A stretch of 64,000 nucleotides of DNA from Beroe ovata (taxonomy: Eukaryota; Ctenophora; Nuda; Beroida; Beroidae), in contig CAMPET010000127.1 of assembly GCA_946803715.1 (NCBI GenBank), forward strand, positions 35,081 through 99,080. The letters are read 5' to 3'. The position numbers and the translations under genes are program-made. Below the pieces are notes generated by a model that was not told the DNA's origin, did no database searches, and saw only the letters and a list, made by a program, of their open reading frames with translations. Positions 1-64,000 of the stretch are shown one piece after another. How positions within the stretch are numbered: the first letter of the stretch is position 1; each line of letters begins with the position of its first letter.

Positions 1-572
1 CCTACGTGGCCGACATGAAGAACTCTGTTGCTGTAAGTTACTTCATTACGAGCGGTGAAGGAGTCTGATTCATCATTTGTTCACGTGATGACTGAATCTC
101 CTGTTTTTAGAACCGGAGTAACGCACAGTGTTCCTGTGCTGGACTGTTTATAGGAGCGCACTTGTTTGACGATTTCTTCAAACCCTCACCAATAACTTGG
201 ATTCATGTCGACATGGCATATCCCGTTGAGTCGGTGAGTAACCCATCACAAACCCGAAACCATGCTTCACCACAAACAATACCTCACCTCAAACAATGCC
301 TCACCTCAAACAATGCCTCACCTCAAACAATGCCTGACCACAAACAATACCTCACCTCAAACAATGCCTCACCTCAAACAATGGTGCACGGAAACAAAAA
401 TGCCTCAACACAAAAAATGCCTCACCACACTGTTATTCTATTAATGTCCTCTACTTGTTTTATAGGGCGAGCGAGCGACAGGCTGGGGCCCTTGTTTCCT
501 ACTTTCGCTGTTTGGTGGCTACTGTTCCAAATCAACGATGCTCAACATGGTGTCTCCTGTTCTGCCATCTGA
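1..572 (+). CDS. NPEPL1: Probable aminopeptidase NPEPL1-like (peptidase M17), 3' end
   Basis: Three exons are visible: 1-32, 111-233 and 466-572 (stop TGA 570-572). All introns are GT-AG and the phases fit. The joined protein carries ADMKNSVA, then a GAHLFDDFF segment, WIHVDMAYP and GERATGWG. These follow the order of the C-terminal part of M17 leucyl aminopeptidases (ADMKN, AHxDxA, G-RATG); the VDMAYPV variant points to the NPEPL1 branch. The family is made of cytosolic metal-dependent aminopeptidases. The N-terminal part and most metal ligands lie before the window. The last 30 or so residues after GERATGWG do not resemble the usual ending. Intron 2 carries a 17-bp tandem repeat. The downstream gene points toward it, so the two genes converge. 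Confidence 0.85.
254..385 (+). repeat. 17-bp tandem repeat inside an intron
   Basis: About seven imperfect copies of CAAACAATGCCTCACCT lie inside the last intron of the NPEPL1-like gene. The array gives rise to several overlapping false reading frames. Confidence 0.85.
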
Positions 573-1069
573 TCAGCCGTCAAAGCGGCTCAAACAGAAT
601 GAAATGTGCTAATTTCAGTTTTCTAAATAGGTGCAAATAATCGCTTCCTTTTATTGGGGACTTCCATAATTTAACGTACATCATAATTCCAAGGTTTTAT
701 TCTTGATTAGCTTGGTATATGCTCGCTACAATGTCTAACTATTATACTACATTTTGCTTATTGACGTGATACTGTTTTTGCTAGTTATATTTAACGTTAA
801 TGGGTGGTCCTTTTTGTCCATTGTTGATTGTGTCACTTTGATAATGTTTATGTTTGAAAAACCATAATATTCATGTTTTGAATGAAGTTTCTTTATTCCA
901 GTCAAGCATCACAAACAACTGCATAACTAAAGGCATATTAATCTCAATGCATCGGATTACACGCTAAATGTGACCGCAAATGCTATGGCTCTGAATCATA
1001 TAAAATCAAATATATCTACAAATATAATCAAATCTCATGTCCATTTGCCTCTGTCAATGTACAGCTACT
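573..1069. other. Intergenic space between converging genes
   Basis: AT-rich sequence between the stop codons of two converging genes. It probably holds both 3' untranslated regions. I see no gene or repeat in it. Confidence 0.6.
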
Positions 1070-2694
1070 CTAGATTTCGTATCCCAAGTCGGAAGCTAGC
1101 TTCAGAATGCGTTCGTCGGTAATATGAAGTTCCGTATTTATCGGTGGTAGCGGTTCATGTGATATGAACTTTGATAGAGATTTCTGCATTTTGTCGTAAT
1201 GTCGACTGAAACACAACGGCGAATTAACATCATCTACAAACAAGCCAATCTGAAAACAAGCCAAAATATTTCGAAAAACGAGTCACTAAATGTAGCTGAA
1301 TCGTGAAGCTAATATAATAGTGAATCCAGTTTGCTCACCTAACGAAGACCCCGATACATTCTGTGACGTTTTCTGAAGTGTCCTTGCTGTTTACAATTAC
1401 GTCACAAGATTTAACGTGCACCCATGTGTGTTTGTATTTCCCAGACAGGAATTTCAATATGGCACTGTGACAGGAATACCAATCTGCGAGCTCTTCGTCG
1501 CTTTTACAACATCTGGGATCTGGTAAGTTTCCAATATTACATGGACATCAAATGGAAACAGTACAATGACTAGCCTATGGTCACTCTTATGGTCTGATTG
1601 TATTATTATAAAACCTGATGTTTCCCAAATGAAGCGACCATCCATGAAATTACTGTGCAATCGTTCTAGTCTTTCCACATCTGCGATGTCCTTTGGATGA
1701 ACAGTTTCTATCAAAACTTTAGTCTCTCCCATCCACCTGAAAAGTAGATGTTCTTAAAAGTTAAAACCGGAGAGCAGTAAAGTTTAACTCTGATCGTTCA
1801 TAGCCTCCACACGTGTATTCAGTACCAAAACTAGTTGTGCGCGCGTTTAAAAACCATAGTAACTGGCGATAACGATTTAGTACTTTTCTTGTCCAAACAT
1901 TCACAAGTCATGCGCGTTTCTGTACCGCGAACTGCTGTGATTCGTTGGATACGAAAAGCAGGGTTAGGTACGGGTGTACAATAGGAATGCTAATGAGGGG
2001 GGACAATCGTGTACCTGAATAGCGTGTCGTATACATCAGTCATGGTTATGTCACCTCCCATAAGTGATGTGGTGTACAAATCAGCCTCTGGGACCTCAGT
2101 TCCGAGCAGCGATGCTATTAGATGAGTCAGCGCTTCATTCTCTATCTTATGTCTGCGGGGAATGTTAGTCATCGTAGAGCTATAGGGGGGACTATATAGA
2201 TCACAATAGTCGAGGCCCTCACTCACTTTTACACGCCATTAAACATGGCGTGTGAAGAAGATTGGCCATCGAGAATCAAGGCATATCCTTTAGTTTTACA
2301 GAAATTAGTTTTGAGATTCGGGTCCCTTCTCCAAGAATACCATACTCTATTTATTCTGCGTTTTCTTGGAATTTATAGACAAATGCCCCCTCTTAGACGT
2401 TAATAGATATGGACAAAGGACAGCAGATTGTACAGTTACCTACCCCCTCGCATAAAGGTATAAAGGGTACCAGAGAAGTAAATGTTCATTCGCCAGCCTG
2501 CTATAATTGCCCCAGCTGAATATGCTGTACACTATACAATGGTCAAAATCTAATGTCGCATTGCATTGCAAAAAGCAATGATCAATATCAGAATGTGGCA
2601 TTATGCCCCAATCTAAGACTTGTATATGATTCATTGGATTAATAAAGACATGACCTGTCGGCTGTTTCATAACAATGTTGTGTCCATACAGCAT
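1070..2694 (-). CDS. Unrecognised four-exon gene, about 265 aa
   Basis: The proposed minus-strand exons are 2694-2444, 2152-2015, 1736-1508 and 1249-1070. Donors are gtaggt, gtacac and gtaaaa; acceptors are ccccgcag, acttttcag and tgttttcag. Phases 2, 2 and 0 fit, which gives 265 residues starting MLYGHNIVMK and ending LASDLGYEI. The protein is soluble-looking: it has no signal peptide and no clear membrane span. The middle part is rich in hydrophobic strands (FIIIQSD, LVIVLFPF) and looks like an alpha/beta domain. I do not recognise the family. The start could lie further upstream, and the 1508 donor is the least certain junction because another open frame lies just after it. Confidence 0.5.
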
Positions 2695-2816
2695 GTGCAC
2701 TGTGCATACCTTCCCTCTGCCAAGACATTATAGTACCTCACTCCTTAAGCTCATATTAAGCAGTAACACCTGCATTGGGATGCACCACAATACCCATGTA
2801 TATGCGGAGTGTTGTA

Positions 2817-3115
2817 CATTTTACCCCCCTACTTTTCACCNCTACTTTTCACCTCTCTACTTTTTACCCCTCTACTTTTTACCCCCTACATTTGACCCTC
2901 TTACTTTTTACCCTCCTACTTTTTACCCCTCTACTTTTTACACCCATTACAAAAACACTGCGATCAGCGGGGGATAAAAAGTAACTGACTGGGATGAATG
3001 CAAAGCGGGGGATAAAATGTACCACCGTGGTATATCTTACCCCCCGTTTTCCGCTGATATTCTGCTGAGATAAAAAGTAGGAGGGTAAAATGTAGGGGGT
3101 AAAATGTAGCTTTAC
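2817..3115. repeat. Pyrimidine-rich degenerate tandem repeat with inverted copies
   Basis: From 2817 to 2945 there are about nine copies of a 13-15 bp unit close to CTACTTTTTACCCC. Between 2968 and 3110 the same unit returns in the opposite orientation (GGGGATAAAAAGTA, GGGTAAAATGTAGG). The two blocks could pair as a loose hairpin. No coding potential. Confidence 0.8.
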
Positions 3116-3264
3116 CGTACATGCGGGTGTGTGAAGTCGTATTTATGAATAACAAGTGGTGTTCGCTAGTGTAACCTCATCGCTCGCAGATGCACAGCAC
3201 TTCCTGACTGTGTAAGTGGTGAAGTTGGAGTGAAAACCCGACGACATGGGATTCCGAATTCTGG

Positions 3265-3302
<38 letters not shown>

Positions 3303-3840
3303 GTGTGTGTGTTTGNNNNNNNNNNNNNNNNNNNNNNNNNNNNNNNNNNNNNNNNNNNNNNNNNNNNNNNNNNNNNNNNNNNNNNNNNNNNNNNNNNNNN
3401 NNNNNNNNNNNNNNNNNNNNNNNNNNNNNNNNNNNNNNNNNNNNNNNNNNNNNNNNNNNNNNNNNNNNNNNNNNNNNNNNNNNNNNNNNNNNNNNNNNNN
3501 NNNNNNNNNNNNNNNNNNNNNNNNNNNNNNNNNNNNNNNNNNNNNNNNNNNNNNNNNNNNNNNNNNNNNNNNNNNNNNNNNNNNNNNNNNNNNNNNNNNN
3601 NNNNNNNNNNNNNNNNNNNNNNNNNNNNNNNNNNNNNNNNNNNNNNNNNNNNNNNNNNNNNNNNNNNNNNNNNNNNNNNNNNNNNNNNNNNNNNNNNNNN
3701 NNNNNNNNNNNNNNNNNNNNNNNNNNNNNNNNNNNNNNNNNNNNNNNNNNNNNNNNNNNNNNNNNNNNNNNNNNNNNNNNNNNNNNNNNNNNNNNNNNNN
3801 NNNNNNNNNNNNNNNNNNGTGTGTGTGTGTGTGTGTGTGT
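3265..3840. repeat. TG microsatellite interrupted by a 503-base assembly gap
   Basis: (TG)n runs occur at 3265-3315 and 3819-3840, with n from 3316 to 3818. Every open frame across it is an artefact of the repeat and the n run. The rest of 2695-4195 shows no gene. Confidence 0.95.
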
Positions 3841-4195
3841 AAGGTCACACAATTGTAAAATTGCAGCAAATTATCACCCGTGTCATATTGAAAACCCGTC
3901 TCATATTGAGCTCAGAACTGCACTTATCAGGCCATTAACACCACAAAACCGACAAAACAAGTGTTTTTGGAGCGAGGAACGGCAGGTTAATCAGGAATAT
4001 ATGCTAGGAGGCTGTTCTCATGTGCTTATCGGTGCTTATCCAATTTTATAACCAGTTCTTATGAGTAATACTAGCCACTAGGCCACAGGAAGTGCGCTTA
4101 ACAAACACAATTTCATATTCGCAAGGCGACTAGAAAATAATTCAAAATAATAATGAATTTCGTTTATGTAGTACACTGTACATAGTGAAAAAGAA

Positions 4196-6110
4196 TCAGT
4201 TGTTCCAAGAGATTTCCTGTATCACTGTGTGTACTGATAGTCCTGAACACCGTACGGGGGGATGGGATTGCAGTTCTTCCCGAATATGGTTTAAACTCCA
4301 CTCTCTCACCATTCTGCTGATATAATGTGCTGGTGTGCAATCGGTACAATATTGGAATACACGCACAATATTGCTGTTGAGTAATCGATCTTGTTAGACA
4401 CCTCAACAGGTAATGTTATAGGGATTGGGGACAATGGAAGTCAAAGTGTGTACATTTTATGACCCGTACAATGTACATAACCCGTACATAAACGAGCGAT
4501 TGCTACTTTCCATGTGCTCAGGTAGGTTTTGTACCAGATAATTTTGCTATTTCCCCTCCATTTCACATCAGCTAATCCTTTCATCGCTACGGAAACATGT
4601 TCGGCATTACGCTACTCATTCCATGATCATCGGTAACCATAAGACATCCTCCCACACTTACCATGATCAGCTCAGCGACAATGAACAATGAACATACCTG
4701 TCCCTTGTGTTGGAGTGAAGGGCAAGGTCAAGCTTCCCAGCCACGAGCAGTTTCAGGTGGGGTTGGATGAACTTCTCGATGTAGCACGGGCTCTTCTCCG
4801 AAGTAAGGATGAACACGGTGCGTCTCACAGCTCGCAACTGGTCAGACAGTTCCTGATAGAAGAGGTGTTATCAGAGGTGTTAGGAACCGGCTACCGATTA
4901 CCGATAGAACTGTATCATGAATCATGATCAAAGTAAGACACAAGAATATAGCATGAAGAATGAATACAAAACAGCTTAGATTTTGCAAAAATCATATTAT
5001 GATAGTGGAGTAGCACTGTTCAGTGGTGGTAGAAATAGCAGTTGTGATTGCTGTAGTATGGTGAAATGTATAATATTCAGCGCAGCGAAACTAACTTTAC
5101 CAGACATTCCGTTTTCAATCCGCCATACTAACACAAATTACTGAGGAAACGAACTGTTTAAATTCACAAGTTTCTTTATCATGCTACAGCGAATTCTGCT
5201 TAACTAATTACTATTCACTGTGCCTCACTGTAATTAGTATAATACCTGTGGGAAGACTGTCTTGTAGTTTCGTGCTGGTGGTAAGATGTCGGAGCACTCA
5301 CTAGAATTGTACCGGCTCCGCCAACTGGAACTGTTGTACATTCACTGTTACAAGATGAGGCAATATTGAAACTAGAACCTTCAATGTTACAAGATGAGGC
5401 AATATTGAAACTAGAACAACAGTCTGGAGGAAGATCGACCCAAAAAAACGGAGGTCCGCTTTTTCATCAGAAAAGCAGACATTGATCAACACCTTATTGC
5501 CACGAATACAAGACGCCATGACTACCCAACAGAATCGTCGATGGATGTCTGTGTGGAAAGAAGGTTTCTGTTATTGGAGAGGCATAGCGAAGAGGATAGA
5601 TGGATCAGAGTGCTCCTTTTGTATCGAATGAATAACACGCAGGAATTTAAAGCAGGCTGAATTTCAAAAAAAGCGGACGTCCGCTTTTTTGAGATAATGT
5701 CCGCTTCTAAAAGCGGACGTCCACTTTTTTGATCAAAGTCTGTATTCTGATGAAAAAGCGGTCCGCTTTTTAGGTCGAACTTCCTTCAGACTGCCCATGT
5801 ATGATATTCACTTAACGAATTCGCCGTTCAAACATCACAAATGTGATGGTATTTACTGTTACATCAACGACAACGTTATTGGAAATGAAAAATAACCGGT
5901 CAATTCTTCTTCTACCTACTCATTGATCGATTTACTTACTTCAGACAAGACATACATTATACAAAATTTGTATGACAAAAGTCAAATATCATGGGTTCCT
6001 TGCGAATTGAGCTTCTATTTTTCATATATAATGAATGATTTGCCTAGAAGATCACTGTAATGAACTCACTTGAGACTGCGACTGAGGTTAAGCTTCCTCT
6101 TGAACGACAT
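4196..6110 (-). CDS. Small protein with a TIR-like core, four exons, 142 aa
   Basis: Minus-strand exons are 6110-6070 (ATG at 6110), 5300-5246, 4852-4698 and 4373-4196 (TGA). Donors gtgagt, gtatta and gtatgt and their acceptors are normal and phases 2, 0 and 2 fit. The protein starts MSFKRKLNLSRSL. It then has SDILPPARNYKTVFPQEL followed by SDQLRAVRRTVFILTS and SPCYIEKF. That order resembles box 2 (RD-x-x-PG), the 'S-RR-x-x-V-x-LS' strand and the 'S-x-WC-x-x-E' helix of TIR domains. Strand A (the F-I-S-Y-S box) is missing, so either an exon was missed or the domain is shortened. The family call is an inference; the exon structure is better supported. Intron 1 is full of palindromic repeats. 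Confidence 0.45.
5346..5418. repeat. Two-copy direct repeat
   Basis: A segment of about 33 bp beginning TGTTACAAGATGAGGCAATA occurs at 5346 and again at about 5386, immediately beside the inverted-repeat element described next. Confidence 0.8.
5420..5799. mobile_element. Inverted-repeat (foldback) element with GCGGACGTCCGC palindromes
   Basis: The left end, from CAGTCTGGAGGAAGATCGAC near 5420 to about 5485, matches the reverse complement of about 5735-5799 over some 60 bases with few changes. Inside are short perfect palindromes such as AAAGCGGACGTCCGCTTT (5670-5687) and partial copies near 5445, 5710 and 5757. No target duplication could be recognised, so the element is probably old. It lies in intron 1 of the TIR-like gene. 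It holds no transposase frame and so is non-autonomous. Confidence 0.6.
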
Positions 6111-6730
6111 GATGCAACAGAGCACAAACAAACTCAACACTCACACAACTCCAAACTATTTTTCAACAAGAAGCATTGAAATTGTTAATAATATCGGCGT
6201 AGCAAGGTATTTTTAACAAGCTACAGTGATTTTACAATGTGGGTTAGGAGAGTGCTGCATACAAACATTCTTAATGAGAAAAGGATGCACCGATTTCAGC
6301 AAATTGTCGAGACTTGCAATCTAACAATCTTACTTTCACAAGCTTGATATTCAGAAGTGTTCAGCAATAACGTTTTAGATTATAGTGTATTTTAACAATT
6401 ACACACAATCCATCTATCTGCACGCTATCAGGTAATTGCATGGAACAACCTACAACAAGGAATACAACACTCAATATAGATCAGCAATAAATAACACTTC
6501 ATGTGGTACACGAATATTTTTTAGTAGGTATGAATACTACTCAGTTCTCGTTTGAGGTGGGCCAGGTTATAGAAATATAAGAGCTAATTAAGAAGCCAGA
6601 AGCAAGTATCTAATTGATCACACTGACTTTATATTTTAATGCAGTCTGTCAATTCTGTCATCAAAAGTCTTAAAATCAACAAATAGAGAATGTGGATGTA
6701 ATCATTGCAAGCAAACACACAAAGGGAGTG

Positions 6731-7701
6731 GGTAAAAGGGCCATAAGATTTGTAGATGTGTCCATTGTGTCCATCAATAAGGAAATTTCTAATGCACGTC
6801 TAATGCACGTCTAATGCATGTCCATTAGACGTCCATTAGACATTCCGCTCAGTATGAAAATTTGGTATTTTTGTCCATTGCACACCAGTGGACACAATGG
6901 CCACAATTTGTGCATTTTGATGTCTAATGGATATGTTCAATGGACACAATGGACATCGATCTTGTGCATCTGGGTGGACACAATGGACACATCTTCAAAT
7001 CCGCCCTTGTTGATGGACATCAAACTGGTATTTTAGTCTAATGGACACAATGGGCAAATATTGATCAATGGACACAATGGACACAGTGTGTCCAATTGAC
7101 ATGTGCATTGGACATATTCGGCAAAGTGGATCCATTATGAGCATTTTACTAAATCGATCCATTTCACAAATTGAACATAATACGTCCATTAAAAACATTT
7201 TACAAAATACTTCCATTGGATACATAGACGTATTGTGCGCAATGGTGTTTCGAGCGCAGTAGACGTAATGCGACTTATGGACAGATTGTGTCTAGTAGAT
7301 ACGATGAATGCAGTAGACAAAATGTGTAGAATATGTCCAATGCACATGTTAATTGGACACACTGTGTTCATTGCGTCCATTGATCAATATTTGCCCATTG
7401 TGTCCATTAGACTAAAATACCAGTTTGATGTCCATCAACAAGGGCGGATTTGTAGATGTGTCCATTGTGTCCACCCAGATGCACAAGATCGATGTCCATT
7501 GTGTCCATTGAACATGTCCATTAGAAATCATAAATGCACAAATTGTGGCCATTGTGTCCACTGGTGTGCAATGGACAAAAATACCAAATACTGAGCGGAA
7601 TGTCTAATGGATGTGCATTAGATGTGCATTAAACGTGCATTAGACATTCCCTTATTGATGGACACAATGGACACATCTACAAATCTTATGACCCTTTTGC
7701 C
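6731..7701. mobile_element. 971-bp foldback transposon with 8-bp target duplication
   Basis: The ends are GGTAAAAGGGCCATAAG at 6731 and its inverted match ending at 7701 (GGCAAAAGGGTCATAAG read on the minus strand). The arms extend about 375 bases each and stay collinear and nearly identical, with a loop at about 7115-7330. The arms are built from repeated GTCCATTGTGTCCATT-like blocks. The flanks carry the direct repeat AGGGAGTG at 6723-6730 and 7702-7709. An 8-bp duplication is typical of hAT- or P-type transposases. No transposase is encoded; the frames inside are repeat artefacts. It must be moved in trans. Confidence 0.9.
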
Positions 7702-8378
7702 AGGGAGTGTTTTATTTTTTTTCATAAAGTATGAATCTGAGGTTATAAAGAATCCGAGAAGTATTTCAATATGAAAATGGACAGAAACGATCATTCTGAA
7801 TGAGTAGGTTGACAAATGGTGTGAAAATGGTGATCGCCTTTTTCAGTCAATTATGGGCAGTGTGATCAACAGTGTCAACAGGAAATGAACACATTGACTT
7901 CATTATCCAATATTTGCCCTTCAAAAGATTTTCTCGTCATCGTATTTTCTCTTGGATCATTGATATCCATCTGTTTTTATAATATTCACCTACACATTAT
8001 AAACTCTGTAAAGAAAGGCAACTGCTGTGCATTATGAGGAGCCCTTGTAATTTCTAGCGTCCATTACAAGATCTGTAAAATGATATTTTACAACTTTTAT
8101 GTGAATAATGCTGCCCAAAAACACACTATCACCCGTCATGGACAGGAATTATATTTGTGTATCTTAATCAATTATAACTGATCATTGATGATGATTGACC
8201 ATCCATGTAGTTTACAATAAACAAGATTGTACAGTGATTATTCATCTGTATACTATAAGGAAAAACAAAGAAATCATATGGAAACAATACTGAATACCGC
8301 AATTATAATGCCAACGGTTCGGGACCACCAAAAACAGAAAGCTAAAGTGCAGTCTCTTTCCGGTTGATAGCGCACTCC

Positions 8379-8453
8379 TTGCCGGATGTTATCTGTGCTC
8401 TGTTTCTTGCGCGCGCCGCGCGCAAGAAACAGAGGACAGATAACATCCGGCAA
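8379..8453. mobile_element. 75-bp palindromic MITE with 8-bp target duplication
   Basis: The element begins TTGCCGGATGTTATCTGT and ends with its inverse. The arms of about 37 bp meet at a GCGCGCGCCGCGCGC centre with a single mismatch. The direct repeat CGCACTCC flanks it at 8371-8378 and 8454-8461. It belongs to the same family as the element at 30419-30539. Confidence 0.9.
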
Positions 8454-8489
8454 CGCACTCCAACATTAGTAGGCAGCTTGATTGTAAAT

Positions 8490-8745
8490 GTTGCCGAAGG
8501 CCGAAACAGGCCTTCAATGAAGGCGCGCGCGCCAAGCGCAAGAAACAGTGGACAGATAACATCGGCCGTCATCCAGCAATAAGCAATGCTAAAGCATGGG
8601 CATGCCAAACCGCTGATGCAAGACAAGAATTAGTTGTAGGATTTTACCCGGGTACCGTCCACGCCGCGCAATTGCAATTGCAATTATCATTTTTACCGGA
8701 TGTTATCTGTCCACTGATTCTTGCGCGCGGCGGTTCGCTATAATT
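8490..8745. repeat. Fragments of the same MITE family
   Basis: A copy around 8490-8567 contains GGCCTTCAATGAAGG, then GGCGCGCGCGCC, AAGAAACAG and a terminal CAGATAACATC. A half copy near 8695-8740 has CCGGATGTTATCTGTCC followed by TTCTTGCGCGCGG. Both are incomplete at one end. Confidence 0.75.
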
Positions 8746-9012
8746 GTGATCTTGTGTCCAATTTCCATGTACTTATGCAATGATTGATTAGATATCTATT
8801 TATATAAGTTATCGCCTATGATGGTAATCTTTAGTACATAGTTTTTACTGTTGATGTTTTCTAGTATTTAAAGTATCCCACACAGTTGTGCATAGGACTA
8901 ATATATTAATCTATTTTCTTCCTCATTACTGTATATTAGCAACCATAATTTATTATCTATTATTATTATCTATTTACTGAACAGTTTTTGCAGTGTTCCA
9001 CACTTCATCAGT

Positions 9013-9350
9013 TTTCAGCAAACATCAAGAGGAGTTAAGTGGTGGATCCTCAAAAATNCACAATTCGTTCGGCCATTTCTTCGAATAAGCACAAAAAATG
9101 GTGCTTGCCCGGTTGTCCAACTTTCGTTAATCGTTTCAATTTGTGCAGCGTATTGTTTTTGAAAATAACATCCTATTTTACCATGATGAGTCGAAAAGAA
9201 TAACTGCAGAGCAGAAGCAACAACTGTCAACTCAAGAAAAAATGTGACTTTTGCTCGAATACTTGCATTCATCCCTTGCAACGAAATCTAAAACGTTANT
9301 CATCAGTTTTCAGCAAACATCAAGAGGAGTTAAGTGGTGGATCCTCAAAA
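9013..9350. repeat. 44-bp direct repeat flanking ambiguous bases
   Basis: A 44-bp segment beginning TTTTCAGCAAACATCAAGAG lies at 9013 and again at 9307. Single n bases occur at 9058 and 9299, near the two copies. This may be a true duplication or a misjoined contig end. Confidence 0.7.
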
Positions 9351-10982
9351 ATTTACTATAGTTTCATGTTTGCAACATAATGTCCATGACATTCTCAAAG
9401 ATATGGCAAGATTGCCCTGCAAAAAAAACCAGACCACCAAATTGCATCCTCCAAATACGAACTGAAATGTGAAGTTTCACTATTGTCCTGTGCCCACTTT
9501 TCTGACACACTGTCTAGTGTATATTTGAAAACTAGTTGACATACTCCTTTTTTAAATGTGTGGGGTTTTTCACCAAAGAACATAGACTCTCATTCATTAG
9601 GGTGATCAGTTAAGGGTACCTAATTTAATGACAAATTATAACAGAATAATTTCCTCTCATACTGAAGTTTCAAGCAACAGTTGTATAAAAACTATGATAC
9701 AACAACAAACCCTCCTTTAGATCAATTAAGAACATCACACCACATGATAAACCAGATCACAAATTTAACCACACATCCTATACATCCTGGTTATCATGAT
9801 GTTGATACTTATGGCAACAGGTAACATGCTCTGTTTTATAAAAAAAGGTCCACTCTAGACAATGCCAGTTTATAATAATGCCAGTTTATAACTCAATGCC
9901 AGTTTATAACTCAGCCCAGTTTCTATCACACATTAACATAAAAACTGAGGGATGAAGGAATATGGGCCAATGAAGTTCAAGGATTAAGAAGAAGATCTAA
10001 ATGATAGCCAGAAGGCCTAAACAATAGCTAGAAGGCCTAAATAAGTAATTTATAGCTAGAAGAAGGTCTAAATAATAGCCAGGATCTTGATTAGCACCCA
10101 GCTGACCACACTGGTCACTGTACTTAGGGAGTATAAGGTTCAGACCAAGAATAAATTTTTCAGGAATATCTAAAAGTTAATCCTCGGCCACGATTTAATC
10201 CTCAATAGAAAGCTTATTCTCGAAAGGTAGCCAATGACAATGCACACCCAATATTTATGTCCTTTATACACATATTAATACAACAGCTCATTTGGAAACA
10301 CAGTGCTTCAGCTGGATATAAGTTAGGGGGTCCTATTGGTTGGTCCCTCCTTAGCTGCCAGGATACTAGGACCCTTCCGTTGCCTTGCTCAGCTTGCAAT
10401 CAGCTACTAGGGCTCTCTGCCAGTTGCTCTATAGAAGAACCCCTATTTCATTTCTTGTTTTGGACTTGCACTGCACTTGTACTGGGTTTTACTCAGACTT
10501 GGACTACCCATGATTCAACATTAGAGGACATTAATGACTGTTTTATTCTGGCTACCTTATCCCAGTTCTGAATTTTGGTATGGTATGCTTATCAGTGTGT
10601 CCAATCAAGAAGAAATCAAGTCAATGAATTCTCCAGTCAAAGTAAGATTCAATAAACTGAATAAGACAGCTAATAGTATTGATGGCATCCGTCAAGAGAT
10701 GTCTTTTATAACTGAAGAAAATATATATTTGATGATTGTGCTGTGAAATATATAATTCAATTCAATTCAATTAACATCTAGATTTTGGCTGATATACTTT
10801 TAACTTCACCCTTTCTCCTCATCCACCCCCTTTTAATCATATATGACTCGGATTTCGATCATTTTGATCCATATTCTTGGTAGCTTTTCATTTCAGGTAC
10901 TTATTCAGGCCTTCGAAAAGAGGCCGTTGTGCATTTCTATGTGCATAGGTAGTGTTAAATTCATTGATTTAATAATGATAAT
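9351..10982. other. Gene-poor stretch
   Basis: Only short local repeats are seen: three copies of AATGCCAGTTTATAA near 9860-9910 and TAGCCAGAAGGCCTAAA-like units at 9995-10080. The open frames here (up to 104 codons) have no recognisable composition or splice context. Confidence 0.5.
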
Positions 10983-11009
10983 AATCCTCGATCAAAAGAC
11001 ATGTTAAAA

Positions 11010-11345
11010 ACGTGTGGCTTCGGGGGGGGGGGGGGGGGGGGGGGGGCCCCNTGACTCCACTGAAATTTCAAATACGAAAGACTGTGTGGCTTCTGGGGGC
11101 TGCGGCCACAAACCCCTGCTATGATTTTCTTAACACTGCCTCCAATAGGGTAATCGGTCAAAATAGGATTGCGATTTTGCAGATACTCAAAATTTGAAAG
11201 CAAAAAACTGTGTATCTTCTGGGAAATACAATCCTGGACTTCTGCAAATTGTCCTCGGTCAGAAGTTTATCCTGGCTCAAAACCATGGTACAAAATCTGT
11301 GGCTTCAGGGGGCTGCGCCCCAGACCCCTGCTTTTTTCTGCTCTA
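11010..11345. repeat. Degenerate tandem repeat, unit about 110-125 bp
   Basis: Three or four decayed units share the block CTGTGTGGCTTCTGGGGGCT or close variants at about 11010, 11080, 11205 and 11295. Two of them end in GCTGCG..CCA..CCCCTGCT. A poly-G tract at 11023-11046 runs into an ambiguous base at 11051. No coding content. Confidence 0.6.
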
Positions 11346-11867
11346 ATAAATGAAGCTATTATTGGATCGCATATTTTGAGGCAATAGGCGTGCGAATTCT
11401 TGTATATTAATTCTTGTATATTGATTCTTGTATAGTAATTCTTGTATAGTAATTCTTGTATAGAATTCTTGTATAGTAGAAATAGTTTCTCATGAAGTGA
11501 ACAATATGATGACTCTGTTACCAACATTGAAATCTGGCGTAAAATCGAGGATAAACTTTCGATTTAGGGAGGATAAGGATGCTTTTTATTAGTGTTATTG
11601 ATAAAGTGTTAATCAGTAACACAAGTATAGACTATAGCCTTGTACTCAACCTCAGCATGGAGATTCCATTTTGTAATTCTAATCCCATCCTAAGTTTCTT
11701 TCTGTGGATTTCCTGGAGAGACATTCTCAAGATTTAGTCAACTAGTCTGGATTGACCAGAGAAATTACTGCTAAATCAATATCCTTCATGCTCTCTGAAT
11801 ACCTATATATCATTTTGTTACGTTATATCTAAACGTCAGTGTCTCTATCAAACATAAAATCCCCAGT

Positions 11868-14280
11868 ATGGCAGCTACGATCAGTGATGAATATCAAATT
11901 ATTTTGATTGGAGCTGCTAGTGTGGGAAAAACATGTATAATCAAGAAATGGACTTCTGATGAGGTTTGTAATGACTCAACAATCAACATTGTGCCTCTGT
12001 TCAGTGTTCATGAATCAATGAAAGACCAATGAAGGACCAATGAAGATAACTTGAAAAGGAAAGTTTTATTGACTCCTAATTTGTCCCCCTTTTCAGTTTT
12101 CAGATGAATACATTCCAACTAAGTTTAGTACTGATCACAAAGAAATAGATGTCAGGGGACGATGTTGTAAGGTTCAAATTTTGGACACAGCCGGCCTCTC
12201 ACAGTATTGGGCAATGCGTGATGGTATTATTCGTTCAGGTAAATTTGTGGCTGAGTGGATGCTAATTTAAATCCGTGAATGCTCATATTTCCTGATTCAC
12301 GCACCACCATTTTACAGCTGACGGAATCATGGTTGTTTTTTCCATTACCGATGAAGGAAGTTTCGAAATGCTGCAAGATTTGCATCAGCAAGTAGAAAGA
12401 AACCTAAAGGATACTGTGAGTTACTGTCATCGTGATATTCATGAAATGTCATGATCATTATGGATTTGTAGCTGATGTATTTGCATATCCATTGCATATA
12501 ATGATTAGTCATGGAGTGTTGCATTATCAGGTAGTGAGAATATTATTAAGTTATAATTTGTGTTGGTGTAGGTATGTGCGTTCTTGCATGTATGCATGTA
12601 TAAATGTTAGTTTTTGTGTGTTACATGAGTATTGTGTATGTATGTGTTTGTGGTTGTATGATTATGTGTGTCTGTGTGTGTACTGTGTGTACTGTGTGTA
12701 CTGTGTGTACTGTGTGTTAAGCAGTATATCTGTGTGTAGTGTGTAGTGTTTATGTATGTGTTTGTGGTTTTATAATCATGTGTGCGTGTATGTACGCACT
12801 GTGTGTTAACCATATGCATATTTGTGTATGTATACAGTATGTGTGTGTGTGTGTGTGTGTGTGTGGCTTGTGTGTGGCTTGTGTATTGTAACATCTAATG
12901 ATGTAACACTGCTTGCGATTTATACACTTTTCGTTCATAATACAATCGATACATCCTGCATAATACTTCACGACAACTGGTAATGACATTTAATGGCACG
13001 GTAACGAATGGTAAGATAGATCTGTGATCTAGCTTTTAGGTTTAACCTCACCTATCACCTCTCACATAAATATCTAGTTTCTGGTATCATCTGAATTTCA
13101 CGGGCTTGATGAAATGTAATATGAGAATAATATACGTATGCCATTTCAAGAGTCAAGACATCGGTACATCTTCAATAAACAATAAAGATGAGTGTGTTTC
13201 AGGCGTGTGTTTTATTGGTGGGTAACAAATGGGACTTGAGTGATACTCGACGGATAACATACGACACTGCTTGTTCATTCTCAGAGGACCACGGTAAATA
13301 TACATCATACATGACGTATACAGTGAACATTACAAATTTCGTATACTGAATACTGATTAGTGTATACATTTGTTCAGCACTACCCTTCCTTTGATTCCTA
13401 TCTCCAATCCCCCCGTCCATCTAAACTGTGAAGCTCAGAATTCCGGAGTTCTAGGTGGCCCAGCCTTGCAGTCGTAAGCTGTGAGAGGTACGGTGGGCCG
13501 AAACCCCTCCTTTCTCTCTTGCCACCTACTGATACTAAGATCCATATCGCAGTTGACAAGAGAGGGCCTTACATCTCTTACAGTTTAGACTCTTGTGTCA
13601 ATCCTTGGATTAGAAAATCGATATCCAATATTTTGCTATGTTTGCAGTATACCCATGCACCTCTATAGATAAGTAGACTTTGGATTGTGACCTATAAATT
13701 ATACATGACGCAAAAACTTTACATTATACATGACGTATACAATATACATTAGGTATACATGACGTTTACATTACATAGCTAATACATAACGTGTACACTA
13801 TACATAATCATGATTCATGGTCCAGGTTCAGTGTTCATCTATACAATGTTCCTACACTCATCCATATACATAAAACATACAATGCGTCCATCGCCAATGC
13901 CGAATGCGTCCATCGCCAATTCACAGATACGTTTGGTAACATTGACGAATGCCCTTACTCTTTTGCACTTGGTAGTTAGTATACATTGTGAACCACCACT
14001 ACGATTCACCTACTACGATTTGTACAGGTTTGCAGTACATCGAAACGTCGGCTCGGATAGGACACAATATAGTGGACGCATTTGTACAATTGATCGAGGT
14101 AAGGAGAGTTGGTGCTCTTTCTTTCTTGTCGACTCCCTTATTAGCCCTCTCAATTCCTAAAAAATTCCAATCATTGCCATCATCAGACTCATGTTTTTTC
14201 AGTCGATAATGGACAAGAGGTTACAGAGCCTTCCACCACGACAATCGAGCAAAAACAATAAAGTGTGCGAGGTCATGTAG
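11868..14280 (+). CDS. Ras-like small GTPase with CaaX box, 191 aa
   Basis: Six exons: 11868-11963, 12097-12238, 12318-12415, 13203-13293, 14028-14098 and 14203-14280 (TAG). Phases 0, 1, 0, 1 and 0 fit. The protein starts MAATISDEYQ and has the G boxes GAASVGKT (P-loop), a switch I Thr in EYIPTKF, DTAGLSQY, NKWD and ETSAR. The end, KVCEVM, is a CaaX motif with Met last, expected to be farnesylated and so membrane-attached. A core of YWAMRDGIIRSADG is closer to Ras than to Rab. At the Ras positions 12, 13 and 61 it has Ala, Ser and Leu, which should make hydrolysis slow (see findings). Intron 3 is filled with TG repeats. Confidence 0.9.
12540..12880. repeat. TG-rich microsatellite in intron 3 of the Ras-like gene
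   Basis: Imperfect TG/GTGTACTGT repeats, densest at 12667-12720 and 12838-12866. The cysteine- and threonine/histidine-rich frames here are artefacts. Confidence 0.9.
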
Positions 14281-15628
14281 AGAATAAGAGAGAGAGAGAG
14301 ACAGTTTGAACGTGTGTCTGCGTGAGTGTGTGACATTCGTATGGAGCAGGTTTGTGCACTTCGGCGTTATGCAGTGCATGTGCATCCAGCGCGCGCAGCT
14401 ACTCAGTGCACGTGCATTCGTAGTCCCATACACTCACCTGCATCATTGTTCTTGCATAAACGCGCGCGGGCAGAAACTTTACCTATACGCACGTGCATTT
14501 TGTCCGTGCAATACTTGGATTATAACATCGAGTAGATATTGAACCGATTCTGCGCGCAGGACATGTTGTTTGCACGTGCTCAGTTATAGCGATTGAGAGA
14601 GTTGGGCATGAGTTGGTGAGTGTTAGGGTACTGTTGTGCAGTTCCCTCCTGTGCTGCCGGATGTGATCAATTGCATATCTTTTTGTGCTCTCGTATACAT
14701 TATTTTTTGCAAACTTTTCAAATATTTTTGTAAAATCTTAAATGGACGTTTTAACAATTGAGCTCACCTTAAATTTAATCATGTTTTAAAAATAACAAAT
14801 CCGGAATAATTTATTAGAATGTTTAGAAAGAAGTTGTCAGATTATGGAGCCAGAAGTTACTTTGAACAGCAATCAAGTCTAATAATTAATGGTTGTTTTT
14901 CATGTCCTAATATTTTCTATCATAGCAACTCATGCCAGATTGGCTGATTGGTAGAATTAGATATCCCTCATGATTGAAAGTTTTTCAAGTGTATTTCACG
15001 CAGTATTGTGATTAACTGAGGATTCGTTTCACCGAATATGATAAGGGCGACACGATGGTATAAGATATGATTATACAAGTCAACGTATGAATATCATATA
15101 ATTGATATACCGTCATATAATATGGTTCAGCTAGAGTAGATATCANCATAGAGTTTAGAATAAGGAACGCCAGATGCCGCGAACAGAAACAACCAAATCT
15201 TATTTGGTTTTGGGAAAAATAATATAATGCAGATTTGAAGGTCTCGCAGGCATTTCATTTTTCTATGGTTCTCACTGTGGCACATCTCTAACCTTTTGAT
15301 TAACTCTGGGACTTTTTGATTCTTGTTCCTATGGAAGATATATATAATATGTGTTAGATAATAATTATAGGACATGATAAGATTTGAGTTTGAAAATGGT
15401 CTTCTGTTTCTATGATGAAAAGCGCGGATAGTATGATATGAGTTTCTATGATATGATTTCAGTATGTATTATAATACGTATCAATGTCGCCTTTTTCATT
15501 GGCAAGATATTCGAGGCTACCTTTGATTGTGGTCAGGTGACTATTGTTTCTTGTGAGTTTTTTTAGTTAGAAACAACATAAAGATGTTAGTAAATAGGTA
15601 TATAGTGCGTGTGTGTGTGACTGTGCGT

Positions 15629-15693
<65 letters not shown>

Positions 15694-16450
15694 AAGGTGG
15701 TGACGCATATAATAGATATAGATACTGGTGATAGAATCGGAGGTTATCCCTCTTCCAGAGCTCCTTTTGTCGTTGGGAAGACATCTCAGTCAGCTGATTC
15801 TACCATCAACAGAAGTCAGTTCCTCGTAATATCACATGTCTGTCTGAGACTGAAATTCGTCATATGGCAAGGGGAGGTCTTTAATTGGCTGAAACAGTGC
15901 AGCAGTTGTGCTGTATTTTAAAATATAAGAATTTAGGCGTGATATATTTGTATAAGGTTGCTATAAGTGTTTCCAAAATAGGTACCATTGATGTACATTG
16001 TAGTAGTGAATTATTGAATATCATATAAGTAAATATGCATAAGTTATATCTTTGATTATAACGGATCTAGATTTTATCATTATATAATATGATTAAATGC
16101 AATATATACATTAGTTCATATCTTAAAAACGGAGTAATATCTTCTTCCTGATACTATCTATAGTAGTCTATGAAAATCTGGGTTCTTATGCAGTGTATAT
16201 TATCATGATATATACCAATTAACTTATTTTACCCTGTAACAACATTGTTTTACTAGCTTACTAGTCGACATGTGGTTGGTGTGTGTGTGTGTGTGTGTGT
16301 GTGTTTGTCAGCTAAGTGAATATAGTAACTACTAGAGGTTGCACTGTCAACTGTGGCGCGCATAGGTAATCATTTCGGTGATAATACCAAATTACTCAAC
16401 ACTAGTTACTACATTCTTCCTTGCGTCACTTGATGGATTGATATTATATG
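14281..16450. other. Intergenic region with TG microsatellites
   Basis: (TG)n tracts lie at 15607-15692 and 16276-16307. 14370-14560 is unusually rich in GCGCGC and GTGCACGTGC motifs. I see no gene. Confidence 0.55.
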
Positions 16451-16452
16451 TA

Positions 16453-16630
16453 CTTTAGAGGCGTGTTGCGCACGCACAGGACTTATATAGTGTCCTGCGC
16501 GCAGGACACTATATTCCATATAGATGTCGACTGCGCAGCAGGAGATGTCTATGTGATTTAGAGTGCGAGGCGAAGCGAAGCTGAGCCGAGTGCTCTAAAT
16601 AAGTCCTGGCTTGAGCAATAGCCTCTAAAG
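16453..16630. mobile_element. 178-bp TIR element flanked by TA
   Basis: Terminal inverted repeats start CTTTAGAGGC at 16453 and end GCCTCTAAAG at 16630; they extend about 35 bp with changes, up to AGGACTTAT. TA dinucleotides flank both ends (16451-16452 and 16631-16632), as for Tc1/mariner-type insertions. Inside is a near-perfect palindrome, TATAGTGTCCTGCGCGCAGG and its continuation (16475-16514). No coding capacity. Confidence 0.6.
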
Positions 16631-17512
16631 TATTATAGTAGTCGAACGAAAAAAGGATTTTGAACATTATTGATGTTCAATATGGTTGCAAAAATTGACT
16701 TTCTCAAAGTTAGTAAGATGTCACAGCACAGTTGTGGGAAAGCAACGTCAAAACAACGCTTGAAAGATGAATTAATGTGGCACGGAATGACAATCACGAA
16801 ATAAATTTGCGACGATGTATTTGCAAAGATTTCCACTGAAGACGAAGTGTGAAGATAAGAACTTGTGATCGGCAAAACATTCTCCACCGCTTCCATTTCA
16901 ATCTGTAATAATCAAAATGCAAAAGCACAAAAATCAGATACATACATAGGAAGTGACAGAATCAATATGTAGGGAGCAACGCCGAACAATTCAAGTTGAA
17001 AGTGAAACAACATCATCAATCTTGGACAGCGGAACATAAACAATAAGTTGTACTGGTACAAGTTGTACTGGTACAGTCTGGTACAAGAAATGCGGAATTC
17101 CCACACAACCGATCAAACACAACCACGAACATTCCACACACAACAGTACACAATAACTGATCATTACAAGAGAAATGTATAGTGAACACATTCCTTTGCA
17201 AGAACAAAATAACTGCACACCGAACACTCACACACTGAACAGTTACCAAACAATACCATATATGGTGAAATTACAGCGATCAAGAGTTTTTCCCTGGAAT
17301 TCCATTTAATGTATGGGTCACGTGACCTATCAAACTTTCTCCCAGACTATGTGTACCGTCAGATATTTGATAGTTCAACGTTGCAGCGTCATTTGCTATG
17401 TGAAAACACAGTTTGTTGCCACACGCATTTTACGATATTTTGAGTGTCCTGTAGTTTTACTCGACAATATAACGTGCGTCTGCGCGCACCTCTATTTTCC
17501 AGCCACACGACG
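16631..17512. other. Region upstream of PDCD6, nothing certain
   Basis: No gene could be supported. The first coding exon and promoter of the PDCD6-like gene may lie here but no convincing ATG exon was found. GTACTGGTACAAGTT repeats occur at 17048-17090. Confidence 0.4.
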
Positions 17513-19760
<2,248 letters not shown>

Positions 19761-20133
19761 ACACAAGTATTGTTGGTGTTCAGATTGGTGGCGTGGTGTG
19801 GTTTTCAGAACATTTTATATCTTTAGCTAATTGACGAGTATCGAGGATAAACGAAATTAAACTAATCTGAGATGCATTGTGATTTGATATTGAGTTGAAT
19901 CTTCACCAAACTATATAGTATGCTTAATACCTAATGCCTATCTTAAGATGATTTATTAATGAAGAGCTAGGCGCTAGCTCTAAGAATGAAATTCAGGATT
20001 CTTTTCTTCTCGTTCAATGAGCAATGTTCATGGTCATTGATTTCAATAACTATTTATTTCAATAAACCGCGTGTTCTCTGTTTTGATTCCATGCCGTGTT
20101 AACTACTGCTAACCCTACTCATACGGTTAGAAA
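19761..20133. other. Intergenic space PDCD6-NDUFA8
   Basis: Short spacer with AATAAA-like sequence near 20061. Nothing else is recognised. Confidence 0.5.
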
Positions 20134-20943
20134 ATGTCATGTGAGCACATTTCATGGGAGGAATTAGACAAGTACAAGGACTTCAATGTTACGAGTGTTC
20201 CCCTAATTGCTGCTGCAGACCATCTAGCTCAGGTTCGTTTCACATGACCTCCAATTTAGGCAGTCTCCGTGTTGCCCGGAACTCCGCTATTTCCGTAATG
20301 AAGCTACGCTACTACCAGTAATCAACCCTGATTATATTATTGTAAGTTCCATGATAATTCCCCTAGTCCTCCCGACGCCCCCTTCTATCACAGGCATGTA
20401 AAGACGCTAACGATGCATACATGCTGTGTCGATCTGACACGGGTGGTGACGCACGCAAGTGTCTTCGTCACGGTCAGGTGGTTACAAACTGCACCAAGAT
20501 GTTCATGGATCGGATATACTCGGAATGCAAGATGCCGCTGGCCCGATATACCACCTGTCTTGACCTCAACGTGCGACAGTGAGTAGTGGTGCTGTAATTT
20601 CTCTGTGATGATATCCATCGTGAATATCCATCTTGAATATCCATCGATTCTATACATTTCTCGTGTATAATCCCCGTGTATACCATGAAGGGCATTGTAC
20701 TGTGTACATGAGTTCCTGTTTTTGCGCTGAGGATTACCCCGCACTTTCATCCCCAGACCACATATGTGTCGATCCACGCAAATCCCATTCGACAAGTGTA
20801 TGTTGGAAAAACTGGGCGTTTCCCGGGAGTTTACATACTACCAAGACAAGAATCACCCGCATGTTCAAACGTGGAGCGAAGTGATCCGAGAGTTTGCCAG
20901 CGATGCTAAGAACGTCTTGAAACACCGTATCATCAAGGATTAG
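20134..20943 (+). CDS. NDUFA8: NADH dehydrogenase 1 alpha subcomplex subunit 8, 156 aa
   Basis: Three exons: 20134-20232, 20394-20578 and 20757-20943 (TAG), with phases 0 and 2. The protein has the twin CX9C pattern of the CHCH family: C-x9-C pairs around ACKDANDAYMLC, ARKCLRHGQVVTNC, YSECKMPLARYTTC and MCRSTQIPFDKC. This arrangement, together with FDKCMLEKLG, identifies NDUFA8. It is an accessory subunit of respiratory complex I on the intermembrane-space side, held by disulfides made in the MIA40 pathway. It has no cleavable presequence, as expected. At 156 residues it is slightly shorter than the vertebrate protein (about 172), mainly at the C-terminus. Confidence 0.93.
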
Positions 20944-21461
20944 AGCGGGAAAAATTGTTCACACTTCACACATATGTGCGCGTCCAGTGCATGTATCTGG
21001 AACTATAAAGTGAGATTAAAGTGTGTCTCCATGAATCTCCATCATCATTCATCAACTGTTGCTAGATTGGTATTCTTGCGTGATGGCGCTAAAGCCTGTT
21101 GTCCGTCACGAGGGGCTGATACTAATTTATACATTCGAGGTTGAAAGAAAGTTTAAAAACTGAAGATTTTGTCAATAGTTTGTGCTTTTAATTAATTGTA
21201 CGCGGCTAAATTATGATCATAATTTAAATTATCCCCTTTAAAATCATCTCGCAATGATATTTTGTGAAGCTTGTACACAAGAGTTCTGTGTACACTTAGA
21301 TTCCATTATTTTTTGCCCTCTACGCTGCTTGAATATGATTTTACTGCAGTGGGATTTATGCAATTGATTGTTTTAACACTTACTTAACTAGCTTGGAATG
21401 GTCAGCTCTGTTTGATACCCCATCCCCGCCCCCGTGCATAAAGCCCCGGTCACCGTGTAAC
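20944..21461. other. Intergenic space NDUFA8-TUBGCP2
   Basis: AT-rich spacer that must contain the 3' end of NDUFA8 and the promoter of TUBGCP2. No defined element seen. Confidence 0.5.
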
Positions 21462-24400
21462 ATGGAGAGTCAGTACAAGGTCCATCACCTCACTGTCCAG
21501 CTGTTGGAAGCCCTTAAATCACCACTCCCACCCGAGACATTCGTGGAGAACCTATGCCGGAAAACGTCCTCCTACTGTACTGCGCAGGTATTACAGAGTA
21601 TCATGAACAAGTCACTTTATCCCTGTTTACTCTCCATTTATAGTGTTCAGTGTTCACCCACCATTCTGTCATAACCATCCTATCATCCCTGTGATCAAAT
21701 ACCGTCGACTCGCCTGTGATCTCCCACCACTTTCCTCTGACAATCTGACACCACATCTCACTACTGACACTCTGACATCACATCTCAATACTGACAATTT
21801 GACATCACATCTCAATACTGACAATTTGACATCATATCTCAATACTGACAATCTGACATCACATCTCACAGGGTTCCGTGGTATCCTCCAAGAACAGGTT
21901 GTCTGGGTACGCCAGAGAAAAGGGACTGAGCCATGCTGATTTCCTAAAGACTTTCGATTCCCTCAAGACCAAACAACTCTTTGAACTGGAGCCATACACT
22001 TACTTCCTCGGCAAGGTATCCCTATTAATCGATTGTAGTTCTATAGTACTTAGTAGTGACATCCCTTCTTGATTTACTTTGCCATAGTAGCAAAATAGCA
22101 ACTAGCCCCCATTTCACATGTCCATTGATCAGCCATTCCACATTCTGCTTCATCACTGCTTCATCATCAGTGTCTCGAGAACAAGCGAGTATTGGACTAC
22201 CTGGAGACGATTGATAAAGATGTCCCATCCTCGGCATCGGCTTCTGATCTCAGAGCGTCCAATCTTATCCTTGAAACTATCCCTCGACCAATGTCGCAAA
22301 AGGAGGTGCACTTGCGATGTTTGTTTGAGCACATTGTATCACGAAGCCACGTTTCGAAGTTGGTTACGTCTTACCATAATAGACAGATTTCACGATTTTT
22401 GTTACCGTCCGTCTACCCCGGTAACCAATTCTCTCCTAGGTGGAAGAGGTGAGGACGGAACTTGCGATATTCAAGGCGAATACGGAGAAAAAGAAAGCCG
22501 CGCAACAGAAGAAGCTCCCTAACCTGGTGTCGCGACCTCTCCTCACCAAGGATTATGTGATTATTGACGAGGAGGCAGCCCATACTCCGCAAAAGTTACA
22601 GACCATGACAGCACTGCAGGTGTCATTTCATGTGTGCACCTAATATCACTGTGACACGTACACCGATAATGTGTGCACTTTCAACCACTGTGTGACTTGT
22701 CGCCTGTAACCTATGTTGCATCGCTACAAGTGTGTTGCAAGTAGTAGTTTCTCTTCAATCATGTGATAACTACACTCTCTCTCCCTTAGCAAGAAAACGC
22801 GATTGTGGAGGATTTACTGTTTGTACTAATTGGTATCGAAGGACAGTACATCCTGGTTGAGCCGCTGGACACACCATTCGGTCAACGCCGCTTCAAAACA
22901 ATCGTGAGTACCTACTGTTGTGATGCACTGTTGATTCTCATCACTTGACACCTTCTGAAGTTGTCAAATAGTGATGATGGTCTTCACAAGATAAATTTGT
23001 TTTAACACACCCCTCTCATAGATCGGGTTAGATCCTGGTATCGAGGGTCAAGTAAACAAGATCCTACCACTGTGCTCATGCTACTCCATTGTCACACGGT
23101 TTCTTGACCACTCCTCAAAATACGCTTCTGGCATGGTACGTAGCATGAGTTTCATCTTAAAAGTTGTGAATGATAAGTTTGAAGTTTGTGAGCGATGAAA
23201 TGATTCAAATGATTGATTCTCAAAAGTTTCCAAATCGTGAAACTGATTGACAGTAATGAATGCCACGTAGGTTAATCAAGCGCTGTGTGCGGCAATCAAA
23301 ACTCTGGTTAAGGAGTACATTGTTATGATAGCACAGCTGGAGGAGCAACACTCATTGGGACAACTCAGCCTTCAGAAGATGTGGCTCTTCATACAGTCGT
23401 GTATCAGCACCTTCTACGTGAGTGTTGTTGCTTTGGCAACAGCAACAAACTATAGAATTGAACCAATAGTAAAGAGATCCGATGAAATTCGCCTCATTTC
23501 GCTGGATTTCCATCCCTAAAACACACATGATATCGAATTTGAAAATCATCCCCTATTAGAATAACAATCTTCCTGGTGCCATACTGTAATACTGTCACAA
23601 TGCCTCAAGTTGCCACTCTCCAGTCTCCTCATTTCTCCCCATCTCTGACATCAGGTCCTCGCCACGATTTGTCACGACATGGTGAACGGCAGTTGTCGGG
23701 GTGGCTCCACTCTGTCTCTCCTCCACGACAAGACATTCTCACACGTGGGCGAGGTGACGTCACAGGACCTCTGTCTGTACCTTACCCAGTCAGCGTGTGT
23801 TCCGTACTTTGGCATGCTCGAGAAATGGCTCTACAAGGGTAAGAGAGCGGTAATGATGATTGTTGTATTGTTGTTATCTTATTGTCGAGAGAGTTGAAGA
23901 TTAGTGTAGTGTTGTGCGAATGTGAACTCGTAAAATCGTGATTCTGATTCTTCTCAAAAACCCAGGAAACAGGTTCCAGGAACCTGGTTCCTATACGGTA
24001 GTTATTACTGGTATGATCACTGTACATGATGCAGGTATAATCGATGACCCGTATAACGAGTTTTTCGTGGAGGAATTTGGGGATGAGCACGTTTTGGAAC
24101 AAGTCCAGAGAAAGTATGAGGTGGTGTACGATGCGTACTGGGAGAAGCGATACTCGCTCAACACACACCAGGTACTGCTGTAGCTGTCTGAGGACGTGTC
24201 TCTGCCTCACCAGTCACCAGTGAGCCGACAACCCGGTGTCAATGTTGTTACCCCCTCTATCTGCTATGATAGAGTCTATCATAGCCTTGTTATTACAGTT
24301 ATCACTTATCGGTTCGGCTCAGTCATGTCAGCTGCTGCTCTATTTAACAATATCAGTTACCACTAATCAGACAAACAATCAACAATGCACTCAGTCACAA

Positions 24401-26965
24401 TCAATATGTTAACCGCTGCTGCGTGTCTCCAGGTGCCCAAGTTCCTGGCTAAAGTAGCGGAAAAAGTCCTGCACACGGGCAAGTACCTGAACGTGATCCG
24501 GCAGTGCGGGTACAACGTGCAGTGTCCCGACTCCCGCCAGATAAAGTACACGCTGGTTGAGCGCGAGTACATGGCGTGTATAGAGGGAGCGTACGATTTC
24601 GCGGCACAGCGGCTCCTCACTCTGCTCCTGGAGGAGCACAAACTGATGGAGCGATTGCTCAGCATCAAGAACTTCTTCCTCATGGGACAAGGTATTATAG
24701 CGTGATCGTGTATGTGATGAGTGAAAAATGAGTAGTGAGTGTTGAATTGCATGGTACAGACTTAGAGTCGTTATTTTACTGTGCAAAATTTAAGGAGTAA
24801 GCTGTGTTACGAGTTTGAGAAACCTTTGAGCGATCGCTCACTGCCCAAAGCTATTTTGGTTATATTACAGTCCTGATTTATCGAATAACTTCTTGATTGC
24901 CAGTTAAGTCTTCAGAATACAAAAGTGTGAGTTCACTCACTTGATTTGGTACCGATACACAGATCAGAGATCTTCGAACACATGTATATGAAAGGCACCG
25001 AGGCACATATCACGCAGCAGTGATTGTCACTGATGATTATCATAATCATGGTACCTGATTAATTGCCCATCTCACGTGACCACTATTCTCTCAGGAGACG
25101 TGTTTGTCCACTTCATGGACATGGCAGAACATGAGCTGAGGAAGAAGCATGACGATATCGTGGCGTCCCGCATAGAATCCCTCCTCGACCTGGCTGTGAG
25201 AACGAGTGTCGCAGCTAACGACCCCTTCAAAGAGGATCTGAAAGTGGACATTGTCCCGTACGACCTGATAACGCAACTCTTCAGAATAATCAACGTGAGG
25301 GGTCACACACTGGGGCCTACAGAACAGGTGTATCCTGCATTTGAACCTCATCCGTCAGGGCTGACTGGGGTGGAGGCTTTCACACTGGACTACAAGGTAA
25401 GGGGATGATTCCTCAGTATCCAGACACAGTTCTTCACACAGCATCACTCTCTCTCACTCACCCACACTGGGTCTCACACTCTCACACCCAGGTACAATGG
25501 CCTGTGTCCCTGATAGTTTCTCCCAAGTCCATCATCAGATACCAGCTCTTATTTCGCCACCTTTTCCACTGTAAACACGTAGAGCGGCAGCTGTGCGCCG
25601 TGTGGCAAGCTCACAAACAAGCCAAGTGGGAGCCCATCTATACTACGAAATGGCATGCTGCCGCTTTCTGCCTGCGACAGCGAATGCTTTCCTTCATCAG
25701 TAACTACAGTTACTATGCCATGTTTGAAGTCATAGAAAAGCAGTGGCACATCTTTATCCAGGACATACAGGTGACTTTCACTATCAGTATCATCGTAACT
25801 AGAGAATACAGTGACTACTCCTACGAAATATATGACTTTAACCCCCCTCCCCTCCCCTCCTCCCCCTGACCCCCAAAACCCCAGACAGTCAAGACGATTG
25901 ATAACGTAATCGCGATACACAACGACTTCCTCGAGACATGTCTCAAGGATTGTCTACTGACGACACCGGAACTTCTCAGAAGTTTGGCAAAACTCCAAGC
26001 TATCTGTGTTAACTTCAGTAACGCCATGCTCCGGCTTATTCCACCGCCGAACCTATCTGTAGCTACACAAGCGGAACAAAACATGAAAATGCACTCGCAG
26101 GAACACTTTGAAGGAATAATCAAGAACTTTGATGATAATTTCACCCTACTTACCGTGCAGCTGCTTATGAATGTGAGTTGTCACCGAGTTATATTTTCAT
26201 TGTTAATAATCATTAGACTTATTTTTGTGGTAATTGGTAAACTAGAGTCACAAAAATGTAGTCGAGTTTGAGCAGTTCAAAGCATCATCTTCAATTTGCA
26301 TTCCATCGCCCCATTCCCCCTCAGATACAGACAATATCGAAGACAGCCTCGGAGCACCACCTCTCCTACCTGCTCTCGCGACTGGATCCCAATGATTTCT
26401 ACGCGCGGCTCATGGAGGAGAATCCCCGTCTGGTGGAAGAGGCGGTGAGACTCAACTCTGAGACACGGTGTGAGATGATAGGGGAGAACCCTGGCAGTAG
26501 GGAGGAGCAGCAGCCTCCCTCTAACAAGCGGGTACAACCCCCGGGGGAAACACCGGTCCTCACTAAAACACCCTCCACTGCCAGGTATAGTTAGAGGGAA
26601 GTACCTCGTGAGTCGTGCTGTATCTGATAGATGAAGATCTGATTTACAGCATAGTCACGGGATATTCCCATGTATAGTCACTGGATTTTCTCATGTATAG
26701 TTTATCCGGGAGTGTCGAGTCGGGCCACGTGACGCGAGGTAGTCGACAGGGCGTGTCAAAGGCACCAAGACAGCCGTCATCTGGCAGACAGTCAGCTGAG
26801 AGACAGGCATCTGGCAGACAGTCAGCTGAGAGACAGACAGCTGGCAGACAGCCAGCAGCTGGTCCGTCAGCGTCCCAACTAGCGGCTGATATACAGGAGT
26901 TGAGAAGACAGGTTGCTAACAAGATGCAGCAGAGTAGCGGTGTGGGACATTCCACTAATGTCTAG
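21462..26965 (+). CDS. TUBGCP2: Gamma-tubulin complex component 2 (GCP2), 15 exons, 977 aa
   Basis: Exons: 21462-21587, 21872-22015, 22171-22305, 22440-22619, 22790-22903, 23022-23135, 23271-23417, 23655-23838, 24035-24171, 24433-24691, 25095-25396, 25492-25770, 25885-26172, 26325-26584 and 26701-26965 (TAG). Every junction keeps phase. Diagnostic GCP2 text includes GGSTLSLLHD, IIDDPYNEFFVEE, TGKYLNVIRQCG, GDVFVHFMDMAEHELRK, LFRHLFHCKHVERQLC and FLETCLKDCLLT. It covers both GRIP1 and GRIP2 regions. GCP2 pairs with GCP3 in the gamma-tubulin small complex that nucleates microtubules. It is about 75 residues longer than the human protein because of a Gln/Ser/Arg-rich tail in the last exon with repeated SGRQSAERQ. 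Start chosen at MESQYKVHHL, matching the family's short N-terminus. Confidence 0.95.
21740..21870 (+). repeat. 27-bp tandem repeat in TUBGCP2 intron 1
   Basis: Five imperfect copies of a unit with TGACATCACATCTCAATAC end right at the acceptor of exon 2, so the last copy supplies the polypyrimidine tract and AG. Confidence 0.85.
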
Positions 26966-27442
26966 AGGTGTGTAGTACACCGTGGGTTTTTTAAAGTTAT
27001 TTTTAACTGCCTTTCTATTGTATTTTTCAATATTTCACCAAGAGGTCCAACAATCTGTATGAACATTGTCTCCTTTTTTAATTTGCTCTTACGGAAACAT
27101 GACAGCGGCCGAAGGCCCGTTGACCTCAACTAATGACCATGACAACAACTAAGGACTGTTTGAGGGACGTTTGTAGATAGATAGCAATATTTATGACGTC
27201 ATTTGTACAGTAAATAACTATTGTGGTTTAACGTGGTTATTTTCGGATAGTTATCGAATATTTAATATGAATATGAGGAATTTGTAACATAATAATTCAC
27301 TATTTGATATTTTAACTATTAACTTTTTCTACCTTCATCTCTGAATTTGTATCAGAATAAAAAATGCTGCAATCAAGGGAATCAAGATTTCATTTTAGCA
27401 CATAATGATATTAGCACTGAACACTTTGTTCAGTACAGGATT
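26966..27442. other. Intergenic space TUBGCP2-COQ3
   Basis: AT-rich, with no recognised element. It contains the 3' UTR of TUBGCP2 and the start region of COQ3. Confidence 0.5.
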
Positions 27443-29568
27443 ATGGCACTTGCTGGATATCTGTGTCGGAGTTGTCATTACCTCCTCGCTTCCCCTGCGG
27501 TTACAGCTCGGAAACTACTTCAACCACGTCTACTATCGACAAATGCAGAACCATCCTCAAAATCGTGAGAAACTTCACTCAATACTATTACTCCATGCTT
27601 GTTAAAATTGCAGATCTACAGTCACTGCTAGAAACTCTTCAACATCTCATTCCACCCCCCCCTCCATGGCCCATACCTCTCCCCCTCACCCTCTCATCTT
27701 CCTCCCTCACCCCGACCCTCACCTTCCCTTCTCATGCTTATGCTAACTCGGGGGGGGGCATCATGTCCAAATTTACCCTCCTTTTTGAAAATTGAATAAA
27801 ATTTTGTTGTCAAAATTAGACTTGGCCTCGCCCCTAACTCTCACTCCCGCTCAGATCAGACAGACAGCACGAGGAGGAAGTGGCTAAGTTTGACCGTCTC
27901 TCCGCCACGTGGTGGGCTGATGACAAGGACCCACTATTCCTCATGAACTCAGTGAGAGTCCCACTCCTTAAGTCAGTGCTAGCGGAGTGTGAGAGTGAGG
28001 AGAGCACGCCGCCTCGGATCCTGGATGTGGGGTGTGGTGGCGGATACCTTGCTGAGGTGTGTTCTCATGGTGTGGTAATGGTATGGGTGGGGTGAGGGGT
28101 GTCATTGTGAGTGGTTCATTGTGATGGCAGGGTGTGATCAGGGTGTGGTCACACTCGCACTGTGAGGTTGGTGTGAATCATGTTATCAATGACCTGTTCT
28201 CATATCATCATCATTTCATCAGGAGTTGGCAAAACAGAGGTTCTCTGTCACAGCCGTTGATCCGAGTAGGGAAATGATAGACATTGCTTCGAAACATGCA
28301 GCAAAATATGCAGGTATAACTATACTCTTCATACTAAGTGCTACACAGTACACACTGATCCATTGTACATTGTACATTGGAGAATGTTTGTACATTGGAT
28401 AATGTATGTACAATTTACATCAAATGTAATTGTGTAGTGTATATAGTGTGGAATTTGGATATCATGATACATTCTCCACCGCAGGGGATCTAGATCTAGA
28501 ATATCGTGATAGTACAGTAGAAGAAGTGTCAGAGCAGTTTGACGTGGTCGTGTCATCGGAAGTTGTCGAGCATGTTCCGTGTGTCAAGACATTCGTTACT
28601 CAATGCGCCAGTAAGGTCAAGGTGAGAGTGTTACCGGCCATCTAGTAAGCATTGTTTAGTTAAGTAGTTTAATGATCATCGTTTACGTATCGTATAATTA
28701 GCATCGTATCGTATAATTAGCATCGTATAATTAATTACTGTTATTTCCACTCCTCGAACTTTGCTAACTCATGCGTTACGAACATCTATTTCAGCCTGGA
28801 GGTGGACTGATGTTCACGACGATTAATAGAACTGTACAGAGCTGGTTATTTGGTATTCTCCTGGCTGAACACGTGGTGGGCTTGGTTCCACCGGGCACTC
28901 ACGAGTACAAGAAACTGGTGCCCCCTGAGATACTCACCGGAGTCATAGCTGACTGTGAGTAGTTTGACAAGTAGTATAGTGTCGCTAGTGCCAATCTCGA
29001 GAATTAGTAGTGCTAGTGCCCATCTTGAGAAGTGGTATCGCTGGTACCCAACTCGGGAAGTGGTATCGCTAGTGCCCATCTTGAGAAGTGGTATCGCTAG
29101 CTCCCAATGGGTACTACCCATCTTGAGAAGTGGTGTCGCTAGCTCCCAATGGGTACTACCCATCTTGAGAAGTGGTATAGCTAGCTCCCAACTCGGGAAG
29201 TGGTATCGCTAGTGCCCATCTTGATAAGTGGTATCGCTGGTGCCCACTTTGAGAAGTGGTTTTGCTAGCTCCCAAGTCCCAACTCAATCCATATAGCCTT
29301 ACTTACTTTATATGGCTTTAGCACTGAGGTCATTATTTCCCGGTGACGATAGTTGTTTTCGACAAAATCTAATCTTATCGACAGAAAGCAACACGTTTTT
29401 TTCCCAGGTGGATTCGAAGTGTTGGAGTTGACTGGACTACGGTTTAATCCGATAACTAGACAATGGAGTAAAACTTCTGATATGTCAATAAACTACGCAG
29501 TTACAGCAATCAGAAGCATCGATGAAGATTGCTCAGATCATTATGACTTAGACTGGCCGAAGTCCTAA
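27443..29568 (+). CDS. COQ3: Ubiquinone biosynthesis O-methyltransferase COQ3, 290 aa
   Basis: Six exons: 27443-27564, 27855-28056, 28223-28313, 28485-28621, 28795-28954 and 29408-29568 (TAA); all phases fit. Exon 1 encodes a mitochondrial presequence (MALAGYLCRSC…ARKLLQPRLLSTN, basic and without acidic residues until the end). The enzyme part has KFDRLSATWW, the SAM-binding ILDVGCGGGYLAE, VTAVDPS, FDVVVSSEVVEHV, GGGLMFTTINRT and NPITRQWSKTSDMSINYA. This is the order of UbiG/COQ3. It performs the two O-methylations of coenzyme Q synthesis on the matrix side of the inner membrane. Intron 5 contains a minisatellite. Confidence 0.95.
28990..29275 (+). repeat. Minisatellite in COQ3 intron 5
   Basis: About nine degenerate units of roughly 26-35 bp share TTGAGAAGTGGTATCGCTAG or ACTCGGGAAGTGGTATCGCT. 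It yields false open frames on both strands. Confidence 0.85.
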
Positions 29569-30410
29569 CTAAAACTTGAAAGACGTGAATGAAAATGTTA
29601 ATGTAATGGGACATTGACAAGATTTTTGAAGTTGATTCGTTTTACCATCTGGAGACTGAGAGTGCAAAGATTAATTGAAATGTTGGTTGGCTTGAATTTC
29701 GCTAGTAAAAATCGAAGCATGGAAATGGAATTATAGAATTAGACAGACCTTCAGGTGCCATGCAGTTATTACGTGATATTTCAAGCTTTTCGCTATAAGT
29801 TTTTTAACTTTGCGTCATGGATTTGGGAATTGGGATTGCACATGCCAACTGCCAAGTTGCACTCCCCCATCTTCACGCAGTGCAGCATGAGGATCGCAGT
29901 TTTGAGTTTATACAATCATTAATCAATTCATTCTGGCGATGCATCAGAATGCCATTACCAGGCCCTCTGATCGAAGCTATGCACTTGTAGGATTTCTCCA
30001 TACCCTTGCTGGCGCGGAATTTTATCCCTTTCCGCTGGCCTGGTAAGCGCGGAATTACTATTGCGCGGCGCCGACGGTAGGGAAAAACGCTATACTATGT
30101 ACTATATACAAGCTATATACACTTTGGTCGTTGACGCACGCGACCGTCGCGTAAGTCCGTATGACGTACGTTGCGCGGCGCGCGCTCTTTATTTCACTTA
30201 TAGCTGCAATCCAAAGAAGGAGCCGCGTAGCTATTCCTGCGCTGCGTGCAATCGTGATCTGCACCTGACCCAAATACTCCAGTTCGACCGGCCGCGCGTG
30301 CTATAGCTACGCGTAGCGCGCGCGGCCGGTCGCGGTCCAGATCGGCAGATCACTAAGAATAAGATCAAGAATTTTAAGTAAAACTAAAATTTGATATTTT
30401 TTAAAGTGTA
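29569..30410. other. Intergenic region with a GC-rich patch
   Basis: No gene recognised. 30050-30330 is markedly richer in CG dinucleotides (GCGCGGCGC and GCGCGCGCGGCC blocks) than its surroundings. Confidence 0.5.
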
Positions 30411-30418
30411 CACAAAAT

Positions 30419-30539
30419 TTGTCAGATGTAACCTGACCTGTTTCTCGCGCGCCTTCATTGAAGGCCGAAACCTGTTTCGGCCTTCGATGAAGGCGCGCGC
30501 GCCGCGCGCGAGAAACTGAGGTCAGATAAAATCTGACAA
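30419..30539. mobile_element. 121-bp palindromic MITE with 8-bp target duplication
   Basis: It starts TTGTCAGATGTAACCTGACC and ends with the inverse ATCTGACAA. The arms contain GTTTCTCGCGCGCC and the block CCTTCATTGAAGGCCGAAAC with its inverted partner. CACAAAAT flanks both ends (30411-30418 and 30540-30547). It shares end sequence and inner blocks with the 75-bp element at 8379. Non-autonomous. Confidence 0.9.
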
Positions 30540-30966
30540 CACAAAATGCAATTTTACACAGAATGTCGAAAAATTCTTGCAAGAATTTTAAAGTCAAATG
30601 GTAAAAGCTGTCATCATAAATGTCATGCAACAAAGACCCCCTTTTACAATTTTGCTATAAGTTGATTGATACTTTGCTTTCTATGTACAATTGAATGTTA
30701 TGCCTTGAGTCACCTGGTCACACTGATAGGTGATGAATTTCTGTTTCAAAATAATGGAGCTGATTGGTTAAATTGCTGAATTTTCAGCATAGACAATAAA
30801 AATTTGTTTATTGTAAAATCCTTTTTGTTATCAGAGATGACGATGAGTTCATAACAGTGATCCAATCAGTCATTGGCTACTAAATATTTGTTAATCCCAC
30901 AAAAGTTTTGACAACACTAAATCTTTCAAGTTTTATAGGTTTTGCTTCACCTATGGTCACTTGGCT

Positions 30967-33900
30967 ATGTGTACCAGTTCTGAAGTACTACCAACACCAG
31001 ATGATGCCAGGCCAGAAATACCCATTGATGAGTTCACTGCAGCTGCACTTGGCCTCTCAGATACTGTGAAAAAATACATAACAGATGGATTGAATGTCAA
31101 TAAGAGTAATATTGAAGGATGGACAATGCTTCAGTATGCATCATTTATTGGTCATACTAACCTAGTAAACATGCTTCTAGAAAGTGGAGCAGATCCAAAC
31201 AAGGGCACCTGTCCTCCACTCATGCTAGCTGCTAGGTTTGTGAATTGATAATAATTTATGAAGTGGATAGTTGTCAAAGTGACTTATGTTGCAACATCTG
31301 GATTGGATTCAATTAGGGGTTTAGATGAGCAAAATGTTCTTCAGCATGAAATCTATTTCAGGTGTGGTAATGAGCCAATATTGATAGCACTTATGAGTAA
31401 GAATGCGTCATTAGAGCAAGTTGACAACTCAGGACTGACTGCTTTACAGCACGCTGTTACTTGTGGACAGGTAATTCAAATATCATTAGAATTCATAATC
31501 CTGCCCAATAAGACCCAAAAATATAGATAATCGATATGTCCAACATATAAATTGGATACACTGAATTATCAGGATGGTTCAGTGGCCGTTCTTTTGAGAC
31601 ATTCAAAAAGGAAATCACCATCAGAAAGCAATGTTTTGCTCCATAGTGCTGTGAGCCATGCTAATGTTGGTGTGCTGAAGTAAGTTTCTGTGCAGTTTCA
31701 ATCTATCCCATAATTCATTTAGTTCAGAATTGGCCAATGGCCACTAGTCATCATATTCCCTAACTGGAGGTATGTATGATATAACAAAAAACTTCAGAGC
31801 ACTTCTGGATGGTGGTCTGGTTCCTAGTCCTGCTACTAGACTCTCAATGATTGAAATTTCCCAATCTCGTGGAGACAATGAACTTCTCCAACTGGTTGTT
31901 TCATGTGGGAATTCTCCACCACAATCTCGACTTACTGACCATGACACTTCAACAAGATACCTACAAAGAGGTTATCATTACTGTAACACGAATTCTCAGA
32001 GATATACTAAACACCTCTATACTAAACTTTTTATGCATGATTAATCAGGTCCCATGGAGATACAAAAGTTGATGCAACAGTCTAGGACCCCTCCTAACAG
32101 ACGGTTACAGCTTGGCCTTGGAACAGGACAGTGCATAGGGATGCCTACAGCTGGGAGTCCTGTATTGAGTCCAGCAAATATTGTTCCAGGTTCTTTGCCC
32201 CAGCGCAGCATGGTTCCAGGGGCTGTTAGTTCAGGAGGTCATTCTCCAGGAAACATGACACCTGAGTCAATGACACCAGGGAGTATAGTTCCAGGCTTGA
32301 GGATGGGTCTCAATTCTCTCAGTCCTAGCTCCCAACAACCTCATCCTGTTTTTAATCCACCTACGTTCTCATCGGTTAGCTTTGAGCATTCACTTTCTTT
32401 GAAATTAAATTGTATTATTCTCCTGGTTCTTACTAGAATGCTCATCCTCAAATAATAACAGTTGATTTGTTAGCACCGTAGGTGGAGGAAGTATTGAAAT
32501 ACTTGAAACTAGAGAAATATAGCCCCCACTTTGAAAGAGAAGACATCGATATGCAGACATTCCTTACCCTGACTGATACAGATCTCAAGGCTATCGCTAT
32601 AGATTTGTTAGGTACGTAATCCCCAATTTCTTACTCACATAGGCACCTACTGGTGATCCAACGACCTGGGTTGACTGAAGCACCTTTTTATCTTCTTTGT
32701 TGATAAACTGTCGAATTCCTCCAGGCCCCCGGAAGAAGATTCTGAACTACATCAAGGTGGCACAGCACAACAGCACGGATAGTGCTGTGATGGAGCTACA
32801 GAAGGCCCTGCTTGCCGAGCAGCACAATGTGATGGCTCTCAAAGAGCAAATCAAACTGGAGAGGGAGAATGAGGGCAAAAACCAACAAATCATGCAGGTT
32901 ACATACATCTTCAATTCATTGATCAAAAGCAGCAACTCCATATTTTGACGTGTTTCATATTTCAGACACTGTTTTTGACGTACCAGAACGTTAAAGACAG
33001 TAAAGAAAAGATTCTTACGTCACTCACTAATGCCAGCTTCATCGTTCAGAACTTACGTGAGTATGCTATTGTATCACCTAAGACTAGTGAAGGCAGACCA
33101 TTGAGTTAATTGCGGTGAATCATGCTTATCAAAACGTCATCCTTAGTCAGCCGTAGCGTGGTATAAGAAAACTCATTTTTTTTAATCACATGTTTTTGAT
33201 TTGATGATTTATCACACTCGATTTTTCCTTAATTTCAATTGCACACACTTCTTCCTATGATCAGAAGAAGAGCTCAGTGCCTGCAAGGACAAACTGCCTC
33301 GCTACAGCAACAATTTTAGCAACAGTTACAACAACTCGAGCAACCTTAGCAACAGTCACAGCAGCTCCCAGTTTGCAATGTCATGGCCTAGTGCCGGTCT
33401 AAAGGATGCCAAGCATGCCAGACAACCATCAGACGATTCAATGGTGAGTCTTAAACCTATAGGGTCTCTTGATAGTATGCAGATTTCCACAGTGTATGTT
33501 CTATGATAGATACCGAGTATTCAGGAATATTGCAGTTTTACGTTCTCACTAAGACTGTTTCCCAGGTGACGGGCGAACACATTGCACTGTCCTCTGTAAA
33601 CTCTGTTCTGGGAGGGTGCACGTCCCCTTTCAAAGAGGAGAAGAACTGGACAAACTCCTGGGACGACTGTCACTCAGGTATAATGTGGACAGTATGATGA
33701 CACACTGACACACACAGGTACACCCCAGTGAACAGCATACTGACATACTGAAACACCCCAATGGACAGTATATAGACACACTGACACACAGGTACACCCC
33801 AATGGACAGTATACAGACACACTGACACACAGGTACATTCCAGTGAACAGCATACTGACATACTGACATACTGACACACCCCAGCAGAATGCGATATTCC

Positions 33901-34205
33901 ATTATCCTCTGTATATGCTCAGTCAATTCCCGTGGGGGTAAGCGAATAACATTCACTAAAGTGACAACTGTCCTGGGCTAGGGAGAAGCCATGCTTTAAT
34001 TGCAGGGTGGTTATAGTAGCAGTAGATGTGATGTAACACCTGATAACCCTCAGGGAGCTCCACATCCACGCTGCACGCTAGTGGGTCATCTTGTGACAAA
34101 CTCCGCAAACATATCGAGTCCGCCACACTGTACAGCACCACTCTACTACAGCACATCCATGAGGGGAAACAGACAGCCACGGAGATAAACACGGCAATCA
34201 TGTGA
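30967..34205 (+). CDS. ANKS3: Ankyrin-repeat and SAM-domain protein (ANKS3-like), 606 aa
   Basis: Eleven exons: 30967-31235, 31362-31470, 31573-31679, 31798-31970, 32049-32374, 32482-32611, 32725-32897, 32966-33056, 33265-33443, 33566-33677 and 34054-34205 (TGA); phases agree throughout. The N-terminal third has ankyrin repeats (GWTMLQYASFIGHTNLVNML, SGLTALQHAVTCG). A Pro/Gly/Ser linker follows with repeated VPGS/TPGS. The SAM domain spans VEEVLKYLKLEKYSPHF to LGPRKKILNYI, followed by a coiled coil (MELQKALLAEQ…) and a Ser/Asn-rich stretch. This layout is that of ANKS3, a ciliary protein that binds ANKS6/NEK8 and BICC1 through SAM. The exon 4 donor (gttatc) is weak and was chosen for phase. 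Confidence 0.85.
33690..33885 (+). repeat. Minisatellite in ANKS3-like intron 10
   Basis: Four or five units of about 45 bp contain ACAGGTACACCCCAATGGAC and ACTGACACAC blocks. Confidence 0.8.
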
Positions 34206-35405
34206 TGAGTACTACTGTAGGAGAGTGTGTAGTCAGTAGTTGTCGTGGGAATTGCTGTGAAAATTCGGAATGCGGAAAGTAACTGGATAGAAGATGTAAT
34301 GGATTAGGGGTAATGGATTAGGGGTTGTTGCAATAGCGAAATTGGTAGGTATAATAGTGTTGAGTGTAGCTTTGAGAGTTTCAATTGTTAGGGGTAGAAT
34401 AACAAGACCTATAAAGAATTGTGAAGATGAGTGGTATGTTTATGCAAGAAGTGTTTATGCAGGTGTATATGCTAGTGTTGTGTAACTATTCTTAGTTATT
34501 AACTGCCATGTTGCAACCTCAACCTCTAATTCATAGTTGACAAAAACCGGCCAAAAGCTCGGTTAGAAATTTTTTAGGTCCTATAGAAGGTAGCTAGTTG
34601 TATAGTAGCTAGTTGTATAGGTTGAAAAAATGTGTTTTTGATGATTTGATTATTTAGATTATTTTAGTTTTGATGAGATGCTGGACGTAGTAATAATTTA
34701 CAGACTTCCTTTATATAATTGAGTTTGCTTTAGCTTGACTTTCTCTTGCTGCTTGTGATGATGTGTTTTCTTTAAAATTCTGTGCGTTTCATGATGATTT
34801 ATAAAAACTTTTCCCGTATACGTATAGGTTGATTATTGTTAGAACTGGACTATGTTCCAGTTCATATAATTATTCATTGATTATTCCCAACACTCTTTGA
34901 CAAATTGATGACCAACACTGATTTGATTACTTTGTATCATCTGGTTAAGCTGCTTATGATGAGTTAAAAACAGTCCTGTGTTTCACTGCTACGTACCTAC
35001 ACATCGATGTCGAACTTTTCTCGAAGATCGATGATTTTGTATTCAATGTCATGCTTGTGCTCTATTGGTTTGATGTTTTCAAAGATTTCTGCTCGTCTGC
35101 TTAACAATGCATCTTTATGTTACTAACTTTGCCGTGCAAGATTCGTGTACACATTGTATGACTGATCAACACACACACGCGATCTATTCCTGATTACAAG
35201 AGTGATTCAATAGCTTGACACACTGAGTGTAATGAGAGTGTTCTATTAAAATCTTACAACATTTTATATCAGTCAATGACTTCTTAACAAATGATATTTA
35301 CGCAAATCATAACAAAATGAATGAATCAATGACGAGTTCACCACATTCAGCTGTTAATGTTACCATGGTTACGGATGTTTTGTCACCATTGGGTGTTCGG
35401 TAGGG

Positions 35406-35546
35406 ATGCTGCGGCGGACACTACGTCTGTGTGCACAGAACTGCCGTCCAGGTAGCGAGGATGACGTCACCAGACTACATCAGGAAAAGGAGGACCAACA
35501 CCTCAACCAGGTATTAGACCAGGTATTAGACCAGGTATTAAACCAG
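35406..35546 (+). CDS. Candidate exon, product unknown
   Basis: Between an acceptor (tgttcggtag at 35403) and a donor (gtaagc at 35547) lies an open stretch of 47 codons starting MLRRTLRLCAQN and ending in QVLDQVLDQVLNQ. The end is a 12-bp tandem repeat that offers several CAG|GTA donors. The basic start could be a mitochondrial signal. Alternatively, its phase would also let ANKS3-like exon 10 join to it as another last exon. I do not recognise it. Confidence 0.3.
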
Positions 35547-35619
35547 GTAAGCCAGGTTCTGAAATATCATGTACATTCGCTGTAGGTATAGCGATAATAT
35601 GATTATGATATGCCTAGTT

Positions 35620-35835
35620 CTGATAGTCAATGTAGTTACTGTAATACTGTACCTATGTACGGTAGTTACTGTAATACTGTATGTACTGTAGTTACTGTAT
35701 GTTCTGTAGTTACTGTATGTACTGTAGTTACTCTAATACTGTATGTACTGTAGTTACTGTATGTACTGTAGTTACTGTAATACTGTATGTACCGTAGTTA
35801 CTGTATGTTCTGTAGTTACTATAGTTACTTTAGTT
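35620..35835 (+). repeat. Minisatellite with GTAGTTACTGTA core
   Basis: About ten irregular copies of GTACTGTAGTTACTGTAATA-like units. Confidence 0.8.
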
Positions 35836-36383
35836 ATAGGTAGCTTCTGTGTCGTGTTTACTGTACCTATGAGTGTACCAATAGTATGCCTGAACTGATA
35901 TCGTGTATACTGTTTAAATACCTATGTAATTGTTTTGTCCGGAATGATATGGACCAATAAGGTGGTCCGTTATCCGTAGTTAAATCAACGACAAGTTGCT
36001 CCAATGTAGGTACCTATCTATAATGCCGAATAGCAGTAATATGGAAAATTGCAAAGATTTTTCAATCAGCAAAGATTAATCATATAACAATTTCTGAATT
36101 TCAACTTCACTTATCACAATACTAAGAACCTTCAATAGAATGTTTTATAAAAATCCGCGGAATCGATGATCATACCTACTTCTCAAGTCGTTGGCATGGT
36201 GAAATCAGCCACAGGCAGCACGACACCGACTGCCATTGGGCACATCGTGATGATGTCCATCGGCTTTTATGGACTCTGTTTTCTGGGATTTCGTGCATTT
36301 TGGGGGGGTTCCAGTTTATTCTTCCGTGGAATGGATTCCTCATGGGGATAATAGATGTTCGACACGCGCACAAACACACACGC

Positions 36384-36416
<33 letters not shown>

Positions 36417-37318
36417 NGGTTGATATAGGTGCTCTGTCTATTAGTGTCATTATTCTCCCATGACCCTTTACCTTCCTATCACTCTCTCTCTCTCTCGTAT
36501 TATGGTTTACAGTTGATTTACGCATCAGTTCTCCCCCTCCCGCGACTCTATAAATCCCAGCAATATATTACTGACATAATATAACTGTACCTACTTACAC
36601 AGCCACTTCAGGCGGCATCAACAATCAATGTGATCTTTTATAATGCATAATTCAATGTGCACACGACCCCCCTTACTCCATCACACGCGAGCTATTTGTA
36701 TCACGAGTCTCGCTATGAAATCGTGTCCCTTCTTCATAAAGTAAAGAAGTAAGATGTCTGCTGCATCCCACAGTGGCTATCTGACTTTTCTAATTGGATT
36801 CCTTGTCGATAAGTTTTGTTACAGAGTCGCGATGCAGGGCAACAATCTGAAATTGGATTGTGATCTTCATTGTTGATATCCATTCGCATTTTGAAAGTGC
36901 GTCTCTATTTATTTTGTAATCAGGTTTCCTTTCATAGAATCATCTAATCATGTAGAAACTCTCGATTGCTAAATGAAAACCGTTATTAGATTTAGGTCAC
37001 TATACAATATCTAATGATTCAATGGTCCAACCTGAATACTTTCATGATTTTTTCGTAGGAGGCTTTATAAACCACATGGTTTACTTTGATATCCATACAA
37101 TACAATATTCACTCTTTTGTCTTAACTCATTATCTACCGAATCATCAACTTACATACTTCGAATTTACGAATGAAATATGTTTGTTCTGATAATTCTGTA
37201 TGGAAGAGAGAATAGAGCCCTCTCCCCATTCTCCTCTCGCATTGATTCATCTATCCAACGTACTATGATTTGATTATTAACCACTCTACCCTCCCTCCCA
37301 ATGATTTAGTCAGCAATA

Positions 37319-38344
37319 ATGGCAGGGGACTATCCAGCCTTCTCAGCACTAACCAGAGACTACCCGTCCGAGTGGCTACCCTTTGCCATCATCTCGGGCA
37401 TCATCACGTTAGTTATGTTGGTTCTGGACGTGTACGTTATCATCCAACACAAGAAGTTCTCCACCAAGTTTCCCATACAGTTCTTGTGCACCCTGGGAAT
37501 TCTGCAGGTTTTCCCATTCTATTCCATCATGTCCTTCGTCTCCCTCCTCATCCCTCGAGCGGCCGATGTTCTCGTGTTTTTCACCGAGGTGTGCGAAGCA
37601 TTCTCCTTCATCTTCTTCCTGAAGCTGGTCCTCGTGTTTATGGGTGGTAAAAAGGCATCCAAAGTGATTCTCAAAGGAGAGAAAATGCATCTTAACATTC
37701 CCCCCATTTGTTGCTTCATCTGTCTGCCTCAGGTAAAATTCACTAGGAAGTTCTTCACGTTCTGTGAGGCTCTCATCGCGCTCTACGCTCTATTCTGTGT
37801 CTTTGTCGGATTTATCGAGCTCATGCTCACGCTGGATGGTGATGACACCTACCCTGCAACCGCAGTGAATGGGATCTTCGCCTCCGTGTACCACACCATC
37901 CTTATCCTACTCCTACTCTTTGCTATATACGGTCTGTCCGGGATATACCATAGTGCTGAGGACAAGCTAAAGCACCGGGGAATCGTGAAGAAGTTCATTG
38001 TCTACAAAGCGTTTACTCTTATCTCAAAATTGGAGGATATCATCCTCGGAAGTCTGGTGCATCACGGAACAATCAACGATGAAAACTTCGGCTACAACAA
38101 AACCTTCACTGCAGCACTACGGATGCGAAACATCTACTGCTTCATTGTTGTTCTGCAGGCGTCTATCTCTTTCCCCCTGGCAGTCTTCTTCTACTCGACT
38201 GCCGACTATACTGCTGAAGATGATGCATCACCGGGCAAATCCTTGCAAAATTCCTCTGCGGTTACCAACGACGCTGTGGTCACGAATGAGGCTGTGATAA
38301 CCGACGAGGTTGTCAATAAACTGGACGTTGAGGACACCTGTTAG
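37319..38344 (+). CDS. OST-alpha/TMEM184-family seven-span membrane protein, 341 aa
   Basis: A single open frame from ATGGCAGGGG to TAG. Seven hydrophobic segments run from about residue 18 (WLPFAIISGIITLVMLVLDV) to about 300. The text FPFYSIMSFVSLLIPRA, FFTEVCEAFSFIFFLKLVL, a Cys-rich ICCFICLP loop, TRKFFTFCEALIALYALF and YKAFTLISKLEDIIL follows the solute_trans_a family (OST-alpha/SLC51A and TMEM184). Members move steroids and bile-acid-like solutes or have unknown roles. The C-terminal tail of about 40 residues is acidic, with NDAVVTNEAVITDE repeats. No intron is visible in the coding part; an AG just before the ATG may end a 5' UTR intron. It is a paralogue of the gene at 41463. Confidence 0.85.
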   Translation: MAGDYPAFSALTRDYPSEWLPFAIISGIITLVMLVLDVYVIIQHKKFSTKFPIQFLCTLGILQVFPFYSIMSFVSLLIPRAADVLVFFTEVCEAFSFIFFLKLVLVFMGGKKASKVILKGEKMHLNIPPICCFICLPQVKFTRKFFTFCEALIALYALFCVFVGFIELMLTLDGDDTYPATAVNGIFASVYHTILILLLLFAIYGLSGIYHSAEDKLKHRGIVKKFIVYKAFTLISKLEDIILGSLVHHGTINDENFGYNKTFTAALRMRNIYCFIVVLQASISFPLAVFFYSTADYTAEDDASPGKSLQNSSAVTNDAVVTNEAVITDEVVNKLDVEDTC

Positions 38345-39769
38345 AATGATCATATTATCTGGGGCTGGCGTATTCCTCGCTCGATCATTCCTACATTTGC
38401 TTCACAAACATAATAGTACATGCATGAATTGAAGCTGAAAAGACACAGAATAAACTGAAACATACCTGATGCATACCTACGCCATACACCGACCATACAA
38501 TCGCAGACGCCGTGTTACACACGCTTAGAATAGGTACAAACACGCAAGCTGCACAGCTGTACACGCCACATGGAACCTAGTTAAATTGTTTTTATTCAAC
38601 AATTTTGGCACAATAAGAACAGATGCAAATTGAATGGCTAATATCTGAGACAATGGCTAGCTGGCTTGAGATTTTCAGTTTTCTATCATGTATGATCTAT
38701 CTCTTATCTTTTAGATAGGTATCTAGTTATTTCCATAATTCCTATCAGCAATTATTTCATTGTTGGGTATAGTCGGAATAAGAGTCTGTTTTTAGCACAT
38801 ATTTCATACTGTGATTATGTTTTTCAGCAAATTATTTTGGGTGTGATTATTACTTCAGTACAGCGTTTAATAGAATAATTTGTCAAAAAATAATCGTTTG
38901 AATGGTTCGAAAAATTAAGCTTGAATTCAATTCCGCTCTAGCAGCGTACTTATTAAGTCGGGCCAAACTCAATAGACTTAGGAAGTCCCCATTTTGCAAA
39001 TTTGTTCCAAACTAAAACTCGATCAAATTGGTCATATGCCTCAGAAAATAGTAAGTTTTCCCAAACTTCAAAACGAAATTAAGTGGGGACAACACGATCA
39101 GTTCTGCGCTGCTGGCCCTTATCAGGGGCCCAGTGAGGGCCCAGTAATGGATCTTGTACAGAGTATAATGTGTCGGGGTTACGATACCTTCTTCATTAGT
39201 GAGAAACCAGTCCCTATTATAGCACTGTCATCGGCAAGGGCGATTGAAAATCCAGGTTTTATAATTACCGATTATAATCGATAAAATGTCGATAAAACAT
39301 CGATTTTTTTATCATCAAGTGTATCAACGATACACATGTATGTGTGCGACCACAGAAGAGAAGAAAAGCATGTTTTCTCGTTAATGATCTGTAATGATTG
39401 GATAAGTTTGTTTTGGTTGTACATGACGTCATATACAGCTCGTTCACTATTCCTCCTGGTGTACAATTATATTGTTATCTCACATGAGGCTCACATCCTG
39501 TGTGAGCTTTTGTTTGATAGCCCTACTCTTGATGTAATTACCTACCAATTATCAGCGCATATCATGATACGAGTAAAACAAAGGGCATGGGTCACTTGAG
39601 AGCCTTACCATCTTCAACTATAGTTCATATTCGCACAGAATAACCTCAATCAGTTTATGTGATTATATGTACATTCATCATCAGCATGTATACCTAGCTT
39701 ATCCATAAGCAAATATTGGTATTTAGTAGGCTGCAAGTTACCTTTAACTTATGTCGAGGTTTTCCGTTT
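38345..39769. other. Intergenic region, nothing recognised
   Basis: AT-rich, without gene or clear repeat. Short open frames near 38994 and 39336 have no splice or family support. Confidence 0.45.
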
Positions 39770-39779
39770 CTACATGTAC

Positions 39780-39780
39780 A

Positions 39781-39831
<51 letters not shown>

Positions 39832-39875
39832 NCAAACAAACACACAAACAAACATACACACACGCACAAGACACA

Positions 39876-39912
<37 letters not shown>

Positions 39913-39928
39913 AATCACACACACACAG
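39780..39928. repeat. CA microsatellite
   Basis: (CA)n with AAACA interruptions and one ambiguous base at 39832. The open frames here are artefacts. Confidence 0.95.
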
Positions 39929-40644
39929 GAACTCTGGGACCACATGCCCGATGTATCAAGTTTCATTTGATAGTCTGCGGTATGCCAGTGTTTTATAATC
40001 GCCTTGCAGTAGGTATTTGCCCCGCGCTCACGCATGCTCAAAAGTTATTTTAATTTATTCAAAACTTACTTTTAACTTCACTTTTGAAGTCTTACTTTCA
40101 CATGCAACGCATCATTGCCCTTTTTGAATATCGTTGCGGTATTGGTGCATGCCCAATGCCCGATGCCATGCTCTCCCAGCCTCCGAAATGCCAGAGTCAA
40201 ACTTGGCTACATCTTGAGATCCATCACTCAAATGAGAGAATGAGTAATGAGACATTCCCTTTGGAATAGGTACGTTATGAGATTTGCACATCTGCCTTTA
40301 CAAATGTACATATTCAATTGGGATTTTCCCATTTTGTTACCTATCAAACGAAATATGATGATGTTAAAGCTGTCACCTGATAGTAAACCTACGTCTGTTG
40401 GGCACCAGGTGTTCCACACTGCAGGAGTATGTACACACATATGGCATATAGTATGCGTTCTATCCTGTGTTTAGGTCATTGACTGCTCCGTCGACGCCCC
40501 CTTTTCGCCCTCATCATTGTTATCTCTGCCTCTCTCTCTCTCGTGAATTAAACATGAGCTTGTGGCCAGATAGCACACATGTGTGTTCCCCGTGTTATCC
40601 CGTGTTAGTCCTGCTTGTTACATTGTACTCCATTGTGTTTGTGT

Positions 40645-41220
40645 GAGTTTTGTGTGTGTGTGTGTGTTTGTGTGTGTGTGTTTGTGTGTGTTTGTGTGAG
40701 TGTGTGTGCGTTTGTATGTGTGTGTGTGTGNNNNNNNNNNNNNNNNNNNNNNNNNNNNNNNNNNNNNNNNNNNNNNNNNNNNNNNNNNNNNNNNNNNNNN
40801 NNNNNNNNNNNNNNNNNNNNNNNNNNNNNNNNNNNNNNNNNNNNNNNNNNNNNNNNNNNNNNNNNNNNNNNNNNNNNNNNNNNNNNNNNNNNNNNNNNNN
40901 NNNNNNNNNNNNNNNNNNNNNNNNNNNNNNNNNNNNNNNNNNNNNNNNNNNNNNNNNNNNNNNNNNNNNNNNNNNNNNNACACTGTGTCATGATTACACT
41001 GTGTCATGATTACACTGTGTCATGATTACACTGTGTCATGATTACACTGTGTCATGATTACACTGTGTCATGATTACACTGTGTCATGATTACACTGTGT
41101 CATGATTACACTGTATCATGATTACACTGTGTCATGATTACACTGTGTCATGATTACACTGTGTCATGATAACACTGTGTCATGATTACACTGTGTCATG
41201 ATGACACAGTGTGTCATGAT
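40645..41220. repeat. TG microsatellite, 249-base gap, and 16-bp minisatellite
   Basis: (TG)n at 40645-40730 runs into n from 40731 to 40979. Directly after the gap come about fifteen nearly perfect copies of CACTGTGTCATGATTA (40980-41215). Copies are so uniform that the gap may hide more of them. Confidence 0.95.
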
Positions 41221-41462
41221 AATACTGTACCTAGATAGTACCATAGCATTTGAGATAGTGCCATAGGTAATGACGCAGTCCCTGTATAGTGGCAATTGGC
41301 AAGGCTAATGATGTAGCGTCACTATGTTCTAATACACATGACATCTTACTATATAACTATCATATAGTTAACTATCATGATCCTAACTCATTCTCTGTTA
41401 TAGGGAATGACTTTGTGATAGAAGGATAGTTTTGGAAGCACGATTAGAAACCAGTATCAATA

Positions 41463-42395
41463 ATGGACTTGTACTTCCTCCTATCGTTACTGATGAAAGC
41501 TCACGTTACCACCTCCTGTTTCATTGTGACTGGTGCTATTGCATGGAACATAGTGGAGTACCATCACAGATACCATGTTTCAACTTTGTGCGCGATGACT
41601 GCACTGCAAACATTCCCTCTCCTGTCCATGATGCAAATACTGGGACTTATCACGCCACCGGCAAGCGAGGTGTCCATGTATTTCACCGAGGGGTATGAGT
41701 CTGTGGCGTTCCTTGTCTTCCTGAAACTTGTCATGAGTCATATCAGTGGGAGCAGTGTTGTCAGGTTGTCACTGAACGTTCAAGGAATGACCTTCCGAGT
41801 ACCCGCCCTGTTGTATCAGATATTCCTTCCAGCAGTGAAAATCGATAGGAAATTCCTGTTCCTGTGCGAAGTTCTGTTAGGACTGTATGCTGTGTTCTGG
41901 ACGGCAGTGGCAGCTATTGAAGTGTTGGTCACATTTGGTGGCAATGATAGCTATCCCGCAGGAAGTGGCTTCTCAGGGTACTTTGCCGAGCCGTACCACA
42001 TTCTACTCGTCATGTTACTGGTGTTCACTGTGTACAACCTGTCGAGTGTCTACCAAGGAGAGGAGCACGGAGGATTGCGGGAAATCATCTGGAAACTGCT
42101 CCTTTATAAAATCTTTACACTCGTCGTGAAACTGGAGAATATGCTGTATCTAGCGTACACTGACGGTTTCGCATCCGAGCTCTTCTCGGCGAACAGGAAA
42201 TACAGTCTGGACCTCCGTGTCAGAACAATATACGGGGTTATAGTCATCCTACAATTCGTGGTGACCGTTGCACTGATGAAAGTGTTCTATCGGTTGAGAG
42301 ATATCGGCAGAGATAGAAAGGAAGTGGCGGAGCCGTCACTTTTGTCTGGGTGCGGATTCAGCGCCAATGAAGATCATGACTTGAAGAATGTTTGA
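41463..42395 (+). CDS. OST-alpha/TMEM184-family membrane protein, second copy, 310 aa
   Basis: A single open frame from ATG 41463 to TGA 42395. It aligns by eye with the product of 37319-38344: LQTFPLLSMMQILGLITPP, MYFTEGYESVAFLVFLKLVM, LYQIFLPAVKIDRKFLFLCE, LYAVFWTAVAAIEVLVTFGGNDSYPA and YKIFTLVVKLENMLYL all have counterparts. Again there are seven hydrophobic segments. The head is shorter and the tail differs (CGFSANEDHDLKNV), so the two copies have diverged strongly. The likely role is the same broad one: membrane carriage of lipid-like solutes. The start could lie a little upstream, but no other ATG in frame was found. Confidence 0.8.
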   Translation: MDLYFLLSLLMKAHVTTSCFIVTGAIAWNIVEYHHRYHVSTLCAMTALQTFPLLSMMQILGLITPPASEVSMYFTEGYESVAFLVFLKLVMSHISGSSVVRLSLNVQGMTFRVPALLYQIFLPAVKIDRKFLFLCEVLLGLYAVFWTAVAAIEVLVTFGGNDSYPAGSGFSGYFAEPYHILLVMLLVFTVYNLSSVYQGEEHGGLREIIWKLLLYKIFTLVVKLENMLYLAYTDGFASELFSANRKYSLDLRVRTIYGVIVILQFVVTVALMKVFYRLRDIGRDRKEVAEPSLLSGCGFSANEDHDLKNV

Positions 42396-43181
42396 GTGTG
42401 AACAAGGATTTAGAGAGCAAGAAACTTTGAGGGTGAACGAGGATACTGAGATGAACAGTTATTATACTCTCAGAGGCGGTGGATCAATCTAATCCTCATG
42501 CACTTTTTCAGTTGCCTTTTTCCGTTGAAATGCTTTTGTAGTCAATTTTTGATTTCATCGATTTTGCAGAAAGGCCACAAATTAATGCTGAATCAGAAGT
42601 CAAGTTATTACAAAGGGTTTTCAGATCAGAGTGATGCCATACTCACTAGGTAAACTAGTGTGGTATATATTACATTCTTTTGTATTTGCATGTTTGCCTC
42701 ATCAGTTATCATTACCCAATACCCACGCCTACATCATTATCTATGTTTGACGTTTGTAATTCTTCAGTTAAAAGTGGTTTTTTAGAATACTTTTAGATTT
42801 CAGTATATTACCCTATTCTATCGTAGTTGAATATCATATTTTGTTTCAAGTTGAAAACAGTGCTGTTTTCTGAGAATATTCCCGGTTCCAAGTTGTTACT
42901 TATAATCTGATTCAATAATCAGTTACTCAAATCCAGTTTCATCATCTAGTCACAGAGCCCATAGATCTAAAACAATAAGTATTGATTTGTTCTTACTTAT
43001 AACAACAAAATATAAAGACAAAAATGCGAGGATAAAACTCATTGTAATACCTAGAGCGTATAGTAGCACAAATCATTAACAACCTAGACTGTAACACAAA
43101 TCATTAACAACCTAGACCGTAACACAAATCATTAACAACCTAGACCGTAACACAAATCATTAACAACCTAGACCATAACAG
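42396..43181. other. Intergenic region ending in a 28-bp tandem repeat
   Basis: Four copies of a 28-bp unit with CGTAACACAAATCATTAACA lie at 43062-43177 and run into the acceptor of the kinase gene's first visible exon. The missing first kinase exon should lie here or further upstream but was not recognised. Confidence 0.6.
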
Positions 43182-45069
<1,888 letters not shown>

Positions 45070-46265
45070 ACTATTGTGGTTCACTCCGGAATGAACCAAA
45101 AGAGTGGAGTCTTGTTCCATTATTCATCATTTATTGCCTTATGCAAACAGGAGATGAACTCATTTGAAGCGTCCGATTTCAATCTATTTGTGCCGTTTCT
45201 GACTTTGCATCGGCCAAATGCAGTCACGTCTGTGTGCATATGATAATCTGATGGGCCATGGAAATTTTAAATATGTGAAATCCTTCACAAGAGTTTTGTT
45301 TTTGGATCGCGCGGAATCATTTAGCTATGAGTAAGCAGTAGTCACACGCGCGTACTTCAAGTGAATTTTGAGGAATTTGCTATTTAAAACATGGTGGCAT
45401 GTATGTGCCGCGCAGTACATCACAATTGCAACGCTGTTCCCGCGTTGCGTGACCCGAATACTCCGCGTGCGACTTTTCCTTTCTACGAATTTTCAGTTCA
45501 CTGAGTAGAACAGGAACACGCAACTGCAACGTGTATACACTGGTCAGAGGGCATATGATTAGATCATAATTAGATAAATTAGATCATAATTCGATCCCTG
45601 ATATTTTATTTCCTGTACTGCACTACTGCATACTTTTTTGTGCGTCTGAATAATTGACTTTGTTGATTCAGTGATTCACCACTGTCTTCTGAACTAAACT
45701 GTTTTTTGAACTAAGCTGAACACAGTGACACAGTAACTTCAATTGTCTGTTTTATTGTACAATCCGAATATGGACAACATTCTGTTAAGCAATTATAATG
45801 CTCCTGTCATGTTGCTGAATTAGCAATACTATGATCAATGAAAGCATTTTGCCTGTCAAAGGTAGACCGTTGCAGCTTGCAACTGCAGGGTCTGGTATTA
45901 TCAGGCAAGTAAAGTATAAAATGCAAGGTAATTTTCTGATAGAATCTTGGTACTCATATCGTGGTACAAAAAGCCAGCATGATTTGTTTGAATACAATAG
46001 TTTCAGATGATTGAACATTGTAGACAGTGATACAAAGTCAATTCAATCAAACCCACACACATTTTCAGCACATATCTACTGACAGTTTGAAGCCATAATA
46101 GTCTCTTCTGCAGGATCTTCACAGTGTGACCCAGGCTTCTCAAATTTGATTTCAATAAGCAGTGTTGATAAGTTTAAAATAATATTTTACCTTTTGGTTA
46201 TTGATCTCACCTATCTGTAGGATGAGCCAAGGTTTAGGTGGGCCTGTGCATCATCAATAATACCA
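45070..46265. other. Intergenic space PSKH1-PRKDC
   Basis: AT-rich and free of recognised genes or repeats. It must contain the promoter of the DNA-PKcs gene, but no core element could be singled out. Confidence 0.5.
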
Positions 46266-49200
46266 ATGAGTGGGACTCTCAAGTCAATACTTGAGAGTAT
46301 CCATGAAATCCTAATTGTTGGAACCAGTGATGCTCTCACCCCAGTCTTAGATCTCAAGAGCTGTGTTGACAATCTGAGTGATCATGAGCTAGGTTATATT
46401 AGTTAAACCAGATACAGTATCCACTATTCTTGCAGATTTTTTGAAATATCAGTAATTGTTAAAAGTAAGATATATGTTATGACTAATGAACTATTCTCTG
46501 TAGTTGCTGGGACATCTTTCATATTTGACACTGAAAAAGGAATCTTGTCATTCTTAGACAAGACTTGCCACATCAAGGGGAAGGTGGGAATGGCAGAAAA
46601 ATGCAACTGTTCTTCTTATCACATGGTGGCTCATCTAATTTAGTGGGCTGTGATAGTTGTTGCTTTCAGGAGTGGCAAAAAATCTGTGCAGAACTGATAA
46701 AACTGATCCATGGGTTGGTTGAAAAGAGGAATCTTCAGGAGGATCACGTGTTATCTGTTATTGTGAGTACCTAGGTGTAATAGTGTAATATTAAGTGGGT
46801 TTCTTGTTTATTAATCCTTCCAGATGTGCAGGTTATTCTTGAATGATTATTTCTGAAGCATTTATCACTCAATAAAAGAGAATTACCCCCAGGTTCAGGG
46901 TAAAATCCTGTTCACAAAGATTGAAACAAAAGCAAACATTGTTCTTGTTGTTGATTTACTGAGAAGGGTTAGGAGAAATAACGCAAAACATTACATGTAT
47001 TCGACCTCTTTTCATGCTTGCAAACAATAGCTTTGATGGCAATGGGGAAATTTTGATGAATATCATTCAGTTGATATCTTGTGTTTCAGTCAGTATTGAA
47101 GCTTCAGGAAATGGGATCTGGGTGTGAAGATATCGTTGATATCTGTGATATGATGTATAGATCAATTTCCAATAAGCTGAGGTCCTCTTTAACAGGTTGA
47201 CTGTTTAGATGTCTAGACTGTTGGATAATGATTCTATCTTCGAAAAATCCCAAAATAGGTATCCGTCATGCTAACATTTGAATATCCCTTTCAGTCACAG
47301 ATGCAATATGCAATTTTATCCAAGCTGTAATGGGTGTTGCCACTCATTTGTTTGATGAAGAGAGAGCAGTGAAATGGTTCAATTTCTTCATGCATAATCT
47401 AAAAACTGAAGTAAGTTTCTCAATGTCCTCTTATCAAATACTCTTCATTTCTTAGTTGTGATCATGTGTTGGATTCATTTCTATTCAGATGGTGATAAAA
47501 GCTCATAAGAAGAAGGTCCCAGAGTTGCAGATGATAGCTGCAAGTTTCACTGGGATTGAGGGTGTTTTGTCTAACTTTCCCACTTTAGTCTCTGAAAGCA
47601 TCTTAGAAGAGGTGTTCAAGTTGCTGGTGAAATCTTGTAACCCCAACGTAAGTGAATTGATTACGGTTGAGCCTTTCCAAATCATTAAATCAATACCCAA
47701 ATGAGTCCCTTATAGTGTGAATAACCCACTGACTCACTTGTGTCTCTAGGTGGAAGCCCAAAGACATGCTATGCAGCTAGCAGTGCTGGGTATCCTATCG
47801 AAACACACATCCAAATTCTCAAACCACATCTTCAAAGAAAACGTCACTCTCCTGAACTTCCTGGTTGCAATGCTCAAGACCAAGAATGCCGGATTGAGGA
47901 ATTCTGTTTGCAAGGGTCTCTCTGCTCTTGTTTTGCAGGTACAACACAGTCGATAACACAGTGGATGGAATGTAATTCAGATTAAAACTGTATAGCTAAT
48001 TGATTTCTTGTTTACTACATGTTCCTAACTCTGTACATTATATCAGATGAGCAGAGAAATGACGCGCAACGAGGAGGAAGGAGCAGGATTGTTTCAGCAC
48101 TACCTAACGGTTCTGGTACCCCTTCTACAAACCAGTCACAGGCGGCAAATATCTGGTGTGATGCAGTGTCTGGGACACCTTGCCCTTCCTTGTAAATGCC
48201 TCCTCGGAGAGGAAAAGCTCATTCAGCTCTTCAAGAAGATCCTCTCAGCAGGTACAACCTCTGGGTTCTGATAATGATTATAGTATGAGAAAACACCCGA
48301 TTCTCCTCCTTCGATGCTGGTCAATGGTCATATTGTATCAAACGTTTGAAGAGGTTTTCGCGACGTCCATTTAAACCCTATGTGTTATGTATCAGGCGAG
48401 AAGGTATATGGTGGAAGTACGACTGATAGTGATGCTGATTACAGCACACTGCTACCCACTGTGATTACAGCACTGGCAGACACTGTCTCGTGCATTGACA
48501 GCATATCGTCAGAGTTGAGAGAACAGCTTGTTGCTCCAGTCATCTCCCTCATTGAGGTACTACCTAGTGGTTAAGACATCCCGCGAGGGAAGTTGCACTG
48601 CGAGTGTTGGTTCAAAAAACAAATAGACCCAGGAGTTAGGACACCTGACCGAATATCAACTAGCTGATTTGTTGCTCATTGTGCAACCCTGGGATTGCTC
48701 GATTACCTGCTTTAATCCTATTGAACACTGTCAAATTGACAGGTGTATCCAGAGCTCCACCCGAAGACGCAACAGACATGTTACAACTCAATCCAGTGTC
48801 TCCTGGGAGCAGTTCACACAGATAAAGACACGTTCCAGTGGTTGCTGAATGAAATATCGTACCAGGTGGGGTAACGTGTGAAATATGTCTGCTAGGACGT
48901 GTCTACTAGCACGTTACCAAGGTAACGGGGTGAACAATGAAATGGTTCCACGAAACAATGAAGTTGAGTTAACACTTGACAACTGTCCAGGGTGTGTTAC
49001 GGTGTTCTATCAACACGGACTCTGATGAGTATGCGAGTCTATGGAATGATCTCCTCAATAACTATTCTGACAAGATTCATGATCTATCTGTCCGGAGAGA
49101 AATTCATGTCTCAATCCTAGATACCTTGATCAATAGGTAAGTAACGGTAATTCGCTGCAGTAGGATATGAACTAGAATACGGCGCGTTAGTTCTGAGTCA

Positions 49201-52200
49201 AAGGCTATTATGGGAATTACACTCCCCACTCATTTGCTGATACGCCTCATACTATATTGTTCAGTTTTCTGGTGATGTTCGAGAAGTTAGATATTAGTCC
49301 TGATGTTGAAGAGGACCAAGAGGACAGCAATATGGAGACAGATGGTCAGGAACCCACACCAAAGAAGAAGGATGTTGAGATTTACAAGAACCTGGCTACA
49401 TTGCTAACTGATATTATTGGAAATATTGACGATGATAGGTCAATTTCTCTTCTATGATGATCATTTCTACCATATTCCTTCCTTATTCATTCCTTATTCC
49501 AAGTTATGATTATCACCTCACTTTTACCCCTACCTAATTTCAGATTGGAGAAGTGGGTGCTATCCCTGGTGAATTGCACTATCCGTGTGAGCAGTTTACA
49601 ACCGGAGTTGGAATGTTCCTACTGGTTGCTCAACGCACTTATCACCTACTGTGACACCAGTGAATACTTCTCCGCTCCTTCACACAGGGTATGAGCTATG
49701 TAGTTAAGAGTGGAGAATCTCATGCTATGTAGTTAAGAGTGGAGAATCTCAAGATCTACCAAATCGTTAATTTCACATAGCTTGGTTAATGGTTATAGGG
49801 TGTGGAAGTATGGCCGTACTCTAAGTTTCATGATTCCGTCTTTTCAGGAGTCCACTGGAAGTACGTTGAGAGCGTTTTGTCGAACTCTGATTGACAGACT
49901 AGACAGTCTGACAGAGAGTGCTCGCATTGCTGCGATATCGATGTTGCTGTCCTTCCCTGTCCCACTGCTACACGACTCTGTGGACATGTTCATAATGGCC
50001 CTCAAAGAGGCACTCACTCGAGGCATCGGGTACCTTTATCTTCCCAATTCTTTAGTTCACGTGTTGTACCCTCGCTAGTGAACCTATCCGTGGTCTTGTT
50101 TGTTATACTATGAATCTACTAATATAACATCTCTACTCTTTTCCAGGTGTCTTGAGGTCGGGATCCGTGGAGTGGAGTGTATGTGGAGAGTTGTGAGAAG
50201 TGGGCACAGGTCTCTCCTAGAGGGCCACTGCCATGACATCCTGCCTCTCCTCAATCCATACCTCATGTCATCGGCCGATACTTCAGACAGGTATGAATAC
50301 CATCACAATGTCATCATGTGATGGTGACCACCGGTCACGTGTAAATTACCTCTGTGACCAGTGACCACTGACCAGTGACCATCCTCAGATCAGAGGTGTC
50401 TCTCTACACTCTACAGAGTAGCATTGTTCTGTTGTGTGGGACTCTCGGTGGGTCTGCTAACATCCACCTCATTACGCCTGAAATACCTGAGATATCTTGG
50501 ACTACCGATCAAATCCTTAAAATACCGGTGTCCTTCGGCTCATCGCAGATTGAGATGTGCCTTGGTGAGTTTAATCGAAAAATAATACGAAGGGCCACTG
50601 ATTTTAAATTATTTTCACAAAATTTGTATCATCAATATCATTAATATTGATCGAAAATAATCCCCAAGAAATAAGTAATTAAGTTTCATCTGATTGATAT
50701 GGATTTAGTCTATGAACTTCATAACAATCGTTATGAACCCACTATCAATATCTATATTCCCCCTCAACTGTCCCTCTCGCGAGTGGGGCAACCCACAAAT
50801 TGAGTAAGTGGGGGTATCACCTCATTCTTCATCACCACACTCTGCTCCCCCACAATCGCATCACCACCCACATCAGCACCGTACATCAGAACAGTGCCAC
50901 CGGCCACTGTCGCTCTCTGTCTCACGAATAGCGGCGCTTTCTTCAGAATTCTGTCCTCGAATGTATGAGCCTGGAAGTGACAGCTGACCGTCGTGTCATC
51001 CTCAAAGTGGAGTAAATCAGGATCGGTTATTTGGGAAAACTTGGTTCCGAAGAAGAACACGTTTCGTCCGATAGAGACGCCAAATAATCTGAGTATAGAA
51101 TTGAGGAGCTGAGTTCCGTTGAAAAGATCGAGGACGGGTTTAGCCCACGCACCCCACACCACGTAGAGGAAGTCCCACCTGCTACACCAGCATGACCAAA
51201 GTGGGTGTATCCCCTCGCCCATCCTACCGATCAGAACCCACTTCAGCATGAGCACCAGAAGTGGGAAGCAGAAGAGGGATGCCACAGTGGCGGCGGGGAC
51301 TGTGAGATATCGGAATACAGTGGGGTCCTGAACTCTGCTCTGCTCGTCAAGATACCTGTACCACGTTACGAGTACACAGACAGTGGGAATTGTTATAGTG
51401 AATCTGAGGAGCTCCCAGAAGAGTCTGCTGATGAACCGGATAAGTGTGGGATTGTGGGTGACTGATCGTCCTGCTGTGACCACCTCTCGTCGTGGGAGCT
51501 CGAATAGAGGGTTACCAAACCAGGATGACCCCGGGTAGATTTTCCTGTCGTCAGCAACTGAGCATACTCCTATCAGGATATCAGGGGGAAGGTGACATCC
51601 TGGCGGGATTATAGCACCATTCCCGAGAAACGTTCCTTTACTCAACTTTATCCTTTCCATGACCACATAGTCACCTTCGAATCTGGGACCACCAAGGTAT
51701 ATGACGTCAGCAAAGAATGTCTCATCTTCAATTGTCACAAGTTCCGGAGTGACCTCAAATATTGAGCTTATCTCGCAGTTTTTACCAATTTTCATGCCCG
51801 CCCATCTGAGCCACGTTGGCCAGAATATGGTTCCGCTGAGGATCAAGCCAGCAGATGAGACTATCCTATCTTTGAGACAGACGGTCATGAACTCCAGTGT
51901 CCTCCTATGATGCACTCCTTCACGCACAGTACCCAACACCCGCATTATCACAATCTGAACAATGAGTGATATGAGCACCCCTCCTGCTAAAACACCACAC
52001 TTCACTGCTGCAAGAGTGGTGGCGTCATCAGTGAAGTTGTAGAACCCTTTGATATTCAGATAAGTGTCAACCTGATAGGATATGACGATTGGGTTGGTAA
52101 GGAATCTTATCAGAGAATCAACAATGAGGAATTGTGCTGCATATTGGAAGGGGGACATCACTTTGCAATGGGGCTTCTTCACATCACTTGGTGGAAGAGG

Positions 52201-55200
52201 TGATGACATGCCCGGTACTCCGGACACCTGGCTCTTAGCCGGGATAACGCTCCCTGATGCAACGAGTGATGAGTAAGTGATGACTGAGTTACTACCAATA
52301 TCGGTGTTGCAGCTCACGTAGGATTTTGTTTGTAAAGTTACATTATCCCTGATAGTAACCCCTCCAAATGTAAGATGGTGTCGCTCCGCTTTGACCGTTG
52401 CCACGGTTACATCTCGACCGATAACAACATTATCGCCGATATCAAGCAAGTCCCACCCACCTTGCTCAGATACTTGCGACGCGTGGATGTAGACATTTGC
52501 CCCGACTTTAGCTCCCAGTAACCGAAGCACAATATTGTGAAAATGAGTGCCGGATATCATTTTCCAGGGAACGGTTGAGGTGATTGTCATTACAATCCAA
52601 TGTCGGAGATAGAACCAGCCCCACACCGGATGGGATCCAGCAGTATACCGGCCGATTAAAGTCCACTTGGCACACACTGCTGCTAACACAGACACCGGTA
52701 ACCACAAAACTACAGTGAGAGTGGTGTTGACAATGGACGAAGTCGCTGAGTATGCTAGCAAACTGGAGCAGTACAGAACACCTGCTATCCACAGTAACTG
52801 TAGCAATGTTATTATCATGGAACACTCCTGTAGTGGTAGCTTGTCCTGAGCAACGTTCTTACAGGGTTTTTTCATGGAACAGATCTTTGCTAGATTCCCC
52901 ACAGTTCTCTGATTGTAGATATCTCTAACTGCGAGAGTTGCAGTCATTGGATCACCGCGAAGATCTGAAATTACCATGGCAGCAGTTAATGAATCACCCC
53001 CAAGTGCGAAGAAGTCCTCTGCAGATTCTGGGTTCTTGCCCAGGTTGAGGTTGGACCGGAATGCCCGGGCTATGATAGCCTCTACACCCGATGAGGGCGA
53101 TGTATCAGCCACATCATCAGTATTGCAGTTTGTCTGACTCATGTACATGTGTTTGAGGGAAGTTGTGTCCAGTTTACCACTCGTCGTAGTGGGAAATAAG
53201 TGAACTGACACTATGTCAGATGGAACCATGTAGTGGGGTAGTTGGTTGCTCATACACCTCTTCACAGCTGTGACATCCAGTATACTGTCCATGAAGCGGA
53301 GGATGACAAATGCAACGAGTTTCTGTACGCTGCCATGCTTGACGACTGTGCACACAGCCTCTTTTATCTCGGGTACATACTTCTTCAGGAATTCCTCAAT
53401 AGACGATAGCTCGATACGGTACCCTCTCAGCTTTACCTGGGAGTCAATTCTCCCAAAATACACCAGTTCTCCATTTTCATTCAGTGACACCAAGTCCCCG
53501 GTCCTGTATATCCTACCGAATGTGGGGTGATCCAGGAATTTGGCAGCGGTCAGGTCTGGTCGATTGAGATACCCTCGGGAGACATTGAGACCGCTGATAC
53601 AGAGCTCCCCACTCTTACCAGCTTCAACTGGATGTAGATTCTCATCCAGAATATGGGCAGTGTTGTTCACCAAAACCTTACCGATGGTGACCTGTCTATG
53701 TGGACTGAGCTCCCCTACTGTAACCACGACAGAACACTCGGTTGGGCCATATCCATTGACAAGTCTTCGTCCATGAGACCAGGTTCTGACTAGGTCAGGT
53801 GTCATTTCTTCACCACCCACGTATAGAATCTTGAGAGAGGTGAGGACGAGAGATGCTTCGGGGCCCATGCTTCTTAGTAGTGTCGGAGGTGGAGTTAGCA
53901 TGTTGATGTGCTCTCGTTGTAACCATGGTGACAAGTCTGGACCTAGACGGACTGTCTCATCATCTAGAACCACCAAGGTACCACCTGTTGCAAATGCCAG
54001 AAATATTTCCTCCACGGAAGAGTCATATGCTCCTGACGACATCTGGGCTATTCTCCAGCCTACACTTATCTCAGGGAACACTAGCCTATGGTTGAGGAGC
54101 AAGTTACAGATATTCCTGTGTTCTATCAACACACCCTTTGGTTTTCCCGTTGTCCCTGACGTGTAAATGACATAAGCTAACTGGTTCTCCGATACTTCAG
54201 GAAACTCTGTCTCTGCTGATAGTTTCCTGTTGGAAGCGCACGCCTTCACATCCTCATACACAACAACAGGGATGTCTTTATCCTTAATACAAGATTGGAG
54301 CCTCGTCTTACAGTGACCATCTGTGATGATGAGTGATGGCTTTGCGTCACCCAGGATGAAGCTGATCCTTTCGTCCGGAAAACCGGTATCGAGGCAGGTA
54401 TACGCCCCTCCTGCCTTCAAGACAGCGAGCTGGGCTATGTATATCTTCTCTGAGGACCTCTTCATGAAGATGGCCCCCACGGACTCAGCTCCAAAGAATG
54501 GACAGAGGAACCTGGTCAGTGCTGTGACATCGTGACGTAGCTGGTCGTACGTGATCTTACTGCGTACAGTGGACTTCTCTTCGAACCACTCAATTGCAGT
54601 TACATGTGGGAATTGCTTTGCTGTCTCCTCAAAGTATCCATGTAAAACTGAGAGTCGTGACAATGCCATGAACCTACAGGAAGCCAGGAATGTACTGTCA
54701 CATTTGTAATTTGAGGCAACAAAATTAGACAAAATAGGAAAGAGAAACCAGTAACCACCACTTAAAATTTCTGTGAGGCTCCTTCATAAATATGGCGTCA
54801 AAATGAGTTTATTTGTGTTATACACTGTGCAAATAAACAATTTTTACTTTTACAACATTTCTAACTGTTCAGACATGCTTATTAACTGTGATGAAACCGG
54901 AAGTAGACTTCAGCAAACCCAGACAAATTCATTCTAAGGTAAATCTCCAATCAGTGCATTTATTTCTACAGCAACCCAGCACAGTAGCACCTACTTAAAA
55001 GTGTCAGGAAATGAATCGTTCTCGACAGATGGTAATGGTTGTCCGCTTTCTATAGCTCTCACATTGTGAATGTTTCATTATACGTATTACGGAACCTAAA
55101 TTTTCTGCCTTTCCTCTTGCAGATTTTCAACTATCCCTTGTACCCCTTTACTGAATTAACCACTGAAACTGGTTAATCAGCTCGAAATGCGACTTTTAGG

Positions 55201-58200
55201 GAGCTCAGTAGCAAAATGTCTAAATGATTTTTGAGAAGTTGCAGTTCAACTCATTTTGCTGGTGATGCTGTGCTATGATCTTTATTTTCAAGTTGTATTT
55301 CCCTCGAAGTTCCACTCATTTCCTGGTGTTGATTGTGAAAGTAACTTGTGTTAAGTGTGTAGGTAAATTTTTACTATGCGACATCAGACTATTTAGTTGT
55401 ACAGGGTTGTTGTTTGGGTGGTACAAACCGACAAAAACGCAGCACATACTCGCACAGTATAACACTGCAAGACACGGGAAAATGATAGCCCTGTTCTATA
55501 GAACTATTATATAGAACTGTTAATATTCCTCGGACACTCAGATATATAAAGATACTGAATTGACAAGGAATTGCATTGTTGCGCCAGGCACCTGAACGAT
55601 CACGGCAGTAATTTATATCCAATCATATCCGTAACATGCTCTGGTAACGTTACAAACAAAGGTGTTTACAGACAGCGTAACATCATCAAGAATTATTGGG
55701 AATCAAGCAGCTGTAGCCACTTCAATCCTCGTTCGAGTCGGTGGTTTCAATAATAGAAACCTATAACCGTTCTGTCATGTATATAAGGTAGAGAGGGTGT
55801 GATATTCAGCACATTCATGTGGGACGTGGGTCATGTGATGACCACCCTCACGTGACTGTCAGACAGGCGATAATTCGAATATAATAACAGCTATCGGAGA
55901 CAGCCATTTCGTGGACATAACTACGCAAAGCAACATGACATCTTGATATTGAGATGGTCGACGCAAGTTATTGACTTATTAAGATGCACGTCTAATGTCA
56001 TGGTATTATGGTAGGAGCTGATATGTCATTTCGCATATTGGTACATTCACTATAATATTATTCTTACCGGTTCGGTCGTTACATATAACCCATTGATATA
56101 ACCCACTGTGAATACTGCTTGATCTCGATCAGCAGTTTTTCAGTAGCTTTCTGTGGATATCACAGTTTAGCAAACCTAGCTTATAAGATGGATTATCACA
56201 AATCCACCCCCGCACAAATATGAAACAACTAACACAAACTCCTCAAGTAAAACTTCATCTATCATCATTCATCAATTAGCCAAATTATCAGTGTTTTAGT
56301 TTAGTTGGTGTGACTTGTAACACTGTTACATTCGGATGTCACTGTCCTCATATTATTTCCATGCGCTATTGCCACGCCCGAATAGCGATAATGTGTCGTA
56401 TTTGTCATTAACCGGTTGCGATAGATTGAGCTGCCGATTCTCAATGTGATTGTTGCTAGGGCAATTTTCTAGAACAGCCCATGTAACTTTTGCAAAATAT
56501 ACATGGTTTACTAATGTTATAAATATGGAAACTCTACAGAACACAAATCATATCCACATGTTATTTCTGGAGCCGGTGTGGATTCACGCATCGGTCACAT
56601 TCCTGGTGGCATGCAGCCGCCACACCCTGCTGTCGGAGCGGGTCTGGGGCAACACACACCTCACCTGTATCTTGGCAATGGTGTGCGGCGTGTTCAGCCC
56701 CGTCGAGAACTGGGTTCTCTTCGGTCACACAGCGTGGGAAACAACGTTCATCACAGACGCCCTGCATCCTTGCCTCGCTCTAGCTCCCATTCTGCATGTT
56801 GCTACTGCTCTAGCTAGTTACCGAGTCGGCGTGTACCAGTTGTCACACCACGGCGTGGACGCCGTGATCAGGTCGTCACTCCTCGCATTCTCCTGCTTCT
56901 TCATCGCTCAGGGCATCTTCTTCGACACGCTCCTGTATTCGGGAAGCTATGACGAGTATCACGGAGGGGTGAGGAAGAGTTTCCTCTCGTTCTTCATAAC
57001 ACCGCAGTTCCGAGATGCTTACTGCGTGTTTTACATCACATTCGGTCCTGTCTTCTACTTCCTGACCGTGTCGTGGAGTGGCGGTGTGACGCCACGCGAG
57101 AAGTGCTCCTTCATCAACACGCTCATCGTGGAGGCAGCTCGCCAGGGTGTTGCTGGTATCATCTTCTACATTGTCCTCTGCTGTTCTGGCGCTTTGCCAG
57201 AGCGTTACGATCTGTGGAGAGCGGTGTACGCTACTGTGTTGCACTGTGTCTTCCATTCCCTTCTCATTCTCCCTCTTCATCTGTCAACTACGAAACAGAA
57301 TCAAGAATAACACACTTGAATGAAAATTATGAAATAATGAGCTGAGTTAGAGGAAACATTCGAGCACAAAACAGTGAAAAAAAGTATAACATGAGGATCC
57401 TGCAATGAGTCAAAATTCAATTCTCAACTTGGAACTGGAAGCACAGAGAATAACAATTTTCAGAAGCGATCTCATTATTTTTAATTGTGAGCGTGCAATG
57501 TGCATATTGAGGAGGGGTCAAGGGTCACTATTTTCAGTCATGTGACAGCAATTGACCAATGAGAACATAGAAAACTAACTTCGTAACTTCGTAAATGCCA
57601 TGTGGTTCTTCAACAGAAATGGTTAAAGAGTCATTTACCATTTCGTAGTCAGACAACGGCCATCATGGTTTTCGAAAGTTTCTAAAATCAAGTTTATCGT
57701 ATCATTCATTTTGCTCTCCAAGTTGATCAGTCATTCCTTGTTACGTTCAATAATTCCAAAAAATAAGTGCTTTCACTGCGTATACCAGATGAGGTATTTT
57801 GCCTTGCTGCAATGAATTGATACTGAATTCCCCAACATTACGCTAATAACACCGGTTTGTGATGAATGGATATAGAATTTTCTAGCATCACGAATATAAC
57901 CGGTTTGTATTGCAGATGAAATGACGCGCGAGGTGATATCTCTGTGTAAGACCTCTACCAGCGCTCAGGCCAGGGCTAGTGCCTGCGAGCTCCTACATTC
58001 CCTGTTCCTCATTGCTGTAGCTACTGAACAACAATCGCCCAAGAAAATCAAGGTTCTGACGCTGTGTTGTGATAGTCGTGTTGTGTTATAGTGATGATTC
58101 TTGTCACGTGGTACACTGTGGTACACTGTGTGTCACGTGATATAATACCATGGTAACTGATGTGTCCCCCCATAGTTACTGTACGACCACACTCTTCCTG

Positions 58201-58470
58201 TACTTCTGGAACTGGGTAGTGATAGTAACAAAGTGGTGCGGCAAATATTCAGAGAGTTGACGTTCCAGATTATTCATTGGCAAACCAGCCGACCGCATGA
58301 ATCCTACATCTTACATCACATTCTGGTAAGAAAATGTTGGTGATTTGACAGTGAAATATTGAGTTTATTCAGTATAATAAGCGGTGACTTAGAAAGGAAA
58401 GTGGAAAAAGTCCCACTTTCTACAATACACCACCCTTTGAAATCCTCCTGTGTGTCCACCTTCGGGTGGG

Positions 58471-58509
<39 letters not shown>

Positions 58510-59392
58510 GGCCCCTGCGCAAGGATGACACGCAAATTCGTGAAGCGTTCCAAATTTTTTTCCTGCCCTCCCACATAATCATTTTCTTGCATTGGAGTCG
58601 ACAACAACCTCTCAGAACTCATTAATTACCCAATTATGACCAATTTAAAGGTACGATATTGATCTCATCGGTGTGAGTTCGAAACCACTAGGAGTTTTTT
58701 TTCGAAAATTTTCTTTATTATTGCTCTTTAGTGCTGAAACGAATCTTTCGTTAAGCCAAGCCTGTCGCTTCCATTCTTAGCAATTCTCGTTTTGAGTTTA
58801 ATACTTTTTTCAAAAAAACCTCAAGTCATTGAAGTTCCAAAAGGTGGTATACATAGACGTAACGCGCGAAATGTGATTTGCAGCGACCATGGCGCAAAAT
58901 GACGCGCGTAGTGTACTTTTTAACGCGCGCGCATTCCTTTACCACATGTTTCAATCGTTTAGGTATCCGAATAACCTCATCACTTGACTGTCTCCCTTCA
59001 GAATGGGATTCAGCAATCCTCGAATATGGAGCTCAGGAAGTTCTGTGGCGAGTGCATAGAGGAATTCTGCAAGTGGAGCATTAAACACAGTTCCGACATA
59101 ATGTCGCCAGCTGTAAGGTTTGTATCGCCGTAATCATTTCATTATTAACCTTGCCTATGATATCGACAATATTTGGTGACTTATCCCTGCAAACCAGGAG
59201 CGTTTTCAAGAGCTTGCTGTACTGTGCAGACCATCCCTCAATATCAACACAGCATGCTGCGGCTACTGCGTTCAACTCTTTTTACCGTACATTCAGGTTT
59301 GAAAATGTCGATATTAGTGTGGCTTCTTGAACCCCTTGAAAACAAATAGTTGAAGGCGCTGTGTTATTTCGCACAATTTTTCGGTATGTATA

Positions 59393-59455
<63 letters not shown>

Positions 59456-61667
59456 CTGTTAATGTTGTACCCGTTGAACCACACTCAACAGAGAGGAAGA
59501 AGTTCTGGTGTCTGACTACACCCTCTCGCTCCTCGGATCAATGCTACACAGCTACTCTCACAAACAGAGCTCGGCTGTTGAGTCAGCTATCAGACATCTG
59601 ACTCGTATTGTAGCTGCAAAGTATGACGTGTTCGTGTCTTCTTCCAGCACACGGATAAGACCAAGGTACTGCTATTTTCTTGTGAGACCTTGCCTAGACA
59701 ATTTGGAGGATTCATGGTCTTGCTACAACTTAATGTTGTAGTCCGACCCCAGATTCGGTCTCATCAAAACCTCCATGTTTAGGTTCGGGACGGAAGGAAC
59801 ACTGTTTGAGGTGACCAGACATGTGTTCTCACTTACATATTCTCCTCATGAACATGTCCGAGACATAGCCAGGGAAATGTACCTGAAATTCTACCATTTG
59901 AACCCCGGTACCTAAGTCGTTATAATTCTCATTAGTTCGAACGAGTCATCGTTACATTGTGATATGGTTGAAACCATCTCCACTCATTGATTGAGTTGAG
60001 ATGGTACTTAATACCCATCTCTGATAGCAGTATCCCACACCTATTCAGTGAATAGGTGTGGATAGTATTCACTGTCCCTTTTCCAATACAGGCTGTTCAA
60101 ACCACCACGAACTACTGGACAAGTTCGGCAAGGAAGCATTTCCAGCGTTGCCTGATCAGGTCGCTGATGACGAACAAACCACCAATTTGCTGTGTGGGGT
60201 GTTTTCATGGGTCGGCTGGGTTGTAGATAACAACATTGTGTCCAGTAGTGGAAAACTTATTGGTAAGTGCTGATTTATACAGTGCTGACGCCAATAATTC
60301 AAGTCACTTCCAACAACCCCAACAAACACGTCATGTGTCAGCGATATATCACGCCTACCACGATTATAATTTCTTGGAACAAATTCCACAGATAAACTGG
60401 GTCTCGCCACCGTCGTCCCGCAAATAACGTCAACAAGTGACCCAAACTTGCTGATGCTCGTGTGCCAATTCCCCGAGTTACGGTGTCATGTGACTGTGGA
60501 AACCACGACATCTCTCCTCCTCCGACCAAGTGGTGTCACGCGATACAGCGAGCTCAGCACAAGAATAATCTCCAATATCGATAAAACACGTGAAGCGGGG
60601 CTCGTGGATTCCCTCCGCAATGCGATTACAGAATTCAGGTTCAACTTCTCTCTCACTCTCTCGTGTTATGAAAATATTAACTCTCCCTCTCACACACAGT
60701 ACGCACTGTTTCAGTGAGAGCGGTGAACTGCTGGAATTACCGACACATGTGCTACGCGCGATACATGAGATGTACTCCAGGGATATAATTCAGGGGGAAT
60801 TGTCGATGGAGAAGTTGGGCGTGGTCCCACTGGCCCAGTGTTTACTGCACAAAACAAGATTCGTCTGTCTCGTTAACTTGTACTATACCACCATTCGCAA
60901 TCCCAGGTATGGTATATATTCTCGCCATGGTTGTGAAACTTTTTGTGGTTTCGCAGTAGAGACTGAAGCAAAACTCCATACCTAACTGAAGCAAAACTCC
61001 TGGGAATGCAATGATTCAATCTGATGCCGTTCTCGACCGAAATGCATAAAGACATCTTTACCGAACGTTTTGTGCGTTTGAGAGCTTATGTTTGATGTCG
61101 CGATTCGATATTTAATGTCAGCAAAAGATCGAAATGTTGCGATCAATGTTCGCATTTATTTGATCGGACATATAACTGACAGCTAAGACTAGTCGAGTCT
61201 TAGAGAATTGAATGACTTGTCCTACGTCATAGCAAATTCAATGTTAATAATGAAGTCAAGATTATGATTGTTGATTCACCAGACCTGATATATAATGCGA
61301 ATCTCGAGGACCAATGCTGAGACATCACATCTTTCAGGCGTATTTTAGAGGAATACGAAGGATTGAAGTTACAGAATCCTTGCCTGGCATCATGTATAAA
61401 GGAAAGTGTCCGGCTGGAGCTGAGTGATGGACAGGTGATTCTACTCACTTGACAAATGGGAACTCGAAAAAAATTATATTTCCTCAAATTTGATGTCTCT
61501 TCCTCCGCCCTCGCGATGGAAACTGGCCTGGTTCATTGATGAATAAGGATACCAATTCTGTATCTCTTTCCACAGGTTTTGCATGACATCATCGTGTTGG
61601 ATGACGCTCTAAAGAAGCTCAATCTGACTCTGGATCTTCTTCTCTTTACACGCAGCTATCCGCGATT
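46266..61667 (+). CDS. PRKDC: DNA-dependent protein kinase catalytic subunit (DNA-PKcs), N-terminal third
   Basis: 27 exons: 46266-46392, 46504-46583, 46670-46762, 47090-47195, 47295-47410, 47489-47647, 47750-47938, 48047-48251, 48396-48556, 48743-48865, 48991-49136, 49265-49438, 49544-49688, 49848-50029, 50147-50290, 50389-50564, 57916-58052, 58176-58325, 59002-59117, 59198-59296, 59492-59665, 59783-59907, 60092-60262, 60392-60638, 60700-60906, 61338-61434 and 61576-61667. Phase is kept at every junction, about 1313 residues. Recognised by helical-repeat text: CGTLGG, then across the 7.35-kb intron ASACELLHSL, VLLELGSDSNKVVRQIFREL, ELRKFCGECIEEFCKWSIK, REEEVLVSDY. These follow the order of the DNA-PKcs N-HEAT and M-HEAT regions. 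It is the nuclear kinase of non-homologous end joining, recruited by Ku. FAT and kinase domains lie beyond the window. The last donor (gtgagt at 61668) also reads as a stop, but the length shows that the gene continues. Confidence 0.9.
50764..54669 (-). CDS. Pls/PosA-like single-module peptide synthetase, membrane-bound, 1301 aa
   Basis: An intronless frame; ATG at 54669 (MALSRLSVLH) was chosen because the 21 codons before it include an acceptor-like CTGTAG. Adenylation domain, residues 10-510: YTSGTTGKPKG (169), GYGPTE (306), YRTGDL (388), KLRGYRIE (413), SGKLD (497, Lys499). Carrier domain 530-600: LGGDSL with phosphopantetheine Ser560. Then three blocks follow, each two membrane spans (about 618-675, 841-912, 1075-1147) plus a soluble left-handed-helix, acyltransferase-like domain (about 690-820, 930-1060, 1160-1290). 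This is the order and almost the length of Streptomyces epsilon-poly-L-lysine synthetase. By analogy it would activate an amino acid and join it to itself, an amine or a lipid at a membrane. The product is unknown. It lies antisense in a PRKDC intron. Confidence 0.9.
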   Translation of the reverse strand: MALSRLSVLHGYFEETAKQFPHVTAIEWFEEKSTVRSKITYDQLRHDVTALTRFLCPFFGAESVGAIFMKRSSEKIYIAQLAVLKAGGAYTCLDTGFPDERISFILGDAKPSLIITDGHCKTRLQSCIKDKDIPVVVYEDVKACASNRKLSAETEFPEVSENQLAYVIYTSGTTGKPKGVLIEHRNICNLLLNHRLVFPEISVGWRIAQMSSGAYDSSVEEIFLAFATGGTLVVLDDETVRLGPDLSPWLQREHINMLTPPPTLLRSMGPEASLVLTSLKILYVGGEEMTPDLVRTWSHGRRLVNGYGPTECSVVVTVGELSPHRQVTIGKVLVNNTAHILDENLHPVEAGKSGELCISGLNVSRGYLNRPDLTAAKFLDHPTFGRIYRTGDLVSLNENGELVYFGRIDSQVKLRGYRIELSSIEEFLKKYVPEIKEAVCTVVKHGSVQKLVAFVILRFMDSILDVTAVKRCMSNQLPHYMVPSDIVSVHLFPTTTSGKLDTTSLKHMYMSQTNCNTDDVADTSPSSGVEAIIARAFRSNLNLGKNPESAEDFFALGGDSLTAAMVISDLRGDPMTATLAVRDIYNQRTVGNLAKICSMKKPCKNVAQDKLPLQECSMIITLLQLLWIAGVLYCSSLLAYSATSSIVNTTLTVVLWLPVSVLAAVCAKWTLIGRYTAGSHPVWGWFYLRHWIVMTITSTVPWKMISGTHFHNIVLRLLGAKVGANVYIHASQVSEQGGWDLLDIGDNVVIGRDVTVATVKAERHHLTFGGVTIRDNVTLQTKSYVSCNTDIGSNSVITYSSLVASGSVIPAKSQVSGVPGMSSPLPPSDVKKPHCKVMSPFQYAAQFLIVDSLIRFLTNPIVISYQVDTYLNIKGFYNFTDDATTLAAVKCGVLAGGVLISLIVQIVIMRVLGTVREGVHHRRTLEFMTVCLKDRIVSSAGLILSGTIFWPTWLRWAGMKIGKNCEISSIFEVTPELVTIEDETFFADVIYLGGPRFEGDYVVMERIKLSKGTFLGNGAIIPPGCHLPPDILIGVCSVADDRKIYPGSSWFGNPLFELPRREVVTAGRSVTHNPTLIRFISRLFWELLRFTITIPTVCVLVTWYRYLDEQSRVQDPTVFRYLTVPAATVASLFCFPLLVLMLKWVLIGRMGEGIHPLWSCWCSRWDFLYVVWGAWAKPVLDLFNGTQLLNSILRLFGVSIGRNVFFFGTKFSQITDPDLLHFEDDTTVSCHFQAHTFEDRILKKAPLFVRQRATVAGGTVLMYGADVGGDAIVGEQSVVMKNEVIPPLTQFVGCPTRERDS
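54733..56524. other. Spacer between the two nested genes
   Basis: Part of PRKDC intron 16. It should hold the promoters of both the minus-strand synthetase and the plus-strand membrane protein, which are divergent. No core element or repeat was recognised. Confidence 0.5.
56525..57310 (+). CDS. Seven-span membrane protein of unknown family, 261 aa
   Basis: A single open frame from ATG 56525 (METLQNTNHI) to TAA; a second ATG at 56558 (MLFLEPVW) is possible. There are about seven hydrophobic segments, among them HASVTFLVACS, THLTCILAMVCGVF, LAFSCFFIAQGIFFDTLL, YCVFYITFGPVFYFLTVSW, GVAGIIFYIVLCCSGALP and VLHCVFHSLLILPLHL. Codon use is GC-rich and clearly coding. I do not recognise the family; no receptor or transporter motif was evident. 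It lies in PRKDC intron 16 on the host strand and is intronless. Confidence 0.7.
   Translation: METLQNTNHIHMLFLEPVWIHASVTFLVACSRHTLLSERVWGNTHLTCILAMVCGVFSPVENWVLFGHTAWETTFITDALHPCLALAPILHVATALASYRVGVYQLSHHGVDAVIRSSLLAFSCFFIAQGIFFDTLLYSGSYDEYHGGVRKSFLSFFITPQFRDAYCVFYITFGPVFYFLTVSWSGGVTPREKCSFINTLIVEAARQGVAGIIFYIVLCCSGALPERYDLWRAVYATVLHCVFHSLLILPLHLSTTKQNQE
57311..57915. other. Remainder of PRKDC intron 16
   Basis: No feature recognised apart from the acceptor tgtattgcag at 57906-57915. Confidence 0.5.
58452..58558 (+). ncRNA. RNU6: U6 spliceosomal snRNA
   Basis: The block CATATACTAAAATTGGAACG, then GATACAGAGAAGATTAGCAT (ACAGAGA box), CCCCTGCGCAAGGATGACAC (U6 catalytic stem region) and CGTGAAGCGTTCC, ending in a run of T (58554-58561), is the conserved U6 sequence. 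The 5' hairpin reads GTCCACC-TTCG-GGTGGGC; it differs in sequence from the usual one but pairs perfectly. The gene lies in PRKDC intron 18 on the same strand. U6 is normally made by RNA polymerase III; no clear TATA box was seen 25-30 bases upstream. The exact ends are set by comparison. Confidence 0.93.
59393..59453. repeat. CA microsatellite in PRKDC intron 20
   Basis: (CA)n of about 30 units between exons 20 and 21. Confidence 0.95.
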
Positions 61668-61884
61668 GTGAGTACAAAAAGTAAACAAAATTTATATGAT
61701 AAAAGTTATAATAATTAACTGTCAGTGGAATAGTGGACTAGGGTGGCAATAAAGACCTCGCCGATGTCTAGTTATGAAAAAACATCCAAAATAACATCAA
61801 TATGTGATCAGTCATGGTTCGCTGAAATACCAAGTTTTAAGTGGGGTTTTGTCCTATAGGTACCTGCTACTCTATGAGTAGCAG

Positions 61885-63009
61885 CTAAATGATTGTTTCG
61901 ATAAGACATTCATCACTAGTTTTTTCTGCCCGTAACTTTGACTTCCCCACGTTGGTTATTTTGACCACTTTGGGTTTGGAGTGTTTGCATATCCTGCATT
62001 TCCCCGGGCCGAGTAGAGATTTGAGTGAGACCACGCCCCGCACATACTTGTTGAGGGTTGAACCCCTCAGACAAAGCACGAGAGGAGTGAGGAATGAGTT
62101 GAGGAAGAGGAGAGGATAACTCGTCATGCACTGCACGAGTCCCAGTACCTCCGTGAAGGGTTGTTTCCGTGTACTAGCTATCACGACAAAGTACGCACTG
62201 TTACAGATGAGCGATGTGATTGTCAGCATGACGATTGTCTGTGTCATGCGTCGGTTAGTCTGCGTAACCCGTGATTTTCTCTTCAACACGAGGCAGTAGC
62301 TCTGGTAGACTGTGCTGAGCAAACACACGAGGATGGGTAGTCCGTACGGCAGGACAAGGTTCACCAGCATCACCACTATCTCCACTGTTTGGAAGGAGCA
62401 CGCACTGGCAGGTAGTCCAGTCTTGCAGAAGATGCTGAACACTATGGCGCCACCGGGGCGCGGAAACACAACCATGTCCTTAACAACGGCAATGGTGTGA
62501 TTGGCATTGCCGAGTCGGCGCATGTTAGGCGGGTAGAGGAAGAAGTGGGAGAGGAACAGTTCCGATAGGACGAGCGCCAGCCAGAACACGGGAACGATGA
62601 AAATGACGAGGAGCGCTGCTCGTCGGTTGAGACGATAGAACTTGAACCGGATATTGACACTCCGTACAATGGTTAGCATGACACTGTACAGCACGGAGGT
62701 GTGGAGCGACACCTGGCCCAGGGTGTAGAACACGGGACCGGTGTATCCCAGACTTTCCGGTGATATGGAGAAGAGGACAAGGCTGAAACCCTGGAGGAGG
62801 GCGGCCACACCCACCACGAAATCACTGCACGAGAGGGAGAAGTAGACGAGGTGCATGACGTTCGTGCGGGACCTGCTCCTGAAGAACCACGCTGTGAAGG
62901 TGTTGAGGGTGATAGCACCGACACCTATGAGTATGTTGAGAACTGGTAACATCACCAGAAACACCATGTCTGACATGATCATGTCGTATATTTCGATTAG
63001 TCTTGACAT
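61885..63009 (-). CDS. Rhodopsin-like seven-transmembrane receptor, 374 aa
   Basis: One intronless frame with seven spans at about residues 18-42, 54-78, 92-120, 132-156, 207-235, 258-280 and 288-314. TM2 keeps the SCSD aspartate (Asp63). The TM3 end reads TIVRSVNIRF in place of DRY, keeping the Arg (116). TM7 reads NSFLTPLVLCLR in place of NPxxY. Loop 2 has two Cys (195 and 204) and an N-glycosylation site NHT at 169. The tail is basic. The pattern fits the class A GPCRs of early-branching animals, which often lack exact DRY and NPxxY motifs. The ligand is unknown. It lies after the last visible PRKDC donor and so within its intron 27, antisense. Confidence 0.8.
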   Translation of the reverse strand: MSRLIEIYDMIMSDMVFLVMLPVLNILIGVGAITLNTFTAWFFRSRSRTNVMHLVYFSLSCSDFVVGVAALLQGFSLVLFSISPESLGYTGPVFYTLGQVSLHTSVLYSVMLTIVRSVNIRFKFYRLNRRAALLVIFIVPVFWLALVLSELFLSHFFLYPPNMRRLGNANHTIAVVKDMVVFPRPGGAIVFSIFCKTGLPASACSFQTVEIVVMLVNLVLPYGLPILVCLLSTVYQSYCLVLKRKSRVTQTNRRMTQTIVMLTITSLICNSAYFVVIASTRKQPFTEVLGLVQCMTSYPLLFLNSFLTPLVLCLRGSTLNKYVRGVVSLKSLLGPGKCRICKHSKPKVVKITNVGKSKLRAEKTSDECLIETII

Positions 63010-63397
63010 GGTTATACCTAGAGGCGGAATAATCAGGATTAATGAAGTTCTAGATGAGTTGATGATTCAAGCATCGATGTTAATGTATACGGTATGATAT
63101 AGCTATGAACATGCATGGGCCAGGCCTGAGGAAATCAACCTGAGCTGGAAATCAGCCTGAGATAGAAGATAGAAATCAGAGCCTGGGTTTCGACAATGGG
63201 AATGAATATTTTTGATGTCCATATCAGGTCGTATGTTTATTGCTTATGACAAATATTGCAACTAGCAATAATCGATATGACAGCCATCACGTTGCCTGTC
63301 ACGGTTTAAATATAATGCATTTTGATTATAGCAGGTTTGATAAGAGGTTTGATAACTGCCTCTTTAAAAGTTGTCAGACAGATAGTTTGACTTACTA

Positions 63398-63921
63398 CAG
63401 GGTGTGTCAAAAAAGTGGACAACAGTAGATATCAACATCAGTGTGCTCTACAAAAACTTGCATATCTCCGACGTTTTTTGAAATAACTTGATGAAATTAT
63501 CAGGATTTGTTCTGGAATAGTTGAGGATTGTTATGGTGAAGTCTGCATTCATTTTTGACGCTCAGATCGTGCGTTGTCGATGAATGAAGTTGACAAAAGC
63601 AGTTCTCTGGTTTTTGCAAATTTCTCTGTCAATTTTTGAGGTAGATACTTGAAATTTTTTGAGCAAGTCGGTGCAAGTGATGTCTTTCTACACTGAAAAT
63701 TTCTATAACACGACCGGAGTTATAGACAGCATTAGAAATGAAGAAAAACTTAAAAAAAGATTTTTTGCTGATAACTCGGGAAGAATTTGTGCTGGGAACT
63801 TGAAAATTTGGTGGGGAAAACTTATTGCCAATATCTACCACACCTCCAAATTTCGGGAAACTCCGAACAGAAGCTGAGATATGGACGTTTACTTTTGTCC
63901 ACTTTGTTATGACACACCCTG
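63398..63921. mobile_element. 524-bp TIR element flanked by TA
   Basis: The left end CAGGGTGTGTCAAAAAAGTG and the right end CTTTGTTATGACACACCCTG are inverted repeats of about 28 bp with few changes. TA flanks each side (63396-63397 and 63922-63923), as in Tc1/mariner insertions, whose ends often begin CAGGGTGT. Only short frames lie inside, so it is non-autonomous or decayed. Confidence 0.75.
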
Positions 63922-63954
63922 TATGATTTCAAGACTCAAGAGGAACAGTCTCAC

Positions 63955-64000
63955 ACACTGTGACACACTGTGACACACAAACACACACACACACACACAC
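63955..64000. repeat. CA microsatellite at the window end
   Basis: ACACTGTGACACACTG units pass into (CA)n, which continues to the last base. Confidence 0.9.

What the first reader, a model, noticed from the sequence alone, without database searches (positions are those of the whole stretch)
50764..54669. A complete epsilon-poly-lysine-synthetase-like enzyme encoded in an animal gene
The frame has an intact adenylation domain, a carrier domain with its Ser, and three repeats of 'two membrane spans plus acyltransferase-like domain'. That is the unusual layout known from Streptomyces Pls and its PosA relatives, and the length is nearly the same (1301 against about 1319 residues). Such enzymes are bacterial and fungal; I know of no characterised animal member. 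The gene lacks introns while its neighbours are rich in them, which fits gene transfer or retrotransposition. It could make a poly-amino-acid or an aminoacyl lipid or amine.
Basis: partly seen in the sequence, partly recalled or inferred. Interest (0 to 1): 0.92.

Follow-up and report, generated by a model that had tools for sequence, protein, structure and literature searches.

The report
Bacterial-type amino-acid-polymer synthetase in an animal
An animal chromosome carries, inside an intron of its DNA-repair gene DNA-PKcs, an intact open frame for a bacterial-type membrane enzyme that is predicted to load a positively charged amino acid and would likely link such units into a short chain, so this animal may make a poly-amino-acid of its own.

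Summary
The frame (54669-50764, minus strand, 1301 aa) is real and complete: adenylation domain, carrier domain with Ser560, three repeats of two membrane spans plus beta-helix. It lies in a 7351-bp intron between consecutive coding exons of DNA-PKcs, on a 203-kb contig of a 77.8-Mb genome with TGF-beta genes and eukaryotic rRNA; its codon usage is the host's. Contamination is very unlikely. The family name needs correcting: it is 27-28% identical to Pls and PosA and scores below the curated Pls/PosA cut-off. With two unnamed relatives (61 and 66%) it forms a clade in a large uncharacterised, mostly bacterial sister subfamily (100/100). It keeps Asp216 and Glu220, which bind cationic amino acids in PosA, but its pocket code resembles that of a Bdellovibrionales domain reported to activate L-arginine. 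Likely mechanism: a cationic amino acid is activated, tethered to Ser560 and amide-linked in the membrane domain. Substrate, product, expression, host species and donor are undetermined. Homologues in Metazoa were already mentioned in print (PMC10522769).

The parts
50764..54669 (-). complete frame of the synthetase, 1301 codons plus stop
53173..54633 (-). adenylation domain, residues 13-499; pocket code D216 S217 E220 T259 Y283 G285 G306 V314 V315 K499
52885..53064 (-). carrier (PP-binding) domain, residues 536-595, motif LGGDSL with Ser560
52159..52821 (-). membrane repeat 1, residues about 617-837: two spans plus beta-helix
   Evidence: limits read off the model
51493..52152 (-). membrane repeat 2, residues about 840-1059: two spans plus beta-helix
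   Evidence: limits read off the model
50767..51468 (-). membrane repeat 3, residues about 1068-1301, with conserved Q1233, H1235, E1238, D1239, R1240, K1243, K1281
50565..57915 (+). DNA-PKcs intron (7351 bp, gtgagt...gcag) that holds the gene on the opposite strand
   Evidence: limits counted by hand
47327..50564 (+). DNA-PKcs exons before the gene
57916..59633 (+). DNA-PKcs exons after the gene

Best explanation
This is a nuclear animal gene, nested in an intron of DNA-PKcs, for an enzyme of adenylation, carrier and membrane beta-helix domains in an uncharacterised sister subfamily of the Pls/PosA synthetases; it was likely acquired from bacteria long ago, is predicted to activate a positively charged amino acid, and would likely join such units by amide bonds in its membrane domain. 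Shown here: frame, domains, host setting, codon usage, subfamily placement, and the kept Asp216, Glu220 and Ser560. Inferred: the adenylation domain makes the aminoacyl-AMP with Asp216 holding the alpha-amine and Glu220 the side-chain cation, as in the PosA crystal structures (PMC10522769, section read); the host's phosphopantetheinyl transferase arms Ser560; in the three-fold beta-helix domain an amine attacks the thioester and a short cationic isopeptide grows. Untested: the substrate (arginine-like, lysine or another cation), whether the acceptor is the growing chain or another amine, the side of the membrane, and expression.
For: Layout and confident models. Host exons on both sides align to DNA-PKcs, one aligned stretch running across the site. 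203-kb contig, TGF-beta ligand domains, eukaryotic SSU rRNA. RSCU correlation 0.61 with DNA-PKcs exons and 0.49 with three other window genes, against at most 0.12 (median -0.13) for 80 of 80 bacterial homologues. Clade with P0001 and P0004 at 100/100 within the subfamily. Asp at code position 1 in 201 of 201 rows and Glu at position 3 in 198 of 201, both kept. 99 of 102 wider-family conserved positions kept. One phosphopantetheinyl transferase match in the same genome.
Against: Fails the curated Pls/PosA cut-off, so polymer formation cannot be read across from Pls or PosA. The closest tested pocket (Bdellovibrionales) activated L-arginine only modestly and no known diamino substrate well (PMC10522769); a guanidine side chain is a poor nucleophile for chain growth (general knowledge). 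With P0002 left out the clade moves to an unresolved base of the subfamily, and the quick tree warned of long branches meeting there, so the donor, and strictly the direction of transfer, are not fixed. CpG depletion (0.60) matches the DNA-PKcs exons (0.50) but not three other window genes (0.76-0.89). No transcript evidence was available.
Confidence: 0.6

Rival explanations
1. The enzyme does not polymerise: it transfers one activated cationic amino acid from the carrier domain to a lipid, polyamine or other membrane-side acceptor, using the beta-helix acyltransferase-like domain.
For: The C-terminal model's best, weak, fold matches are hexapeptide acetyltransferases. The subfamily lies outside the curated Pls/PosA boundary. 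Arginine, the only substrate reported for the common code of the subfamily (PMC10522769), is a poor monomer for isopeptide chains.
Against: Known enzymes of this layout that were characterised make homopolymers (PMC10522769, sections read); three-fold membrane layout and wider-family conserved residues are kept.
Confidence: 0.3
2. The gene descends vertically from an early eukaryote and was lost in most lineages, instead of coming from bacteria.
For: Long stem of the animal-type clade (0.86 and 1.15) and its unresolved base without P0002; PMC10522769 mentions homologues in Amoebozoa, Alveota and Metazoa.
Against: The hits with names are bacterial; with P0002 the clade is nested among Bdellovibrionota and Myxococcota rows (94/94). 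Named eukaryotic homologues were not available to test it.
Confidence: 0.1
3. Bacterial contamination or misassembly.
For: Named relatives are bacterial and the frame has no introns. The scan for bacterial rRNA scored only 5 of 528 candidates, so bacterial scaffolds elsewhere in the assembly are not ruled out.
Against: Consecutive DNA-PKcs exons on both sides with splice sites; host codon usage; the two rRNA matches are eukaryotic.
Confidence: 0.02
4. A recently inactivated gene without function.
For: No transcript data; P277T, R502T and A820G at positions at least 96% conserved in 48 wider-family rows.
Against: 1301 open codons at 61% identity to P0001 with 99 of 102 conserved positions kept, which implies long purifying selection.
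Confidence: 0.05

Closest known systems
[quoted passage not shown] fungal Epls of Epichloe, PMC7179176, passages read)
   Same: A-T plus six spans and three tandem C-terminal domains; near-equal length (1319 aa in L104); Asp and Glu at code positions 1 and 3
   Different: 27.0% identity; code DAESIGTVVK against DSETYGGVVK; Pls passes TIGR02353 (675.2 bits), this protein does not (363.6)
Delta-poly-L-ornithine synthetase PosA (Acinetobacter baumannii, PMC10522769, abstract and five sections read)
   Same: Same layout and the two cation-binding positions
   Different: 28.3% identity; code DMEHNGTVSK; PosA gene passes TIGR02353 at 725.2 bits
Bdellovibrionales enzyme with code DSECYGGVTK (PMC10522769; related rows P0003, P0013, P0032, L006)
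   Same: Same sister subfamily in the trees; 8 of 10 code positions equal to the common code; P0003 43.7% identical
   Different: Bacterial; Thr for Cys at position 4 and Val for Thr at position 9. I did not have the sequence of the enzyme tested in the paper, only its code.
Animal NRPSs surveyed in PMC10531068 (parts 1 and 2 of 5 read) and Ebony/ACSF4-type single-module enzymes named there
   Same: Adenylation and carrier domains encoded in animal genomes
   Different: In the parts read they have condensation or other domains; the words 'membrane', 'sponge' and 'poly-lysine' do not occur in its main text

Membership tests
Pls/PosA synthetases (NCBIfam TIGR02353) | Adenylation and carrier domains followed by six spans in three tandem repeats | tested here: met
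Pls/PosA synthetases (NCBIfam TIGR02353) | Curated score cut-off of 423.1 bits for the terminal domain | tested here: not met
   window 363.6, P0001 352.7, P0002 373.9, P0003 388.5, P0014 373.9; Pls 675.2 and PosA 725.2 as positive controls
Pls/PosA synthetases (NCBIfam TIGR02353) | Asp and Glu at specificity positions 1 and 3 (cationic amino acid) | tested here: met
   D216 and E220; the position map returns the residues published for PosA
Pls/PosA synthetases (NCBIfam TIGR02353) | Pocket code of a known polymer monomer (Lys, Orn, Dab, Dap) | tested here: not met
   DSETYGGVVK equals none of the Pls, PosA or other Pls/PosA-type codes; no full code table was at hand
Pls/PosA synthetases (NCBIfam TIGR02353) | Makes an amino acid homopolymer | not testable with these tools
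   needs enzyme assay
Uncharacterised DSECYGGVTK sister subfamily | One clade apart from Pls- and PosA-type rows | tested here: met
   100/100 with 39 rows and with 33 rows
Uncharacterised DSECYGGVTK sister subfamily | Code DSECYGGVTK (177 of 201 rows, some of them the same protein under two ids) | tested here: inconclusive
   8 of 10 positions equal; T and V replace C and T
Uncharacterised DSECYGGVTK sister subfamily | SET-domain gene directly upstream (20 of 80 loci, so not a defining trait) | tested here: not met
   no open frame of 100 aa or more of this kind beside the gene; none of the 20 loci belongs to Bdellovibrionota or Myxococcota
Animal nuclear gene | Inside animal coding sequence on a long contig, with host codon usage | tested here: met
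Animal nuclear gene | Transcribed and processed by the host | not testable with these tools
   no transcript collection was available

The most novel reading that the evidence does not exclude
An animal makes its own cationic poly-amino-acid (arginine-like or otherwise new) with a single membrane enzyme taken from bacteria, as a chemical defence or surface polymer, and it represents an undescribed, phylum-spanning subfamily of such synthetases.
Probability: 0.38. Interest if true: 0.85.

Novelty: new variant of a known kind. Interest (0 to 1): 0.58.

Why it matters
Cationic poly-amino-acids such as epsilon-poly-lysine are antimicrobial, and the producers characterised in the papers I read are bacteria and fungi. 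A complete enzyme of this layout in an animal chromosome makes it directly testable whether an animal makes such a compound itself. The work also separates out a sister subfamily found in at least nine bacterial phyla, with one dominant pocket code, no product that I could find in the papers read, and in 20 of 80 bacterial loci a SET-domain gene directly upstream, which is a concrete lead to its chemistry.

Tried and rejected
Contamination or misassembly: rejected. Filing it as Pls or PosA: rejected by score, identity, code and tree. Donor: the quick tree (140 rows) and the careful tree (39 rows) put the clade with P0002 beside Bdellovibrionota and Myxococcota rows, but the quick tree warned that P0002 and this clade are long branches meeting, and leaving out P0002 (with five other rows, to cut long branches and size) moved the clade to an unresolved base; no donor is claimed. 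For run time 12 of the 51 assembled rows were left out. Host species: COX1 gave no match, an Ost-alpha-like neighbour found no homologue at E 0.001, and an Hsp70 search did not complete. A sponge is my guess from genome size, from no call. More animal relatives: a search with the C-terminal half gave 82 proteins, the best 47% over 87% of the query (P0121), none named as animal. Substrate from bacterial neighbours: apart from the SET gene no recurrent immediate neighbour stood out in the clusters shown (25 of those found); an ornithine carbamoyltransferase lies directly upstream in 1 of 80 loci (L006); Pfam on 10 chosen neighbours gave no common theme. Fold search of the C-terminal model gave weak hexapeptide-acetyltransferase matches (best E 2.7e-4, TMq 0.15); the A-T model matched NRPS structures (best E 1.2e-50). 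My first codon-usage script had one window gene out of frame and a swapped GC/GC3 label; its figures are replaced.

Literature: searches (one returned none). PMC10522769: abstract and five sections. PMC10531068: parts 1 and 2 of 5 plus a term search. PMC7179176, PMC10282587, PMC10280926 and PMC4784904: passages only. All others: search listings. That I found no paper describing an animal member of this layout in detail rests on these searches alone.
Full report
Observation. The frame at 54669-50764 on the minus strand is open for 1301 codons. Pfam finds the adenylation core (residues 13-368), the carrier domain (536-595) and a hexapeptide repeat. NCBIfam finds the Pls/PosA terminal domain over 618-1295 at E 2e-108 but at 363.6 bits, below the curated 423.1. 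Simple hydropathy shows six spans in three pairs in the C-terminal part, plus two weaker stretches in the adenylation domain. AlphaFold gives confident models of the A-T part (pLDDT 86.8) and of the C-terminal part (pLDDT 86.7, pTM 0.88), the latter with three repeats of a helix pair followed by a beta-helix, as PMC10522769 describes for a model of PosA (section read).

Setting. Exons on the plus strand on both sides, joined, match DNA-PKcs (PDB E 8.2e-50; Pfam DNA-PKcs_N and DNAPKcs_CC1-2), and the third aligned stretch runs across the place where the gene sits. The intron there is 7351 bp with gt and ag ends (50565-57915, counted by hand on the sequence); the 13 other gaps between the exon pieces that I delimited are 80-676 bp. 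The contig is 203 kb in an assembly of 77.8 Mb and 534 contigs. That assembly has 8 TGF-beta matches, five of them above 60 bits, two SSU rRNA matches that are eukaryotic (only 5 of 528 candidates were scored, so this is no proof that bacterial scaffolds are absent), and one phosphopantetheinyl transferase match. One full-length copy of the enzyme was found; the next best matches are adenylation domains of a different, three-module NRPS. Codon usage correlates with the DNA-PKcs exons at 0.61 and with three other window genes at 0.49, against at most 0.12 (median -0.13) for the 80 bacterial homologues; CpG observed/expected is 0.60, near that of the DNA-PKcs exons (0.50) and below that of three other window genes (0.76-0.89). 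The host is an animal; its species is not established.

Relatives. Of 7988 scored hits the best 120 were listed: P0001 (61% over 99%, 1318 aa, on a 397-kb contig), P0004 (66% over 55%, 750 aa), then proteins at 44% or less, bacterial where named. A scan of prokaryote genomes found 135 relatives and kept 80, from Bdellovibrionota, Myxococcota, Acidobacteriota, Planctomycetota, Verrucomicrobiota, Armatimonadota, Gemmatimonadota, Actinomycetota and Pseudomonadota. They were picked by patterns from this protein, so they sample its own subfamily. In the careful tree of 39 rows, window, P0001 and P0004 form a clade (100/100), sister to P0002 (100/100), in a weaker group with Bdellovibrionota and Myxococcota rows (94/94); the 32 subfamily rows are split from seven Pls/PosA-type rows at 100/100. 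Without P0002 and five other rows the clade (100/100) goes to an unresolved base of the subfamily, which itself stays at 100/100. A bacterial origin is likely, the donor unknown.

Not Pls proper. Identity is 27.0% to an annotated Streptomyces Pls and 28.3% to PosA. Both pass the TIGR02353 cut-off (675.2 and 725.2 bits), while the window, P0001 and the three other subfamily members tested do not. In the plasmid collection the listed records annotated Pls/PosA match at about 27-33%, while four Streptomyces records annotated only as adenylation-domain proteins match at 40%.

Pocket. I mapped the ten specificity positions by motif (recalled from gramicidin synthetase) and checked the map: for PosA it returns DMEHNGTVSK, which agrees with the residues named in PMC10522769. 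The window and P0001 give DSETYGGVVK, P0004 DAETYGGVVK; 177 of 201 rows give DSECYGGVTK, a few proteins being present under two ids. PMC10522769 reports that a Bdellovibrionales adenylation domain with that code showed activity with L-arginine and none of note with the four known diamino substrates (abstract and section). Asp at position 1 is present in 201 of 201 rows and Glu at position 3 in 198 of 201; in PosA these hold the two amines. A cationic substrate is the best prediction; which one is open, and lysine is not excluded.

Catalytic integrity. Of positions at least 97% conserved in 197 rows the window keeps 91 of 96 up to residue 520, 5 of 5 in 521-617 and 79 of 85 in the C-terminal part. 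Over 48 rows that include Pls- and PosA-type enzymes it keeps 99 of 102; the changes are P277T, R502T and A820G. The third membrane repeat keeps Q1233, H1235, E1238, D1239, R1240, K1243 and K1281; that they are catalytic is inference.

A side lead. In 20 of 80 bacterial loci (73 hold at least 600 bp upstream) a SET-domain frame lies directly upstream on the same strand: 11 Planctomycetota, 4 Actinomycetota, 2 Verrucomicrobiota, 1 Armatimonadota, 2 uncultured. Four of the 20 were given to Pfam and all four matched SET; P0079 is a SET-synthetase fusion. SET domains commonly methylate lysine side chains (general knowledge), so a lysine-bearing or methylated product or enzyme is a testable idea for the subfamily. 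Against its bearing on this gene: none of the 20 loci is from Bdellovibrionota or Myxococcota, and no such frame was seen beside the animal gene.

Mechanism and doubt. Activation, carrier loading by the host transferase and amide transfer in the membrane domain follow from the named families. Chain growth is inferred by analogy; single transfer to a lipid or amine is the main rival (0.3). Expression is untested. PMC10522769 already mentions homologues in Metazoa, Alveota (its spelling) and Amoebozoa, so an animal homologue as such is not new; the intact gene, its host intron, its place in a separate subfamily and its code are what this adds.

Noticed in passing
G000 contig C26:143854-154668 (loci L082-L084, L097-L099): The same genome has a second, classical NRPS: a 3605-residue open frame with three adenylation-domain matches on a 501-kb contig; Pfam finds condensation, adenylation and carrier domains in the stretch tested. 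Codon usage correlates with the host DNA-PKcs exons at 0.63.
   Followed up: partly
bacterial loci such as L012:9345-9959, L023:9387-9941, L074:2482-2991; protein P0079: A SET-domain gene directly upstream of the synthetase in 20 of 80 bacterial loci, and one SET-synthetase fusion.
   Followed up: partly
L006:8910-9983: An ornithine carbamoyltransferase frame overlaps the start of a Bdellovibrionales subfamily member by one base; 1 of 80 loci.
   Followed up: no
window 56525-57310, plus strand: A single-exon frame for a hydrophobic protein in the same DNA-PKcs intron; no Pfam match above cut-off.
   Followed up: no
window 58454-58559, plus strand: A full-length U6 snRNA match lies in the gap between two later DNA-PKcs exons (58325 and 59002), so that gene hosts several nested elements.
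   Followed up: no
window 41463-42392 and 37319-38344, plus strand: Single-exon frame weakly like organic solute transporter alpha (20.8 bits, cut-off 24.9); a second frame looks similar by eye (not tested).
   Followed up: no
window 61888-63009, minus strand: Single-exon frame that looks like a seven-span receptor by eye; no Pfam match at E 0.001.
   Followed up: no
protein P0103: A subfamily member named by its source as Tepidisphaera sp. is fused to a heparan-alpha-glucosaminide N-acetyltransferase-like and DUF418 part.
   Followed up: no
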